Source: Corynebacterium cystitidis
GTDB lineage: Bacteria > Actinomycetota > Actinomycetes > Mycobacteriales > Mycobacteriaceae
Length of the DNA: 64,000 bases
Reading direction: 5' to 3'
Assembly: GCF_900187295.1 (NCBI RefSeq)
Contig: NZ_LT906473.1
Location: 2,852,001-2,916,000, forward strand
The notes beneath the pieces are model-generated. The model did no database searches and was not told where the DNA came from. It saw nothing but the letters and a program-made list of their open reading frames with translations. Made by a program: the position numbers and the translations under genes. This document shows, one piece after another, positions 1 to 64,000 of this stretch. Each line of letters starts with the position of its first letter. Position 1 is the first letter of the stretch.

Positions 1-242
1 CCGGCGGGATTGTGTGTTCTGCTTGGTGCCTGGGGTGGATGCTGTGCATATGAACGATTTGCCATGACTGTTGTTGTGGGGTGTGTTGGCATGCTGTTGG
101 GTGTCTGGGGCAACGTGTGTTGTTTCGTGGCTTGCTGTGGTGGCTGATCCTTTGTGTTGGGGTTGGTTGTTGTGGTGGGTGTGTTGTGTGAGAACTGTAT
201 AGTGGACGCGAGTATCTTTATTCTTTTTGTGTTTTGTGTGTT
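1..242 (+). other. 16S-23S internal transcribed spacer (partial)
   Basis: This stretch lies directly upstream of the 23S gene and has no reading frame worth calling. It is strikingly G/T-rich on this strand. A segment around 190-220 (agaactgtatagtggacgcg) is typical of the rRNA leader and processing regions in corynebacterial spacers. No tRNA gene is visible. The 16S gene would lie to the left of the window. Confidence 0.8.
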
Positions 243-3323
<3,081 letters not shown>

Positions 3324-3568
3324 CAAACACCCAGGGATATGACATAGAGTGTTGTTGGGTGGTTGAAGCGAAACACAAAAAGCATCATTGTGGTGCTTGC
3401 GTCTACTATGCAGTGTCTGACACAGCACACATACATGTGTGTGAGTCATTTATAAGTCAATATTGGTCTACTGGTCACTGTGTTGAGGTGATCCTGATCG
3501 ACACATATACACTATCCTCCTTTACTGTTTGGGTGGGGAGTACTGGTGTGGGATGCCCTTTATGGTGT
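3324..3568 (+). other. 23S-5S spacer
   Basis: 245-nt spacer without tRNA or coding sequence. It contains short imperfect inverted repeats (for example around 3380-3400) that probably help rRNA processing. Nothing else is recognisable. Confidence 0.75.
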
Positions 3569-3686
3569 GTCGGTGGTAGATAGCGGTGGGGAAACGCCCG
3601 GTCCCATTCCGAACCCGGAAGCTAAGCCCGCCCGCGCTGATGGTACTGCATCCGGGAGGATGTGGGAGAGTAAGACACCGCCGACC
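3569..3686 (+). rRNA. rrf: 5S ribosomal RNA
   Basis: About 117 nt starting gtcggtggtagatagcggtg and ending with complementary ccgccgac. It contains the conserved CCCATTCCGAACCCGGAAGC loop. Size, closing stem and position after 23S all fit 5S rRNA. Confidence 0.96.
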
Positions 3687-3717
3687 TAAAAACTAGATAT
3701 AGCAATAAATTACAAAG

Positions 3718-3775
3718 CACCCGGAGTGTGCCAACCCTCACCAAAAGAGGGCAGGCGCACACCGGGTGTTTTATT
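3718..3775 (+). terminator. rRNA operon terminator
   Basis: Imperfect inverted repeat gcacccggagtgtgcc / ggcgcacaccgggtgt with an inner hairpin (ccctc..gaggg), followed by a T-rich tail (gttttatt). It closes the 16S-23S-5S transcript. Confidence 0.85.
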
Positions 3776-3889
3776 CATCTTAGGATTGCTACCAGGTCAT
3801 TCATTTTGCGGGTGGCGATACCTTTTGCAAACGAATTCATACTTTCGTTAGGACGCTTTCGGTGTGGCTGCGATCTTCTAACAAGCAGT
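3775..3889 (-). pseudogene. C-terminal remnant of an unknown reading frame at the IS junction
   Basis: On the minus strand an open frame runs from the IS3-type end at 3890 to a stop at 3775 and finishes MNDLVAILR. It has no start of its own. It may be the far end of the gene whose N-terminus lies at 9345-9593 on the other side of the nested IS elements. That link is inference only, because the two pieces together are much shorter than a normal transposase. Confidence 0.3.
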
Positions 3890-3920
3890 TGAATCGGCCT
3901 GGGTTTTTGAGAGTGGCGGG

Positions 3921-4801
3921 TTAGACGGCCATGGGGGCTGCGTGTAGGTTGTTGTAGTTGTCGTAGTACTCGACGGGCGGTAGATAGCCGATCGAGGAAT
4001 GCAACCGCCGGTGATTGTACCAATGGAACCACTCGGCGGTCACGTCCTCGACGTGGCGGCTATTAAGCCACCGGGTGTTGCCAAAATCGATAACTTCAGT
4101 TTTGTACAGTCCGGTGGCTGATTCCATCAGCCCGTTGTCTTCAGTCTTCTCCCACAGTTCCGATAGATCCTTTCATCTCGTAGTCTTCGAGCAGGTCTTT
4201 TAGGTCGTTGCTGGTGTACTGGGAACCAGCATCTTCAGTGGTGGATCACCCCAGCGGTATCAAAGGTCGGATCCTGGCGCCGACGGTGAGCTACAGCCTG
4301 CTTGAGTGCCCGGATTACAAGCCAGCGGTCGGGGCGATCATCGACCACAAACGCCAACAATTCGCGGGTGTAGACGTCCTCAACAAAGGCGACATACGAG
4401 AAACTACACGCGGTGGGCATATAGGTAAAGTCAGCGACCCACCACTGATCTGGATGTGTCGCTTCTTTCCACGCGCGTTTGATGCGGTCAGCAATCCTTT
4501 CGGCAGCAGGATTACTGATGGTGGTGCGTATTGTCTTACGCCTTGAGACTCCTGTGATGCCAAGAATGTTCATCAGACGACGGACCTGGTCACGGCCGAT
4601 GATCCAGCCTTGACGTTTGGCTTCTTCCCAGAGTTTGAGCTTGCCGTAGACACGCTTGTTGTCTACCCACAGCTTGTACAGGCGATGGGCAGCATACGCA
4701 TCCTCTAGTTCTGCCTGTGTGGGGCCGAATCCACGCTGCTGGTAGCGGTAATACGTGGCAGGAGAAATGCTGTATTCATGCTCTTGAAGCACCTGTCTCA
4801 T
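3921..4801 (-). pseudogene. IS3-family transposase OrfB, broken
   Basis: The first frame (4801 down to 4235) starts MRQVLQEHEYSISPATYY and carries the rve/DDE integrase-core features WWVADFTYMP (first D) and VAFVEDVYTRELLAFVVDD (second D region). The frame stops after VIHH at 4235. The sequence that should follow, DAGSQYTSNDLKDLLEDYE, is readable in another frame, and after a second frame change the C-terminus (ESATGLYKTEVID, with the third acidic residue region, then FHWYNHRRLHSSIGYLPPVEY) ends at 3921. There are thus two frameshifts in 4127-4240. The gene is inactive. The family assignment is firm. Confidence 0.85.
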
Positions 4802-4913
4802 CCGCCCGGGTGGACTACAAGTGCCGAGTGATGGTGGAGGAATTCCACGATCACTTCAACTTGCGCTCACACTGAAGCCTCGGCGAAAAAAGCTGACGCT
4901 TGTGCGCAGCGGT
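4802..4913 (-). other. IS3 orfA/orfB junction fragment
   Basis: On the minus strand this piece reads AQASAFFAEAS followed by stops, resembling the end of an IS3 orfA (..ASAFFAQAE..) just before the orfB entry. The orfB frame can be followed upstream of 4801 for a short distance (GTCSPPGRMRQVL). It abuts the terminal repeats of the IS21-type element. Confidence 0.45.
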
Positions 4914-5021
4914 TGTTGGAAAGTGTTTTTCTGTTGATTGGAAAGCGTGATTCTGGGGTTTGGAAAGTGTGGGTCTGGGGGTAGTCCCCGCACGTTGAGT
5001 TGCGCGGGGACGTGTGGAAGA

Positions 5022-5808
5022 CTATAGGTCTTTTCGTGGTTGGTGGGTTTGGCGTAGATTTTCTTCGCTGTTGAGTACCACGGTCATTGATGGGTGCAGA
5101 ATCCGGTTGATGAGGGATTCTGCGGTGACTTTGTTGGGCATCATTTTGCCCCAGTCTGCGGCACCGAGCTGTGAGACAATAGCGGTTGCTTGGAAGGTCG
5201 CGTGCTTCCATGATTTCAAAGAGCACGCGGGTTGCGTGTGGTGAGATTTCCGTGGTGAAGAAATCATCAAAGATGACAAGGTGGTACTTGGTTATCTCCT
5301 TGACCAGTTCGTTCGTGGCTGATACATCCTGGTTGAGTTGATCGATTTCTCCAGCAAGCTCGGCCAAGCGCCAATAGCGTACGGTCAGTAGGCGCATACA
5401 CGCGTTATGGGCGATGGCTTGGACGAGAAAGCTTTTACCGCTGCCTGTCGGTCCGATGATGACCAGGTTTTTCGGTTCAGGCCCGGTGATCCATTCTGTT
5501 GCTTTCAGTCGTGCTAGCCGTTGTGGGCTGATGTCTTTCGGTGGGGTTGCAGTCAAGTTAGCCATGGTGGCCATTGGGTTGACGAGGCGGGCGGCTTTGA
5601 GCCGTTTTTGGCTGGTTCGCTGGATATAGCCTGCTTCTTGGGCACGCAGCATTTCAACGAGGATGTCGCGGAAGGTCATGTCGTCGTAGACTGGGTCGTT
5701 AATCAGCTCCAGTGCTCGGGTACCAGCGGTGACGATGTGAAACTTCTTGAACAAGCGCATCATTTCGTCATCGTCCATGATCTGTGGACTATAGGTGGGT
5801 TGGTTCAT
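5022..5808 (-). pseudogene. istB: IstB-like ATP-binding protein, frameshifted
   Basis: IS21 helper ATPase (AAA+, DnaC-like) that assists IstA. The reading frame starts MNQPTYSPQIMDDDEM directly after the istA stop. The Walker A motif GPTGSGKS and the Walker B region YHLVIFDDFF are present. At about 5190 (after EARDLPSN) the frame slips. The normal C-terminus (TAIVSQLGAADWGKM.., SLINRILHPSMTVVLN, EENLRQ) continues one frame over and stops at 5022. The unshifted frame instead runs on through the element end to 4867, which is artefactual. Expected full product about 260 aa. Confidence 0.85.
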
Positions 5809-6849
5809 TTATTTGCTGTCCTTTCGGGTTGGGGTGGGGATGTTGAAGGAATCAAATCCTCTGAGTGCGGCCTGATCGAATGAGGTCACCGTCGGTATTA
5901 CTTCAGAGCGAGGGGCGTTGGGTGATGATGATGTGGATGGGCGATTCGACTGTCTGCTCGTAGCGCTGATCGCGCGTTTGATGCTGGAGTAGCTGATGAA
6001 TTGTTTGCTGCCTATGACAAAGGCGCAGGCATCTTCGAGCTGTTGTCGTGAATATCGTGATGCCAAATGAAGGGTGTTTTCACAGCTTAAAAACGCTTGG
6101 GTAGGGAATTGTTCCCGTTCAATCATCACAGTGATCGCTTTGTAGGTTGCGGGACCAATATTGCGTGACCATGTTTCGTAGCGACTGCGTGTCCACAGTT
6201 TTCCGTCTGTCATGGCGCTATCAGGCTGATGCTCCTCGATGCTGGTGTAACTACCAGGGCGTTTGTAGCTACGTTGATGCACATAGATCAACTCCACACC
6301 ATCAGGGTCATAGACTTTAACGCTGTCTTGCCCCAGCCCAATACGCAGCCGACTGCCAACCCAGACTGACGGGATGGAATAGAAACGTTTGTCGACTTGG
6401 AAATGACAATTTGGCCGTGGTGTTGCCCACCGCCACTGAACCGACTCATAAGCAAAAGCAGGCAGCGGTTTCAACGCCTGCTGCTCATAGTCACAAAACT
6501 CCTGGTAACGAGTCAGCCCATCAACCCCGCGATAGGGCGTCTTGTGATGATTAATCCAGTCGACCTGCTCAGCCACAGCGGCGTTGAGGTCATCAAGAGT
6601 GTCAAAGACATAGGGCGCCAAGTACTGCCCCAACCAATCCTGGATGATGTCCACATGTTTTTCCACATGCCCTTTATGGGTGGGCTTACCTGGCTTGGTC
6701 GGCAAAATACCAGCACCATAGTAATCACCGAACTGTCGATAAGGGGTACAGATATCCCGAGCAGGATCGTCTTTACGCGGACGAAACGATGCTGTTGATG
6801 CATTATCCGGGATAAACAACGCAGGTACCCCACCGAAGTAGTCACAGGC
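5809..6849 (-). pseudogene. istA: IstA transposase, C-terminal part
   Basis: Carries the second half of the IS21 transposase catalytic core and the C-terminal domain. ACDYFGGVPALFIPDN (second acidic residue region) leads into GHVEKHVDIIQDWL (third region) and the Mu-type C-terminal part (WRWATPRPNCHFQVDK, YSIPSVWVGSRLRIG). It has no start of its own because the IS256-type element at 6850-8285 separates it from its N-terminus. The stop lies immediately before the istB start. Confidence 0.85.
6842..6849. repeat. 8-bp target-site duplication, left copy
   Basis: TCACAGGC here is repeated exactly at 8286-8293 on the other side of the IS256-type element. Eight base pairs is the usual duplication length for this family. 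Confidence 0.85.
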
Positions 6850-8285
6850 ATGAGGGTGTCAAGTTGTTTGTGTGTGGGGTTGATTTTATAGGTAGTTTTG
6901 GAAGCGGTCGGGGTAGGCTACGGACATTTGGTTGATGGCTTGTTTCCACCCTGCCACGCGTGCACCTTCTATGAGGCGTCCGGCTGTGGCAGCAACCTTT
7001 TTGCCTTCTTTGGCTCGTTTGGCGGCACGGCGATCTTCGATATTGCAGATCATCAACCACAGCGTCTTGACTGCGGATTCATCGTTAGTGAACTGCACCC
7101 TATTACGGGTGGCTTTACGTAGTTGATTGTTAAACGATTCAATCGAATTCGTCGTGTAGATCACCTTCCTCGCTGCTGGCGGGAACTGTAGAAACGGTAT
7201 AAACCGATCCCACGCATCGCGCCACACTTTCACTGATTGCGGATATTTCTGCCCCAGCTCAGTTGCAGCAAAGTGTTCTAACGCTTGCGCTGCCTGGTCC
7301 TCATCAGCAGCGGTGTAGATCTGCTTTAAAGCCGCTGATACTGCTTTACGGTCCCCGTACGCAACCCACCGGTTGGCTGCCCTGATCAGGTGGACGATAC
7401 AGGTTTGAACCATCGAGTTCGGCCAGGTCGCTTCGACTGCTTCTGGCAGGCCTTTCAACCCATCACAGCACACGATGAAAACGTCTTTAACACCCCGGTT
7501 AGCCAGGTGGGAACAGACCTGTGCCCAGAACGAGGCTCCTTCTTCTTTGGCAATCCAAATACCCAGGATGTGCTTAATACCGTCCATATCCACCCCGATA
7601 GCCAGATAAGCAGACTTGTTGACCACTCGCCCACCATCACGGACTTTGATACGCAGTGCATCGAGGAACACCACGGGGTAGAACTCATCTAGCTGGCGGC
7701 TTTGCCACTGCAGTACTTCGTCGAGCACTGCATCAGTAACCGCAGAGATCGTCTCATGCGACACATCGATCTTCAAGGCTGTGGCTAGGTGGTGTTGGAT
7801 ATCACGGATGGTCATCCCACCGGCATACAAACTAACGATCATGTCATCGACATCGGTCAGGCGACGTACTCCTTTAGGCACCATCGTCGGAACAAACGTC
7901 CCCTGCCGATCACGGGGCACATCAATGGTGACAGGCCCATAGTTAGAATCCACGGTCTTTGGATAGCTGCCATTGCGGTGGTTATCAGCCCGAGCAGCGT
8001 TTTTGGCTGCCCTGTCACCAGACTGATAGCCGAGGTGGACATCCATTTCCGCCTGCAATGCTGCCGATAGCGAGGCTTGCAGCATGCCCCTGACCAGTTC
8101 ATTGGCATCCGTAGTAGAGGTTGCAAGCTCCTTGATGATTTTAGCTACCTCAGGATTGGCAAGCAGTTTCTCCTCAATAGCATCAATCCGAGCTTTATCC
8201 TCTGGATCACGTCGCGTCATAGTCGTCATTGTGGTTCATCTCCTCATGCAGGATCGGTATCCCACACACAAACCATCTGACACCA
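6850..8285 (-). mobile_element. IS256-family insertion sequence (intact)
   Basis: 1436-bp element inserted in istA. Inward-facing terminal repeats share GGTGTCA followed by gtttgtgtgtggg on both sides (6855-6878 and, inverted, about 8260-8284). It contains a single full-length transposase gene and is bounded by perfect 8-bp duplications. The intact gene and exact duplications indicate the most recent insertion in the cluster. Confidence 0.9.
6886..8229 (-). CDS. IS256-family transposase
   Basis: 447-aa Mutator/IS256-type DDE transposase that cuts and pastes its own element. It begins MTTMTRRDPEDKARIDAI. Family features in order are an N-terminal DNA-binding region with ADNHRNGSYPKTV and DVPRDRQGTF, the catalytic region DEFYPVVFLDALRIKV (first D), FIVCCDGLKGLPEAVEATWP (second D), the C/H motif QTCIVHLIRAANRWV, and IYTTNSIESFNNQLRK near the third acidic residue. 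The length is normal and the frame unbroken, so it is probably active. It lies wholly inside its terminal repeats and is transcribed in the same direction as the istA it interrupts. Confidence 0.95.
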   Translation of the reverse strand: MTTMTRRDPEDKARIDAIEEKLLANPEVAKIIKELATSTTDANELVRGMLQASLSAALQAEMDVHLGYQSGDRAAKNAARADNHRNGSYPKTVDSNYGPVTIDVPRDRQGTFVPTMVPKGVRRLTDVDDMIVSLYAGGMTIRDIQHHLATALKIDVSHETISAVTDAVLDEVLQWQSRQLDEFYPVVFLDALRIKVRDGGRVVNKSAYLAIGVDMDGIKHILGIWIAKEEGASFWAQVCSHLANRGVKDVFIVCCDGLKGLPEAVEATWPNSMVQTCIVHLIRAANRWVAYGDRKAVSAALKQIYTAADEDQAAQALEHFAATELGQKYPQSVKVWRDAWDRFIPFLQFPPAARKVIYTTNSIESFNNQLRKATRNRVQFTNDESAVKTLWLMICNIEDRRAAKRAKEGKKVAATAGRLIEGARVAGWKQAINQMSVAYPDRFQNYL

Positions 8286-8293
8286 TCACAGGC
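8286..8293. repeat. 8-bp target-site duplication, right copy
   Basis: TCACAGGC, identical to 6842-6849; see the left copy. Confidence 0.85.
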
Positions 8294-8894
8294 CAACATG
8301 AGCTGCAATCCAGTTAGCGGTGCGTTCATCGGCGTAGCACTTGGCGAACACCATCCCAGAGTGCGGCAACGTCGCAACAAACACCGACACCTGAAATGCA
8401 TCACTATCGCCTGGCTGTCCAACCCACATTTTATCGCCTGACCAGTCTACAAACATCTTATGACCCGGATCATGAGTCATCGGCCACGACAATTTCTTGT
8501 CATCAATGAAATCTGCAACCCGCGCGGCAAATTGCTTATACGAGTAAGGCTTGAGCCCCTGTGCCACACACTCCCGCTGGTAACGTTCGTGTTCAACCTT
8601 GACCTTGAACTTCCTGCCAGGATTCTTCGCCCCGAAAATCCGCTTGCGTCGAATCAACGCCTCGATATCAATATCGGCATACGACTCGTCGCGATCGTAG
8701 CGCCGGTCAGGAAACAATTCCGCCAACTGCTGACGATCTAGACCGTAGATATCTACCTCAGTCAAGCCATGGTCATGCACAACCGCCTTAGCCAACCGCA
8801 CAGTTTTCGATGAGCACTGATAACTCTGCTGAATCGTGGCATAACTATGCCCACGCAACACTGCGAGCATAATCGCCCGATAATCCGTCACCAT
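8286..8894 (-). pseudogene. istA: IstA transposase, N-terminal part
   Basis: The start ATG at 8894 follows an AAAGGAG ribosome-binding site about 10 nt upstream. It encodes MVTDYRAIMLAVLRGHSYAT (HTH region) up to the first catalytic segment MFVDWSGDKMWV and ERTANWIAAHV, where the IS256-type element cuts in. Rejoining the two istA halves across the 8-bp duplication gives one extra base, so a frame error exists here independently of the insertion. Confidence 0.85.
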
Positions 8895-9025
8895 TGCAAC
8901 GGACTCCTTTCTAGTAACGCGGGTACCCCTTACACACCGAGGCACCCGTCAACTACTAGAAAAACACCCCCGCCCCACGCCACACGCCCTGCCCCTTTCC
9001 AACCCCCAGAAATACACTTTCCAAC

Positions 9026-9319
9026 CTAAGCCGCAAACAACGCTAACTTCAAGATCTCGTTGGCGTCTTTCAGCTGCTTATTTTCGCGCCGTAGCTTCTC
9101 TAATTCCGCATCTTTCTCAGCATCACTAAGCTCTACTGCCGCTTGATTGGCACTCTCGGCTTTGCGTGCCCAGTTACGCAGAGTGGTTTCCTTGATCCCT
9201 GTTTTACCTGCAACATCACGCAGGGCTGCGGCCTTGGATCAGGCACCTTTCTCCAACGCGGTGAAGTACCTTCTTACAGCCCGGTCCCGGGTTTCTTGGT
9301 CGTAGGCACTGGTAGCTAT
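9026..9319 (-). pseudogene. IS3-family OrfA, degenerate
   Basis: Reads SAYDQETRDRAVRRYFTALE, KAAALRDVAGKTGIKETTL, NWARKAESANQ and a leucine-zipper stretch KDAELEKLRRENKQLKDANE ending LALFAA-stop, the HTH plus zipper layout of IS3 OrfA. An in-frame TGA interrupts it (after EKGA) and the expected start codon reads ATA behind a good AGGAGG site at about 9325. Its end coincides with the end of the IS21-type element. Confidence 0.8.
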
Positions 9320-9344
9320 GATAAATCCTCCTTAGGCTTTATCA

Positions 9345-9593
9345 TGCCCTCTCACAAACCCAGACCGATACAATATCGCTTAAGTCGTCTCCCCCGAACG
9401 CCAGGGTGGTCGCGAGTGCTGCCACGACTCGAACCGGGGTATGTGTCCGTCGCTGTGTTAAACCGGGAAACGCCTGATCGATATCGTTGGCGATACCAGC
9501 TTTGATGGCTACCAACGCTGGCATCATGGTACCGGTATGGGAGCACACATTCTTCTTGGTGAGTTGCTCAACAGTAACTGCGGTAGTCTTCAT
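9345..9593 (-). pseudogene. N-terminal fragment of a transposase (IS1380-like?)
   Basis: Starts MKTTAVTVEQLTKKN and includes THTPVRVVAALATTLAFGGD and DLSDIVSVW before running into the IS3 end at 9344. The pattern of a hydrophobic helix followed by GGD(D)LSDI resembles the N-terminal region of IS1380-type transposases. This is recognition by eye and is uncertain. The rest of the gene is missing. Confidence 0.4.
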
Positions 9594-9868
9594 CGTGTAG
9601 GTCCATCTTTCCTTACTCTTGTTTTGGTCGTTATTAACAAGATTCTGGCAGGTAGAAGCACCCTTCCTATGTTCACACTCCGATACTTTCAACCACCATC
9701 AAAAACTCGGGCTAGATCACTTTCGCGGGATCTCCCTGGTTTTAAAAACCTTGGGTTCACTGCATTTGTGCTCCGTCTCATCCACTCTGGCGGTATCGTC
9801 GCAAATGTCCATGCACTCTAAAAACGCAAGAGCTGCTAAACGATCAAGAAGTATTTTTTCAAGCAGAA
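9594..9868. other. Gene-free stretch with possible IS debris
   Basis: No convincing gene. On the plus strand a short frame ending FVLRLIHSGGIVANVHAL-stop near 9821, preceded by KTRARSLSRDLPGFKNL, vaguely resembles the C-terminal tail of some IS transposases. Otherwise nothing is recognisable. Confidence 0.35.
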
Positions 9869-9917
9869 ACCCTGTCGCATTGAACACTGATAACGTTCAA
9901 TGTGACAGGGTCTTTTG
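9869..9917. terminator. Strong stem-loop, probable terminator
   Basis: accctgtcgcattgaac / gttcaatgtgacagggt forms a stem of about 16 bp with a 9-nt loop and tcttttga on the plus side. It sits downstream of the surface-protein gene (minus strand) and may act in both directions. Confidence 0.6.
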
Positions 9918-9975
9918 ATACTGCAGTGAGGCTAGCCTAGCTCAGAGAAGCTCCGAAAGCATTGCCTTAGCTCTA

Positions 9976-12900
9976 CTACTTGTCGTCCTGTGACGATGTT
10001 GCTTTATTACCTGAGGAACCTAGCACTGAAGAAGATGTGGAGGAATCCTCTGGAGAACAAGCATCGTAAATCACGGAGCCAACCAGGAGACCTGCGGCAA
10101 CGATTGCTATACCGGAAGCGATCTTACCTGCTTGAGGAGCAACGCTTCCGAGTGCAGCGTTAATGTCAGCGACAAAAGCAGCCAGCTTGGGATCCAAAAC
10201 ACCAACCTGCGCCTGCAGCTGGGTGTTAATTTCCTGAATCCTTGCATTCACCTGTCCAACCAGTGGGGACAGGCCAGGAATGCTCAACTGGGATGCTAGT
10301 CCGATCGGGACCAGCGCCAACAGCGGCAAACCGAACCCAAGAGCGGTAGCAACACACCTGCCCGTATCGATATCGGAAGACCCGTGATCTGATGGTGCCT
10401 CAACAGTGACTGCGACCTCGTCGATCGCCTTGCCATCCTTGTCCTTGACAGTCACCTTAATCTTGTCACCAGGCTTAGCATCCTTGTTTGCTTCCACGGT
10501 GATTGAACCATTCGGGTTTAGCTTGCCCTTACCTGGCCCTTCGACAGTAACGGTGGTGCCTTCTTGGACTTTCCCGCCAACATTTGGCAGGTTCACTGTT
10601 CCGCCTGGCTTTACGGTGCCATTATTCCAATCCGGAGCATCCTTGGAAGGCGTAGAATTTGGATCGAACGGATTAGAACCACCAGTGATTTCTTCACCGT
10701 TCGTGGAGCCATCACCATCGAAGTCGCCGTTCGGATCAAGGATAGACTTGCCGTCTTTGCCTAGGAGGTTAAACACCGCAGTTGCCGCATCTTGCGACCC
10801 ATCTTGGTATGTAATCACAACTGGTACAGCAGGCTTGATAACGTTGGTTAGCGCCGAACCAACCCCAACGATTGTCTGTGGGGAACCTGACGGGAACAGA
10901 CCATTGTATTGGGCTGCCAGCTGTTCAAGTGTAGGAGCCTGCGCCGTGATGACCCCAGAGGTGGTATCAGGCGTGAAGGTCCAGTTAGTCGCCTTGGAGG
11001 TATCGCCCAAGGTTACATTCGCTACAGGAGCGTCGGTCCCTTCGAATGGATTGTTGGAAGGACGAGATTCTCCAACAGGAACATCCGTAGGGCGGTACTC
11101 CGGTTCGAACTTGGACGCATCGGTTGATGGGTCGGTGACGTTGACCTTGACCTTGACGGTGTCCTTGGAGCCGTCTGGGTAGGTCACGACGATGGTTGCC
11201 GGGACGGTGCCTGGTTCGTCGACCTTCGGCTCAGTCTCCCACTCAGTGGTAGTGCCTTCTGGTAGCTCTCCAAGGTTTTGAATGCCCTTGTCGGAGTTCG
11301 GGACTACGCCAACGTTGGTGTTGATGTCCTGGCCGACTGGGTCGTGCTTGTCCGCATCGGTTGATGGGTCGGTGACTTTGACTTTGATGTTGACGGTGTC
11401 CTTGGAGCCGTCTGGGTAGGTCACCACGATGGTTGCCGGGACGGTGCCTGGTTCGTCGACCTTTGGTTCAGTTTCCCATTTGGTCGTGGTTCCCTTTGGT
11501 AGCTCTCCAAGGTTTTGAATGCCCTTGTCGGAGTTCGGGACTACGCCAACGTTGGTGTTGATGTCCTGGCCGACTGGGTCGTGCTTGTCCGCATCGGTTG
11601 ATGGGTCGGTGACTTTGACTTTGATGTTGACGGTGTCCTTGGAGCCGTCTGGGTAGGTCACCACGATGGTGGCTGGCACAGTACCCGGCTCCTCAACCTT
11701 CGGCTCAGTCTCCCACTCAGTGGTAGTGCCTTCTGGTAGCTCTCCAAGGTTTTGGATGCCCTTGTCGGAGTTCGGGACTACGCCAACGTTGGTGTTGATG
11801 TCCTGGCCGACTGGGTCGTGCTTGTCCGCATCGGTTGATGGGTCGGTGACTTTGACTTTGATGTTGACGGTGTCCTTGGAGCCGTCTGGGTAGGTCACCA
11901 CGATGGTTGCCGGGACGGTGCCTGGTTCGTCGACCTTTGGTTCAGTTTCCCATTTGGTCGTGGTTCCCTTTGGTAGCTCTCCAAGGTTTTGGATGCCCTT
12001 GTCGGAGTTCGGGACTACGCCAACGTTGGTGTTGATGTCCTGGCCGACTGGGTCGTGCTGGCCAGCTAGTGAAGGTTTATCGCTTGGATCCTTCGGGTTA
12101 GTTCCGGCCTCGTTCTCAACGATATCTGTGTAGCCGTCGTTATCGTCATCCTCATCGGTCACGTCCGGTGTTCCATCACCGTCGGTGTCAAGCTGGAATG
12201 GGGCGATAGCATCATCTACCGAGCCATCCTTATAGGTGACCTTGACTGGGACTTTAAGCTCTTCGGCGGTGTCCTTGTCCAGTTTCTCCGGTGCGGTTAC
12301 AGTGACAACGCCGGTGTCTGGATCAATCTTAACGTCATAGCCTTGCGGCGCTTGATAATCACCAGGGATTTCAAATTTCGCGCCTTCAGGAACAGTGACA
12401 TCCTCGCCTTTGTCGTTCTTAAACTTCGGGGCGGATTCTGCAGGTGTGCCCGGTACGATGAGCTTGTTCTCGTAGGATGGCGCAAATTGGTCAGCCTGCT
12501 TAGGAGTAACAGTGACCTTTGCATCGATGGTTTCCTTTGAACCATCCGGGTAGGTAACCAGCACAGGGATGGTGTAATCGCCTGGTTGAGTGTCCGCTGG
12601 TGGAGTGACAGTAAGAGAGCCAGGGTTATCTTCGGTAGACGGAGTTTCCGCTACGGTCCAACCGTTCTGAGGCTCGCCAGCATCATTCTTTGGTGCTTGG
12701 GGCTCAAACTTGGTTCCATCCGGAAGGTCAGAAACCTTTTGCGGGACTTCAACTTCCGCACCAGGGCTGGTGGTAGCTGGATCGTAGGATGGCTCATTGT
12801 TGAGGTTCATCGCGTCAACAATGGTGAAAGTGTCCGAAGCTAGGAAGTCGCCGAGACCAGAATGAAGCGTCGCGGAGTATACCGTTCCCGGTTCCCGCTT

Positions 12901-14421
12901 GTCATCGGTGGTGGTGTCGAAGGTGCACGCATTGGCGTCGGCAAGCGTGGTAACATCGCACTCCTTGACGATTTTATCGGTGGTCTCATTACGCCAGATG
13001 ATCTTATTTCCTTCAAATGGCGGAAGGGCACCCGTGACCTCGAGTTCTGCAACAGCGTCCAGCGGTGCAGGGTTCTCATACGAATCATAGTTGGTAATGT
13101 CCAACTGGATAACCGTGTAAGGAATTACCGCAAAGTTCCTGTTGTACAGATTGGCTGGAGATGGGTTGTAGCCGGTTATAATGCCAGGGTTTTCGCCTCT
13201 GTTTTCCGTCCAACGCTGGAATACAGGGGTGGGATTAGCGGAATAGCCGCTGACAACTTCGCCCTCTTCGTTTTCTACCCACATGTAGAAGTAAGAGTCA
13301 TTGTTGAACAAGCCATCGGTACGGATGGAATAACGACCATCTTCGTCAGTCTTTGCTGCGAAAGTCTTCTCGATCGGCTCCCTGCCATTGGCACGCTCGT
13401 TTTCGAGCATCTCCTTGGTTTTACCGGCACGCTCGTTTTCAGGATACTGCTCCTCAATTTCCTGTGCCTTGATCCGAGCGTCTTCAGTCAGGATGGAGAG
13501 ATAAACGTTGTAATCTTTCAGATGCTTATCGTAGCGATTCTCTCCCACTGGACCAACGACGCGGTCACCTTGAGTGGATTCAAGCCATACACGGCCAGAC
13601 ACTGTATTTTTCTCACGCAACGTTACCGCAGGGTTAGAGATCGGCCCCTGTTCATCAAGAGTAATTTCGGGAGCCGCCATGTATGACTTCTTAGCCGCAG
13701 GTGGGGCCTGCTCAGTTAGAAAAACACCAGTGTAGGCGATATTACGGCCCGCTACCTGGGTAGCCCCTGAGGCATCCGCAGGGTAGTGGCCAGATCCCGG
13801 TGCAACACCGGTCCATGAACCAGGAACCAGGCCGCTGACCTGACGGGTGCAGTGGAGACGGTTGCCGGTTTCAGGGTTAACCATATCCGAGTCTGCCACC
13901 CACAGGCGGTAGGCCTGTTGGTCTGAGCCCGTGCCGGTGGAGTCGAATAGGTGCTCTTTGCCATTGACATCGACCCATGGTTCGCGCAGGTCAAACACAA
14001 AGGAACCGGTACCGAAACGTTGCGTACCGTGTCCTTGCGACTGGGCTGCGTACACCGGTGAGATTGAACCGTCCTTGTCTCGCCACTGCATGAGCACTGT
14101 GACTCCGTTGAGCCCCCCTTTCCCGTAAAGAGACCCGGGTGCAGTGGTCTCCATAATTCCGACTGCGCCGGAAATAATATGCTTTGAAGTGTCTAGGGCA
14201 CTTGCATTTTGGACGTAGCCGTTCTTGATGCCATCAGCATCAATGGTTCCTGCTGGAGCGGTCCAATTCGCATCAGCGGGTTTGTTGTTAGTGATCGCTT
14301 GCGCTTTCGCCAGAGTTTGCGGTGTGACGACCGGCTGGACCATGGGCGCGACAAGTGCCACTGAGAGAGCGGCCGCTGCGATAGTTGTACCGCGGCGACG
14401 GGCGATGCTCTTCATGTGCAT
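9976..14421 (-). CDS. Large secreted repeat protein, Rib/YPDG-type, with corynebacterial C-terminal anchor
   Basis: 1481-aa surface protein. The start ATG at 14421 (or 14415) follows AAAGGA. The N-terminus is a Sec signal (MKSIARRR, then a hydrophobic run to AQA). The first ~480 residues form an unknown domain rich in aromatic and charged residues. They are followed by Rib/long-Rib-like modules with YPDGS motifs, a calcium-binding type segment (DTDGDGTPDVTDEDDDNDG), four 79-aa tandem repeats, a second DGDG segment, and an Ig-like piece. It has no LPXTG. It ends in GRCVATALGFGLPLLALVPI, a spacer helix and a second hydrophobic helix (IASGIAIVAAGLLVGSVIY) before a Ser-rich tail, a layout seen in other corynebacterial surface proteins. 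It is probably an envelope adhesin or structural protein; the ligand is unknown. Confidence 0.85.
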   Translation of the reverse strand: MHMKSIARRRGTTIAAAALSVALVAPMVQPVVTPQTLAKAQAITNNKPADANWTAPAGTIDADGIKNGYVQNASALDTSKHIISGAVGIMETTAPGSLYGKGGLNGVTVLMQWRDKDGSISPVYAAQSQGHGTQRFGTGSFVFDLREPWVDVNGKEHLFDSTGTGSDQQAYRLWVADSDMVNPETGNRLHCTRQVSGLVPGSWTGVAPGSGHYPADASGATQVAGRNIAYTGVFLTEQAPPAAKKSYMAAPEITLDEQGPISNPAVTLREKNTVSGRVWLESTQGDRVVGPVGENRYDKHLKDYNVYLSILTEDARIKAQEIEEQYPENERAGKTKEMLENERANGREPIEKTFAAKTDEDGRYSIRTDGLFNNDSYFYMWVENEEGEVVSGYSANPTPVFQRWTENRGENPGIITGYNPSPANLYNRNFAVIPYTVIQLDITNYDSYENPAPLDAVAELEVTGALPPFEGNKIIWRNETTDKIVKECDVTTLADANACTFDTTTDDKREPGTVYSATLHSGLGDFLASDTFTIVDAMNLNNEPSYDPATTSPGAEVEVPQKVSDLPDGTKFEPQAPKNDAGEPQNGWTVAETPSTEDNPGSLTVTPPADTQPGDYTIPVLVTYPDGSKETIDAKVTVTPKQADQFAPSYENKLIVPGTPAESAPKFKNDKGEDVTVPEGAKFEIPGDYQAPQGYDVKIDPDTGVVTVTAPEKLDKDTAEELKVPVKVTYKDGSVDDAIAPFQLDTDGDGTPDVTDEDDDNDGYTDIVENEAGTNPKDPSDKPSLAGQHDPVGQDINTNVGVVPNSDKGIQNLGELPKGTTTKWETEPKVDEPGTVPATIVVTYPDGSKDTVNIKVKVTDPSTDADKHDPVGQDINTNVGVVPNSDKGIQNLGELPEGTTTEWETEPKVEEPGTVPATIVVTYPDGSKDTVNIKVKVTDPSTDADKHDPVGQDINTNVGVVPNSDKGIQNLGELPKGTTTKWETEPKVDEPGTVPATIVVTYPDGSKDTVNIKVKVTDPSTDADKHDPVGQDINTNVGVVPNSDKGIQNLGELPEGTTTEWETEPKVDEPGTVPATIVVTYPDGSKDTVKVKVNVTDPSTDASKFEPEYRPTDVPVGESRPSNNPFEGTDAPVANVTLGDTSKATNWTFTPDTTSGVITAQAPTLEQLAAQYNGLFPSGSPQTIVGVGSALTNVIKPAVPVVITYQDGSQDAATAVFNLLGKDGKSILDPNGDFDGDGSTNGEEITGGSNPFDPNSTPSKDAPDWNNGTVKPGGTVNLPNVGGKVQEGTTVTVEGPGKGKLNPNGSITVEANKDAKPGDKIKVTVKDKDGKAIDEVAVTVEAPSDHGSSDIDTGRCVATALGFGLPLLALVPIGLASQLSIPGLSPLVGQVNARIQEINTQLQAQVGVLDPKLAAFVADINAALGSVAPQAGKIASGIAIVAAGLLVGSVIYDACSPEDSSTSSSVLGSSGNKATSSQDDK
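11110..12057 (-). repeat. Four tandem 237-bp repeats in the surface-protein gene
   Basis: Four exact-length units of 79 codons (HDPVGQDINTNVGVV ... TDPSTDADK). Units 1 and 3 carry KGTTTKW and units 2 and 4 carry EGTTTEW, with matching silent differences. The pattern is ABAB, implying duplication of a 474-bp dimer. Near identity at DNA level makes the copy number prone to change and to misassembly. Confidence 0.95.
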
Positions 14422-14753
14422 AACCAAATCCTTTCGAAAGGTGAGTAGAGAAAGGAGGCGCCTATGATTTTGCCATGTCCAGTCGAATCGGCGGGCAGCT
14501 AATGTGACCGCTCATGGCCTTTGAGGTTCCTCACGGGCGCTTTCCACGTCATACGATACCGCGAAGGTGGAAAAGTTTCCACGTCCAATAAATTCTCACC
14601 CCCGTTGTTTTGGCTCTAAATATAACTACATAAACAACGATCGGGAGAGTAGAGAGAAAGATTCTGAATTCAACTGTGAGGAAAGGTAGCCAATTTCGTT
14701 GAGTTCTGGTCGCCCCTTAACGCCCTTAACGCACAATCTTAGACTTAGAAGAG
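14422..14753. promoter_or_regulatory. Upstream region of the surface-protein gene with a dyad
   Basis: 332 bp without a gene. Contains GGTGGAAAAGTTTCCACG (14567-14584), a near-perfect dyad, and a further TTTCCACGTC at 14541-14550 that repeats the right arm, 35 bp away. This could be an operator for the minus-strand surface-protein gene; the binding protein is unknown. An A/T-rich stretch (14610-14640) is a plausible promoter zone. Confidence 0.4.
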
Positions 14754-15707
14754 CTAGAATCTTGTTGTTTTAAACCTCCTGGCCATGCCAGAAAGTGGAT
14801 CTGTAAATGACAACTCAATTGACCGGAGAAGCATCGGTTTCAGAAAGCTTATGGCCCGGTAAGGGGCGCGAGTATGGTAAATGGGATCGCCTAGAATTGG
14901 CACGCCAGCAACCTTCATCTGGATGCGAAGCTGATGTGTCTTCCCTGTGACGGGTTCGAGGGTATAACGAGCCAGCGGAGTCTCCACATTGTAGTCGGAA
15001 AACCGAGCAGTATCTACTTTCTCAACGCTGAGAAGATGAGTCACTGAATTGGGTGTTCCGCTTATGATCTGAGCCTCATTTATCCCATGCTCCTTGTGGA
15101 TGTGGTGCTCCCAAAGGGCGGGTGTGTCAAACTGTCGGAACTCAGCGATGGCTTCGTAGAGTTTATGGACTTCACGACGCGCAAACAGCTCCTGATACGG
15201 TCCGCGGAGCTCCCGGCGTTTGGTAAACAGCAATAACCCACTGGTCATACGGTCAAGACGGTGAGCGGGTGTGAGCTCCTCGTTTCCCGTCGCGCGTCGC
15301 AGACGTACTGTCGCGGTCTCAGTGATGTGAGCTGCACGCGGCATCGTGGCCAGAAACGGTGGTTTGTTTACAACGAGGATGTCATCGTCTTCAAAGACGG
15401 TTTCAATCTCATAAGGGACGGGGCGCTCAGGTGCCGGGCGGCGGTAGAAGAAAACGTCTGTTCCCTCTGTCAATATACTTTCGGGGGTAAGCGCTGTGCC
15501 GTTTCTTAACACTACTTCGCCTTCCGCGAAGCGCTTAAGAATCGCTTCTTCATCGTCCTCTGGATGCCGATAACGCTGAGAATTTATCACTTCAGTCACA
15601 AATGTCACAGCAGTGACGGATGTGTTCGTCGGCACGCGGACGCGGGAGGCGCCTAGGCCGTCGCGTGGGGGTAGCGGACCTAACGCCCGAGTCTTTTTTC
15701 TACTCAT
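14754..15707 (-). CDS. RluA-family 23S rRNA/tRNA pseudouridine synthase
   Basis: About 317 aa counted from ATG 15707 (MSRKKTRALGPLPPRDG); upstream codons look non-coding. Converts uridine to pseudouridine in structured RNA. An N-terminal region with an S4-like fold (RFAEGEVVLRNGTALTPES) is followed by the catalytic domain. DDDILVVNKPPFLATMP comes first, then the signature HRLDRMTSGLLLFTK with the catalytic Asp, and the conserved TGKTHQLRIQMKVAGVPILG. The gene order rluA-like, usp, glsB-like, mcbR matches the Corynebacterium glutamicum backbone as recalled. The RNA target cannot be read from the sequence. Confidence 0.9.
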   Translation of the reverse strand: MSRKKTRALGPLPPRDGLGASRVRVPTNTSVTAVTFVTEVINSQRYRHPEDDEEAILKRFAEGEVVLRNGTALTPESILTEGTDVFFYRRPAPERPVPYEIETVFEDDDILVVNKPPFLATMPRAAHITETATVRLRRATGNEELTPAHRLDRMTSGLLLFTKRRELRGPYQELFARREVHKLYEAIAEFRQFDTPALWEHHIHKEHGINEAQIISGTPNSVTHLLSVEKVDTARFSDYNVETPLARYTLEPVTGKTHQLRIQMKVAGVPILGDPIYHTRAPYRAISFLKPMLLRSIELSFTDPLSGMARRFKTTRF

Positions 15708-15729
15708 CGTGTGTACTAACTTATTCGGC

Positions 15730-15876
15730 ATGAATCTTGACGCAATCATTGAGTCCGCAGTTGCATTCTCCTCCGACGGTATCGGCGCGATCCTCCTCAA
15801 GGTTTTCACGGCGCTTTACGACGTTTTTTACCCGTCAAACGCGGAGGCCGCGACCCCAGTTGAGATCCCGGCATAA
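15730..15876 (+). CDS. Small acidic 48-aa protein, unknown (porin-like features?)
   Basis: ATG at 15730, stop at 15876, reading MNLDAIIESAVAFSSDG, IGAILLKVFTALYDVFYP and ATPVEIPA. Net charge is about -5, with no signal peptide and one amphipathic/hydrophobic helix. Corynebacterial PorA/PorH channel peptides have this size, acidity and lack of a signal, so a small cell-wall porin is one possibility, but no homology was recognised. No Shine-Dalgarno is evident. It lies in the divergent gap between the pseudouridine synthase and the stress-protein gene. Confidence 0.4.
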   Translation: MNLDAIIESAVAFSSDGIGAILLKVFTALYDVFYPSNAEAATPVEIPA

Positions 15877-15957
15877 CTGGTACTAACCAGCTGACTTGGG
15901 GGTCATGACGTTGTACACTGGAGATGTACAACAAACCAGCCACATGAAAGGGCGATC

Positions 15958-16854
15958 GTGATGACCCAGGAAGATATTGTCGTTGTAGCTGTTGATGGCT
16001 CCGACGCCTCCAAAAACGCCGTTCGCTGGGCGGCGAACACTGCGATGAAACGCGGAATCCCGCTTCGTCTCGCGTCGAGCTACACCATGCCCCAGTTCCT
16101 GTACGCGGAGGGCATGGTCCCACCACAGGAGCTTTTCGACGACCTACAGCGTGAGACTCTCGAAAAAATTGAGGCAGCTCGCGATATCGCACACGAGGTA
16201 GCGCCGGACATTAAGATCGGCCACACGATCGCCGAGGGGTCCCCGATTGACATGCTCCTCGAGATGTCCAAGGACGTCACCATGATCGTGATGGGTTCCC
16301 GTGGTCTCGGTGGACTGTCCGGCATGGTTCTTGGTTCCGTGTCCGCAGCTGTTGTCTCCCACGCAGAATGCCCGGTTGTTGTGGTGCGCGAGGATAACCT
16401 TGTTGACGAGACCACCAAGTATGGCCCAGTTGTCGTTGGCGTGGATGGCTCTGATGTCTCCCAGCGTGCAACCGAAGTTGCGTTCGCTGAGGCGGATGCC
16501 CGTGCTGCGGAATTGCTGGCTGTGCATACCTGGATGGATATGCAGGTCCAGGCATCCATGGCGGGGCTTGCTGCTGCGCAAGAGCAGTGGGAGCTGGTGG
16601 AGCGTGAGCAGACCGAGATGCTCACCGAGCGCCTTGCCCCGCTAACCGAAAAGTACCCAGACGTGCAAGTGAAAAAGATTATTTCTCGTGACCGTCCGGT
16701 TCGCACGCTGGTTGAGCAGGCTGAGGGTGCGCAGCAGTTGGTGACCGGTTCTCACGGTCGTGGCGGTTTCAAGGGGATGCTCCTTGGTTCGACCTCACGC
16801 GCGCTGCTGCAATCGGCGCCATGCCCGATGATGGTTGTCCGCCCAGAGAATTAA
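15958..16854 (+). CDS. Universal stress protein, two tandem UspA domains
   Basis: 298 aa; start GTG 15958 or ATG 15961 behind gaaaggg. It has two UspA domains of about 140 aa each. The first begins DIVVVAVDGSDASKNAVRWA and ends with the ATP-binding signature MGSRGLGGLSGMVLGSVS. The second begins YGPVVVGVDGSDVSQRATEV and ends TGSHGRGGFKGMLLGSTS. Both G-2x-G-9x-G(S/T) loops are intact, so nucleotide binding is likely. It is a cytoplasmic stress or stasis survival protein. It corresponds by position to the uspA gene near mcbR in C. glutamicum. It is followed by its own terminator. Confidence 0.93.
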   Translation: MMTQEDIVVVAVDGSDASKNAVRWAANTAMKRGIPLRLASSYTMPQFLYAEGMVPPQELFDDLQRETLEKIEAARDIAHEVAPDIKIGHTIAEGSPIDMLLEMSKDVTMIVMGSRGLGGLSGMVLGSVSAAVVSHAECPVVVVREDNLVDETTKYGPVVVGVDGSDVSQRATEVAFAEADARAAELLAVHTWMDMQVQASMAGLAAAQEQWELVEREQTEMLTERLAPLTEKYPDVQVKKIISRDRPVRTLVEQAEGAQQLVTGSHGRGGFKGMLLGSTSRALLQSAPCPMMVVRPEN

Positions 16855-16869
16855 TTCCTTCAGCCTGAG

Positions 16870-16902
16870 TCTCGCCCCCTCTGTGAGGAGGCGAGATTTT
16901 TT
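16870..16902 (+). terminator. Rho-independent terminator after the usp gene
   Basis: tctcgcc ... ggcgaga stem with an inner cctc/gagg pairing, followed directly by tttttt. Confidence 0.9.
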
Positions 16903-17074
16903 GCTTCAAAACACCCAGATGAACTGCGCATAAATTAAGATTTATGAAAAGTTGTAGATTTGTTATCAAACGACGGAGAATTCATCGGCATAATGGAATA
17001 GGTTATGACAACACCGCGTGCAGATCAGCCCCAGGCTGGACGGCGTGGTTCAATTACGAAAAGGAAAAATTATT

Positions 17075-17338
17075 ATGTGGACTATTATCTTTTGGCTCAT
17101 CATCGGTGGCCTTGCAGGGTGGATCGCTTCTATGATTATGGGCCGTAACGCACAAATGGGCATGGTAGCTAACATCGTTGTTGGTATCGTCGGTGCTGTT
17201 ATCGGTGGCTTTATCGTTCGCCAATTTGGTTCTGATCCGAACGCGAACTGGGTCTGGAGCCTGATTGTGGCAACTTTGGGTGCGGTGATCTTGCTGTGGA
17301 TCATCAACCTGTTCACCAAGAACGGTGCAAAAAAGTAA
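17075..17338 (+). CDS. GlsB/YeaQ/YmgE family small membrane stress protein
   Basis: 87 aa, start ATG 17075 behind AAAGGA. The layout is typical of the transglycosylase-associated (GlsB) family. Helix 1 is MWTIIFWLIIGGLAGWIASM, then a short loop (MGRNAQMGM), a glycine-rich helix (IVVGIVGAVIGGFIV) and a third helix (LIVATLGAVILLWIINLF), ending in a basic tail NGAKK. It is an inner-membrane protein often stress-induced; the molecular role is unknown. It stands alone between two terminators. Confidence 0.9.
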   Translation: MWTIIFWLIIGGLAGWIASMIMGRNAQMGMVANIVVGIVGAVIGGFIVRQFGSDPNANWVWSLIVATLGAVILLWIINLFTKNGAKK

Positions 17339-17357
17339 TAACTAAACACAAGTAGAC

Positions 17358-17397
17358 AGTGGCCCCGAAGAATGCGAATTTCTCGGGGCCACTTTTC
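17358..17397 (+). terminator. Rho-independent terminator
   Basis: agtggccccgaga-type stem: gtggccccga / tcggggccac around gaatgcgaatt, followed by ttttcctt. It closes the GlsB-type gene. Confidence 0.9.
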
Positions 17398-17450
17398 CTT
17401 GCCGCTCTAAACTATTGAAGCCCGAAAAATGTGCAGCATAGTCACTTGAT

Positions 17451-17474
17451 CTGGTTCACCCATTGGAATGAACC
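17451..17474. promoter_or_regulatory. Dyad upstream of mcbR
   Basis: TGGTTC and GAACCA flank a 12-nt centre about 52 bp before the mcbR start; an AACCAACCGGTTTGT motif follows at once. It could be an operator for autoregulation by the TetR-type product. The classical TAGAC-N6-GTCTA McbR box was not seen in exact form. Confidence 0.35.
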
Positions 17475-17525
17475 AACCGGTTTGTCTATATTGATGGGTG
17501 AGGTCTAGTCGGAGAAAGGACACCC

Positions 17526-18137
17526 ATGAGCAAGTCTGCAGCGAAGCGCCGTAACCGCCCCAGCCCGAGGCAGCGACTCCTCGAATCCGCCACCCACCTT
17601 TTCTCCACAGAAGGCATTCGAGTCATCGGCATCGACCGCATCCTGCGCGAAGCTGACGTGGCCAAAGCATCGCTGTACTCCCTGTTCGGTTCCAAGGACA
17701 ACCTGGTCATCGCGTATATCCAGAACCTCGATCGCAAGTACCGCGAGAAGTGGAACGAGCGGACAGCGAACATGAAAGAGACAGACGATAAAATCCTCGC
17801 GTTCTTCGACATCGCTATTGAGGAAGAACCTGGCAAGGATTTCCGCGGCTCTCACTTTCTCAACGCGGCCACCGAATACCCGCGACCGGAAACGGATTCG
17901 GAAGAAGGTATCGTGCAGGCCTGTCTGGATAACCGCCGGTGGATGCACCAAACGATGACAGACCTGCTGACAAAGAAGAACGGATACCCGTCTGGCACTC
18001 AAGCTGACCAACTGTTGATCTTCCTCGACGGCGGTCTTTCCGGTGCGCGGTTTGTGCGCTCTACCGCACCGATTGAGACTGGACGCGACCTGGCAAAACA
18101 GATGTTGAGCGCCCCGCCGGCGGACTACTCCATCTAG
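17526..18137 (+). CDS. mcbR: TetR-family regulator McbR (methionine/cysteine biosynthesis repressor)
   Basis: 203 aa. The N-terminal TetR HTH (RQRLLESATHLFSTEGIRVI, GIDRILREADVAKASLYSLF) and the C-terminal end LLSAPPADYSI match what I recall of C. glutamicum McbR closely, and the neighbours (usp, GlsB-type gene) agree. In C. glutamicum McbR represses methionine and cysteine genes and is released by S-adenosylhomocysteine. Start ATG 17526 is behind ggagaaagga. The 3' end overlaps the convergent yidC-like gene by 4 bp. Confidence 0.9.
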   Translation: MSKSAAKRRNRPSPRQRLLESATHLFSTEGIRVIGIDRILREADVAKASLYSLFGSKDNLVIAYIQNLDRKYREKWNERTANMKETDDKILAFFDIAIEEEPGKDFRGSHFLNAATEYPRPETDSEEGIVQACLDNRRWMHQTMTDLLTKKNGYPSGTQADQLLIFLDGGLSGARFVRSTAPIETGRDLAKQMLSAPPADYSI

Positions 18138-19267
18138 GTCTCTTCCACTTTTTGCTCCTGCCGCTTCTCTCGCTCTGCAAGCTTTTGTCGCTTCCGCGCC
18201 TCCAGTTGCGCGCGCGAGCGTTGCTGCCTTAACGCTTTTCGACGCTCCTTGTCGTCCTTCTTCGCTTGGCGAGCCGCCTGTTTTTCGTCGGCAAGCTCCC
18301 GGCGTACCTGCCCGATGGTGGACGGATGACGCAACGCCCGACGTTTGCGGGCACGCCGATCGCGCTTGACTGATTTCTTGTCGGCGAGCTCTTGTTTGAC
18401 GGTGGCGCGTTGGTTGTCGTTGAACTCACGGTGTACGTCATCGAGCGGGTAACGGCGCACTAGCAGAACCCAGAAGAGAACCGTTTGGGTGGCTGTCCAC
18501 AGGTTGTTGCCCACCCAGTACATCAGCAGCGCCACGGGCAGGGCACCGGAAAGACCAAGCAGGAGGATGAAAAACGGCATGATACTGGCCAGGACAACGG
18601 ACATCTTCATCATCCCACGCGAGACTCTGGAACTCCACACGAGAACGGTGTAGCCACGTGCCACGCTGATCCACAGGTTGGATGTGGTGAAGATGATCGC
18701 CAAGATGAGCAGCGGAATGATCACGCTGCGCACCTCGTCAGATGTCGTACCAAGTGCTGCGAGAGCCTCGTCCGGCATGGTGAAGAATGCGGGTAGCGGG
18801 GCTCCGAAGAATTCGGCGCTGCGGAACGAGGCGATATCTTCGGCGTCGAGCAAACCGATGGTGTTGGAGTGCTCCAAGTTCGGGCGCGAAAGCCACAGCA
18901 GCAGCCGGTACAGACCAAGAATTGCGGGGATCTGAATCAAGGGTGGCACGCAGCCTGCCAACGGGTGGAAGCCGTATTTCTTATGCAGGGCCGCGGTCTC
19001 TTTCTTTTCGGCCTCGATCGCCTCTGCGGAGGTTTGTTCCGCATACTTCGCATTGATCTCTGCCTTTTCGGGGCGCATCAGCATGCTCATTCGGCCAGAT
19101 TTATAGAGGGACCAGGTAAAAGGCGCGATCAAGCTGCGCACTGTGACCACCAGCAAGATGATGGAAATCACCCATGCCGTGGAGTTGTCGAGGGAGAACA
19201 CGTCCGCCATCAACCAATGCCACAGGCTCATGATCGCGGAGACAGGGAAGACAAAAGCCTCAAGCAT
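18134..19267 (-). CDS. yidC: YidC/Oxa1-family membrane protein insertase
   Basis: 377 aa from ATG 19267 (MLEAFVFPVSAIMSLWHW). Inserts and folds membrane proteins, with or without Sec. Segments are an N-terminal helix, the TM helix starting TAWVISIILLVVTVRSLIAP, the cytosolic hairpin loop (MRPEKAEINAKYAEQ.., LHKKYGFHPLAGCVPPLIQI), further TM helices (IIPLLILAIIFTTSNLW, MPFFILLLGLSGALPVALLM) and a long Lys/Arg-rich tail of about 100 residues that could contact ribosomes. The conserved Arg of the hydrophilic groove is probably the R in TVRSLI. This is likely a second, shorter YidC paralogue; the housekeeping copy beside rpmH/rnpA would be elsewhere. Confidence 0.9.
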   Translation of the reverse strand: MLEAFVFPVSAIMSLWHWLMADVFSLDNSTAWVISIILLVVTVRSLIAPFTWSLYKSGRMSMLMRPEKAEINAKYAEQTSAEAIEAEKKETAALHKKYGFHPLAGCVPPLIQIPAILGLYRLLLWLSRPNLEHSNTIGLLDAEDIASFRSAEFFGAPLPAFFTMPDEALAALGTTSDEVRSVIIPLLILAIIFTTSNLWISVARGYTVLVWSSRVSRGMMKMSVVLASIMPFFILLLGLSGALPVALLMYWVGNNLWTATQTVLFWVLLVRRYPLDDVHREFNDNQRATVKQELADKKSVKRDRRARKRRALRHPSTIGQVRRELADEKQAARQAKKDDKERRKALRQQRSRAQLEARKRQKLAEREKRQEQKVEET

Positions 19268-19348
19268 GATTAGTGTGCGCCTCCTTGGTGGCAGGGATAA
19301 TGGCGGGGGACGGGGGGACGTGTCTGGCCCGTGAGTTAATGTTAAGCC

Positions 19349-20155
19349 ATGAGTTCTACTCGTACCGACGCACGCCCCCACCGCACGACTCCAACCCAGG
19401 TGACAGGCGAGTTGCTGGTGACCTTGGGTGTGGTACTGTTGCTCTTCGCTTTTTACGAGGCATTCTGGACCAATGTCGAGGCCGGCAAGTTGCAAGACGA
19501 CGCCGCCGCCAACCTGGATCAGCGTTGGCAGCAACAGCGCACCAACCCGCGGGTACACCACACCCCGGAGCTGGGTGAAGCATTTGCCCAGATGTATATC
19601 CCTGCGTTCGGGTCAGATTACGCTTTTGCCATCATTGAAGGAACTAGCGACGAGGCCCTCTATGCTGGCCCGGGTCACTATGAGGACACGCAGATGCCGG
19701 GCGAGGCCGGTAACTTCGCAGTTGCTGGCCACCGTGTGGGAAAAGGCGCGCCGTTTAATGATTTAGGCCAGTTAGAGGTCTGCGACGCGATCGTGGTAGA
19801 AACCGCTACCCAGTGGTTGACCTACCGGGTACTGCCACTTAGCGATGACCCTGCCTCACGCGAGGCTGAGGCATCGGGCTGTCTGGTGCCGGAGCAGGTG
19901 CAGCGGGTGGCCCACGGCGATTACGCGCACGTTGAGGGCCGCCACATCACCCTGCCTGGGAACGTTTCCGTGCTGGAGCCCGTGCCCGGTGTTCATTCTG
20001 ATGGTGAGGTGGGGCAGTCCCTAGAGTCCGTGATCACGTTCACTACCTGTCACCCCCAGTTTTCAAACGCGGAGCGCATGATCGTGCACGCAATGCAGAC
20101 CGACGCGATGGATAAATCAGCGGGCCGGCCTGCTGCTTTCGACGAGACGGTATAG
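19349..20155 (+). CDS. Class E sortase
   Basis: 268-aa transpeptidase that joins surface proteins to the cell wall. One N-terminal TM helix (ELLVTLGVVLLLFAFYEAFW, residues 21-40) precedes an extracytoplasmic catalytic domain. The triad is visible as His128 (AVAGHRVG), Cys234 (TFTTCHP) and Arg243 (NAERM). Actinobacterial class E sortases usually recognise LAXTG-type signals. The window's own large surface protein lacks such a signal, so its substrates lie elsewhere. Followed 35 bp later by a 50-aa membrane protein that is probably co-transcribed. Confidence 0.92.
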   Translation: MSSTRTDARPHRTTPTQVTGELLVTLGVVLLLFAFYEAFWTNVEAGKLQDDAAANLDQRWQQQRTNPRVHHTPELGEAFAQMYIPAFGSDYAFAIIEGTSDEALYAGPGHYEDTQMPGEAGNFAVAGHRVGKGAPFNDLGQLEVCDAIVVETATQWLTYRVLPLSDDPASREAEASGCLVPEQVQRVAHGDYAHVEGRHITLPGNVSVLEPVPGVHSDGEVGQSLESVITFTTCHPQFSNAERMIVHAMQTDAMDKSAGRPAAFDETV

Positions 20156-20189
20156 AACGGTATAGAACGGTAGAGAGGGGATAACCACC

Positions 20190-20342
20190 ATGTATCAGGC
20201 ATTCTGGCGTGCGCTGCCCGGACCGTGGCCGGTGAAGCTACTGATCACGCTTATCATCCTGGCAGGAGTTTTTTGGCTGCTGATGGATGTCGTCTTCCCG
20301 TGGGTCTCCACACTCATGCCATATACGGACGTGGCAGTATAA
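20190..20342 (+). CDS. Small single-pass membrane protein downstream of sortase
   Basis: 50 aa, ATG 20190 behind gagagggg, stop at 20342. Reads MYQAFWRALPGPWPVKLLIT, then a TM helix LIILAGVFWLLMDVVFPWVS and a short tail TLMPYTDVAV. Small proteins of this type often follow class E sortase genes in actinobacteria; the role is unknown. A short direct repeat (tatagaacgg twice, 20152-20170) precedes it. Confidence 0.75.
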   Translation: MYQAFWRALPGPWPVKLLITLIILAGVFWLLMDVVFPWVSTLMPYTDVAV

Positions 20343-20367
20343 AAACAGTGCGTAAGGTCTAGTGGCC

Positions 20368-20982
20368 TTAGAGGCCTAGGTTGCTGATCACTTCCTGGGC
20401 CACCGTCTCCGCTTTGACGGATTGGTCCTGGTTCGTGGTCACTACCACGGCATAGTCATCCTTGGACACGGCGAACACGGCACCAGGCTGTTCAGGAACC
20501 ACTCCTTGGCCTGCCCGGCCACCCATCCATCCGCCGGGCAGTTCGGCGGGATTAGTCACATCCACCGGCGCGTAGTGATCAACTACCGCGATAGCATCCT
20601 GCTCAGTGGGCATGTGGCGCACCAGCACAGTCAGTTGTGGCTCCTCTGGGTACGACCAGTACACGCACGCCGGAATCTCGAACCGCGGATCGAGCGCGAC
20701 ACCAGTCACCTTCTGCCCATTAGTCTGCGCCACCCATTCATCATCAAGGTAAGGGCAGTTCTCCCATGAGGTGCGGTCACCGGCAGGCTCAATTGCGGTG
20801 TCAGCAGGAAGTGCGGCGTCGTTACGTGCCATTTCTGGTGGGGTCTGGGACGCGCTTGTCGACGTTGCGGGCGTGGCTGCGGGAGGGGTCTCGTCGTTAA
20901 GCGAAGAACAGCCAGTTAACGTGGCGAAACTAACGCAGGCAATCAAAAGGGTACGGTTCAGGCTAGGTAGGCTCACAGTCAT
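20368..20982 (-). CDS. DUF2020-type lipoprotein
   Basis: 204 aa from ATG 20982. The lipobox-type signal (LLIACVSFATLTGCSSL, Cys about residue 25) predicts a lipid-anchored exported protein. A Thr/Ser/Pro-rich linker is followed by a globular domain starting WENCPYLDDEWVAQTNGQKV with conserved Cys pairs (CPYL, CVYW), like the DUF2020 family of mycolic-acid bacteria. Function unknown. Its start codon overlaps that of the divergent histidine kinase (shared CATG at 20980-20983), so each promoter must lie inside the other gene or the starts are leaderless. Confidence 0.8.
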   Translation of the reverse strand: MTVSLPSLNRTLLIACVSFATLTGCSSLNDETPPAATPATSTSASQTPPEMARNDAALPADTAIEPAGDRTSWENCPYLDDEWVAQTNGQKVTGVALDPRFEIPACVYWSYPEEPQLTVLVRHMPTEQDAIAVVDHYAPVDVTNPAELPGGWMGGRAGQGVVPEQPGAVFAVSKDDYAVVVTTNQDQSVKAETVAQEVISNLGL

Positions 20983-22246
20983 GAGCTCCACCTTAGTAAC
21001 TATTGAACGGTCAGCTATCGACTCGTCCAACCGCAGGGCTTTCGACACGGGGATCCATGCACTCACCGTCACGCTGCTTTTGGTGGCTGTGCTCGCCGCG
21101 GTGGGATATCCCCTGGACCGGGCCGCGATCCACCTGGTGATGACATTCGTCTTCGGCTTCATGTATTTCTACGGCGCGCACTACCGGCGCCGATGGCCGG
21201 AATGGGCACAGATTCTGTGGCTCTTTGGCATGACAGGCGTATGGATCGTCGAACTATTTGTCTCACCGGTGGCAATGTACTGGGTGTTCATCCTGTTTTT
21301 CATGTACCTGCGGGTGATGGATGATTGGCGTGGCGTCACCTCGGTGATATTCGCTTTAGCGGTGTCTATCCTCGTGCAGGTCCCGCACGGGCTGACGCTG
21401 GGGGGTGTGATGGGCCCAGCGGTCTCAGCGGGTGTTGTCTTTGCCATCCATTACTCGTTCCGCACGATTTCACGCATTAGCGCGGAACGCGAAGCCCTGA
21501 TTGAGGAGCTGGTGAGCACCCGGCAGCAATTAGCTGACACCGAGCGAGCCGCTGGCGTGGCGCAGGAACGGCAGCGCTTAGCACACGAGATTCATGACAC
21601 AGTGGCCCAAGGCTTATCCAGCATCCAGATGCTGCTGCATGCCGCCGAGCGCGACCTGAAAAATACGGCGCTTTCCGACGAGGAGTTGGCGGCGCCACTC
21701 ATGCGCATGGAAACCGCCCGAAAGTCCGCTGCCGACAACCTAGCGGAGACACGCGCGATGATCGCTGCTTTAGCCCCGGCGAGTTTGAATGATCACTCCT
21801 TGATCGAGGCGTTGCAGCGTGTTGCGGACAGTTTCAGCACAACTGGCGATGTTGATATCACGGTGGAGTCCCACGGTGAGGAAGTGGAGCTACCGATGCG
21901 GGTGGAGGCGGGTTTACTGCGGATCGCGCAGGGCGCTACCGGGAATGTGGTGAAACATTCCGGTGCCTCCCGAGCGCGCATCACGCTCACATTCGGTACC
22001 AATGAGGTCCGCCTTGATGTGGTGGATAACGGCAAAGGTTTTGATGCGGACAAGGTACAAAGCCAGCCGGCCGGGTTGGGGCACGTTGGTCTTGCGGCGA
22101 TGCACCGCAGAGCTGAGGAACTTGGTGGGGAATTGGTGGTGGAATCGGCCCCGGGTGGTCCCACTGCGCTCTCGGTAGCCCTCCCGATAACAACTATTAA
22201 CACGGAACCAGGTAGGATCAACCGAAAGATGGAGGAAGATAAATGA
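20981..22246 (+). CDS. hrrS: Sensor histidine kinase, HrrS-like
   Basis: 421 aa. About five TM helices span residues 25-160 (TVTLLLVAVLAAVGYPLD, MYWVFILFFMYLRVMDD and others). A coiled segment follows, then the HisKA_3 dimerisation box RLAHEIHDTVAQGLSSIQ with phospho-acceptor His205, and a HATPase domain (VVDNGKGFD, GLGHVGLAAMHRRAEELGG). The partner is a ChrA/HrrA-type regulator, which points to the heme-responsive HrrSA system of corynebacteria; the membrane sensor is consistent. It overlaps hrrA by 4 bp (ATGA). The usual E of RIAQEA reads G here (RIAQGATGNVVKHS). Confidence 0.82.
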   Translation: MSSTLVTIERSAIDSSNRRAFDTGIHALTVTLLLVAVLAAVGYPLDRAAIHLVMTFVFGFMYFYGAHYRRRWPEWAQILWLFGMTGVWIVELFVSPVAMYWVFILFFMYLRVMDDWRGVTSVIFALAVSILVQVPHGLTLGGVMGPAVSAGVVFAIHYSFRTISRISAEREALIEELVSTRQQLADTERAAGVAQERQRLAHEIHDTVAQGLSSIQMLLHAAERDLKNTALSDEELAAPLMRMETARKSAADNLAETRAMIAALAPASLNDHSLIEALQRVADSFSTTGDVDITVESHGEEVELPMRVEAGLLRIAQGATGNVVKHSGASRARITLTFGTNEVRLDVVDNGKGFDADKVQSQPAGLGHVGLAAMHRRAEELGGELVVESAPGGPTALSVALPITTINTEPGRINRKMEEDK

Positions 22247-22881
22247 TCCGTGTTTTGCTTGCCGACGACCATGAAATCGTGCGGCTTGGTCTTCGTGCCG
22301 TGCTCGAAGAAGCTGACGACATCATGGTCGTTGGTGAAGTAGCCACCGCTGAAGGTGCCATTGCTACCGCCCAGGCTGGCGGTATCGATGTGATTCTGAT
22401 GGACCTGCGCTTCGGTGCCGGTGTGGAGGGTACCCGTGTGACCACCGGTGCTGAGGCGACAGCAGAAATCCGCGCCACGATGGATAATCCGCCGAAGGTG
22501 TTGGTGGTCACCAACTACGACACCGACGCAGATATTCTCGGCGCGATCGAGGCTGGCGCGGTGGGGTACTTGTTGAAGGATGCCCCGCCGGAGCAGCTAC
22601 AGGCGGCGGTGCGTTCAGCTGCACGAGGCGATCAAGCGATGAGCCCGATAGTTCAGGAGCGGTTGGAGATGCGTGACAAGGCGCCGCGCTCTTCTCTTAC
22701 TCCGCGCGAGTTAGAGGTTCTGCAATTAGTTGCAGGTGGCGCGTCGAACCGCGAGATCGGTCAGGAGCTGATGTTGTCTGAGGCGACGGTGAAGTCTCAC
22801 CTAGTGCACATCTATGACAAGTTGGGGGTGCGCTCCCGTACGTCCGCTGTCGCTTCGGCGCGCGAGCAGGGCGTGCTTTAG
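22243..22881 (+). CDS. hrrA: NarL-family response regulator, HrrA-like
   Basis: 212 aa. The receiver domain (MIRVLLADDHEIVRLGLRAV) has phospho-acceptor Asp54 (VILMDLRFG), T at VVTNYD and K at YLLKDAPP. The LuxR-type HTH is SLTPRELEVLQLVAGGASNR, with EATVKSHLVHIYDKLGVRSR. It is very close to what I recall of C. glutamicum HrrA, which in response to heme activates heme oxygenase (hmuO) and represses heme synthesis genes. It is translationally coupled to the kinase. The alternative name ChrA cannot be fully excluded. Confidence 0.85.
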   Translation: MIRVLLADDHEIVRLGLRAVLEEADDIMVVGEVATAEGAIATAQAGGIDVILMDLRFGAGVEGTRVTTGAEATAEIRATMDNPPKVLVVTNYDTDADILGAIEAGAVGYLLKDAPPEQLQAAVRSAARGDQAMSPIVQERLEMRDKAPRSSLTPRELEVLQLVAGGASNREIGQELMLSEATVKSHLVHIYDKLGVRSRTSAVASAREQGVL

Positions 22882-22950
22882 GCAGCGCTCGGCTTTAGGC
22901 TGCGTCGTTAAGCACAGAAAACCGCCCGCGATGGCTTCGGGTGAGATGCT

Positions 22951-23586
22951 CTAGCCACGAATCTTGGCCTGCACTTGCGCCTGCACGCTCTCAATATCAC
23001 CAGCGACGGCGGCATGGGCGCGGCGCCGTTGCTCTGGAACCATGTACTCAGCATTGTCCAACGCACTGTTCAGCTCGTCAAGGCGGTCGTTCACATCCTG
23101 TTGAAAGCCTGATGGCAAAGAGGAGGTGGTATCAACAGTGTTGCGGATACCCTCCACGCGAGCCTTGAGTTCCGCACCATGGCCCGAGTACTGGGCCAGC
23201 TGATCCGTCGTCACACCCACCTGGTTCGCCTTCTTTTGCAGCCCACGATCGCGCAGAGCCGTAATCCCGCGGTAAACCAGTGGGAGTACAACAGGGATGG
23301 CTAGGCGCAAAGCCCCAACGTAGCGGCCAACATTTTTACGGTTGAACTTGCCTTCACGGATCTTCTCCAGCTCCTGCTGCGCACGCTTGCGCTCGTGCTT
23401 GCGCTTATTCTTCAGAGCCTTCTTCTCTTCCTTCATGAGGCGACGCTCCGCCTTGTCCAGCAGCTTCTCACGCTTGAACTGCAGCTTGGCCTCCTCCTTG
23501 GCTTCCTGCTTGGCACGCTTCTTGGCGGCAGCGACCTCCGCCTTCGTCTTGGCGCGGGACTTCCGGATAGTCTCGAACAGGCCCAT
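22951..23586 (-). CDS. DUF6474-family coiled-coil protein
   Basis: 211 aa. The N-terminal half is an extremely basic Lys/Arg/Glu/Ala coiled coil (KAEVAAAKKRAKQEAKEEAK, KNKRKHERKRAQQELEKI). One hydrophobic segment follows (VGALRLAIPVVLPLVYRGIT), then a helical C-terminal domain (YSGHGAELKARVEGIRNTVD). The family is restricted to corynebacteria and relatives. Function unknown, perhaps membrane- or nucleic-acid-associated. It is monocistronic and convergent to hrrSA. Confidence 0.8.
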   Translation of the reverse strand: MGLFETIRKSRAKTKAEVAAAKKRAKQEAKEEAKLQFKREKLLDKAERRLMKEEKKALKNKRKHERKRAQQELEKIREGKFNRKNVGRYVGALRLAIPVVLPLVYRGITALRDRGLQKKANQVGVTTDQLAQYSGHGAELKARVEGIRNTVDTTSSLPSGFQQDVNDRLDELNSALDNAEYMVPEQRRRAHAAVAGDIESVQAQVQAKIRG

Positions 23587-23676
23587 GTAGTTGCTCCTTG
23601 AGAATTGTCAGAATTTTTCGCTCACTTTTTCTGATTCAACCTTACCTGCGAATTGCGATTAGGCTTAGTGCCCGAC

Positions 23677-25203
23677 GTGACACAGCACAAGAAAAATTCC
23701 TCGCAGCGCGCCCTCGGCACCCCCGAGACCCAGGGCGTGCGCGCTTCTGACCTCGTGGGGTGCCGGTACCGCCTGCGCCAGCGCCTCGACCACCCAGAAA
23801 TCGGCCCAACAGATTCTGGTCAGGCTCGCGCCGAACGCATGCACGCTGCCCGCGACGTCGTCTACGCAGCACTGCCTACCAAACCGGCGCTGGGGGACGG
23901 GCGGCGGACCTTTACCCGCGTCGATCTCGCGCGGGATTCCGAAGATCCAGAGCCCGCCACCCGCGAGGCACTGCGCAAGCGCGCCCACCTCATCACTAAC
24001 GCGCGCTTATCGGGGCGTATCGACGACCACCTAGTCACCGTGCACATCGACGTACTAGTGCGTACCTCTGCCAACACATATCAACCGGTGATGGTCTCCA
24101 ACCATCGGGTGGCACGACCTTCAGAGACATCCACCATGCAGGCGGTAAGCACCACCCGGCTGGGATTAGGTTCTTTGATCACGGTACAGGCGCAGCAACG
24201 CCACCACACTGTCGACGGCTACCGCATCGCCCTAGCAGCACTGCTGCTAGCACAACTTGGTGTGGCTGACCCGTTGGCAGGAGTGGTCGGCCAAGATCGC
24301 AGCCTGGCGTATTTCGCTCCCGTTGCACCCTATATTAAGGCGGTGCGTGAAGCCTTAGCGCAACCCACACCCACGGCCCCGATCCGCTTAAAACAGTGCG
24401 CCACCTGCCGGTTCTGGCAGCTCTGCGAGCCAAAGTTGCGCGCCGCCGACGAAATCTCCCTAGTCTTTCCTGGCCAGCGCGCGGCCCCGTTCCGTGAGCG
24501 CGGTATTCACACAGTTGCCGGTGCCATCACCGCAGGCTTGGGTGAACCTTCGGCAATTGCGCACGCCTGGCGCGAAAATATCCCAGTACTGGCGCGCACC
24601 GATTCGCCTGAGGTGCCACGCGCCGATGTAGAAATTGATATAGACATGGAGGCCTACCTCGACCAAGGCGCCTACCTCTGGGGGGCCTACGACGGCGACA
24701 CCTACCACAGCTTTGTCACCTGGGAGGAGGTAGGGGGAGCTGCGGAATCCCACAATTTCACTCAGTTTTGGCAGTGGCTGATGGGTGTTCGTCGTCAAGC
24801 GCACGAAGCAGGCTTGACGTTTTGTGCCTACTGCTATGCGGCGGGCGGCGAAAACCACTGGTTGCGAGCCTCAGCGCGCCGCTTTGACACGGTAGAGCTA
24901 GCGGAAGTTAATGCGTTTATCGCCTCCGATGAGTGGGTTGACGTGTTCGCCCATGTCCGCCGCGACCTCGTCGGCGTGGACGGGCTGGGGCTGAAAGTGG
25001 TGGCACCGGTGGCAGGCTACGACTGGGAGGATAACATCGACGGTGAAGCATCGATCGCTTTACGACGCCGCGCCCGCCTCGGCGATCAGTCCGCCCGCGA
25101 GGTGTTGCTGCGCTACAACGAAGACGATTGCCGTGCCACCCGTGCCGTGCGCGACTTCCTGGATGCCGGCGCGCCGGGCCTGCCGCGTGTCCACGAGTTC
25201 TAG
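23677..25203 (+). CDS. TM0106-family RecB-like putative nuclease
   Basis: 508 aa from GTG 23677 (VTQHKKNSSQRALG); GTG 23668 or TTG 23653 would also fit. An N-terminal RecB-type region (ASDLVGCRYRLRQRLDHPE, LSGRIDDHLVTVHIDVLVR) is followed by a Cys cluster CATCRFWQLCEP typical of RecB/Cas4-like proteins that bind iron-sulfur. A C-terminal RNase H-like domain has acidic residues (EIDIDMEAYLDQGAYLWG) and ends YNEDDCRATRAVRDFLD. It is probably a DNA repair or processing nuclease; no CRISPR genes are near. It overlaps the convergent MFS gene by 4 bp. Confidence 0.85.
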   Translation: MTQHKKNSSQRALGTPETQGVRASDLVGCRYRLRQRLDHPEIGPTDSGQARAERMHAARDVVYAALPTKPALGDGRRTFTRVDLARDSEDPEPATREALRKRAHLITNARLSGRIDDHLVTVHIDVLVRTSANTYQPVMVSNHRVARPSETSTMQAVSTTRLGLGSLITVQAQQRHHTVDGYRIALAALLLAQLGVADPLAGVVGQDRSLAYFAPVAPYIKAVREALAQPTPTAPIRLKQCATCRFWQLCEPKLRAADEISLVFPGQRAAPFRERGIHTVAGAITAGLGEPSAIAHAWRENIPVLARTDSPEVPRADVEIDIDMEAYLDQGAYLWGAYDGDTYHSFVTWEEVGGAAESHNFTQFWQWLMGVRRQAHEAGLTFCAYCYAAGGENHWLRASARRFDTVELAEVNAFIASDEWVDVFAHVRRDLVGVDGLGLKVVAPVAGYDWEDNIDGEASIALRRRARLGDQSAREVLLRYNEDDCRATRAVRDFLDAGAPGLPRVHEF

Positions 25204-26375
25204 CTACGCTGCGCCCGTACTGACACGAGAACCAGAACGAGCAGCAGCACAATCAGAATTCCCGCGAGCGTGCCGACGAACCCTGCCCAACTCACCCGCT
25301 CAAACACCACACCTGTGGCCGCTCCGACCAGCGACGACCCCGCATAATAGGAGAAGGTGTACATGCTGGAAGCCTCAGCGCGATTGGTTGTGGCCGTGGC
25401 TCCCACCCACCCCGACGCGGTTGAGTGCATGGCGAAGAAGCTCGCAGTGAAGACGAAGAGGCCACCAATAGAGACCCAGAGATGATTGGAGATACACGCG
25501 AGAGCACCCAGAAGCATAAGGGCGGCGCTGGCTGTGATCACCGCCGGGCGGCCGAAGCGTTTAATCAGGTTGCCTGCCTGCGCGCTAGAAACTGTGCCAG
25601 ACAGATACATGACAAACACGAGGCCCACCAGCGAGGGCGCAAGCCCAAAGAAATTCACCATGCGGAACCCGAAGAAGTTGTAGAGCGACACAAACGTGCC
25701 CATGCCTAGGAAAGCTGTGAGAAACATTGTGACCAGCAGCGGGTTGCGCAGGTGCCCCACCATGGCGCGGAGCTCGCCGAGCAGGCTGATCTGCTTCGGT
25801 GTGAAGTTGCGTTGACGGGGCAGCAGCAAGGCCATGGTGATGGCGAACAGCAGCGCCACGAGACCGCTACCAAACAGTGCCCAACGCCAGGTGGTGAACT
25901 CAAGCAGTCCTGCCGGGATGAGGCGGCCGGTCAGCCCACCTATGGTGTTGCCTGCGATGTAGATGCCCATCGTGCCGGGCAGGTCGTCGGCATGTATTTC
26001 TTCGGAGAGCCAGGCCATGGCCACCGCCGGTGTTCCGGCCACGAGTGCCCCCTGGACGGCTCGAAGCGCGATGAGCTGGGAAGCATCTTGTGCAAGGGGC
26101 AGGAGTAGACCGAGGGCAGTGGCTGCCAGTGCGGAAATTATAAGTACCCGCCCGCGGCCAAATCGTTCTGACAGGATCGAGGCGGGTACCACGCAGAGGG
26201 CGAGTGCACCTGTGGCTGCGGAGATGGTCCAAGCGGCCTCGGTAGGGGTGATGCCCATGTTGGTAACTAGCGTGGGCAGCAGTGCTTGGGTGGCATAGAG
26301 CGTGTTGAAGATGGCTAAACCTACAGCAAGCATCGCCACTGTTGCGCGCCGGTACGCTGTGGTTCCCTTCTTCAT
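25200..26375 (-). CDS. MFS transporter, 12-TM (YnfM-like)
   Basis: 391 aa. Twelve predicted hydrophobic helices start AMLAVGLAIFNTLYATQALLP. The MFS signature loop between TM2 and TM3 reads SERFGRGRVLI, and TM5 has the antiporter-type motif IAGNTIGGLTGRLIPAGL. Likely a proton-driven drug or metabolite exporter of the inner-membrane protein YnfM / CynX-like group; the substrate is unknown. Monocistronic, convergent with the RecB-like gene. Confidence 0.88.
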   Translation of the reverse strand: MKKGTTAYRRATVAMLAVGLAIFNTLYATQALLPTLVTNMGITPTEAAWTISAATGALALCVVPASILSERFGRGRVLIISALAATALGLLLPLAQDASQLIALRAVQGALVAGTPAVAMAWLSEEIHADDLPGTMGIYIAGNTIGGLTGRLIPAGLLEFTTWRWALFGSGLVALLFAITMALLLPRQRNFTPKQISLLGELRAMVGHLRNPLLVTMFLTAFLGMGTFVSLYNFFGFRMVNFFGLAPSLVGLVFVMYLSGTVSSAQAGNLIKRFGRPAVITASAALMLLGALACISNHLWVSIGGLFVFTASFFAMHSTASGWVGATATTNRAEASSMYTFSYYAGSSLVGAATGVVFERVSWAGFVGTLAGILIVLLLVLVLVSVRAQRS

Positions 26376-26436
26376 GGTGTCCTTCGTCGAGCGGCTAGCT
26401 TGTGGTTGTGTTTGTTGTCTTGCCTCAGATGTTCCC

Positions 26437-26490
26437 TTCGGTTGTCAGATTCCAATATTTCCTTAAAAATCCACAAATCTGACAACCGAA
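26437..26490. repeat. Inverted repeat A upstream of the AbiEi-like gene
   Basis: Arms TTCGGTTGTCAGATT and AATCTGACAACCGAA are perfectly complementary over 15 bp with a centre of about 24 nt. There is no T-run, so it does not look like a terminator. A second, slightly diverged copy lies after the gene at 27560-27613. Confidence 0.85.
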
Positions 26491-26564
26491 CGTGCCCTTG
26501 GCGCGACAGTGGAGCCACGATGGTTTACTCTGTAGCTCACACTAGTTCATGTTTCGGGGGGAAT

Positions 26565-27527
26565 ATGAGTTATCAACCACATGGTGGCGACCAGGAAAGC
26601 ACGCCGCGAGTTTATTCACGTCAGCAGCTATGCGCGGAATTGGGAATTGGGGTGCGCGAATTCCGCAAGAAAGTCCTCAGCGGGGAGATCACCAAGCTTG
26701 AGCGTGGCCATTACGCGCTCGGGGAGCTAAGTCCTCAGCAATGGGCTGCGGCACTGTTGCAGATTCACCCACAATGGGTTTTGTCTGGAACCACGGCGTA
26801 TCAGTTTTACTGCAAGCTCCCTTTCACTTTTCCGCTGCAGTTCCGGGCACCGCGGCAGAGTAAGCCCAGGAAGACTGACAAGTTTTGGGTGACTGCTCAT
26901 CGCAATCATATGGTCTCACGCCAGGGCCTGGTGCGGGTGGTTCCACCTATCGTGGCAGCGTGGGATGCCCACGATGACATAGCTGCCCATACCCTCAGTG
27001 ACTTTCTCGAAGATGCCTACGCCAAGAAAGATGGTAAACGCCGTTTGGAGCAGCATTTGTCGTGGATGGGGGCGGTTCCTGCAGTTCTGCGGTCGTATGT
27101 TTCTACCTTGTCTATTGGTTCTGATAGCAGGCTGGAGAGGCGGTTTTTTCGGGGTTTGAAACGCCGCGGGCTTGAGTTTGAACAGAATGTCATGCTGGGC
27201 CCCTATCTGTGGGACTTCCAGAGCAAGAGGTTTAAGCGCTTGCTGATTGAAATTGGCGCGTACACCTACCACCGCGATCTTTCCACGGCGGAAGGCCAGG
27301 CCGCTTATGTCCGCGAGGCGTGGAAGTTCAATTATGCAGTACTTGAGGGCCATATCGTGCTCCAGTTCACCGCGAAGTGCATCGATGAGGAGATGGAGCG
27401 CTGCCTGGACATGGTGGAGGATGTTATTGCGGTGCTGGAGGGGACTTCGCCGCGGCGGGTGTGGGGCCCGCCGTGGCGTTGGCATTCGTGGTTGGTGCGC
27501 CACAACGCTTTACGACGCATCGCGTGA
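26565..27527 (+). CDS. AbiEi-like HTH / DUF559-type protein
   Basis: 320 aa, ATG 26565 behind ggggggaat. The N-terminal wHTH-like region (YSRQQLCAELGIGVREFRKK, then LERGHYALGELSPQQWA) has the L-xRGxY pattern of AbiEi-type antitoxins. The middle resembles the transcriptional-regulator domain of that family. The C-terminal part (RLERRFFRGLKRRGLEFEQN, LLIEIGAYTYHRDLSTAEGQ) resembles the DUF559 Vsr-like endonuclease fold, where IE(I/V)DG..YH is usual; here D is replaced by G. No AbiEii toxin gene is adjacent. It is probably a solitary regulator or defence-related gene. Inverted repeats flank it on both sides. Confidence 0.65.
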   Translation: MSYQPHGGDQESTPRVYSRQQLCAELGIGVREFRKKVLSGEITKLERGHYALGELSPQQWAAALLQIHPQWVLSGTTAYQFYCKLPFTFPLQFRAPRQSKPRKTDKFWVTAHRNHMVSRQGLVRVVPPIVAAWDAHDDIAAHTLSDFLEDAYAKKDGKRRLEQHLSWMGAVPAVLRSYVSTLSIGSDSRLERRFFRGLKRRGLEFEQNVMLGPYLWDFQSKRFKRLLIEIGAYTYHRDLSTAEGQAAYVREAWKFNYAVLEGHIVLQFTAKCIDEEMERCLDMVEDVIAVLEGTSPRRVWGPPWRWHSWLVRHNALRRIA

Positions 27528-27559
27528 TTCTTCTGGTGCTGATTAGCTGCTGCGGCACG

Positions 27560-27613
27560 TTCGGTTGGCAGTTTTCTATTTCGTCGCGGAATTCTACAAA
27601 ACTGACAACCGAA
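27560..27613. repeat. Inverted repeat B downstream of the AbiEi-like gene
   Basis: Arms TTCGGTTGGCAGTTTT and AAAACTGACAACCGAA (one mismatch) with a centre of about 22 nt. Same arms as repeat A (26437-26490), 1.12 kb apart, placed symmetrically around the gene. Either a pair of binding sites or the ends of a small inserted cassette. Confidence 0.85.
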
Positions 27614-27627
27614 GGTGCATGAAGTGC

Positions 27628-27813
27628 TTACTTCTGGGGCAGCAGATTCAAACTGTCCAATTCATGCCCTACCCAGGGTGAATCACCGAACAGTGTTAAG
27701 GCGCGTTCGAGGGCATCCGGGGCGTTGATTTCAGACAAGGGTACGCCTGCATGCATGTGGCGGATGGCGCGCACGGAGCAGCCGGCGGCGCGGGCGACTT
27801 CTGAAATCAGTAT
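27628..27813 (-). pseudogene. MerR-family regulator remnant
   Basis: Minus-strand reading gives LISEVARAAGCSVRAIRHMHAG, the start of a MerR HTH, then jumps to SEINAPDALERALTLFGDSP, WVGHELDSLNLLPQK and a stop at 27628. No start codon is available and the middle of the protein is absent, so this is an internally deleted relic. Confidence 0.65.
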
Positions 27814-27936
27814 GAGCCAAGTGTGAACTATGACGCTGTGTGAGGGTCAAGACGTGGGTGATGAGGGGGGGGGAAGAGCAAAATTGCTGCTAGGCGGGCT
27901 TGGGGAATTAAGGCACAAAATTGTTTCGAAAAACCA
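27814..27936. other. Gene-free stretch
   Basis: No gene seen. Contains a run of ten G (27866-27876 region). It leads into the iron-box promoter. Confidence 0.5.
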
Positions 27937-27966
27937 TTGACTTAGGATTGCCTAACCTACTATGCT
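27937..27966 (+). promoter_or_regulatory. Promoter overlapped by a DtxR iron box
   Basis: The -35 TTGACT (27937-27942) and -10 TATGCT (27961-27966) are 18 bp apart. The spacer holds TTAGGATTGCCTAACCTAC (27942-27960), which matches the DtxR consensus TTAGGTTAGCCTAACCTAA at 16 of 19 positions. Iron-loaded DtxR would block this promoter, so it should fire under iron starvation. Confidence 0.8.
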
Positions 27967-27972
27967 TTGGGT

Positions 27973-28107
27973 CAGCGCTGATTTTCAAATCGCGTGATCC
28001 AGATGGGTAAGGTCTCGGCATCCTCCAGTGCCGGGCCACAGGTAGGAACCGCCGTCTGGTTCACCTTGACGTGGTAGCAGGGTGAACCGGGCGGCGGTTT
28101 TCTTTTC
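27973..28107 (+). ncRNA. Candidate DtxR-regulated small RNA
   Basis: A transcript from the iron-box promoter would start near 27973 and end at the strong terminator at 28047-28107, about 135 nt, without a normal gene. One tiny frame (ATG 28001, about 24 codons ending VWFTLTW) exists, but it lacks a ribosome-binding site and runs into the terminator stem. A regulatory RNA expressed in low iron, analogous in role to RyhB or MrsI, is the simplest reading. A leader peptide is the alternative. It lies convergent to sodA, whose product is a metal-dependent enzyme. Confidence 0.6.
28047..28107 (+). terminator. Very strong rho-independent terminator
   Basis: Arms 28047-28065 (aaccgccgtctggttcacc) and 28081-28099 (ggtgaaccgggcggcggtt) pair over all 19 positions, counting two G-U pairs, and are followed by ttttcttttcc. 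Confidence 0.92.
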
Positions 28108-28206
28108 CTATTAAAAAACTTGCGCTTTCTCAAGTCTCCATATATTGTGGAGTTCAACGCATTGAAGAATGTGCTTCGGGAAAACTGAATAGTGTCCGCA
28201 CAAGGC

Positions 28207-28241
28207 AAAACCCCCGAACTCGGCAAGGGGTTCAGGGGTTA
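28207..28241 (-). terminator. sodA terminator
   Basis: On the minus strand AACCCCTGAAC and GTTCGGGGGTT form a stem followed by TTTT, 18 bp after the sodA stop. Confidence 0.85.
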
Positions 28242-28258
28242 AGCGAAGAAGTGGTTGT

Positions 28259-28861
28259 TTACTTCTTGGCAGCTGCGTAACGCTCTGCAACGTCATCCCA
28301 GTTGAAAACGTTCCAAACGGCCTTGACGTAGTCAGCCTTCACGTTCTTGTACTGCAAGTAGAAGGCATGCTCCCACATGTCCAGCATAAGCAGTGGCGTG
28401 AAGTTAACGGAGATATTGCCCTGCTGGTCGGTCAGTTGCTGAATGATCAGCTTGCCGGCGATGTGATCGTAGCCAAGAACAGCCCAGCCGGAACCCTGCA
28501 GGCCAGTAGCTGCTGCAGAGAAGTGAGCCTTAAACTTCTCGAAGGAGCCAAAGTCCTTGTTGATTGCGTCAGCGAGCTTACCGGTTGGCTCGCCACCGCC
28601 GTTAGGGGAGAGGTTCTTCCAGAACACGGAGTGGTTGGTGTGTCCACCCAGGTTGAATGCGAGGTTCTTGGACAGGGCGCGGATCTTGTCTGCGTTTGCC
28701 TCGCCGTTGCGCTCCTCCTCGAGTGCTTCAAGGGCAGCGTTTGCGCCAGCAACGTAGGTTGCGTGGTGCTTGGAGTGGTGCAGCTCCATGATCTCTGCGG
28801 AAATGTGTGGCTCAAGTGCGTCGTACGCGTAGTCGAGCTCTGGTAGTTCATATACAGCCAT
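28259..28861 (-). CDS. sodA: Superoxide dismutase (Mn/Fe type)
   Basis: 200 aa from ATG 28861 ([20 protein letters not shown]) behind cgaaaggtt. Converts superoxide to hydrogen peroxide and oxygen in the cytoplasm. Metal ligands are visible as His28 (MELHHSKHH), His in NHSVFWKNL, and Asp/His in [18 protein letters not shown]. The SOD signature DMWEHAFY is intact. The length is normal. As in C. glutamicum, the gene is divergent to msrA, grouping two oxidative-stress functions. A DtxR-controlled candidate RNA ends about 150 bp beyond its 3' end. Confidence 0.97.
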
Positions 28862-29037
28862 GCTAAAACCTTTCGTCGATTGATAGCCCTTTTTCCCCAA
28901 GGGTGTATTACGCGTCCCTTGAGTGGGCGTGCTACCCATGATAGGCAAGTTTGAAAATTTCGCCACCACCCTTTGGTGTTACCTAAGTGTGATTGTGGAT
29001 CTGGAATAAACAATCCCACCTAAGTGTTGACCCGAAT

Positions 29038-29679
29038 ATGTTCCCCTTCCTGCGCCCCACTCCCGAACTCATAGAGCCAGAACGCGCACTTCCCGGCCGT
29101 GACCAGCCCGTTCTCGCCCAGCCCCAGCCACATGTTGTGTTGGGCACACCCATCACCGGCCCCTGGCGCGAAGGCCAAAAACGCCTCATCGTCGGCATTG
29201 GCTGTTTCTGGGGTGTAGAAAGAATGTATTGGCAAACCGACGGCGTCGAGGGCACATCCGTCGGTTATGCTGGTGGACAGACCCCGAACCCTACCTACCG
29301 CGAAGTCTGCTCCGGCATGACCAACCACACCGAAGTAGTCGAGGTGGTTTACGACCCGGTACGCATCAGCCTTAAAGAGCTGGTCCGCATGGCCATGGAG
29401 GCCCACGACCCCACCCAGCGCAACCAGCAGGGCAATGATGTGGGTACGCAGTACCGCTCCGCTTTCTATACCGATACGGAGGAAGAGGCACAGCAGATCC
29501 GCGACTGGATCAACCAATACCAGGCCGCGCTTAACGACGAAGGCTTCGGTGCTATCACCACAGAAGTGCAGGTCGGTGTTCCTTACTACTTAGCAGAAGA
29601 TGAGCACCAGCAGTACCTGCACAAGGTGCCCAATGGGTACTGTCCGCACCACTCCACGGGGGTGGCCTGCACAATTTAA
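29038..29679 (+). CDS. msrA: Peptide methionine-S-sulfoxide reductase MsrA
   Basis: 213 aa from ATG 29038 (MFPFLRPTPELIEPERALPG); upstream codons are unlikely. Reduces methionine-S-sulfoxide in proteins. The catalytic Cys56 sits in GIGCFWGVE. Other family blocks are GVEGTSVGYAGGQTPNPTY, VCSGMTNHTEVVEVVYDP and GTQYRSAFY, and a C-terminal resolving Cys is in GYCPHHSTGVAC. The roughly 40-residue N-terminal extension with PHVVLGTPITGPW is shared with C. glutamicum MsrA. It has no clear Shine-Dalgarno. Divergent from sodA. Confidence 0.95.
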   Translation: MFPFLRPTPELIEPERALPGRDQPVLAQPQPHVVLGTPITGPWREGQKRLIVGIGCFWGVERMYWQTDGVEGTSVGYAGGQTPNPTYREVCSGMTNHTEVVEVVYDPVRISLKELVRMAMEAHDPTQRNQQGNDVGTQYRSAFYTDTEEEAQQIRDWINQYQAALNDEGFGAITTEVQVGVPYYLAEDEHQQYLHKVPNGYCPHHSTGVACTI

Positions 29680-29702
29680 TCTCTCCCTCTAGGGTGGCGG
29701 AT

Positions 29703-30207
29703 ATGAATATTGCTGTTACGGGAGGCGGAACGGTATTTGCGTGATTCCGGTCTGGACTGGGTAATGCTGCGCAACGGTTCATACTGGGAAAACTATGCGG
29801 CCAACGTGGAGATTGCCCAGCACACCGGTGCCATGTTTGGGGTGGCTGGTAACGCCGTGATCTCGGGCGCGGCCCGAAAGAACTACGCAGAGGCTGCCGT
29901 CGTCGTGGTCTCTGAGGAGGGACATTCCGGCAAAGTCTATGAGCTTGCTGGCCAACCGGGCTTGACGTACGGGGAGATTGCGGAAAGAATTGGCTGGATC
30001 TTGGGGAAACCTGTGACGTATCAGAACGCCTCGGTTGCTGAGTATCGCTCCCAATTATTGGAGTTTGGTGTGCCAGAAGTCGAAGCGGAGATCTTAGCGA
30101 CGTTGGACGAGCAGATTGCGCGGGGTGATATGGAATCGGCAAGTACAGACCTGGAGCAGTTGATCGGGCGCCCTACGACGTCACTTGAAGAAGCACTCCG
30201 GCGCTAA
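29703..30207 (+). pseudogene. NAD(P)H:quinone-oxidoreductase-type SDR, N-terminal half deleted
   Basis: ATG 29703 begins MNIAVTG, the start of a Rossmann fold. The sequence then jumps directly to AERYLRDSGLDWVMLRNGSY, a motif normally about 110 residues further on. The remainder (NAVISGAARKNYAEAAVVVV, GKVYELAGQPGLTYGEIAER) is the C-terminal half of an NmrA-like / QOR2-type atypical SDR and runs to a stop at 30207. The junction also shifts the frame. NADP binding is lost, so it is inactive. Confidence 0.8.
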
Positions 30208-30232
30208 CACCAACGCAGTGTGTACCAGGGCC

Positions 30233-32095
30233 CTAGTTTAACTTTCGACGGAGTTTTTCTGGAATAACCACATTTTCATCACGCACACGTTTCATATCGT
30301 GGCGGACCCAGCGGGCGATGCGCCGAAACTGGGTGGGGGTGATTTCCACATCGAGTACCGCACACCAGTAGGAGATGATTTCATCGCGGTACACATGCCC
30401 GTGTCCAGGCTGGAAATCCAGGGAATTTACCTGGTCAAGCCCGACTTGCCACCCAGTAATGAAGGGCACCCAGCGCAGGCCCTCAAACACATCAAGCTCC
30501 TGAGCCTTTGGTGCAGGCACACCCCGGGAGCCAACTTCGCGCAGCCAGTCTGGTTGGCTCCACAGCAGCGACCAATCCCACCACACCACCGGATCAGAAG
30601 CATGTTGGGCGAAAACCACCCGGGGAAATTCCCACTGACTGGCGTAGTCCTGGCCTGCATAGTCATGGTTTAAATGGTTCTCGGTGGCGGTAAAGCGAAT
30701 ATGTTTGCCGCCGTCAATCACCGGCAGGCGCTCAATACTGCCCTTGTCGCGGTGTTTAGTCAGCTGCCCATGCATCGCAGTAAAACCCGGCGCGCCGGTG
30801 AAGATAGCGCCGTCGATGGAGGCCAGCATGTCTTCGACACTGTCGAAGGAATCCGCGATGCCATAAGCCCCAAGTGATTCACCTGCTAGATAGAATTTGG
30901 GGCGGATGTGCTCGTCGATAAGCGTAAGGCGTTCGCAGAGGGCGGAAATGAGCACGCGTGACGACGACACCGGCGTGGTTCTATCCGCGATATAGGACAC
31001 GGCAGACGGCATGAAGGAATACTGCATGGATACTACTGCGCAATCGCCGTGGTGGAGGAACTCGAAAGGGCTGGTGATGAAGTCATTGAGCCAGCCGGTG
31101 CCCGCTGAGGTCATCATCACGATGGCGCGGCGGTTGAAAGCGCCGGTGCGGTCCATTTCTGCTAAAAGCAGTTCGGCTTGTTCCTCAGGGGAGCGGTCTT
31201 CATTCAAACCGATATAAATGCGGATCGGCTCGGTCGCCTCACCACCCATTACTAGTGTGATATCACGTGCACGCGGGCCTGCGGCCACTACGGCCCGGCC
31301 CTGGCGGCCCAGGTTGCCCCAACGTTCCAGCGAGGCGCGTGAACCAGAGCGCTGAGCTTCAGTTGGGCGTGCAGATCCAGACATGACCTGCAGATTTAGT
31401 TCTTGGGCGCGTTTGTAGGCGCGTGAGAGCCAGCGCCGCAGCACCATTGTGTCCACCGCATAAAATCCCGCCAGTGCCACGGCGATCAGCGCCACCGGCC
31501 AGCTCACCACAGGTGGGAGGAAGCGGCGCAGTTCGTGGTTTGTACGGTCAACTGAGTTTTGGATGGCTTCACCGGTGAGCAAAAGCGCCCCGTAGCCCAG
31601 GGTGCCTAGCACTGTTCCAGCTATGGCGCTGCGCACAGTCAGCCGGGTCGTCGGCCAGGCCAGGCTGACCTGTGTGCGGTGGCGCTGCGGTGCGCGCAGG
31701 GCCACAACCAGGGTGGTCATGCCCATGGCGGTGTGCATCGCAGCGTTGATCTTTTTCAGCGATGCGATGGTGGGGCCACGGCCAAGGCGGCGGCGCACCC
31801 GGCGGGAAAGGAAACGGAAACCAGTGGCCACGGCATGGCCGAAACCTTGGCTGATAGCCACATTGGCTGCAATGACCCACCATTTTCGTGGCAGGAGAGA
31901 CGGGGAGATAGCCCACCATGTTGCGGCTTCTGCCCCGAGGATTCCTGAGCCCATATTTTCTGGCAGCCTGCGTGTTCCGCGCATTCGCAGTCCTGGTGTG
32001 AGGTCGAGATAGAGTTCGATTCCGAACTGGGCTACTGTCAACGCTCCGCGGGCGACGCGTGTGGCGATCCGCGAAGTCATGCTCATGGGGCCCAT
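30233..32095 (-). CDS. Membrane-anchored alpha/beta-hydrolase family protein
   Basis: 620 aa; start ATG 32095 or 32086. The N-terminal ~230 residues contain several TM helices (LTVRSAIAGTVLGTLGYGAL, PVALIAVALAGFYAVDTMVL). The C-terminal ~350 residues form a hydrolase domain with nucleophile elbow YLAGESLGAYG and downstream HASDPVVWWDWSLLW and HGHVYRDE, which supply the likely Asp/His. This is the actinobacterial 'alpha/beta-hydrolase family' (DUF2305/Abhydrolase_9-like). The substrate is unknown; a role in envelope lipid metabolism is possible. Monocistronic. Confidence 0.82.
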   Translation of the reverse strand: MGPMSMTSRIATRVARGALTVAQFGIELYLDLTPGLRMRGTRRLPENMGSGILGAEAATWWAISPSLLPRKWWVIAANVAISQGFGHAVATGFRFLSRRVRRRLGRGPTIASLKKINAAMHTAMGMTTLVVALRAPQRHRTQVSLAWPTTRLTVRSAIAGTVLGTLGYGALLLTGEAIQNSVDRTNHELRRFLPPVVSWPVALIAVALAGFYAVDTMVLRRWLSRAYKRAQELNLQVMSGSARPTEAQRSGSRASLERWGNLGRQGRAVVAAGPRARDITLVMGGEATEPIRIYIGLNEDRSPEEQAELLLAEMDRTGAFNRRAIVMMTSAGTGWLNDFITSPFEFLHHGDCAVVSMQYSFMPSAVSYIADRTTPVSSSRVLISALCERLTLIDEHIRPKFYLAGESLGAYGIADSFDSVEDMLASIDGAIFTGAPGFTAMHGQLTKHRDKGSIERLPVIDGGKHIRFTATENHLNHDYAGQDYASQWEFPRVVFAQHASDPVVWWDWSLLWSQPDWLREVGSRGVPAPKAQELDVFEGLRWVPFITGWQVGLDQVNSLDFQPGHGHVYRDEIISYWCAVLDVEITPTQFRRIARWVRHDMKRVRDENVVIPEKLRRKLN

Positions 32096-32191
32096 TGTGG
32101 CAGAAGATTCTGCGAAGTGCTGGCTTTGGTTCTCGATTCAAAAATAATCACAGTTTCCCGGTAGCCACAGGTGCCCATCTGTTCCCACATG

Positions 32192-32250
32192 TGTCCGATC
32201 AGACATTTATTCGTGCTGCCAGATGGCCCGACTTAGTCCATAATGGGAGG
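32192..32250 (+). promoter_or_regulatory. ldh promoter region
   Basis: CATAAT (32239-32244) is a good -10. A small dyad TGTC-CGATCA-GACA (32192-32205) lies where an operator for a sugar or lactate regulator could sit; no known motif is claimed. Confidence 0.4.
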
Positions 32251-32306
32251 TGTACAGCATTAATCAGATCAATCCGGCCATGGGCCGGAGAAAGTCGACA
32301 CCTCAT

Positions 32307-33251
32307 ATGAAGAAGCTTGTTGGCAACAAAGTAGTACTGATTGGCGCAGGCGACGTGGGCGTTGCCTACGCATACGCACTGGTCAACCAGGGCACCGTTG
32401 ACCACTTGGCCATCATCGACATCGACGAGAAGAAAACCGAAGGCAATGTGATGGACCTCAACCACGGCGTGGTGTGGGCACCATCGGCAACCAAAGTCAC
32501 CGCCGGCACCTACGCTGACTGTGAAGACGCGTCCCTGGTAGTCATCTGCGCCGGCCGTGGCCAGCGCCCCGGCGAGACCCGCCTTGAGCTGGTTGAAGGC
32601 AACCTGAAGATCATGAAGTCTATCGTGGAGGAGGTCATGGCCAATGACTTCGGCGGTATCTTCCTCGTTGCCTCTAACCCGGTGGACATCCTGACCTACG
32701 GTGTGTGGAAGTACTCCGGCCTCCCCACTGAACGCGTGATTGGCTCGGGCACCATCCTGGACTCCGCACGCTACCGCTTCATGCTCGGTGAGATGAAGGA
32801 CGTGTCTCCGATGTCGGTGCACGCCTACATTATTGGCGAGCATGGCGATACTGAGCTGCCCGTTGTGTCTACCGCGACCGTCGGCGGTATTCAACTGCGT
32901 CGCCAGGTGGAGGAGGAGCCGGGTTACGCGGAGAAGATTGAGAAGATCTTCGAGGAGACCCGCGATGCGGCCTACACCATCATTGATGCGAAGGGTTCCA
33001 CCTCTTACGGCATCGGCATGGGCCTGGCACGCATTACGCGCGCGATTGTGCAGAACCAAGGTGTGGCCCTTCCAGTATCGGTCATGCTTGACGGCGAGTA
33101 CGGTGAGAAGGATATCTACATTGGTACCACCGCGATCATCGACGGCAATGGTGTACGCCGCGTAGTGGAGCTCGACCTGAATGAGCATGAACGCGAGCTG
33201 TTTAAGCATTCGGTGGATACGTTGCGTGAGATTAAGGACGCGAACTTCTAA
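32307..33251 (+). CDS. ldh: L-lactate dehydrogenase
   Basis: 314 aa from ATG 32307 ([20 protein letters not shown]). Reduces pyruvate to L-lactate with NADH in the cytoplasm. NAD-binding GAGDVG, Asp of AIIDIDEKK, the substrate-loop Arg in [10 protein letters not shown], the Asn of [12 protein letters not shown] and catalytic His in [12 protein letters not shown] are all present. The sequence is close to C. glutamicum LdhA, and the next gene is pyk2 as there. The ribosome-binding site is weak (ggccggag is far away). A hairpin at 33252-33276 separates it from pyk2. Confidence 0.96.
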
Positions 33252-33276
33252 CCCTGCAGATTCGTGATTTGCAGGG
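33252..33276 (+). terminator. Stem-loop between ldh and pyk2
   Basis: CCCTGCA...TGCAGGG stem without a T-run; it may attenuate transcription or stabilise the ldh mRNA rather than terminate. Confidence 0.4.
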
Positions 33277-33318
33277 CACAATAGGTGGTGTTCACACTCT
33301 TAAAGGAGCGCCACCTTC

Positions 33319-35193
33319 ATGGAAAAATTTGTCAACGAATTAATCCCCCAGCTCGACAGCATCATTGAAGATCTGCAGCGGGAAGCGGAGGCGCAGCAAG
33401 GGGCTATTGGCCGGGTTGCTAAGACGCATCAGCACGGTGCGACAAATCTCGTGCACTACACCACCTTGCGCGCCCACGACGTGCGCACTTTACAGGCCGA
33501 GCTGTCGTCGTTAGGCGCAACACGCTTAACGACGACTGAGCCGGCCGTCATGGCACGCCTGCAGGCAGCGCATAACGTGCTCGACGCGTACTCGGGCCGC
33601 GCGTTGACCTATCCTGCCGAGGCACTGGCGGGTGCGTTTGCCCGTTCCGACGACATCCTGGAGGAACACTCCGATGCCCTGTTCGGGCCGACTAGTGAGG
33701 ACACTCATTCCCGCATCATGGTGACATTGCCGGAAGAAGCCGCCGCAGATCCGGAGATGGTGCGTGAATTTGCAGAAGCCGGGATGGAGTTGGCGCGGAT
33801 CAACTGTGCCCACGGTGATCAAGATATGTGGCGCGCAATGATTGATAATGTGCACGCCGCCGCGGAAGTTGTCGGCCGCGAGATCCGTGTGTCTATGGAC
33901 CTGGCGGGCCCGAAGGTGCGGACCGGGGACATTGAGCCTGGCCCTGCCGTGATCCGTGCGCGCGTCACCCGTGATAGCGCAGGCCAGGTTATTCACCCCG
34001 CTACTTTGTTCTTATCTGAGCACGGTGATCCGGTGCCGGTGGCCCCAGAGACCGCGGGTCGTCCGGGTGTGAGCCTGCAGGTTGAAGGGTGGTGGCTTAG
34101 CAACCTGAAGATTGGCTCAGTGATCACCATGCGCGATTCCCGTGGCTCCAAGCGTCGTTTCACCGTCCGAGAGGTGCGCGAAGACGGTGTGGTTATTGCG
34201 CAGGGAAACAAGAATGCCTATATCGCTGCCTCGACGTTGTTGCAGCATAACTGGGAGCGCACCCGCGTCTGGGGAGTGCCTGCCGTCGAGCAAAAGATCC
34301 GCCTGTACCCAGGCGACACCCTGATCCTCACAACCTCCCAGGAACCTGCTCAGATCGTAGAAGGCCAGCCATCTACTATCGGTTGTACCGCGCCAGAGGC
34401 AGTGAAAGCACTCGAGGTGGGACACGAGGTGCTTTTCGACGACGGCGCGATCGCGGCAGAGGTCGTCGATAAGCGTGACAACGCAGGCCACTGCGAAGCT
34501 GTCCTGCGCATTACCCGGGCCAAGGAAAACGGCACAAACCTGCGCGCGTATAAGGGAATCAACCTGCCGGATACGGACATTCCGCTGCCCAGCCTGACGG
34601 AGGAAGACCTAGAGGCGTTCGAATTCGTGGCGCACAACGCGGAGATCGCGGCGGTGTCTTTCATCCGCACCCCGGAAGATGTGGCTGATGTGCTGGAAAC
34701 GTTGGAGCGTTTCGCGCGGGAGGCTGCGGAAACTGGCCACGATGCGTTGGCTGAACGCATCCGCAACCTGGGCATTGTGCTGAAAATTGAGACGATCCCG
34801 GCCTACCAAATGCTGGCCAGCGTGCTTTTAGAAGGCATGCGTCACCCGAATCTAGGCATCATGATCGCACGTGGTGACTTGGCGGTGGAGCTGGGCTTTG
34901 AGCGCATGGTGGAGGTACCGCGTCTGATTTCCCAGATGGCAGAAGCTGCCCACGTGCCGGTGATTATGGCTACCCAGATCTTGGAAAAGATGGCGAAGGA
35001 CGGGCTGCCATCGCGGGCGGAGATGACCGACGTGATGTACGCGCTGCGCAGCGAATGCGTGATGTTAAATAAGGGCCCGCACATTACCGATGCGATCCGC
35101 ATTCTGGAGAGGGCTTCCGAAAGGCTTGGCCACTCGCAGCGCAAGAACCGCCAGCTGCTGCGCCGTATTTCTAGTTGGGAGAATGCCCTGTGA
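33319..35193 (+). CDS. pyk2: Second pyruvate kinase (Pyk2-type)
   Basis: 624 aa. Transfers phosphate from PEP to ADP, forming pyruvate. The first ~125 residues are a helical extension (VNELIPQLDSIIEDLQREAE ..) not found in classical enzymes. The barrel then starts SRIMVTLPEEAAADPEMVRE with ELARINCAHGD, DLAGPKVRTG, the K-containing FDDGAIAAEVVDK, VSFIRTPEDV, LKIETIPAYQ, ARGDLAVELGFE and MATQILEKMA. It stops soon after MLNKGPHI, where normal enzymes have MLSGETA and a C-terminal regulatory domain; that domain is absent. Directly after ldh, as in C. glutamicum. Coupled to glpQ (GTGA overlap). Confidence 0.88.
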   Translation: MEKFVNELIPQLDSIIEDLQREAEAQQGAIGRVAKTHQHGATNLVHYTTLRAHDVRTLQAELSSLGATRLTTTEPAVMARLQAAHNVLDAYSGRALTYPAEALAGAFARSDDILEEHSDALFGPTSEDTHSRIMVTLPEEAAADPEMVREFAEAGMELARINCAHGDQDMWRAMIDNVHAAAEVVGREIRVSMDLAGPKVRTGDIEPGPAVIRARVTRDSAGQVIHPATLFLSEHGDPVPVAPETAGRPGVSLQVEGWWLSNLKIGSVITMRDSRGSKRRFTVREVREDGVVIAQGNKNAYIAASTLLQHNWERTRVWGVPAVEQKIRLYPGDTLILTTSQEPAQIVEGQPSTIGCTAPEAVKALEVGHEVLFDDGAIAAEVVDKRDNAGHCEAVLRITRAKENGTNLRAYKGINLPDTDIPLPSLTEEDLEAFEFVAHNAEIAAVSFIRTPEDVADVLETLERFAREAAETGHDALAERIRNLGIVLKIETIPAYQMLASVLLEGMRHPNLGIMIARGDLAVELGFERMVEVPRLISQMAEAAHVPVIMATQILEKMAKDGLPSRAEMTDVMYALRSECVMLNKGPHITDAIRILERASERLGHSQRKNRQLLRRISSWENAL

Positions 35194-35921
35194 CACAGGC
35201 GAAAGGCATGAAGATTGTTGCCCACCGCGGCTATTCCGGTAAGTACCCGGAGTTGTCGCCGATCGCTTTCGAGGAGGCGTTGAAGCTGCCCATCGCGGGC
35301 ATTGAGTGTGATGTGCGGTTGACGCGCGACGGCAAGGTGGTTGTCCAGCACGACAAGGACGTGGACCGCACGTCTAACGGCACTGGCTTTGTGGCTGAGA
35401 TGGATTTTGCGGAGCTGCGCCGGCTGAACATTGGCACCCCGGAGGCGCCGCAGCAGATGATGCTTTTCGACGAGCTGCTCGAGATGCTGCAAGACTACCC
35501 GGGTAAGGAACTGTTCGTGGAGACGAAGCACCCCACCCGGTTCCTCGGTGAGATTGAGGAACAGGTAGCCCTGCGTTTGCGCTATGCCGGTCTGCATGAA
35601 GATCCTCGTATTTCGTTGATTTCTTTTGCCCATGGCGCTATCCGACGCTTCACTAGGCTATTGCCGGAGTTGGACAGCTACTATTTGGTGGACCCGCGCG
35701 ACAAGATTTTCCGGCTGACCCAGTTGTTCGTGTGTAACCCGAAGGGTTTGGGCCCGTCGATTACGCAGGCCAAAGAGCAGCGGAAGCTTGTGGGTCTGCG
35801 CGGTAGGCCGACCTATATCTGGACTGTGGATGATCCCGCCGACATGCTGTGGTGCCGGGATATGGGGGTGGAGGTGATGGCAACGAACCTGCCAGAGTTG
35901 GCGCTGGAGACAGTGCGCTAA
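35190..35921 (+). CDS. glpQ: Glycerophosphodiester phosphodiesterase
   Basis: 243 aa from GTG 35190, overlapping the pyk2 stop by 4 bp. Hydrolyses glycerophosphodiesters to glycerol-3-phosphate and an alcohol. GDPD motifs are IVAHRGYSGKYPELSPIAFE (catalytic His, Glu), GIECDVRLTRDGKVVVQHD (metal-binding E/D and second His), FVETKHPTRF, and near the end TVDDPADMLWCRDMGVEVMA. No signal peptide, so cytoplasmic. It corresponds to glpQ1 of C. glutamicum by position. Confidence 0.93.
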   Translation: MTQAKGMKIVAHRGYSGKYPELSPIAFEEALKLPIAGIECDVRLTRDGKVVVQHDKDVDRTSNGTGFVAEMDFAELRRLNIGTPEAPQQMMLFDELLEMLQDYPGKELFVETKHPTRFLGEIEEQVALRLRYAGLHEDPRISLISFAHGAIRRFTRLLPELDSYYLVDPRDKIFRLTQLFVCNPKGLGPSITQAKEQRKLVGLRGRPTYIWTVDDPADMLWCRDMGVEVMATNLPELALETVR

Positions 35922-35945
35922 ACACTGTGCGGTAGATTAGGCAGC

Positions 35946-36860
35946 ATGGCCAAAAAGAACCGTAAGAAGAAAGAACAGCTGCCTGAGGGTATGAGCCGCC
36001 GCCAGGCGAAGCTGGCCGCCCGTGCAGCTGAGCGCGAGGCGTTGCAGAAGGACCCACGCCCCTACAAGGGTCTGGCGGCTGAAGCTGACCTGGTAGCCCT
36101 GCAGGAGTTTGTTCCTTCTGCCGTGGCAAAGGTGGAGGTGAAGGGCACCCCTGTTAATATCGCCACTGTTTTGCCTGGTGCAGGTGCTGCGATGGTGCGT
36201 TCCGATGACGAGGGCGGCGACCGTTTCGTTGCGCTCCAAGCCCAGAAGCGCTCCCACAACCCGGGCCGGGACCTGGCTTACGCCCTGAGCTGGGTTCTTG
36301 AGGCCAATGCTGGCGATTCTTTGGAGTCCACCGTGGCCGACGGCACGCAGCCGGCGATCATGGACTTAATCGCAGCGGACGCGGTGCTGGAGATCACCGA
36401 ACATAACGATTTCAACTGGTGGTTTGCTAACGCTTCTGGTGCTCCACTGGAGATTCAGCAAGCGCTGCAGCGGGCGAATGAGGCAATCATCCCGTCGACC
36501 CAGGTGGCCAAAGATCTACCCGGCTCCATTTGGTGGGTGAATCCAGGTGGAGGGAAGGCTCATATTCGTTGGGTACGCACCGAAGATAATGAAAATCAGA
36601 TGCTCAACGCGCTGGCGCGTATCGCCGCCCGCGACGGGCTTAACCTGGGTGAGGGCACCAAGTTTGCTGGCGCGTTCCGCACCCACGGCCTGGTGGTCCC
36701 GGTATTCGACTTGGACCCAACCGTGGACGCCAACTCTTATGATGATGCCCTAGCAGCTTTGGACAAGGCGATCGACGCTGAGTACGACAACGATGCCCAG
36801 CTCAACGCTGACGAGCGGAAGCAGTTGGACAACATCAAATCCCGCCAGGTGACCATCTAA
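35946..36860 (+). CDS. DUF5926 family protein
   Basis: 304 aa. A basic N-terminus (MAKKNRKKKEQLPEGMSRRQ) is followed by a conserved actinobacterial domain (YKGLAAEADLVALQEFVPSA, NPGRDLAYALSWVLEANAGD, DFNWWFANASG). Function unknown. Probably soluble. 24 bp after glpQ in the same direction, so likely in one transcript with pyk2-glpQ. Confidence 0.85.
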   Translation: MAKKNRKKKEQLPEGMSRRQAKLAARAAEREALQKDPRPYKGLAAEADLVALQEFVPSAVAKVEVKGTPVNIATVLPGAGAAMVRSDDEGGDRFVALQAQKRSHNPGRDLAYALSWVLEANAGDSLESTVADGTQPAIMDLIAADAVLEITEHNDFNWWFANASGAPLEIQQALQRANEAIIPSTQVAKDLPGSIWWVNPGGGKAHIRWVRTEDNENQMLNALARIAARDGLNLGEGTKFAGAFRTHGLVVPVFDLDPTVDANSYDDALAALDKAIDAEYDNDAQLNADERKQLDNIKSRQVTI

Positions 36861-36867
36861 CAGCCCG

Positions 36868-36947
36868 CCTGCCGGGGTATTCCGGCAGGGTAAAACTTTT
36901 TGCCGAGGTGCGCCTTTTCAATTAGAAAAAGGCGCACCTTTCCTGTT
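36868..36947 (+). terminator. Double terminator
   Basis: The first hairpin cctgccgg..ccggcagg at 36868-36890 is followed by a longer one, aggtgcgccttttt / aaaaaggcgcacct (36906-36943), with tttcct. It ends the ldh-side cluster. Confidence 0.85.
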
Positions 36948-37081
36948 CAATGTGATGTCGGCCTGGAACACGAGACATGTCGCCCCGTCGCCCGCGCGTA
37001 TCGCGCTGTGGACGCGGGGCTTAAATCTGATCACGCCACCGAAGCCTAATTCCCCGTACGTTTTCCTGTAAGAGAGGCTTC

Positions 37082-38950
37082 ATGGCACAACCAGCCCAAA
37101 AACAGTCCTTGACCATCATGATCGCCGCCGCGTTGGCAGCATTTATTGCAACGTTTAACGAGACTTTCCTGAACGTCGGCTTCACCCCAATGATGGCCGA
37201 CTTCGGAGTTGACGTTTCTACCATCCAGTGGCTTGCCACCGCCTACATGCTGGGCGCGGCGGTGATGACACCGACAGCTGGGTTCTTCATGCGGAGCTTT
37301 GGCACTAAGCCACTGTTCCTGGCTACCACATCAACGCTGATCATCGGTGGCATTATTACTGCCTTGGCGCCAAATTTTGGGGTGATGCTGGTCGGTCGCA
37401 TTTTCCAGTCCATCGGTACGGGCCTGCTGGTGCCGATTGGCATGATGATCGCCTTAACAGTGGCACCGCGTCCGAAGCTGGGCACCTTCATGGGCATCAT
37501 GGGGGCGATGACCACCCTCGGCCCTTCGGTGGCCATCTTGGTGTCTGGGGTGATTCTTGAATTCGCGCACTGGCGCGCTCTGTGCTGGTCCTTTACGGGC
37601 CTGGCAGTGGTGGTATTCATCATTGGCTTGTTCACGGTGTACAACATTTCCGAGAATGCGCGGGCTCGCCTGGACATGACATCGGTGATCCTGGTGGCCA
37701 TCGCCCTGATTGGCCTATTGTACGGAATCTCGACGATCTTCGGCCCGGCCAAGCTTGTGGCGACCATCGCGTTCGTTGTGGGGCTGATGGCTCTGTGGCT
37801 GTTTGTCAAGCGCCAGAACAATCTGGATGATCCGTTGATTAACCTCGCCCCACTGCGTATTTACCCGTTCACCGCCGGCGTACTGATCAATATTGTGGCG
37901 CTAATCATCGTCTTTGCGATGAACATCCTAGTGCCTACCCACCTGCAGTCGGTCCACGGCACTACAGGTTTGCAGGCGTCGCTCGTGCTGTTCCCGGCGA
38001 TCCTTTTGGCTGTCGTCTTCGGCCCGGTCGCTGGACAGATTTATGACAAGCAAGGTGCGAAGCATCTCCTACCGGTCGGTATGGCGCTCATGGCGGTATT
38101 CTCTGTAGCTACCGCCTGGGCAATGGGCGGCAGCACGTTATGGCTGATTACTGTGCTTTACATGCCGGCGATTGTCGGCTCTGCAATGACGATCGGTCCT
38201 GTCCAGTCCTTCGCCCTTTCGACCTTGCCACGTGAACTCAATCCGCATGGCGTGACTATTTTCTCCACCTCGTTCCAGATCGCGGGTTGTATCGGTGTTG
38301 CGTTGTCTACTGGCATTTATGGCGCGGTGATCGCTTCTGGAGGTGGCACTGATGAGGCTGCGAACAATGGCATGCTGTGGGTGGGCATTGTACTGTTCGT
38401 TATGGCTGTCATCGCTACCGTGCTGGGGTGGACTGGGACTCGTGCGACTGTTGCTTCCCCGACCGTCGACGATTCGGCGGACGAGGTTGCAGATACTCTG
38501 GTGTCCACGCTGATGAAGAGAGATATTTACCACCTGCACCCCAATGACACGATCCGTCAAGCGTTGCACCTTTTCGTCGATAAGCGAATTTCTGGTGTGC
38601 CACTTATCGAGGACGGTCGCCTGGCAGGATTCGTTTCTGACGGCGATGTGCTCAACGCAATCGGAGATTCCGTCCCCGCGTTCACCACACCATATGCACT
38701 GTTAGTTCACAATGATTCGGAGGAGTTTGAAACCGACGTTGCGCGGGTTTTGGAGGCTCGCGTATCGACGATTGCCACCCCGAACGTGATCACTGTAAAT
38801 GTGCACGATGATCTTGGGCAGATCTCGACAGTTCTCGCCGAGAAGCATCTGAAGAAGGCGCCCGTGGTCAACGATCACGGAAGTGTCGTGGGTATCATCA
38901 ACCGTTCCGATATCAACCGCTACTTGGTCACCACCTACGTGGTTGCCTAA
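37082..38950 (+). CDS. DHA2-type MFS transporter fused to tandem CBS domains
   Basis: 622 aa. Residues ~1-460 form a 14-TM MFS exporter (AALAAFIATFNETFLNVGFT; motif C region LGPSVAILVSGVILEFAHWR; IQWLATAYMLGAAVMTPTAG). Residues ~470-622 form two CBS motifs (TLMKRDIYHLHPNDTIRQAL, LIEDGRLAGFVSDGDVLNAI, then VITVNVHDDLGQISTVLAEK, VVNDHGSVVGIINRSDINRY). CBS pairs normally bind adenine nucleotides, so transport may be gated by energy status or a nucleotide. The substrate is unknown. The gene is unbroken and the fusion is in frame. Confidence 0.92.
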   Translation: MAQPAQKQSLTIMIAAALAAFIATFNETFLNVGFTPMMADFGVDVSTIQWLATAYMLGAAVMTPTAGFFMRSFGTKPLFLATTSTLIIGGIITALAPNFGVMLVGRIFQSIGTGLLVPIGMMIALTVAPRPKLGTFMGIMGAMTTLGPSVAILVSGVILEFAHWRALCWSFTGLAVVVFIIGLFTVYNISENARARLDMTSVILVAIALIGLLYGISTIFGPAKLVATIAFVVGLMALWLFVKRQNNLDDPLINLAPLRIYPFTAGVLINIVALIIVFAMNILVPTHLQSVHGTTGLQASLVLFPAILLAVVFGPVAGQIYDKQGAKHLLPVGMALMAVFSVATAWAMGGSTLWLITVLYMPAIVGSAMTIGPVQSFALSTLPRELNPHGVTIFSTSFQIAGCIGVALSTGIYGAVIASGGGTDEAANNGMLWVGIVLFVMAVIATVLGWTGTRATVASPTVDDSADEVADTLVSTLMKRDIYHLHPNDTIRQALHLFVDKRISGVPLIEDGRLAGFVSDGDVLNAIGDSVPAFTTPYALLVHNDSEEFETDVARVLEARVSTIATPNVITVNVHDDLGQISTVLAEKHLKKAPVVNDHGSVVGIINRSDINRYLVTTYVVA

Positions 38951-39252
38951 GCTTGCAGCTTTCTGGAAGGAGCGGTTTCGCGGGGTTAAGTTTGTTTACC
39001 GTAAAGAAACCTGGCAAGGTTGGCGTCAGCAGTCATGTTCCTAGACGGGGTAGGCTTTGGGGGTGATTCCTTGCATCTTTTATAGTCAAGGTTGTGGAAC
39101 TGCCCTGCCGGTTACGGCACAGCGGTTCGGGCCCCGACGATTGCTGCTGGCACTCGGGGTCCATTTTATTCTTAAGGGTTAAATTCATACACTGCAGTAC
39201 TATCTGCTAAAACCTGCTTAAAACACTCATGGTGAGCGTTTTCTTCAGCGCT
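38951..39252. other. Intergenic region with a hairpin; possible small RNA
   Basis: No gene. TTTATA near 39080 could be a -10, and the stem gggccccga / tcggggtcc (39130-39159) followed by attttatt could terminate a short transcript of about 75 nt. It may simply be the end of the MFS-CBS mRNA. Confidence 0.4.
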
Positions 39253-40497
39253 TTAGCGCATCGAGTTGAACAGCTCCTCGGCGGCGTATTCGTCCCAGAG
39301 CACCACGTTGCCCACGGACGTGTCCATGAAGCCACCGACCGGGACGGTCTCAGCGCGCACCCCGCCCGCCATGGCCAGCGCCATGCGCCCTAGGTGCCAG
39401 AGGTGGTCGCCTTCACCGACGATGAGCATGCCGGTGCCGCTGAAGAGCAGTGAGGTCATGCGGATCGGGTTGAGGAATGTCACAGGTGACGTGAGCTTGC
39501 CGACGAGCGCCCCGAAGAACTGGCGTTGTCGCGCGACGCGATCGATATCCCCTTGGGCGGTGGCGCGGGTGCGCACATAACCTAGCGCGGTGGCGCCGTC
39601 TAAGTTTTGGCAGCCGGGCTGCACATCCAGCGCGGCCAGTGGATCAAAGATCGGCTCCTCTACACAGATTTCTACCCCGCCGATGGCGTCGACGATGCCT
39701 GCAAGTCCACCCATGCCGATTTCCATGTAGTGGTCGATCCGCAGGCCGGTTTCTTGCTCCACGGTGGTGGACAGGAGTTTCGGCCCGCCGTAGGCAAAAG
39801 CGGCGTTGATCTTGTCTTCGCCGTAGCCGGGGATGGTCACCAGAGAGTCCCGAGGGATACTCACCAACGTGGCCTCGCCCACGGTGGGAATGTGTAGCAC
39901 CATGATGGTGTCGGTGCGGCTCGGGCCCACTTCACCACCGGTGCCGAGGCGCGCTATGTCTTCCTCGCTTAAACCTTGGCGTGAGTCAGAACCCACCAGC
40001 AGCCAGTTTGTTCCGGAAGTATTGCCAACGGGTTGGTCGGGGAAGGCGTCGACACGCGTCAGGCGGGCGTCCGCCCACAGGCCCACCACAACAGCGAGCA
40101 CAAGCACGATAGCCAGCAGAGAGCTGCACCCAGAGAAGCAACCCCTCCGTGGTCGGCGGCGACGGCGGCGGGGCACGCGTGACGACGACCGACTTGGCCG
40201 CTCCGAGACCTGCAAGGGGACATCATGATGAGTAGATGCGTGGCGGCGTGGTTCATACGGTGCGTGGCGCGGCGCGTACTCTTGGCGTGGTTGCTGCCGG
40301 GGGCGTTCAGGTGGCAGCTGCTGCCGGGGACGTTCAGGTGGCAGCTGCTGCTGCCGGGGTTCCTGCTGCCGGGGTTCCTGCGGGCGCGGGCGGCGGCGCA
40401 CGGGCCGACCGTAGCGGTCGACCAGCGGTTGTCCGTCGCGACCAAGGACGTAGTTGTCGTTGTCGCGGGCATCGGATGAGCGGAAGTCCCTAGACAT
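39253..40497 (-). CDS. lcpB: LytR-CpsA-Psr (LCP) family cell-wall ligase
   Basis: 414 aa. The cytoplasmic N-terminus (~110 aa) is Pro/Arg/Gln-rich with a repeated PPERPRQQ unit and ends RVPRRRRRRPRRG. A TM helix follows (LLAIVLVLAVVVGLWADARL). The extracytoplasmic LCP domain contains NWLLVGSDSRQG, the Arg/Asp motif SRTDTIMVLHI, LVSIPRDSLVTIPGYG and ALGYVRTRATAQGDIDRVAR. LCP proteins attach arabinogalactan or similar polymers to peptidoglycan from polyprenyl-phosphate carriers. The position next to pheA fits C. glutamicum lcpB. It probably shares a transcript with the CPBP gene. Confidence 0.88.
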   Translation of the reverse strand: MSRDFRSSDARDNDNYVLGRDGQPLVDRYGRPVRRRPRPQEPRQQEPRQQQLPPERPRQQLPPERPRQQPRQEYAPRHAPYEPRRHASTHHDVPLQVSERPSRSSSRVPRRRRRRPRRGCFSGCSSLLAIVLVLAVVVGLWADARLTRVDAFPDQPVGNTSGTNWLLVGSDSRQGLSEEDIARLGTGGEVGPSRTDTIMVLHIPTVGEATLVSIPRDSLVTIPGYGEDKINAAFAYGGPKLLSTTVEQETGLRIDHYMEIGMGGLAGIVDAIGGVEICVEEPIFDPLAALDVQPGCQNLDGATALGYVRTRATAQGDIDRVARQRQFFGALVGKLTSPVTFLNPIRMTSLLFSGTGMLIVGEGDHLWHLGRMALAMAGGVRAETVPVGGFMDTSVGNVVLWDEYAAEELFNSMR

Positions 40498-40523
40498 GGT
40501 AATTATCGTAGCGCTAATCCGCG

Positions 40524-41231
40524 CTACAACCCTAGCCAGCTGAGATCAAGCAGTAGATATCCGACAAACGCCACGGCGTCGATGAGGAAGTGTGCGATGA
40601 TCAGTGGCCAAACGCGCCCAGTGCGGTGATAAAAGTAGCCGTACACCACACCCATGACGATATTGCCAAAGCCGGCCGAAACGCCCTGGTAGAGGTGGTA
40701 GGAGCCGCGCAGTAGGCTGGAGGCGCCGATAGCGGCCCACGCCGGCCACCGCAGTTGTTTCAGCCTGCTGATCAGCCACATCACAACCACGACTTCTTCG
40801 CCGAAGGCGTTGGCGGCACTCCACACCAGAAGCAGAGGGATCTCCACGCCGTCGGTGGTGGGCACTACCTCTTTGCTCAAACCCAGCTGTAATGCTGCAA
40901 CGTACAGGCCTAAGCCAGGAATACCGATCACCGCGGTCAGCACGCATGCCCACCCGACGTCGCCCAAGCGTGGGCGTGGCAGCCCGGTGCCCAGCAGGAA
41001 CAGTGCCAATCCGCCCCACGCGAAAAGGGTGGCGGCGCTGGCCAGCTGCAGCCCAACATCAAGCCATGCCATCTGGCTGGCGGAATCATTGAGCACCACT
41101 TGTTGGTCATTGAGTGCCTCTGGGGCGGCGAGCGCGCCGATCAGCCGGAGCACCGACCGCAGCCCGCTCATGCCAAAGGTGATGGTGAGAACCAAAAGGA
41201 TCTCGATGGAAATGCGCTTCACCTGCACCAC
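40524..41231 (-). CDS. CPBP-family intramembrane glutamic endopeptidase
   Basis: About 235 aa; several GTG codons (41231, 41228, 41222) could start it. Six or so TM helices. The Abi/CPBP motifs are present: motif 1 NAFGEEVVVVMWL (EE pair), motif 2 LRGSYHLYQG (His) and motif 3 IIAHFLIDAVAF (His). The usual R of EExxxR is replaced by W. Such proteases handle prenylated or signal peptides, or give bacteriocin self-protection. Divergent to pheA with only 26 bp between starts; lcpB follows. Confidence 0.85.
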   Translation of the reverse strand: MVQVKRISIEILLVLTITFGMSGLRSVLRLIGALAAPEALNDQQVVLNDSASQMAWLDVGLQLASAATLFAWGGLALFLLGTGLPRPRLGDVGWACVLTAVIGIPGLGLYVAALQLGLSKEVVPTTDGVEIPLLLVWSAANAFGEEVVVVMWLISRLKQLRWPAWAAIGASSLLRGSYHLYQGVSAGFGNIVMGVVYGYFYHRTGRVWPLIIAHFLIDAVAFVGYLLLDLSWLGL

Positions 41232-41257
41232 TGTAGGTGCACTGTAGGCTGGAGCGC

Positions 41258-42187
41258 ATGACTACTGTTGCTTTCCTTGGCCCCGCTGGCACGTTTACTG
41301 AAGAGGCGCTGTGGAAGTTCCAGGAACGTGGAGCATTTGGCTCCGGAGAGATTGAACTTTTGCCGGTGGATTCGCCGTCGGCTGCACTAAGCGCGGTGCG
41401 TGCCGACGCTGCCGACTGGGCTGTGGTGGCCATCGAGAACTCGGTTGATGGTGCGGTGACTTCAACCACCGATGCTCTGATTGAGGCGCCGGGCGTGCAG
41501 ATTTTCCATGAGTTGGAGCTGCCTATCAGTTTCGCCATCATGACGCGTCCTGGCACCACCTTGAAGGAGGCGCAGGTGTTCTCCACACACCCTGTGGCGC
41601 AGCGTCAGGTGCGCGACTGGGTGAAGAACAACATGCCGCACGTGACCTATACGGGTGCGACCTCGAACGCGGTGGCGGCCCAGGCGGTGGCGGAGGGGAA
41701 GGCGGATGTGGCGGCGGCACCGCTGCGCGCGGCGAACCTGTTCGGGTTGGAGGTGCATGCTGAAGGAATTGCGGATCTGGCCACGGCACACACTCGTTTT
41801 ATTGTGGTTGGCCGCGTTGACAAGCCAACTGCGCGCACCGGCAATGATCGCTCTTTCGTTGTTTTCGACCTTCCCAATGAGCCCGGCACGCTGGTGGGCG
41901 CTTTGCAGGAGTTCGCGTACCGCGGGGTGAATATGTCGCGCATTGAGTCTCGCCCAACAAGAAAGGAGGCTAGGACATATAATTTCTATGTCGACTTGGT
42001 GGGACATATTGACGATGCGCCACTAGCAGAGGCACTGCGGAACCTGTGGCTGCGTGCCAACACGCTGACCTTTTTAGGGTCTTGGCCAGCCGCGTCCGGT
42101 GAGGCGCGTGAGGGTTCGCTTATCGACGACCAGGCCCGCCTTGAAGAAGCTGCTGATTGGGTCAGGAAGGCCCGGGAAGGACACTAA
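41258..42187 (+). CDS. pheA: Prephenate dehydratase
   Basis: 309 aa from ATG 41258 (MTTVAFLGPAGTFTEEALWK). Converts prephenate to phenylpyruvate in phenylalanine synthesis. The PDT catalytic domain shows VVAIENSVDGAVTSTTDALI and the TRF motif (TAHTRFIVVG). A C-terminal ACT domain (FDLPNEPGTLVGALQEFAYR, NMSRIESRPT) gives Phe feedback control; the ESRP motif is kept. No chorismate mutase domain, as usual in actinobacteria. The next gene begins right after the stop. Confidence 0.96.
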   Translation: MTTVAFLGPAGTFTEEALWKFQERGAFGSGEIELLPVDSPSAALSAVRADAADWAVVAIENSVDGAVTSTTDALIEAPGVQIFHELELPISFAIMTRPGTTLKEAQVFSTHPVAQRQVRDWVKNNMPHVTYTGATSNAVAAQAVAEGKADVAAAPLRAANLFGLEVHAEGIADLATAHTRFIVVGRVDKPTARTGNDRSFVVFDLPNEPGTLVGALQEFAYRGVNMSRIESRPTRKEARTYNFYVDLVGHIDDAPLAEALRNLWLRANTLTFLGSWPAASGEAREGSLIDDQARLEEAADWVRKAREGH

Positions 42188-42787
42188 ATGCTGATCCTGT
42201 TGCGCCACGGGCAAACTACATCGAATGTGGGCCGTGCGCTCGATACCGCACTGCCAGGCGCGCCCCTGACGGAGCTCGGGCAGCAGCAGGCACGCGAGGT
42301 GGGCCCGGAGCTGATGGACCTTTACAACCCAGAGCTGGTAGTCACCTCTGAGGCGCTACGTGCCCGGCAGACCGGCCAGCTGGCCTTTGGGTCGCATTTC
42401 GACGACATCCCCGCCGTTGCCGGTCTGCAAGAGATCACCGCAGGCGACCACGAAATGTTGAACACTCCAGAAGCGCACGAGGCCTACCACGGCACTGTCC
42501 ACTCCTGGTTTGGTGGAGATTCTGATGTGGCGATTCCCGGTGGCGAAGACGCGCACCAGTTCTTGGATCGTTACCGTGGTGGCGTTGCCGAGGCGCTGCG
42601 CGGGGGCCACGGCTCGGCGGTGGTGGTCTCGCACGGCGCAGCAATCCGCATGTTCGCGGTGCGTGCCGCTGGTATTGACCCGCAATTCGCTGTGCACAAT
42701 CCGCTGCCCAATTGTCGCTTTGTGGTGCTTCACCCCACAGCTACCTTCGGCCAGTGGGAGCTGGTGCGCTGGGGCGACCACAGCTAG
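42188..42787 (+). CDS. Histidine phosphatase family protein
   Basis: 199 aa, ATG directly abutting the pheA stop. The RHG motif LILLRHGQTTSN holds the phospho-accepting His. The second His is in VVVSHGAAIRMF, and Glu/Arg residues sit in VVTSEALRARQTGQLAF. A phosphoglycerate-mutase-like phosphatase; the true substrate is unknown. Also follows pheA in C. glutamicum. Confidence 0.9.
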   Translation: MLILLRHGQTTSNVGRALDTALPGAPLTELGQQQAREVGPELMDLYNPELVVTSEALRARQTGQLAFGSHFDDIPAVAGLQEITAGDHEMLNTPEAHEAYHGTVHSWFGGDSDVAIPGGEDAHQFLDRYRGGVAEALRGGHGSAVVVSHGAAIRMFAVRAAGIDPQFAVHNPLPNCRFVVLHPTATFGQWELVRWGDHS

Positions 42788-42805
42788 TCGCGCCTAGCCA
42801 TAGTC

Positions 42806-43153
42806 CTAGCCGTAGCCGAGGCGGTGCAGGTCATCTTCTTCAAGCCCGAAGTAGTGGCCCACCTCATGCAGTACGGTTACGCGGACTTGGTGGCGCAGTT
42901 CGTCCACGTCGCCAGAGATTCGTTCGAGGGGCTCTTTGTAGATGAATATTGTGTCAGGCAAGAAACCGGCGTGGTTGGACAGTCTCTCGGGTAGCGGCAC
43001 CCCTTCGAAAAGCCCCAGCAGATTCGGATTGTCCTCGTGGCGGAGCCTGGCTAGTACGACGACGTTGCGCATGCGCTCGGCGAACGCGTCGGGCAGTTCG
43101 TCGAGGGCGTCGTCGATGAGTGATTCAAAAAACTCGTCGCTGACTGGGGTCAC
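42806..43153 (-). CDS. Minimal zinc metallopeptidase (Zincin_1 / MPN-like)
   Basis: 115 aa. The zinc site TVLHEVGHYFGLEEDDL supplies HExxH plus a downstream acid. The N-terminal part (FFESLIDDALDELPDAFAER) and DTIFIYKEPLERI match the small metallopeptidase family widespread in actinobacteria. Function unknown. The start overlaps the stop of the septum-formation gene by 4 bp, so the two are coupled. Confidence 0.9.
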   Translation of the reverse strand: MTPVSDEFFESLIDDALDELPDAFAERMRNVVVLARLRHEDNPNLLGLFEGVPLPERLSNHAGFLPDTIFIYKEPLERISGDVDELRHQVRVTVLHEVGHYFGLEEDDLHRLGYG

Positions 43154-44217
43154 GGCGCTGGCCTTTCAGCAGGAGGAGGCGATTTGATTGGGTCGCGTGG
43201 TGGCTGCTCTGCCGGTGGTTCGCCATCGATGGTGAAGCCGTCGCGCCCGTTAGTAGCTGTGCCCTTCAGGGTGGAGAATCCCCCCTCCTCGTTGGCGTGG
43301 ACCAGGCTGCAGTTTACTGATCGAGAACCGCCATCCCAGCTGGCTGCAGGCAGAGTGCCCCAGTAGGGCTGGAGTGTGGACTGGTAAAGTTGCTCCTCGC
43401 CGCCCAGGTAGTCCATGGCGGCCTGCGTGCACACATTTTTTAAGTGCTCGTCTTGCTCTTCCGAGGCGGGGGTGCGATCAGGGAAGACAGGGGTGAGGTT
43501 CTCGATGTGAGTGGCCTCCAGCTGATGGTCCTCAGCGCAATCGACGATGTGGAGCACATTCGAGCTGTCCACCTTCAAACATTGCCCTGGTTCTGCCACC
43601 CGTGCCTGATCTTGTTCGGCAGCACGGCCTTCAGTGAGCTGGGGCTTGCCTTTTTCATCGGTGACTTGCAGGCCGCACAGCATGGTGCGGTCGCCACGTT
43701 CCCAGGCTTCCGCCGGGGGCAAAATGGGGGCGATCGAGTACTTACCTAACGGGTCGAAACGACCATCGAGGTAGCGGATGGTGGGAGTGTGGCACAGCTC
43801 TTCGCGCAGCTGGGCCTGGCGCGTCTGGCTGGGCATCTTTGCATCGGCGCCGAACTCGCTGGTGGGGTAGGTGGCAAGATCTTCGCGCACGGAGACCTCA
43901 AAACGGTGGGCGCCGTCGCAGCTGGTCTGCTCAAAGTTTGTGACTTTGCCGTTCGCGTCTACTTCCCAGGTCAGGCACGCGCCCTGGTTCGCAGTGGTGA
44001 ACGGCGCGATGAGTCCTGGCGTCGTGGTGCTGTCAGCACCGTTGCCGGCGTTCGCCTTGCTACTACTGTTTTGGCTTCCGTCGGTGTGGTTCTGAGCCTG
44101 CGCACCGTTGCGGTCTGCGACCGTTGCGTAAGATCCTGCGCCGACGACGCCGACGAGTATGGCAAAAAGCAGGCCTGAGATGCCGGCCCGTGAACGCCAA
44201 ATGGAAGAAGTAGCCAT
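43150..44217 (-). CDS. Septum formation family membrane protein
   Basis: 355 aa. One N-terminal TM helix (AGISGLLFAILVGVVGAGSY) is followed by an Asn/Ser-rich linker, then two extracytoplasmic septum-formation-type domains with paired cysteines (GACLTWEVDANGKVTNFEQT with TSCDGAHRFE; GQCLKVDSSNVLHIVDCAED with HQLEATHIE). The Pro-rich C-terminal tail ends PPPAERPAP. The family is linked to cell division by annotation only. Translationally coupled to the downstream metallopeptidase. Confidence 0.85.
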   Translation of the reverse strand: MATSSIWRSRAGISGLLFAILVGVVGAGSYATVADRNGAQAQNHTDGSQNSSSKANAGNGADSTTTPGLIAPFTTANQGACLTWEVDANGKVTNFEQTSCDGAHRFEVSVREDLATYPTSEFGADAKMPSQTRQAQLREELCHTPTIRYLDGRFDPLGKYSIAPILPPAEAWERGDRTMLCGLQVTDEKGKPQLTEGRAAEQDQARVAEPGQCLKVDSSNVLHIVDCAEDHQLEATHIENLTPVFPDRTPASEEQDEHLKNVCTQAAMDYLGGEEQLYQSTLQPYWGTLPAASWDGGSRSVNCSLVHANEEGGFSTLKGTATNGRDGFTIDGEPPAEQPPRDPIKSPPPAERPAP

Positions 44218-44226
44218 GATTCAACC

Positions 44227-44979
44227 CTACTCAAGCGCGAGCTCCACGCGAGTATTGAGGCGATACCGATCAGTGCGGTACACCGAGGAACACAGCTCCA
44301 CGGGGTGTTCGTCGGAACGCGCGAAGCGCACAATGTGTAACAGGGGACTGCCTGGCAAAACATCGAGCAGGGTGGCTGATTGGTCGTCGGCGGCCACCGC
44401 GGTGACTGTCTGGTCTGCCTCAGTGACGGGCAGGCCGTAGTTTTCTTCCAGCAGTGTGTAGACGGAATTGTAGACGTCGTTTTCTAGCAGGTCGGGTGTG
44501 AGTTCGCCGTTGTACCAGGCGTCATCGATGGCGTAGGGTTCGCCGTCGCCAAGGCGGAGGCGGCGCAGGTGGATATGCTCGCGGGTGCTGTCGGTGTTGA
44601 AGAAGGTGGTTACCTCCTGTGGTGCCGGTGCGCGGGCGGAGAGTAGGATTTTGGACGAAGCCTGTACTTTTTGGGCCCGCATCTCGTCGGAAAAAGAGGC
44701 GAGCTGCATTTTGCTCACCAGGGGGTTCGGGGAGACGAAGGTGCCCTTTCCCCGCACTCGGCGCAACGTACCTGCGGCGACGAGGTCACCAATCGCGCGA
44801 CGTACCGTAATGCGCGAGACCCCATACGTTTCTTCTAGGACGCGTTCGCCCGGCAGTAGGTCGCCGGGACCAAGCTGGTTAGTGCATAGTTCCTCGAGGA
44901 TTGCGCGGAGTTGGGCATGCTTAGGAACGGGGCCACTGGTGATGGCCTGGTGTGGTAGTTCAGTGCTTGCGCGATCCAT
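44227..44979 (-). CDS. farR: GntR/HutC-family regulator FarR-like
   Basis: 250 aa; ATG 44979 (or 44988). The N-terminal GntR wHTH (HAQLRAILEELCTNQLGPGD, VSRITVRRAIGDLVAAGTLR) is followed by a UTRA effector domain (LRLGDGEPYAIDDAWYNGEL, ELCSSVYRTDRYRLNTRVEL). The location opposite serS-plsC matches farR of C. glutamicum, whose product responds to fatty acyl derivatives and controls lysophosphatidate acyltransferase and other genes. A plsC-type gene lies two genes away here. Gene symbol by synteny plus recalled similarity. Confidence 0.78.
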   Translation of the reverse strand: MDRASTELPHQAITSGPVPKHAQLRAILEELCTNQLGPGDLLPGERVLEETYGVSRITVRRAIGDLVAAGTLRRVRGKGTFVSPNPLVSKMQLASFSDEMRAQKVQASSKILLSARAPAPQEVTTFFNTDSTREHIHLRRLRLGDGEPYAIDDAWYNGELTPDLLENDVYNSVYTLLEENYGLPVTEADQTVTAVAADDQSATLLDVLPGSPLLHIVRFARSDEHPVELCSSVYRTDRYRLNTRVELALE

Positions 44980-45093
44980 ACCTACCATCGTACTCCGCTG
45001 GTTATGACCACCTCAAGCGTTTGTATGACAGGTAGATAACGTTGGTGGGGGGCGCGCGGAAAACGCTGTCCGTTGTCGGTAGGGTTAAATACT

Positions 45094-46353
45094 GTGATTG
45101 ATCTGAAAATGCTCCGTGAGAATCCAGACCGCGTTCGTGAATCCCAGAAGAACCGCGGGGAGGACCCATCGCTTGTCGACGACCTCCTGGCTGCTGATGA
45201 AGCCCGCCGTGCTGCCATCGCCAAGGCCGATACCCTGCGTGGTGAGCAAAAAGCGTTTGGCAAGAAGATCGGGCAGGCAGCTCCTGAGGACCGTCCAGCG
45301 CTGCTGGAGGGCTCCAATGAGCTCAAGGCCAAGGTGAAAGAGGCCCAAGATGAGCAGAAGGCCGCCGAAGAGCGTGTGGTGGAGCTGCAGTACACAATCT
45401 CCAACGTTGTCGAGGGCGCTCCCGCCGGCGGCGAAGAAGACTTTGTTGTGCTGGAGCACATCGGCGAGATCCCCGAGTTCGACTTTGAGCCGAAAGATCA
45501 CCTGGAGTTGGGTGAGTCCTTAGGCATGATTGATATGGCCCGGGGCACCAAGGTAGGAGGTGCCCGCTTCTATTACCTCACCGGTGATGGGGCGTGGATG
45601 CAGCTGGCGATCATGCAGCTGGCAGCCGCCAAGGCGCGTGAGGCTGGTTTTCAGCTGATGATCCCGCCGGTTCTGGTGCGCCCAGAGATCATGCAGGGCA
45701 CCGGATTTTTAGGTGATCACTCGGATGAGATCTACTACCTTGAGCGCGATGACCTGTACTTGGTGGGCACCTCTGAGGTGGCCCTTGCCGGCTACCACCA
45801 AGACGAAATTATTGATCTGTCCGACGGCCCCATCCTGTACGCCGGCTGGTCTTCCTGCTTCCGCCGCGAGGCAGGCTCCTATGGCAAAGACACCCGTGGC
45901 ATTATCCGCGTGCACCAGTTCGACAAGTTGGAGATGTTTGTTTACTGCAAGCCTGAAGATGCAGAAGAGATGCACCAGAAACTGCTGCAATTGGAAAAAG
46001 ACATGCTCGCCGCAGTGGAAGTGCCCTACCGTGTGATCGATGTGGCTGGTGGCGACTTAGGTGCGTCCGCTGCCCGCAAGTTTGATACCGAGGCGTGGGT
46101 GCCCACCCAGAACACCTACCGTGAGCTGACGTCAACCTCGAACTGCACAACGTTCCAGGGCCGCAGGCTTAATACCCGCTACCGCGATAAAGAGGGCAAG
46201 ACCCAGATCGTCGCAACGCTCAACGGCACCCTGGCTACAACGCGCTGGCTGGTGGCTATCTTGGAAAATAATCAGCAGGCGGACGGCTCTGTGGTCGTGC
46301 CTGAGGCTTTGCGCCCACTGCTGGGTAAAGACGTGATCACTGCGGTTAAATAA
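45094..46353 (+). CDS. serS: Seryl-tRNA synthetase
   Basis: 419 aa from GTG 45094 ([20 protein letters not shown]). Charges tRNA-Ser with serine. The N-terminal coiled-coil arm ([20 protein letters not shown] to [15 protein letters not shown]) is followed by the class II catalytic core: motif 2 region [34 protein letters not shown], and motif 3 near [18 protein letters not shown]. Normal length. First gene of serS-plsC-HAD, with 1 bp and overlapping junctions. Confidence 0.97.
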
Positions 46354-46354
46354 G

Positions 46355-47188
46355 ATGGATTTACGCACAGTCGATGGCCAATTTCTGGTACCCGCCACGC
46401 TTGACACAGTCCCCGACCACCCGGTGGAGTCGCAGGAAACCTTCTACCAGTGGGTGATCGGCCGCCTAAGAGCACTGCTGCGCTTCCAAAAAGTGGAGGT
46501 CACGGTGTATGGTGTTGAGCACGTGCCGACGGCCGGTGGCGGACTGTTCGCCATGAATCACACAGGCTACTACGACTTCATTTTCGGCGGAGTGCCCGGT
46601 TACCTCCGCGGGAAGCGGCTGGTGCGCTTCATGGCGAAGAAGGAAATCTTTGACAAGCCCGTGGTGGGCCACGCCATGCGCGCCATGCAGCACATCCCAG
46701 TGGACCGCTCCAACGGCCGATCAAGCGTTGATGAAGCTGTCCAGCGCATCAAGAAGGGCCAGCTGCTGGGCATTTTCCCCGAGTCGACGATTTCGCGGTC
46801 CTTCGAACTGGCAGATTTCAAAAATGGTGCGGCACGCATCGCCCAGCACGCCGATGCTCCTTTGATTCCCATGGTCATATGGGGTAGCCAACGGTTGTGG
46901 ACTAAGGGCCGCAAAAAAGAGTTGGGGCGTAACGGCTTCCCCGTGATTATTCGAGTGGGCGCCCCGATCGACACCTCCGGGGAGCCCGACGCGGTCGTCG
47001 ATAAGCTCAAAGCGTCGATGCAAGAGCTTCTCGACGAATCACGCGCCGAATACAACGAACGCTTCGGCCCCTTCGGAGACGGTGCCGACTGGCTGCCTGC
47101 ATCCATGGGTGGGTCTGCCCCCACCTTGGAAGAGGCCCGCGAGATTGACGCTAAACTTAAAGCGGAAAAGAAAAAGAGGAGAAAATAA
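46355..47188 (+). CDS. 1-acyl-sn-glycerol-3-phosphate acyltransferase (PlsC family)
   Basis: 277 aa. Adds an acyl chain to lysophosphatidic acid at the membrane. The catalytic HX4D motif is NHTGYYD, followed by RFMAKKEIFDKPVVGHAMRA, IPVDRSNGRS, FPESTIS and PMVIWGSQRLWTKGRKKEL. The C-terminus is very basic (KLKAEKKKRRK). Its start is 1 bp after the serS stop and its stop overlaps the next ATG, so it is one operon. Fatty-acyl control by the neighbouring FarR is plausible. Confidence 0.92.
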   Translation: MDLRTVDGQFLVPATLDTVPDHPVESQETFYQWVIGRLRALLRFQKVEVTVYGVEHVPTAGGGLFAMNHTGYYDFIFGGVPGYLRGKRLVRFMAKKEIFDKPVVGHAMRAMQHIPVDRSNGRSSVDEAVQRIKKGQLLGIFPESTISRSFELADFKNGAARIAQHADAPLIPMVIWGSQRLWTKGRKKELGRNGFPVIIRVGAPIDTSGEPDAVVDKLKASMQELLDESRAEYNERFGPFGDGADWLPASMGGSAPTLEEAREIDAKLKAEKKKRRK

Positions 47189-48003
47189 TGACACCGCGGC
47201 TGATCGTTAGTGATATTGACGGGACCTTTTTAGACTCACACGATCGAGTCAGCCCCCGCCTCCGTGACGCTGTGATGCGCGCCGTGCACGCGGGAACCGA
47301 GGTAGCGCTGGCCACAGGGAGGCCGCATCGCTGGATTTTCCCCGTGATTGATCAGCTGCCGATCCGCCCGGTGTGCGTGTGTTCGAACGGTGCGGTGCTG
47401 TATGACCCTGCGGACGACAAGATCCTGTCAGCGCACAGCCTCGACCCGGAAACCCTATCTACTGTAATGGCAGCGGCGACTGACGTGTTCGGCGACGACG
47501 TTGCCTTCGGCGTGGAACGTGTGGGCCAATCCGCGTTCGACAGTGAGGAAGAATCGTTCCTGACCAGCCCCGGCTACACCACCGATTTGTGGACCGAGGG
47601 CCACGGGGTTGCACCGGTACACGAGCTGGCAGCCGAGCCCGCGGTCAAACTGATCATGCGCAACGTGGACATGACCTCGGCGGAGATGTTTGATGTGCTG
47701 GTACCACACGTGGATCCGGAGACGGCACATGTGACCTATTCCATGGATGACGGGCTTTTGGAGATCGCCGCGCCGGGTGTAAATAAGGCCACGGGCGTAT
47801 CGACGCTCGCAGCGATGCACGGGGTGGACCAGCAGGACGTGGCTGCCTTTGGGGACATGCCCAACGATATTGAGATGCTTGCCTGGGCCGGTACGGGTGT
47901 GGCCATGGCCAACGCCGCGCCGAGTGTGCAGGACGCGGCCGACATGGTGACCACCAGCAATGACGATTTCGGCGTGGCTTTGGTGTTGGAGAAGTGGTTT
48001 TAG
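47188..48003 (+). CDS. Cof-type HAD-IIB hydrolase
   Basis: 271 aa. Phosphatase of the HAD superfamily. Motif I is LIVSDIDGTFLDSHDR, motif II ALATGRPHRW, and motifs III/IV VNKATGVSTLAAM with AAFGDMPNDIEMLAWAG. The Cof-type C2 cap lies between. It likely dephosphorylates sugar phosphates or nucleotides in the cytoplasm. Last gene of the serS operon; the accessory island begins just after. Confidence 0.92.
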   Translation: MTPRLIVSDIDGTFLDSHDRVSPRLRDAVMRAVHAGTEVALATGRPHRWIFPVIDQLPIRPVCVCSNGAVLYDPADDKILSAHSLDPETLSTVMAAATDVFGDDVAFGVERVGQSAFDSEEESFLTSPGYTTDLWTEGHGVAPVHELAAEPAVKLIMRNVDMTSAEMFDVLVPHVDPETAHVTYSMDDGLLEIAAPGVNKATGVSTLAAMHGVDQQDVAAFGDMPNDIEMLAWAGTGVAMANAAPSVQDAADMVTTSNDDFGVALVLEKWF

Positions 48004-48043
48004 CGCGGGGCGTGCTGGGAGGGCCTGGTGAAAGTTCGACTCT

Positions 48044-48131
48044 CACTTCGAAAGTGTCACTCATTTTCTCAATGAGCGTTTGCAATGAGGGTTGCTCATT
48101 ACAAATCAGCTGGTCATAGAGTTTGTAATGA
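48044..48131 (+). repeat. 88-bp promoter repeat, copy 1 (upstream of AlbA_2 gene)
   Basis: 86 of 88 bases match 49864-49951. It contains several dyads: ACTTCGAAAGT; CTCATTTTCTCAATGAG (48060-48076); TTTGCAATGAG and CTCATTACAAA facing each other (48079-48105); and a further TTTGTAATGA at 48122. This is operator-like architecture over the promoter of the AlbA_2 gene. Confidence 0.93.
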
Positions 48132-48147
48132 TGCTATGCTGTGAGCA
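48122..48147 (+). promoter_or_regulatory. Leaderless promoter of the AlbA_2 gene
   Basis: TATGCT (48135-48140) is a good -10. Transcription would then begin at about 48147, the A of the ATG, giving a leaderless mRNA. The TTTGTAATGA operator half-site lies between the -35 and -10. Confidence 0.55.
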
Positions 48148-49853
48148 TGACGTGGGATTCTTTCAGGCTCTCTGAGACTCTGGCACAGCTGCGCGCATTC
48201 GGTGATGACACCACACTCGTTGAGTGCAAAACGGCCAAGGGAGGTATTCCTGCGGATATTGGTGAAACTCTATGCGCTTTCGCCAATATGCCTCAGACTG
48301 GGTCCATCCTTCTCGGGGTTAGTGAATCCTTAGGCTTCGTTGTTACTGGTGTTGACGATCCTTCACAGATGGAGAAATCCGTTGTCAATGTAAATCGCAA
48401 CTCGGTGGATCCGGCACCACAGTTGCACATTTCGCACCTCGCTGTCGACGGCAAAGCTGTCGTTGCTATCGATGTTATGCCTCTCCTGCCACAGGAGAAG
48501 CCTGCCCGCTATCAGAAGAATGCTTATCTGAGGCAAGCAGATGGCGATTATGTCATGAATTCCAATGATCTGCGGATGCTGAGTATTTCGGCCCTGAACG
48601 AGCCTGAGCGGGTTGACTACGACTTTGCCCCACTCCCCAGCACTGGCATCGAACTTCTTGACCAGTCAGCCCTGGAGGAATACTTAAAAACGATCCGTTC
48701 GTCACGATCCCGCCTTGCGAACATTTCGGATCACCAACAGTTGTTGCAAATGACCAACGTGTGCGACACGAACGGAAACCTTCGCTTGGGAGGCCTCTAT
48801 GCGTTGGGATATCTTCCACAGGCTTTTGATCCTGCTCTTGGTGCAACAGCTGCGGTTCGGCTCACCCGTGATGGGAGAAAAGGAAGAAACCAGAACCTTG
48901 TCGAGTTGGAAGGCCCCTTGCCTGCCATGCTCGAAGCAGGGATGGCCTGGGTGCAGCAGAATACGACTATTACCAGTAGATATAACGATCACGGCCACCT
49001 CGTCGACACGCCCGAGTTCCCTCCCTCCGCAATTCGTGAAGTACTAGCTAATGCTTTGGTGCACAGGGATCTGGGTCCGTCACTCGAGGTGGGCAAGAAG
49101 GTGGAGATTCGGGTCACTGAGCGGTCTCTGGTGGTGTCGAACCCGGGCGGACTTCGCGGGGTGACGAGGGATCAACTCCTAAGCTCGTCTCTGACGAAAG
49201 CTCCGGTAAATAAGCGGCTCTATGAAATTGCTCGGTACCTGCGCATGCCCGACGGCCAACGTGTCATCGAGGGTGAAGGGGGCGGGATCCAAGAGATCTT
49301 GACTGTTACCCGCGAGGCGCGTTTGCCTGAGCCGCGGTTTATCGATACCGGCGTTGAATTCAAAGTCATCTTTCCCCGCGGTTCACGTTTTAGCGAAGAG
49401 GACGAGGCCTGGCTTTCGTCACTCTCTGACTCGCTGACCCCTACCGAAGAAGACCTACTGGTGACGTTGCGCACTAGCGGACCTATGTCGATCGGCCGCC
49501 TTGGACTGCGGTATGTGCCCATGAGTCAGAATGCTTGCGTGGCCATGGTGGACAAGCTGGAATCCCTCGGGGTGGTCTCGCTTGTCGACGACATCGTTGC
49601 GCTGGCCGATGGGGCAACAGGCGACCACCCTTCCATCCAGGACCTCTCTTCCTTGGGGGTCAATGTGCCGGCGCTCTTCGAAGCCTTGTCCAGTTTGGGT
49701 GATTCCACGGTTCACCAGTTATCCGAATACACCGGGCTGTCTGTTGGTCAAGTCCGATACGCCCTTGACCCCCTCATCACGCAGGGCTATGCCAAAATGA
49801 ATGGTGGCCAGGGGTCACGTCGGACCACATATAGCCTGACTACCAGAGTATGA
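48147..49853 (+). CDS. Schlafen AlbA_2 / RecG-C-like DNA-binding regulator
   Basis: 568 aa from ATG 48147 (GTG 48141 possible). The N-terminal AlbA_2 domain is TLVECKTAKGGIPADIGETL with AFANMPQTGSILLGVSES. The middle is an HATPase-like RecG-C domain (AIREVLANALVHRDLG, VVSNPGGLRGVTRDQLLSSS, IEGEGGGIQEIL). The C-terminus carries two winged-helix segments (LLVTLRTSGPMSIGRLGLRY; HQLSEYTGLSVGQVRYALDP, QGSRRTTYSL). Such proteins are often transcriptional regulators in accessory or defence islands. The dyad-rich repeats around it suggest autoregulation. A decayed paralogue is at 58048-59136. Confidence 0.88.
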   Translation: MTWDSFRLSETLAQLRAFGDDTTLVECKTAKGGIPADIGETLCAFANMPQTGSILLGVSESLGFVVTGVDDPSQMEKSVVNVNRNSVDPAPQLHISHLAVDGKAVVAIDVMPLLPQEKPARYQKNAYLRQADGDYVMNSNDLRMLSISALNEPERVDYDFAPLPSTGIELLDQSALEEYLKTIRSSRSRLANISDHQQLLQMTNVCDTNGNLRLGGLYALGYLPQAFDPALGATAAVRLTRDGRKGRNQNLVELEGPLPAMLEAGMAWVQQNTTITSRYNDHGHLVDTPEFPPSAIREVLANALVHRDLGPSLEVGKKVEIRVTERSLVVSNPGGLRGVTRDQLLSSSLTKAPVNKRLYEIARYLRMPDGQRVIEGEGGGIQEILTVTREARLPEPRFIDTGVEFKVIFPRGSRFSEEDEAWLSSLSDSLTPTEEDLLVTLRTSGPMSIGRLGLRYVPMSQNACVAMVDKLESLGVVSLVDDIVALADGATGDHPSIQDLSSLGVNVPALFEALSSLGDSTVHQLSEYTGLSVGQVRYALDPLITQGYAKMNGGQGSRRTTYSLTTRV

Positions 49854-49863
49854 CTCTCACTCC

Positions 49864-49951
49864 CACTTCGAAAGTGTCACTCATTTTCTCAATGAGCGTT
49901 TGCAATGAGGATTTCTCATTACAAATCAGCTGGTCATAGAGTTTGTAATGA
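49864..49951 (+). repeat. 88-bp promoter repeat, copy 2 (downstream of AlbA_2 gene)
   Basis: Direct repeat of 48044-48131, offset exactly 1820 bp, with two differences in the centre of the main dyad (GTTG versus ATTT). Here it is followed by GGGAATTCTCTCACTCTGAA, which loosely resembles the start of the AlbA_2 coding region, so it may be the scar of a duplicated gene. Confidence 0.9.
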
Positions 49952-50102
49952 GGCTGAATGGGAATTCTCTCACTCTGAAACTACAAACGCTACGTCATCA
50001 GCGGCGCCCGTGAAGGTCAGATCGATGAAGGACTTATCGGCGCTGACACAGCACACTTCATTCTCCTGTTGCCCTGTTCCTAGATCGGCTATAACCTGGT
50101 AG
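49952..50102. other. Gene-free scar region
   Basis: No credible gene. It begins with sequence resembling a decayed AlbA_2 5' end and then loses similarity. Confidence 0.4.
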
Positions 50103-50273
50103 GTGTCAAATCCATCGGGGGATCAGTGTGAAAATCATTTATGTAACTGGCGTGCCCACCTTTCGGGAGTACAAGGAATCGACGAATGGGTAGAAGACGC
50201 GTTGGAAGGGGGCTACTACGGCGAGGCTGACAATCTCCCCGACTACGGCTACACAGGCAAGGAGAAATTATGA
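50103..50273 (+). CDS. Small unknown protein, possibly truncated
   Basis: 56 codons from GTG 50103 directly after an in-frame stop. The second half reads coding-like (GIDEWVEDALEGGYYGEADN, LPDYGYTGKEKL), while the first half (CENHLCNWRAHLSG) looks less so. The stop overlaps the start of the following membrane-protein gene (ATGA), suggesting translational coupling. It may be the C-terminal remnant of a larger partner. No family recognised. Confidence 0.4.
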   Translation: MSNPSGDQCENHLCNWRAHLSGVQGIDEWVEDALEGGYYGEADNLPDYGYTGKEKL

Positions 50274-50947
50274 GGACTCAGAACGCGCTGTGGTCCATTG
50301 CCGAGGCGGCTATTGTTGCGGTCTGCCTAGCCATTATGCACGGAGCAATCGCGGGTACCTTCCCTGGTTGGAAGTTATTTTTTGTCGTGCTCGTTATCAC
50401 TATGGTGCTGTGGGTCGGCATCAAACACATTTACCGATCCGTGAACCGGCCCGTGCCTTGGCTGGGTTTCATGCACCCCGAGGTAACCCGAATTGACGGG
50501 GGAGTGGAATGGGTCGACCGGGCAGTACGCCCCCTCATTCTCCGCATCCTCAGTACAGCCCTCGTACTACTGCTGTGTGTAGCCTTCGCTGCTGGTTTTG
50601 CTGGTTGGGCACACCGGCCCGGACCTGTCATCGCCTTTTTCGTCATGGCCGTGTGGATGCTCCCCCGCTTCTGGGGGAAAGCGCCTGCCACGACCCACGT
50701 GCGAGTAACAAACAAGGCGTTAGAGGTAAATCGGTGGCGTGGTAAGGGGCGTCGACAAGCTTCATCAACTGGGCCTGTGCACTATGAGTGGGTGATAGAA
50801 CGGCCCGGGTTCGCGCTGGAAGTTGTTAAACTCCGCGCGTACGGAAACATCGCCACCGATAACACGACAAGCGACCACCTCGATATTGACTTGCTGAACT
50901 TCACCAACGCCAATCGGAAAGATATCGCACGCGAGTTGATGGAGTGA
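50270..50947 (+). CDS. Unknown membrane protein
   Basis: 225 aa, ATG 50270 behind aaggagaaatt. Two TM helices near the N-terminus (AAIVAVCLAIMHGAIAGTFP, WKLFFVVLVITMVLWVGIKH) and two more around residues 95-130 (TALVLLLCVAFAAGFAGWAH, VIAFFVMAVWMLPRF). They are followed by a soluble C-terminal domain (HVRVTNKALEVNRWRGKGRR, HYEWVIERPGFALEVVKLRA) that looks PH-like or regulatory. No family recognised. Coupled to the short upstream frame. Confidence 0.7.
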   Translation: MRTQNALWSIAEAAIVAVCLAIMHGAIAGTFPGWKLFFVVLVITMVLWVGIKHIYRSVNRPVPWLGFMHPEVTRIDGGVEWVDRAVRPLILRILSTALVLLLCVAFAAGFAGWAHRPGPVIAFFVMAVWMLPRFWGKAPATTHVRVTNKALEVNRWRGKGRRQASSTGPVHYEWVIERPGFALEVVKLRAYGNIATDNTTSDHLDIDLLNFTNANRKDIARELME

Positions 50948-50987
50948 GGCTGCTGGCGCTGGTGCATTGGTTCTAGCGCGGGAGGTT

Positions 50988-51029
50988 CTGGCAAATCTTC
51001 GAGCTAACCCCTGGCAAATCTTCGAGCTA
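50988..51029 (+). repeat. 23-bp iterons (2 copies) before DUF4143 gene 1
   Basis: CTGGCAAATCTTCGAGCTA occurs at 50988-51006 and 51011-51029, a period of exactly 23 bp. A -10-like TAGTAT at 51044-51049 places the -35 (TTCGAG, 51021) inside the second copy. Confidence 0.92.
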
Positions 51030-51077
51030 GCGTGTTGAACAGGTAGTATTGCGCCTACGCGAAAAATTGATTCTGAG

Positions 51078-52088
51078 GTGCCGCGCTATGGTGTCGCGGA
51101 AGCACGAGATGTGCTGAGATTTGCCCCACTTCTGGTGGTGCAGGGTGCGCGGCAAGTGGGGAAAACGACACTTCTGCGTCAGGTGTTTGATGGGAACGAG
51201 GCAGTTTTTACTAGTTTGGGCGATGCCGCAACGAGGGAAGCCGCGCTGACAGATCCGCGTGGTTTCGTCGAACAGGCCCCGCAGAAGACTTTGGTTATTG
51301 ATGAAGCCCAGCGTGTTCCTGAGCTTGCTTTGGCGTTCAAGTCCGCGATTGACACCCTCGCCGATCTGGACGGTAGGCAATTACAGGATCTTCTGACTTA
51401 TTGCGGTCACCAGGCGTGTCTGATTCTTTGGTGGGGAGAGCAGAGTCGTTGAGGGTGTTTCCTTTTAGCCAGGGTGAAATTATTCAGCGGACAATACCCG
51501 AGGATTGGGTGGCGTGGATCGTTTCCGGTGCACCGGGTCTGACTGACCTCGCCCCGCTTCACGCGGATGAGGTCCGTGAAACTGTTCTGAGAGGGGGTTA
51601 TCCGGAGCCGCTGAAGCGCGATTCACAACGCTCTATTGAACATTGGTTTTTGTCGTACGTGGAGAGGATTGCCACCCATGACGTGGCGGAGTTGGTCACA
51701 CGCAGTGAGTTCGCTTCGCACGTCCACACTTTATTGAGATTGTTGGCTTCGTGGGGCCAGTCTGAGCTGGTGAATGCGAAGGTTGCGCGTTCGGTCGGGG
51801 TGTCTGAAAGTGCCGTTTCTAGATTTTTCATTATCGTCAACGAGACGATGAGGTAGACATGGTCGTGGAATTGACTGAGGCCGCTTGATCCTCGTTGAAG
51901 TGAAAAGCGCGCGCGATGTTGATCATCGCTCGTGGAAGAATATTGAGAAGATGATGGCCCAGCATGGTGAGCGTGTGATCGCCGGGGTGGTGTTTTACCT
52001 TGGCGAGAGCCCGCACCGAATCGCTGTGGATAAAAGCTCGGTGTATCTGTTGCCGGTATCGACGTTGTGGCAGGTCCCCGCTGTTTAA
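51078..52088 (+). pseudogene. AAA/DUF4143 ATPase 1, decayed
   Basis: GTG 51078 starts VPRYGVAEARDVLRFAPLLV with Walker A QGARQVGKTTLLRQ and Walker B TLVIDEAQRVPEL. At about 51378 the frame shifts; the next frame supplies AITGSSDLLRSPGVSDSLVG and RVFPFSQGEI up to a stop at 51856. Most of the DUF4143 domain is deleted, and the C-terminal nuclease-like piece (ILVEVKSARDVDHRSWKNIE .. STLWQVPAV) remains in a third frame to 52088. This gives at least two frameshifts plus a deletion. It is related in architecture to the genes at 61183 and 62740, not a close copy. Confidence 0.88.
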
Positions 52089-52195
52089 GGCTTCGCTTTT
52101 CGACGGCCTGGTGGAACTGCAGGGGCTGCCCTCCTCAAGATCAACCTCGCGCTATTGGGGGTGCTGCCCTTCGCGTTGCATCAAACCATTGCACG

Positions 52196-52216
52196 CTATA
52201 ACGGCACGCGTTATAG
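52196..52216. promoter_or_regulatory. higBA operator dyad
   Basis: CTATAAC-GGCACGC-GTTATAG, a perfect 7-bp inverted repeat just before the higB start, is the expected kind of site for autorepression by HigA. Confidence 0.7.
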
Positions 52217-52224
52217 TTGTCTTC

Positions 52225-52506
52225 GTGATCGAATCTTTCAGAGATAAACACACGGAAGATCTCTGGCTCAACCACCGATCAGCCAAAATCCCTTCGGAGA
52301 TCCTGCGCAAGGCCGTAAAACAACTCAAGATGTTGGATTTTGCCACCTCGTTGGACGACTTGAGAATCCCTCCCGGAAACAGGCTTGAAAAACTTACCGG
52401 TGACCGGAAAGGCCAACACAGTATCCGAATAAACCATCAATGGCGAGTGTGCTTCACCTGGATAGACGGCGCAGCCAGAAATGTAGAAATTGTTGACTAC
52501 CACTAG
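52225..52506 (+). CDS. higB: HigB-family toxin (RelE superfamily)
   Basis: 93 aa from GTG 52225 (VIESFRDKHTEDLWLNH). Ribosome-dependent mRNA interferase of a type II toxin-antitoxin system. It has the HigB-1 pattern: MLDFATSLDDLRIPPGNRLE, KLTGDRKGQHSIRINHQWRV (K/R catalytic region), and the terminal IVDYH. Full length. As in other higBA loci the toxin gene comes first, and higA follows 7 bp later. It sits between a decayed ATPase gene and an ABC transporter operon. Confidence 0.93.
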   Translation: MIESFRDKHTEDLWLNHRSAKIPSEILRKAVKQLKMLDFATSLDDLRIPPGNRLEKLTGDRKGQHSIRINHQWRVCFTWIDGAARNVEIVDYH

Positions 52507-52513
52507 GAGTGTG

Positions 52514-52813
52514 ATGACGATGACTAATAATCGGATGATTTTTCACCCCGGCGAATTTCTTCAAGAGGATTTCTTGGAGCCACTAGGACTCTCCCAGAAT
52601 GCGCTTGCTCGAGCAATTAATGTGCCACCTCGCAGGATCAACGAGATCGTTCTAGGTAAGCGAGGTATCTCAGCAGATACCGCATTGCGTCTGGCACGTT
52701 TCTTCGGCAATAGCCCAGAGTTCTGGATGAATATGCAGAAAGATTACGAGCTTGAATCAGCGCGAGCTGCAGCCTCCGATCTCGATTCCATCGTCCCAAT
52801 GGAAGTAGCCTAG
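52514..52813 (+). CDS. higA: HigA-family antitoxin
   Basis: 99 aa from ATG 52514 (ATG 52520 also possible) behind AGGAG. An XRE-type HTH (PLGLSQNALARAINVPPRRI, NEIVLGKRGISADTALRLAR) follows the HPGEFLQEDFLEP start typical of HigA/VapI antitoxins. FFGNSPEFWMNMQKDYELE ends the domain. It binds HigB and represses the operon, presumably at the dyad 52196-52216. Confidence 0.95.
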   Translation: MTMTNNRMIFHPGEFLQEDFLEPLGLSQNALARAINVPPRRINEIVLGKRGISADTALRLARFFGNSPEFWMNMQKDYELESARAAASDLDSIVPMEVA

Positions 52814-52869
52814 CTCGCCCCTTACGTCGGCCATTGCTGCGCGCAGCCGGGAACTCCGGGCGGTTCATC

Positions 52870-53604
52870 CTACCGATCCGCGCGCCGCAGCCACCAGGCA
52901 CTCGCCAACAACCCAACCACTGCGAGCACACCTGACGCCACGAGATAACCGACAAGCACCACGGGGTCAGTACTCTCACCGGTGGTTGCGTAACCAGCAG
53001 CGAACATCACGCGTGAGACCAGTACCGGAGGCAAGAGGTAGTCAAAGATCTTGATATCAGCCGCCAATAGTACCGCCCCTGCCATCGACACCCCAGCAGC
53101 CACCACGATGGGCAGGGTGAAGTTCTTGGTCATCATGGACAGCCAGGATTGCCACACGGCGACGGCCGCACCAGGAATAATAGCCAGCAGAAGAATCATG
53201 GCTACATTCAGTGGCGGATGGCCCGGTACATTAAGCAAGAACCCGACCGCAAGGGCAAGCACGAAGAAGACCATCTGCATCGCTGTTACCAGCACTGTTA
53301 ATGCCCCAGCTTTAGCCACGACGATGCTGCCGCTATTGCGCGGACTGGTGAGCAGGAAAGCTAGATTGTTGTCTTTGTGCTCTCTGCGCCAAGTGGTGGC
53401 CGCCAGGATAGCAATACCCACATTCATGAACAGCATGCCGTAAAACAGGGTGGTCTGCCCGAGAAAGCTCTCCCAGCCCGGAGTCAGTACCCCAAGATTC
53501 ATCTGATAGTTGATGGAAGCAAGAAGAATGGAAAGACCAGGGATAAGGAGTAGGATAATCCCGAAATGGGAGCGACGGAATTTCAGCAATTCATTAGCGA
53601 GCAT
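52870..53604 (-). CDS. ABC-2 permease, lantibiotic-immunity type (second subunit)
   Basis: 244 aa, about six TM helices (FGIILLLIPGLSILLASINY, LTVLVTAMQMVFFVLALAVG, VVLVGYLVASGVLAVVGLLA). A conserved cytoplasmic segment ATTWRREHKDNNLAFLLTSP resembles the MutE/MutG-EpiE class of permeases. Starts within the stop of the first permease gene (1-bp overlap). With the partner permease and ATPase it probably forms an exporter that removes peptide antibiotics from the membrane. Confidence 0.87.
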   Translation of the reverse strand: MLANELLKFRRSHFGIILLLIPGLSILLASINYQMNLGVLTPGWESFLGQTTLFYGMLFMNVGIAILAATTWRREHKDNNLAFLLTSPRNSGSIVVAKAGALTVLVTAMQMVFFVLALAVGFLLNVPGHPPLNVAMILLLAIIPGAAVAVWQSWLSMMTKNFTLPIVVAAGVSMAGAVLLAADIKIFDYLLPPVLVSRVMFAAGYATTGESTDPVVLVGYLVASGVLAVVGLLASAWWLRRADR

Positions 53605-54353
53605 TAGATTTCCTTCCTGTTGATCCGGCGGCTGAGCACGGCCATGAACCCTAGCGCTAAGCCCAGGTAGCAGCCCCAGGCCAACCAGTTGGGGGTTACC
53701 GGGACGACACCGCCCTCAGCGAAGGTGTAAGGGGTGACCATGGCGAAGTAGCCGAATGGGTTAATGGCAGCCACCCACACCGGAGAGAGCATCGCAGCGT
53801 TGGCGAGCATCCCGCCGACTACTCCCAGTCCGAGAACAACAAGTTGGGATTCCACGAGTGTGGCGCAGCTGATGAACACTGCCCCGATGGCCAATGCGGT
53901 TCCATACAGCGCAAGGCAGGTCACAGCGATGGTCGCCAGATTCGGTGGCGGGGGCGCACCAACCAACACGGGTATAGCAACCAGCAGCGTCGCCTCGACT
54001 ACCTTGGCAAGCAAAGTCAGCGAGCCTAAGACGAAGAATTTGATACCCAACAGGTCCCCTGGAGGCGTGCCGACGATTGCATTAAGCCGCCACCCATGAG
54101 CAAGGTGTTCCAGATCCGCCAGGCGGGATGCGATGATTGCTAGTTGTAGCGGGGTGATCAGCGCGTAGATGACGATGTATCCGACGAGGTGGCCTGCCCA
54201 CATCTGCTCTGGTTCAGCAACAAAACTTGCAACCTGGTCGTCCCGGCCAAAGCCCATGGAACTCATCATGACAATCACCGCGCTCAACCCCAGGGTTAAA
54301 ACAAGTATCCGGGAGCGCTTCAGTTTGGCGTATTCAATCAGAAGTGTCCTCAT
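53604..54353 (-). CDS. ABC-2 permease, lantibiotic-immunity type (first subunit)
   Basis: 249 aa, six predicted TM helices (ILVLTLGLSAVIVMMSSMGF, LVGYIVIYALITPLQLAIIA, LVVLGLGVVGGMLANAAMLS). The cytoplasmic loop ASRLADLEHLAHGWRLNAIV matches the EHL.gW pattern of lantibiotic ABC permeases. It overlaps the ATPase gene by 4 bp and abuts the second permease, so the three are one operon with the upstream two-component genes. Confidence 0.88.
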   Translation of the reverse strand: MRTLLIEYAKLKRSRILVLTLGLSAVIVMMSSMGFGRDDQVASFVAEPEQMWAGHLVGYIVIYALITPLQLAIIASRLADLEHLAHGWRLNAIVGTPPGDLLGIKFFVLGSLTLLAKVVEATLLVAIPVLVGAPPPPNLATIAVTCLALYGTALAIGAVFISCATLVESQLVVLGLGVVGGMLANAAMLSPVWVAAINPFGYFAMVTPYTFAEGGVVPVTPNWLAWGCYLGLALGFMAVLSRRINRKEI

Positions 54354-55261
54354 GCTAACGCCTCCTGTTTTCCGGTGAGTGCGATGAAGATGTCTTCCAG
54401 GCTGTGTCGCTCGCGCACCATCTGATAGATGGGTACGCCTGCGTGAACCAGCTGGACGCAGACCTCAGCAGCCTGATCATTGCTCAACCCGTCGATACGC
54501 AAGCTTCCGCGAGCAGTAGTCACCTGGAAGTGAGGCAAAAGCTTCACTGCCCGCTGGGCTTGGGGTGTGTCGATGCGCAGGGTTGGCTGGCTGGTTTCAT
54601 AGAGTTCGTCCAGCCCGCCGGAGAAAACGAGGCGGCCATGGTTAATGATGGTTAGCTCTGTGGCCATCTTCTCAATTTCAGACAGCAAGTGGCTGGACAC
54701 CAATACCGTGCGCCCCTGGTCGCGTGCCAGGGAGATGATGAGTTCCCGGATTTCTTCGATTCCGGCGGGGTCAAGCCCGTTGGTCGGCTCATCCAGGATG
54801 AGCAACTGGGGGTTGCGTACCAGCGCCATGGCGATACCGAGGCGCTGTTTCATCCCCAGCGAATAGTTTTTAACCAGCTTGTTCATCTGTTTTTCCATCC
54901 GCACTAGCGCGATGGCCTCACGCACATTGGCCTCGTCGGCATGCACAAGACGGGCAACGATACGCATGTTTTCCGCGCCGGTGAGGTGCTGGTAGCCGGA
55001 GGGCTGCTCAATAAGCGCACCGACATGCTGCACAAGCTCAGGCCGTGAGTTGGCGGTCAGCTCTTGCCCGAAGAGGCGTATAGCGCCATGGGTTGGTGTG
55101 ATCAAGCCCAGCAGCATTTTCATGGTGGTGCTTTTGCCGGAGCCGTTGGGTCCGAGCAGCCCGTGGACGCGTCCTGGTTCGATGCTTAGGTCGAGCTTGT
55201 CGACGACTACCGCCTTACCGTAGGCCTTCGTCAGCCCGTGAGTTTCAATAACTGTTGCCAT
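54350..55261 (-). CDS. ABC transporter ATP-binding protein (BcrA/MutF-like)
   Basis: 303 aa from ATG 55261 (MATVIETHGLTKAYGKAVVV), with ggaag close upstream; longer starts (55270, 55297) are possible. Walker A LLGPNGSGKSTTMKML, signature NYSLGMKQRLGIAMAL, Walker B LLILDEPTNGLDP and the H-loop VSSHLLSEIEK are all intact. The C-terminal ~80 residues are typical of the BcrA/lantibiotic immunity group. Energises the two adjacent permeases; substrates are probably antimicrobial peptides. Confidence 0.93.
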   Translation of the reverse strand: MATVIETHGLTKAYGKAVVVDKLDLSIEPGRVHGLLGPNGSGKSTTMKMLLGLITPTHGAIRLFGQELTANSRPELVQHVGALIEQPSGYQHLTGAENMRIVARLVHADEANVREAIALVRMEKQMNKLVKNYSLGMKQRLGIAMALVRNPQLLILDEPTNGLDPAGIEEIRELIISLARDQGRTVLVSSHLLSEIEKMATELTIINHGRLVFSGGLDELYETSQPTLRIDTPQAQRAVKLLPHFQVTTARGSLRIDGLSNDQAAEVCVQLVHAGVPIYQMVRERHSLEDIFIALTGKQEALA

Positions 55262-55321
55262 GTCTTCCATCATGTTTTTCCCGGCCGGGCAAAACATCGG
55301 GCTGTGGCATGAACTTGTGTG

Positions 55322-55993
55322 TCAGCCCTGGGTATGAGGATCAACCAGGCCGGTGCGGTAGGCGAAGATCACGGCGTGGACGCGGTCACGTGATCCGGTC
55401 TTGGCCAGGATGCGCCCGACGTGGGTTTTCACGGTGGCCATGGTGATGAACATGCGTTGGCTGATCTCGGTGTTGGACCAGCCCTGGGCGATGGCGATGA
55501 GGATTTCTTTCTCGCGTTCGGTCAGCCGCTCCAGGATTTTCACATCGTCTGCTCCCGGCGCGCTCACCGGCGATTGGGTGCGCAGCCGCGAGACCAATCG
55601 GGTGGTGGCACGCGGGGAGATGATCGCCTCACCTTGATGAACGGTGCGGACCGAGCGTAACAAGGTCTCCGGTTCGGTGTCTTTGAGTAAGAAACCGCTG
55701 GCACCAGCTGCGAGTCCGTTTATCACGTAGTCTTGGTCGTCGAAAGTGGTCAAGATAACTACTGAGGTATCCGGGTGGGCAGCGACAAGCTCAGCGGTGG
55801 CGCTGATCCCGTCGAGAAGCGGCATTTGCACGTCGATAAGCACAATGTCCACCGGCTGCGCGGCAGCTTTCTCGATCGCTTCCGCCCCATTGTGCGCCAT
55901 CCAGCGCACCTGCATGTCCGGCTGCGAGGACACAATCATGTTGATGCCCTCCACAAATAAGGGCTGATCATCCACTAATCCGAGTGTGATCAC
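55322..55993 (-). CDS. NarL-family response regulator
   Basis: 223 aa from GTG 55993, which overlaps the kinase stop (GTGA) and has a perfect AAGGAGG. The receiver domain is MITLGLVDDQPLFVEG with Asp54 (VLIDVQMP), T (VILTTFDDQ) and K (LLKDTEPE). The LuxR HTH is LTEREKEILIAIAQGWSNTE, with MATVKTHVGRILAKTGSRDR. Likely activates the downstream ABC operon when the sensor meets a membrane-active compound. Confidence 0.93.
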   Translation of the reverse strand: MITLGLVDDQPLFVEGINMIVSSQPDMQVRWMAHNGAEAIEKAAAQPVDIVLIDVQMPLLDGISATAELVAAHPDTSVVILTTFDDQDYVINGLAAGASGFLLKDTEPETLLRSVRTVHQGEAIISPRATTRLVSRLRTQSPVSAPGADDVKILERLTEREKEILIAIAQGWSNTEISQRMFITMATVKTHVGRILAKTGSRDRVHAVIFAYRTGLVDPHTQG

Positions 55994-57096
55994 GGCTCCT
56001 CCTTCAACGGCAGCCTCGCAGTCACGTACCACCGATTGTGCTTGTCGACGACATCCAGGCTGCCCCCAAGCAACTGCGCACGCCTGCGCATTCCCGCTAT
56101 CCCCAGCCCGGTACCAGGCTCGCTGGAGCCGGTAACCCGGTTACTTACTTCCAGGCACACTTCTGTTGGTGACCACCGCACAGTGACCTCGATTGGTCCG
56201 GTGCCGTGGGTGCGCGCATTAGTGATGGCTTCCTGGGCAATCCGGTAGAGCGTCAGAGACGTAGAGTCACGCAGATCATTTGGGGGATTGCCGATGGTGG
56301 TGAGTGCATCGGCGTCGAAAAGCAAAGAAGGAATGTCCGTGTGGCTGGCTCGTGGTTGTGCTGAGGCGGAATCGCCCTCGCGTAGGACCTCGACAACACC
56401 ACGCATTTCGCGCAGGGAATTGCGTGCGACCGTGCTGATTGTGCGTAGCGCTTGCTGCTGAGCGGCGGGCTCGGGGTGGTAGAGCGCGCCGTCAGCCTGG
56501 GCGACAACCGCGGTGAGTGAGTGGGTGACAATATCGTGAATTTCGTGGGCGATCAGCGTGCGTTGCTGGGCTTGCTGCAACTCAAATTGTTCGCGCTGGC
56601 GAGCCAACGACAGCTCAACTTCGCGGGTCCTGCTGTGTTCCTCGCGCTGGCGCAGCAGCCCCAGCATGGCAAAAACAGTCAGGAAGGTCAGCCCCCACGC
56701 CACATACAGCAAGCGTTGCTGCCACGGCTCGCGCGAAATATCGCCAACGACCAGCGTCACCGCCAGGAACACCCCAGCGTAGAGGGCGATGGCCGTGAGC
56801 AGGCGCGCTGTGCCGGTGAGATCGCGGAAAATGATGTAGGAGGCAACACAAGCTGCCACGATCACACCAGGCGTAAGCATGGGTTCAAAAGCTGCGGCGG
56901 TTAACGCGGCCAGCAGCGCCACAACAGTGGCCAGCGGCCAGCGTCGGCGCGCCAAGACTGCTACGAAAATGAGCGCAGCCAGCACATATGGGAAGGGGCG
57001 TGCCACCGTGGAGGCGCCGATAAGGCAGGTACTCGCAGCGATTGTTGCTGCCACCAGATCCAGGACACACCGCGAAGAAAAAGAAGGCACCCCCAC
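55990..57096 (-). CDS. Sensor histidine kinase
   Basis: 368 aa. Four to five N-terminal TM helices fill ~150 residues (PYVLAALIFVAVLARRRWPL and others) with almost no extracellular loop, the 'intramembrane-sensing' style common for antibiotic-response kinases. HisKA_3 box RTLIAHEIHDIVTHSLTAVV. The HATPase end is SSEPGTGLGIAGMRRRAQLL. The N-box is degraded to LYRIAQEAITNARTHG. First gene of the kinase-regulator-ABC operon. Confidence 0.92.
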   Translation of the reverse strand: MGVPSFSSRCVLDLVAATIAASTCLIGASTVARPFPYVLAALIFVAVLARRRWPLATVVALLAALTAAAFEPMLTPGVIVAACVASYIIFRDLTGTARLLTAIALYAGVFLAVTLVVGDISREPWQQRLLYVAWGLTFLTVFAMLGLLRQREEHSRTREVELSLARQREQFELQQAQQRTLIAHEIHDIVTHSLTAVVAQADGALYHPEPAAQQQALRTISTVARNSLREMRGVVEVLREGDSASAQPRASHTDIPSLLFDADALTTIGNPPNDLRDSTSLTLYRIAQEAITNARTHGTGPIEVTVRWSPTEVCLEVSNRVTGSSEPGTGLGIAGMRRRAQLLGGSLDVVDKHNRWYVTARLPLKEEP

Positions 57097-57243
57097 AGAC
57101 TAATGCTGGGCTGCCCGCAAAACGTCATACCTGGGTAGGACTGCGTGAGCGGGCATCGGAAGGAATCCGATCAAACGGGCAGTAAAGTCCTTAACCAGGA
57201 ATTACCGACTGTCGCTTCGCAGGGATTAGGAGTCCCGGTGGGA

Positions 57244-57498
57244 TCAGTAGTGATACCGACACCCGGCGATGAATATCGTCGAATCCTGGATCGAATAGAT
57301 CAACCGGTGCTCTTCATTGATGCGTCGAGACCAATAGCCACTGAAATCATGCTTTAGAGGCTCCGGTTTTCCGATGCCTCTAGTGCCGTTGCGGATAATA
57401 TCGCGGATCAACTGGTTGATTCGCTTCAACATTTTACGGTCATGCTGCTGCCACCACACATAGTCTTCCCAGGCGTGTGTGGACCAGGAAATATTCAT
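57244..57498 (-). CDS. yoeB: YoeB-family toxin
   Basis: 84 aa from ATG 57498 (MNISWSTHAWEDYVWWQQHD). mRNA interferase acting at the ribosomal A site. The E. coli YoeB active residues are kept: Glu of GKPEPLKHDFSGYWSRRI, the Arg in WSRRI, and the terminal CRYHY with its His. Full length. It follows yefM by 10 bp. Confidence 0.95.
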   Translation of the reverse strand: MNISWSTHAWEDYVWWQQHDRKMLKRINQLIRDIIRNGTRGIGKPEPLKHDFSGYWSRRINEEHRLIYSIQDSTIFIAGCRYHY

Positions 57499-57508
57499 GT
57501 TAAGGAAT

Positions 57509-57769
57509 CTATGCCTCTTCGTCGAGCAGCTCGTGGACAACACCACCGCCAGCTTCAAGCTCCGCGATGGATTCACGTAAGCGTTTGCTGTTTTCCGGCG
57601 AGCGCATAAGATACGCAGTTTCTTGCAGAGAGTTGTAATCATCTAGAGCGATCATGACAACTGGATCACGTCCGGTACGCGTAATAACGACAGGTTCCCG
57701 ATCATCAATAACGGAATCCATAACAGCTGCGTAGTTATTGCGTGATTCTGTAAAAGATATGGTTTTCAT
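57509..57769 (-). CDS. yefM: YefM/Phd-family antitoxin
   Basis: 86 aa, MKTISFTESRNNYAAVMDSV. The N-terminal Phd/YefM DNA-binding fold continues with EPVVITRTGRDPVVMIALDD, and the C-terminal tail NSKRLRESIAELEAGGG should wrap the toxin. Start behind gaggtcaag. Co-repressor of its own operon together with YoeB. Confidence 0.95.
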   Translation of the reverse strand: MKTISFTESRNNYAAVMDSVIDDREPVVITRTGRDPVVMIALDDYNSLQETAYLMRSPENSKRLRESIAELEAGGGVVHELLDEEA

Positions 57770-57789
57770 CTTGACCTCCTCACCTCGGA

Positions 57790-57851
57790 GTGTACATGAT
57801 CACGTACACCTTAAGGTGCTGTGATTGTGGTCCGAGCTGACAATGTGTACA
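57790..57851. promoter_or_regulatory. yefM-yoeB operator (TGTACA type)
   Basis: GTGTACATGATCACGTACAC (57790-57809) is a near-perfect palindrome containing TGTACA, and another TGTACA lies at 57846-57851. TGTACA is the known core bound by YefM-YoeB in E. coli. Confidence 0.75.
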
Positions 57852-57963
57852 GAAGATTCTCACCAGGACCGTACCCAAATCGTTGTCGCCTGGTATGAAG
57901 CCCAGGCATAGAGCTAGCTTGCCCGCTTGACGACGAAGGCCCGCCCCGTCGCCAACGCCCCCA
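57852..57963. other. Short gene-free stretch
   Basis: Nothing recognised between the yefM operator and the repeat cluster of the second AlbA_2 gene. Confidence 0.4.
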
Positions 57964-58041
57964 CACTCACACAGTGCGAGTCAGAGTGTGAGTCACAGTG
58001 TGACTTTTTCACAGTATGAGTCCAAGAGTGGCAGTGTGAGT
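57964..58041 (+). repeat. Short iterons over the promoter of AlbA_2 relic
   Basis: The motif CAGTGTGAGT and close variants occur at about 57972, 57984, 57996, 58012 and 58032 (spacings 12, 12, 16, 20), with inverted partners ACACTCACAC before and GCACTGTG after. It resembles a multi-site operator specific to this gene and differs from the TTTGTAATGAG sites of the paralogue. Confidence 0.8.
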
Positions 58042-58047
58042 TGCACT

Positions 58048-59136
58048 GTGGCTGTGGAGATTACGAATGAAGCGCAGCTTGTGGCTCTTATTGCCACTCT
58101 GCGGCGTCGCGGAGGCGACTGTGCCACCGTCGAGTTAAAGAGTGCGCAGGGAGGTGTCCCAGAGGATCTTCCCCGTACGCTGAGCGCTTTTGCGAATATG
58201 CTTCCGGTGGACTGATTATCCTCGGGGTTGATGAACGCGATGATTTCGCACTTCGGGGTCTTGCGGATGTTGCTAAACTTCACGCGCAAGAGGCAGTCCA
58301 TTATGATGTGCAGCCTATTCCAGGTTCGACAATAGATGACCTTGACCAGCAGCTTTCTGTGGATTTATTGTCCAGGGCCCGCGAAGCATCTCCCCGTTTA
58401 GCCCTGGTTACCGATGACGATACTCTCCTTCGCCTCATGCAGGTTGTCAGCGGCAGTGGCGAGTTAACTTTGGCTGGTAATTACGCGCTGGGCTATTATC
58501 CGCAAGGGCCTAACCCCGCTTTGGCTGTGACTGTCGCGGAACGCCTGCCAGAAAATACGCACGGCAACCGGACTCGTGATCTAGAGCGCTTTGAGGGGCC
58601 GGTCCCAGATCTGTTGCACAGCGTCATGGCGTGGGCGCACACTCACCTGAGTCGTACGCAGCGGATGTCGTCGGAAGGCGAAATGCGAGATGAATATGAA
58701 ATCCCCCTGGGAGCTGTGCGTGAAGCGGTGGCCAATGCCTTGGTTCACCGCGATCTCGGGCCTTTCACCTTGGGGGTGGGCCAGGCTATCGATATTAGGC
58801 TCACACCCGATGCCTTGATCATCAGCAGTCCTGGAGGATTGAAAGGGCTTACTGTCGAAGCGCTGAAGGGTGCGGACTTAACCCGTCGGGAAGTTAACCA
58901 GCGACTGTATGCGCTGGTCCGTCATCTGCGCACTGCCGACGGCAGCCGGATCATCGAGGGAGAAGGCGGCGGTGTCCAAACACAGTCAACCCATCAGTTT
59001 CGGCGATCTCGTTCGGCTTTCCGGCTTAAGCGCCAGCAAGGTCCGTTACGCTCTAAATTCGCTTGTCGACGCCAACGTTGTGCACATGGAAGGCAGCCAG
59101 GGCGATCGCAACACGACTTATAGCTTGCGGTCGTAG
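58048..59136 (+). pseudogene. AlbA_2 regulator paralogue, decayed
   Basis: Starts at GTG 58048 or 58054 (VEITNEAQLVALIATLRRRG). The AlbA_2 motif is TVELKSAQGGVPEDLPRTLS. A frameshift after AFANM (about 58197) is followed by ASGGLIILGVDE. Around 58290 some 60-65 residues are missing relative to the gene at 48147. The RecG-C region is well kept (AVREAVANALVHRDLGPFTL, IISSPGGLKGLTVEALKGAD, IIEGEGGGVQ). A second frameshift near 58980 puts the final winged helix (LVRLSGLSASKVRYALNSLV, GDRNTTYSL) in another frame. Confidence 0.88.
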
Positions 59137-59142
59137 TGATGA

Positions 59143-59850
59143 CTAAAGCCCGTCAGGTGAAGCCAATTTGTCGTGTCTACCGTATTGCGGGGTTTCTTCC
59201 CAGCCAGAGAGGACAGCCACGAAGCCACGGCCGGGGATCCAGGCTGGGCCACCGGAATCACCGCTGACAGTTCCTGGGGCGTCGACAAGCAAAGAAGTGC
59301 CGCGCACATGATTAATGGTTCCGCAGTGGGTTTCCCGGGAGCTAGCACCCCACAGGCAGATCGGTTCGCCTGCGCGGACTTCACTAACGGGAACGTAAGT
59401 ATCACCGGTTAGATCGTTGGGACCAGCGACAACGTGGTCGAGAAGGCGGATGCGGGCGACGTCACCGATGCCAGCAAACTGGGGTAAGAAATTAACAAAT
59501 TGGGTGAAGAAATTGGACGCTTCAACAAAGCCGATCACTTCTTTGTTCTGGTTAAACACTGGTTCACCAGCAATGCCACAATGGCCGGCGGTGTAGGCGG
59601 TGTGGTGTTCACGTTCAATGAAGCCGAGAGTGCAACTATTGTCGATGCCTATTCCGTGGAGAGCGTAGATTACGTCGCCCTGACTGACCACGGTGCCTTC
59701 TGGTGCGGAGGCATTGAGATGGCCGCTGAGCACGGAGGCACCATCCAGGGCTTCTCCTGGGATGCTGCTGGCGTCGGCTTGGGTAGCGGGCAAGGAAACG
59801 GTCGCTAGAAAAGCCGCAGCGATGGAGGCAACAGCCGTTTTGATACGCAT
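59143..59850 (-). CDS. Secreted trypsin-like serine protease
   Basis: 235 aa from ATG 59850 (MRIKTAVASIAAAFLATVSL) with a Sec signal ending near ATQADA. S1-family triad: His in TAYTAGHCGIAGE, Asp probably in GDVARIRLLD, and Ser in GTVSGDSGGPAWIPGRG. One likely disulfide is between CLWGA and HCGTI. The length is at the short end for the family. Exported; substrate unknown. Ends 6 bp from the convergent AlbA_2 relic. Confidence 0.88.
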   Translation of the reverse strand: MRIKTAVASIAAAFLATVSLPATQADASSIPGEALDGASVLSGHLNASAPEGTVVSQGDVIYALHGIGIDNSCTLGFIEREHHTAYTAGHCGIAGEPVFNQNKEVIGFVEASNFFTQFVNFLPQFAGIGDVARIRLLDHVVAGPNDLTGDTYVPVSEVRAGEPICLWGASSRETHCGTINHVRGTSLLVDAPGTVSGDSGGPAWIPGRGFVAVLSGWEETPQYGRHDKLASPDGL

Positions 59851-59970
59851 GGCGAGATCCTTTCGGGTTGTGGCCACAAACCATGGACCACTTTAGTGAC
59901 TGTGTGTTGGGGGAGGCAGGGAAACAAAAGTATGGATACATTCGGCTACCCTGATCGCCCATGCCACGTC

Positions 59971-60402
59971 TTAGGAGAAAGGCGGGGTGATGAGCAGCTC
60001 GATGCTTGTCGGTAAGATCAGTCTGTCGTCGCTAAGGGCAAAGCCTTCCGGCGACCGGAACTGCAAGGTTGCTTTATTTGACCAGCCAAGATCGCCGATC
60101 AGCCCCGGATTATCTGGATCCCTAGCTTCTTTTGATTCCACATGACCGGCAATTTGAATACTACTATCGCTAATCGCGATGGTGTGGCGTAAGAAACTGT
60201 CCGCTAAAGCTCGGGGTTCGTCGGATATTTCGATTACTGCCTCAGTTTTCTCCTGGCTCGCAAGCGCGATGCACGCAGCCCCTTCAGCAGCAGCGGTACC
60301 ACCATTCCACGCTAGGTTGCGATCCACCTTCCGGTCCCCTAGAACATGGAAAAGGGGATAGTCAGGGTAAGGATGGATAATAGTGAGGCTAAAACGCGTC
60401 AT
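59971..60402 (-). CDS. Unknown protein, 143 aa
   Basis: ATG 60402, MTRFSLTIIHPYPDYPLFHV. No signal peptide or TM helix. A mixed alpha/beta composition with GGTAAAEGAACIALASQEKT and LTSIELLITPPFS-like hydrophobic ends. No family recognised. Second gene of a pair with 60459-60896 (56-bp gap), both on the minus strand and upstream of the protease. The pairing could be a toxin/immunity or regulator/effector arrangement, but nothing in the sequence proves it. Confidence 0.65.
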   Translation of the reverse strand: MTRFSLTIIHPYPDYPLFHVLGDRKVDRNLAWNGGTAAAEGAACIALASQEKTEAVIEISDEPRALADSFLRHTIAISDSSIQIAGHVESKEARDPDNPGLIGDLGWSNKATLQFRSPEGFALSDDRLILPTSIELLITPPFS

Positions 60403-60458
60403 CGGATTCCTCCAAGTGCACACTCAAGTGGGACTAGATGCGTCCGGCAGAGCAATAT

Positions 60459-60896
60459 TCATTCTTTGCCGAACCACTGGTCTATTGCTTTTTGAATATC
60501 AACCTGGGGATCAGTTGTAAACGCAGCTATTCCATCCATGAAGGTAAGAAGGTGCATTTCCTTCGGTTCTTTGTGTGCAATAGTGGCTGCGGCTGTGGCT
60601 AGTGAATAAACGTCGGATAAATAGGCAACACTGCTGTTATTTTCCTCGCGTTCATAGGCATCCAGGAGCAGGTCATCGCGTTCTTCCATCCTGGCCACAG
60701 CTTGACGGCTAATCGCATCGAGATCATCGCCCTTTAACGCGCTGACCAGATCGGGTGGGACATCGCCAGGATGAATATATCGCAGATAACTCGCTACTAT
60801 GTGGCCCAAAATTCTGCGCCTATCAGCACTATTAAACCGACCCATTAATTGCTCGATTACGGGCCTCGATTCGGTTTCGGATTGGCGATCACCCAT
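60459..60896 (-). CDS. Unknown helical protein, 145 aa
   Basis: ATG 60896 behind agaggattc. Acidic and mostly helical (RPVIEQLMGRFNSADRRRIL, ISRQAVARMEERDDLLLDAY, SLATAAATIAHKEPKEMHLL). Soluble. No known domain recognised. Probably co-transcribed with the 143-aa gene downstream. Divergent from the DUF4143 gene 2. Confidence 0.65.
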   Translation of the reverse strand: MGDRQSETESRPVIEQLMGRFNSADRRRILGHIVASYLRYIHPGDVPPDLVSALKGDDLDAISRQAVARMEERDDLLLDAYEREENNSSVAYLSDVYSLATAAATIAHKEPKEMHLLTFMDGIAAFTTDPQVDIQKAIDQWFGKE

Positions 60897-61073
60897 GTGA
60901 ATCCTCTACAACGCTTACTGCCACGGCCTTCCGATCGTGCTCAGAGTCCTAAATCCGCACCCACCAAATATAGCAAGCAGCTGCGCTCCTTTTTTTGGGG
61001 CGGTGCGGAGACGGTTACTCCCCCGTGCTTATCGACGATCTCACCTCCTGCCCCAGTTGCACACGACACAGAT
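60897..61073. other. Gene-free upstream region
   Basis: No gene seen. Contains a cctttttttgg T-run near 60990. It leads into the iteron array. Confidence 0.4.
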
Positions 61074-61165
61074 CCGACCAAAAGTGCAGTAACTACCCGA
61101 CCGGTGGGTCACGAAGTGCCCGACCAAACGTGCAGTAGGTTCCCGACCAAACGCGCAGTAGGCCC
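61074..61165 (+). repeat. 23-bp iterons (4 units) before DUF4143 gene 2
   Basis: Units begin at 61074, 61097, 61120 and 61143, each exactly 23 bp apart. Three read CCGACCAAA(A/C)GTGCAGTA or CCGACCAAACGCGCAGTA; the second unit (61097) keeps CCGACC but is otherwise degenerate. The last unit ends 17 bp before the start codon and would cover the -35 of a promoter with TACTTT as -10. Confidence 0.93.
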
Positions 61166-61182
61166 CGTGATCAGGTACTTTA

Positions 61183-62436
61183 GTGAGTTTGTCATATCGT
61201 GTTCGCGCTCTCGACCAGAGGCTTGACTACCTTGCCCAGTATTTCACGGCTATTGCTATCGAGGGACCTAAAGCAGTCGGAAAGACTGAGACCGCTCTGC
61301 GCCGCGTGGGCGAAGTTTTTCGTATGGACTCCGCGGATGATCGGGACCGTTTCCTCGCCACCGATCTGCTTTCCAAAACGGAACAGAACCCGATTTTGAT
61401 CGACGAATGGCAGCTTCTTCCTGAGTCGTGGGATATTGTTCGCCGCACAGTCGATGCTGGTGCCCCACCCGGCAGTATTTTCTTGACAGGTTCGGCCACA
61501 CCTGCGCCAGGGGTCACCACCCACACTGGTGCGGGCAGAATCATGACCGCTCGGTTACGTCCTTTCGGTTTGTGTGAGACAACACCAGAAGAGGACGCAA
61601 TCTCCTTGGGTGATCTACTCACTGGCGAGACACAAATCGAGGCCGAGGCTACTTTTACCCTGGATGATTACATCAGGGAATTAGCTACGACGGGCCTTCC
61701 TGCCGCGTCAGCACTTCCCTCTCACGCCCAGAGTGATTTTCTGTCTGGCTACGTTCAGCGCATTGTTGATCGTGAGCTTCCGGCGCAGGGCTATACGGTT
61801 CGCAACCGTCAGGGACTGTTGTCGTGGCTGCGTGCTTATGCCCGCGCGACTGGCACGGACGCGAGTTATACCCAGTTGTTGGCGCGGGCGACTGCGGGTG
61901 ATGGCAATGCGCCGAGTAAACGGACAACCGCTGTGTATCGGGAGAAGTTGTCGGAGATTTGGATGGTGGACCCGCTGCCAGCATGGGATTCTCTGTTCCA
62001 CCTCATTCCTCGCCAGACGGTCGCACCGAAACATTATCTTGCCGACGTTGCTCTGTCCTTATATTTCGCGGGCATCCGTCCCCGCCAGCTGAATACTTCT
62101 CAGAACGCGAGTCGCTTCGGTCAGTTCTTTGAGTCTTTCGCGGTGCATAGCGCGAGGGTCGCCGGCTCCGCTCACGGGTTGAAGGCCAGTCATGTGCGGA
62201 CCAAGGGTGGTGAGCGCGAGATTGATCTTGTGCTCGAATCTCGCGACGGCGCTGTGCTCGCCTTCGAGATGAAGCTGGCCGGTCGCATCCGCGATGAAGA
62301 TGTCCGCCACCTGACCTGGCTCCGCGACCAGCTCGGCGAAGACCTCGTTGAGGCAGTGGTGCTCTACACGGGTCGATACGCTTATCGACGCCCTGACGGT
62401 GTCGCCGTTATCCCACTGTCGCTCCTCAGGGCTTAG
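61183..62436 (+). CDS. AAA/DUF4143 ATPase 2, intact
   Basis: 417 aa from GTG 61183 (VSLSYRVRALDQRLDYL). The AAA_14 domain has Walker A IEGPKAVGKTETALRR, Walker B ILIDEWQLLPESWD and sensor SIFLTGSATPAPG. The middle DUF4143 domain (KRTTAVYREKLSEIWMVDPL, VDVALSLYFAG-like segment) has a winged-helix character. The C-terminal PD-(D/E)XK-like signature is GGEREIDLVLESRDG with VLAFEMKLAG. Members of this family are common in accessory regions and of unclear role. The promoter lies under gene-specific 23-bp iterons, suggesting autoregulation. Confidence 0.9.
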   Translation: MSLSYRVRALDQRLDYLAQYFTAIAIEGPKAVGKTETALRRVGEVFRMDSADDRDRFLATDLLSKTEQNPILIDEWQLLPESWDIVRRTVDAGAPPGSIFLTGSATPAPGVTTHTGAGRIMTARLRPFGLCETTPEEDAISLGDLLTGETQIEAEATFTLDDYIRELATTGLPAASALPSHAQSDFLSGYVQRIVDRELPAQGYTVRNRQGLLSWLRAYARATGTDASYTQLLARATAGDGNAPSKRTTAVYREKLSEIWMVDPLPAWDSLFHLIPRQTVAPKHYLADVALSLYFAGIRPRQLNTSQNASRFGQFFESFAVHSARVAGSAHGLKASHVRTKGGEREIDLVLESRDGAVLAFEMKLAGRIRDEDVRHLTWLRDQLGEDLVEAVVLYTGRYAYRRPDGVAVIPLSLLRA

Positions 62437-62635
62437 GGTTTGCTGGGGCCCGGAAAGTGCGAGTCAAGATGCCATCCGACACGCAGCTAACCCCCTAACT
62501 CCTTATCGAGATTTTCCCTGGCCGCCATGCTAATCAATGGGGGTATACTGCGCCCACCACGGTTGGAACCTGTTATTACATGCAGCGCCATTCCCACCAC
62601 TCATTTCCTGGTCTTGGTAACTGATCTTGCCACGC
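62437..62635. other. Gene-free stretch
   Basis: About 200 bp between the two DUF4143 genes with no recognisable gene or terminator. Confidence 0.4.
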
Positions 62636-62727
62636 GCCAAACACTGGAATGAAATCACGCCAAATACTGGAACAGAAATTTGCCAAACACTGGAATTGAA
62701 ACGCGCCAAACACTGTAATTCACTGGT
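62636..62727 (+). repeat. 23-bp iterons (4 units) before DUF4143 gene 3
   Basis: GCCAAACACTGGAAT and near variants begin at 62636, 62659, 62682 and 62705, exactly 23 bp apart. The last copy carries one change (GG to GT) that creates TGTAAT, a possible -10, so promoter and iteron coincide. Confidence 0.94.
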
Positions 62728-62739
62728 AGGATGGCCTTC

Positions 62740-64000
62740 ATGAAGTATCTTCCACGGCTAGCAGATGACGATCTCGCTTTCCGTCTCAAGGCAAAAGGCG
62801 CGGTGTTGATTGAGGGCCCAAAGTGGTGTGGCAAAACGACGACAGCCCGCGCCGCAGCAACTAGTGTCTTGTCAATGGATCAGCCTGAAATGGCGGCTCA
62901 ATACAGACAAATGGCAGAGACTGCTCCAACGCTTCTACTCGAAGGTGAGACTCCAAGGCTCATCGACGAATGGCAGGTGGCGCCGACGTTGTGGAATACG
63001 GTTCGCTACGAAGTGGATCGAAGAGGAGAGCCTGGACAGTTCATTCTGACCGGGTCTGCGATGCCCGTAGAACTCGATAGCGCTACACACACGGGTACAG
63101 GACGCATCACGAGAATGCGAATGCGTCCGATGAGTCTCTTTGAATCAGGCGACTCTACTGGCCATGTGTCTTTGCGGAAACTTTTCGATGGGGACTCTCC
63201 CGCAGCAACCGCTCAGGCCGATCTTGAGGAGATCGCCTACCTGCTCGCTCGTGGTGGATGGCCACAGGCGGTAACAACGAAGGATCGCAAAGCTGCGCTT
63301 TTTCATGCTCGGGATTACGTGGATGCTGTCGTCTCAAACGATATTCGCCGGGTTGATTCTGTAAAGAGGGATGCTGATAAGGCAGAACGTTTACTCCGTT
63401 CTTACGGCCGACATTGCGCTACGTCCGCCTCACTGGAGACCATACGATTGGATGTCTTAGGGGATAAAGACGACACTTTTGATGCGAAAACGCTCTACAA
63501 CTACATTGACGCTTTGAAGAAGATATTCGTCATTGAAGACGTACCGGCGTGGAACCCCAATGTCAGGTCTAAGACTGCAATACGAACAGCTGATACACGA
63601 TTCTTTGTTGATCCTTCCATTGCTGTCGCAGCACTACGCCTCGGTCCACGCGATTTGATCTTCGATCTCAACACGATGGGTTTAATATTTGAGAATCTTG
63701 TCGTTCGTGATCTTCGGGTTTACGCGGAACTTTTAGATGGCGCTGTCTACCATTATCGGGACAAGTCTGGGTTGGAATGTGATGCCGTCGTTCACCTGCG
63801 TGATGGATCTTACGGCTTGATTGAAGTAAAAATCGGTGGCGACACAGCTATCGAGCAGGGCGCAGAAAGCTTGAAAACACTCGCCGCCCATATCGATACA
63901 GCACGTATGCGACCACCCGCTTTTCTCGCAGTCGTCACCGCCGTCGGCCCTTACGCCTATCCCCGTCCAGACGGAGTCAAGGTCATACCCATTACAACCT
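62740..64000 (+). CDS. AAA/DUF4143 ATPase 3 (runs off the window)
   Basis: At least 420 codons, open to the window end; ATG 62740 with ggtagg upstream (ATG 62731 in frame too). The AAA domain begins YLPRLADDDLAFRLKAKGAV with Walker A GPKWCGKTTTARA, Walker B RLIDEWQVAPTLW and sensor QFILTGSAMP. The DUF4143 part includes FFVDPSIAVAALRLGPRDLI and FENLVVRDLRVYA. The C-terminal nuclease-like signature is GLECDAVVHLRDGSYGLIEV followed by K. It is a different subgroup from gene 2 but has the same domain order. Its tail YPRPDGVKVIPIT parallels YRRPDGVAVIPLS in gene 2. Confidence 0.9.
   Translation, partial: MKYLPRLADDDLAFRLKAKGAVLIEGPKWCGKTTTARAAATSVLSMDQPEMAAQYRQMAETAPTLLLEGETPRLIDEWQVAPTLWNTVRYEVDRRGEPGQFILTGSAMPVELDSATHTGTGRITRMRMRPMSLFESGDSTGHVSLRKLFDGDSPAATAQADLEEIAYLLARGGWPQAVTTKDRKAALFHARDYVDAVVSNDIRRVDSVKRDADKAERLLRSYGRHCATSASLETIRLDVLGDKDDTFDAKTLYNYIDALKKIFVIEDVPAWNPNVRSKTAIRTADTRFFVDPSIAVAALRLGPRDLIFDLNTMGLIFENLVVRDLRVYAELLDGAVYHYRDKSGLECDAVVHLRDGSYGLIEVKIGGDTAIEQGAESLKTLAAHIDTARMRPPAFLAVVTAVGPYAYPRPDGVKVIPITT

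Follow-up and report, generated by a model that had tools for sequence, protein, structure and literature searches.

Private 23-bp repeat arrays upstream of AAA_14-DUF4143 (PDC-S01) genes as probable operators bound by their own ATPase-nuclease

The MalT boxes are direct repeats at the promoter, and archaeal Orc1/Cdc6 proteins have private ORB repeats beside their gene. With plasmid iterons and Rep proteins, and with the C proteins of restriction-modification systems, the direct repeats lie near the start, are read by the product of the neighbouring gene and mediate negative autoregulation. The AAA_14-DUF4143 genes analysed here belong to PDC-S01, which was counted as the fourth most common prokaryotic defence system, with 29,494 bacterial and 9,986 archaeal instances (PMC12988326), and as the individual defence locus found most often in a survey of the rumen, with 10,358 (PMC13356809). 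The accessible parts of both papers present PDC-S01 as common and uncharacterised and give no mechanism (PMC12988326, PMC13356809); as a PADLOC candidate family it is a candidate anti-phage defence only. No description of arrays upstream of DUF4143/PDC-S01 genes was found in the literature covered, an absence that is weak with preprints and most subscription papers outside the coverage. We consider it probable that such a gene and its array form a self-binding, autoregulated cassette, in which a STAND-like ATPase-nuclease has a private operator array.

The window, i.e. the whole stretch analysed, comprises 64,000 nt of Corynebacterium cystitidis; positions are window coordinates unless marked as genome, and all the features below lie on the plus strand. 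A previous sequence-only reading had placed repeats spaced exactly 23 bp before three AAA/DUF4143 genes, and the repeat search found all three arrays there. Array 1 (50988..51029) consists of two identical 19-mers, CTGGCAAATCTTCGAGCTA, starting at 50988 and 51011, and these were the only two matches to the unit in the window at up to 3 mismatches. It is followed by a -10-like TAGTAT (51044..51049), noted by eye like the two below and a putative promoter element like them. The AAA_14-DUF4143 gene behind it (51078..52070), taken in the sequence-only reading as an ATPase gene, is a pseudogene with fragments 51078-51356, 51359-51796 and 51873-52070 in different frames. Array 2 (61074..61171) has the period 23 with units at 61074, 61120 and 61143; the copy at 61097, previously counted as a fourth unit, is degenerate (66% to the reference copy), so the spacing stood but the number of good units was reduced to three. 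A -10-like TACTTT (61176..61181) and a PDC-S01 gene for an ATPase-nuclease of 417 aa (61183..62436; Pfam, PADLOC) follow. Array 3 (62636..62719) contains four units, GCCAAACACTGGAAT and variants, at period 23, followed by a -10-like TAGGAT (62727..62732) and the second intact AAA_14-DUF4143 gene (62740..64000; Pfam, PADLOC, model m424950ec7280), which runs 11 bases beyond the window. As its ATG at 62740 is only 7 bases after TAGGAT, a leaderless start is likely; an alternative ATG is at 62731. The three genes had been described as non-adjacent, but 61183 and 62740 adjoin each other. The ATPase genes are flanked by a Schlafen AlbA_2 plus HATPase_c_4 gene (48141-49853) and a second HATPase_c_4 gene (58308-59123), and the stretch separating the ATPase genes (52870-57096) codes for ABC-2 transporters, a kinase with HisKA_3 and a response regulator of LuxR type.

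The DUF4143 search of the 3.01-Mb genome returned 11 places. Arrays of 23-bp direct repeats preceded the start in all six intact tandem-type AAA_14-DUF4143 genes, with an own unit for each family; beside the two genes of the window these were L001 and L002 (three copies each) and L004 and L005 (four each), all at period 23. Arrays were also retained by three decayed genes: 51078, which is similar to L004 in both the gene and the units, L008, and a sibling of the 62740 gene just beyond the window (L243, genome 2918929-2919498) with two 62740-like units. The tally leaves out L009/L010 (one truncated gene with its start lost), L011 and some fragments, and L007 belongs to another subclass. The genome-wide unit search was conducted for the 62740 unit alone and resulted, at up to 2 mismatches, in 29 forward and 19 reverse matches, compared to 16 and 10 with the reversed-pattern control. 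Five sites were exact, three in the array, one at the decayed sibling and one at a relic of the module, and two of the four one-mismatch sites lay elsewhere as single sites. The earlier description of the arrays as private thus held for this unit in its own genome, and a common regulon of a host factor was rejected for it. In the relic (L239, genome 2832830), a fragment similar to the C terminus lies close to the unit. Among 18 pairs of co-resident copies no unit was common to any pair; an extra divergence of such copies was not detected, the values being 0.61 vs 0.60 for other pairs at 30-40% identity, with few close pairs. In the empty-site comparison with L005, the flanks were hardly conserved in 20 relatives.

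Among homologues pooled from several phyla, the best self-match lag between 15 and 40 was 23 in 184 of 211 upstream regions, and the lag-23 score reached at least 9.5 in 177. Proteins were merged in this set only if their first 150 residues were identical, so near-identical orthologues remained separate entries. The controls gave a best lag of 23 in 14/211 regions inside genes, 9/206 downstream, 6/202 at -600 to -310 and 10/211 shuffles (3-7%), and scores of at least 9.5 in 1/211, 2/206, 0/202 and 0/211, respectively, by which chance and simple repeats were ruled out. The best lag differed from 23 in 27 upstream regions and was 22 in nine of them. The enrichment upstream of homologues that the sequence-only reading had proposed as a check was therefore found, and private arrays before nearly every tandem-type copy examined are far more general than it assumed.

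Within the genus, 36 of 61 genomes had a match, and lag 23 or 46 was best in 49 of 57 upstream regions, 22 or 44 in 4 and another lag in 4. The family (8/101 genomes with a match) and the class (40/148) together gave 61 upstream regions, with lag 23 or 46 in 56, 22 or 44 in 2 and another in 3; own-genome copies are included in the genus, family and class tallies. The family to which a Prevotella genome belongs gave matches in 73 of 349 genomes, and the best lag was 23 in 67/68 upstream regions; its class gave a match at 1e-60 in 2 of 99 genomes, one of them the central genome. Relatives of the 62740 protein in named genomes, the best 80 of 584, had 55-67% identity and spanned Bacillota, Bacteroidota, Spirochaetota, Fibrobacterota, Gardnerella and others; with six viral contigs added, lag 23 or 46 was determined in 79 of 85. 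Among 10 chosen plasmid and phage records, the lag was 23 in 8, 22 (weak) in Thermus, and 44 tied with 22 and 32 in Rhizobium; rhizobial relatives lean to period 22. Further plasmid loci showed lags of 22 (L265, score 14.5), 22 (L268, 8, weak), 46 (L266, 9, weak) and 39/40 (L269); no repeat array was found at the plasmid loci L267, L233 and L234, and L235-L238 were weak or off-register. The longest array seen, L061, has the period 22 and a lag score of 156 in about 210 bases.

The close relatives in several phyla give circumstantial evidence for the 'selfish' nature that had been suggested for the module. Together with the patchy spread, the decayed copies and the nuclease domain, they would also suit a role of the arrays as ends or targets in a cycle by which the gene transposes or homes. 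The repeats are, however, one-sided and in phase with the promoter, and we regard such a cycle as highly improbable.

The unit consensus was derived from 174 arrays scoring at least 9.5, folded at 23 and put into register; 142 of them with a register margin of at least 1.5 were used further, 83 of which belong to the close clade. The unit begins N-N-C-A-A-A-T/C and has a variable core at positions 7-11; positions 12-18 are rich in A, with T at 14, and the four last bases are free. The CAAA core previously read from the units of the window was confirmed, positions 2-5 being C, A, A and A in 70, 77, 71 and 58% of the 174 arrays in one register. Two units alternate in some arrays, which results in a 46-bp order (L014-L016 and L137 among the array variants noted), and array length varies between related genes, e.g. 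about 4.4 units in L048 and 2.4 in L049.

The proposed co-variation of repeat and protein was robust at residue 342, beside the nuclease motif, which co-varies with unit base 0 above the simulated phylogenetic null; it was less sure at the recognition helix of the helix-turn-helix (HTH), where the signal was weaker and residue 250 stayed below the family-wise limit (6.0-6.3). Pairs not expected at the DNA scored as high: T279 with unit 1 (7.1), F289 with unit 17 (6.9) and L353 with unit 1 (6.5). For the held-out set, 69 of 88 matches were obtained as loci, one of them partial; 68 were analysed, 67 of these had an array, and 48 were used after 14 near-duplicates and 5 with weak register were dropped. 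The rule for residue 342 was right in 29 of 33 cases and beat both the majority (25) and the nearest neighbour (22). The rule for unit 11 equalled the neighbour (31/38; majority 23, neighbour 32), and that for unit 10 failed (26/39; majority 27, neighbour 28). In the 48 held-out sequences alone, the Mantel peaks were at other positions. The first co-change test was noisy with low counts, and in mutual information over the 142 mixed-clade sequences AAA-domain residues led with units 4 and 15, which was judged a deep-clade register artefact. The unit sequence thus appears to change partly together with the protein, and it is therefore probable that every protein recognises its own gene and controls it.

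If another host factor read the array, the co-variation with the ATPase would reflect shared descent only, and the prediction of units 10-11 by nearest neighbours as well as by the residue rules is what this would give. Against it, paralogues of one cell differ in their unit, the arrays track the gene across phyla, the 62740 unit has no regulon and the pair of residue 342 and unit 0 exceeds the phylogenetic null, so that such a factor seems very unlikely. The earlier interpretation that each ATPase reads its own array is supported overall by the sequence comparisons, from which we infer physical binding.

The arrays abut or overlap promoter boxes, as the sequence-only reading had stated for the three in the window. 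Bacteroidota-type -7 boxes lay 51-54 nt past the start of the last unit in 25 of 40 cases, and smaller clusters were seen at 30-31 and 74-79; folded at 23 the boxes gave R 0.79, but other fold periods were nearly as good, and the -7 boxes therefore stand at a fixed distance. The -10 boxes outside Bacteroidota were weakly phased with the array (R 0.25, p 0.03). In 76 scored sigma-70-type promoters, the -35 box started at -2 from the last unit in 15, a class biased by the resemblance of the unit to a -35 box, or at 19-21 in 20. The latter position, directly behind the last unit, together with MalT (8BOB) among the closest folds, would suit positive autoregulation, in which the ATP-bound protein assembles on the repeats by the -35 as a self-amplifying alarm. 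However, the last unit overlaps the -35 in the 15 promoters of the biased class, and several boxes are so close to consensus, such as TTGACA-17-TATGAT of L148, that they need no activator. Positive autoregulation is thus rather unlikely. Repression is the most likely effect of binding, given that the array lies partly over or directly beside the promoter and overlaps good boxes.

In both intact window proteins AAA_14 and DUF4143 were detected (Pfam), with full-length matches to PADLOC PDC-S01 (PDLC04790, E 7.5e-64 and 2.4e-64). The ATPase is fused to a PD-(D/E)xK nuclease: K32, D76 and D348 were invariant, and E77, E346, E362 and K364 conserved to at least 90%, in 67 sequences. The model m424950ec7280 has an AAA+ core with the winged helix of the STAND fold and, in the 419-aa protein, a nuclease-type C-terminal domain. 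The winged-helix part as the reader of the array, which had been offered as an option, fits this modelled fold. The sequence search of solved structures found nothing up to E 0.1, and the viral structure library gave clamp-loader and general AAA+ folds only. The DNA-bound Orc1/Cdc6 (2QBY) was also among the fold matches and, with private repeats beside an AAA+ gene, would suit a replication- or partition-type iteron as in plasmid Rep or archaeal Orc1/Cdc6-ORB, the gene being a replicon relic or part. This account is scarcely probable: one genome carries several chromosomal copies, no Orc1/Cdc6 or replication/Rep domain was matched in Pfam at E up to 1, and tblastn with the 62740 protein matched 236 of 72,556 plasmids.

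The L007-type genes (PADLOC PDLC04787), for which 2 of the 148 genomes of the class had a match at 1e-60, had no 23-bp array. Of 17 members, 14 had 39 or 40 as the best lag (30-60), weakly so in one case, and three lacked this repeat; 15 of the 17 had at least one palindrome, and L251, for example, has two copies of TTTTCAGGTATACCTGAAAA. Both are uncontrolled raw counts. Upstream repeats with a spacing of 39-40 bp, private in sequence and for the most part palindromic, were noted at L007, L244-L251, L257, L259, L231, L232, L260 and L269. By sequence, these repeats are a putative second operator geometry within the DUF4143 ATPase family. A third type (L253, L254, L256) had 23-bp arrays.

The simplest account of the 23-bp arrays seems to be that each ATPase binds a private operator and thereby regulates its own gene. 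The AAA_14-DUF4143 (PDC-S01) gene and the preceding array of 22-23 bp repeats would be one cassette, and its product a STAND-like ATPase with an HTH domain and a PD-(D/E)xK nuclease domain. The protein would bind its own array as a putative oligomer, adjacent protomers probably occupying one unit each, and would repress the gene until a presumed release. The co-variation suggests that the HTH reads the unit: its recognition helix (about 244-252) would contact the variable core. The first two unit bases would be read by residue 342, in the loop that precedes the nuclease motif. A variable core would let co-resident paralogues act without cross-control. We also offer, as a speculation, that the hypervariable array serves as an identity tag read by the HTH and the nuclease-domain loop; diversified tags would keep the copies of a cell independent of each other, much as in incompatibility groups, and the nuclease would act on a change of tag occupancy, e.g. 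through titration of the protein by invading DNA or a rival copy. If true, a very common defence candidate would be a self/non-self system with its specificity legible from sequence. As nearly every tandem-type copy examined has a private array, the likely DNA ligand can be named from sequence, and binding, regulation and structure are testable now. The way in which winged helices read DNA could also be learned from the arrays, which provide hundreds of natural protein/site pairs.

The cassette resembles MalT and other STAND ATPases in the STAND-like fold and the direct repeats at the promoter. Unlike them, the 419-aa ATPase appears to have a nuclease domain in place of sensor repeats, and, unlike those of MalT, its sites seem confined to its own gene. 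With archaeal Orc1/Cdc6-ORB it shares an AAA+ core plus winged helix, private gene-linked repeats and the 2QBY fold match; it differs in the nuclease domain, the promoter position, the many chromosomal copies and the Pfam result. Near-start direct repeats and, as predictions, an adjacent-gene reader and negative autoregulation are common with iterons/Rep and C proteins, whereas the ATPase-nuclease reader, the hypervariable unit, the period of 22-23 and the mostly chromosomal location are not, and no Rep or methylase partner was seen in the window. PDC-S01 is the identical protein family, a single gene for an AAA_14 ATPase with PD-(D/E)xK; the accessible descriptions of it mention no promoter array, and the arrays presented here would add a regulatory or recognition part to it.
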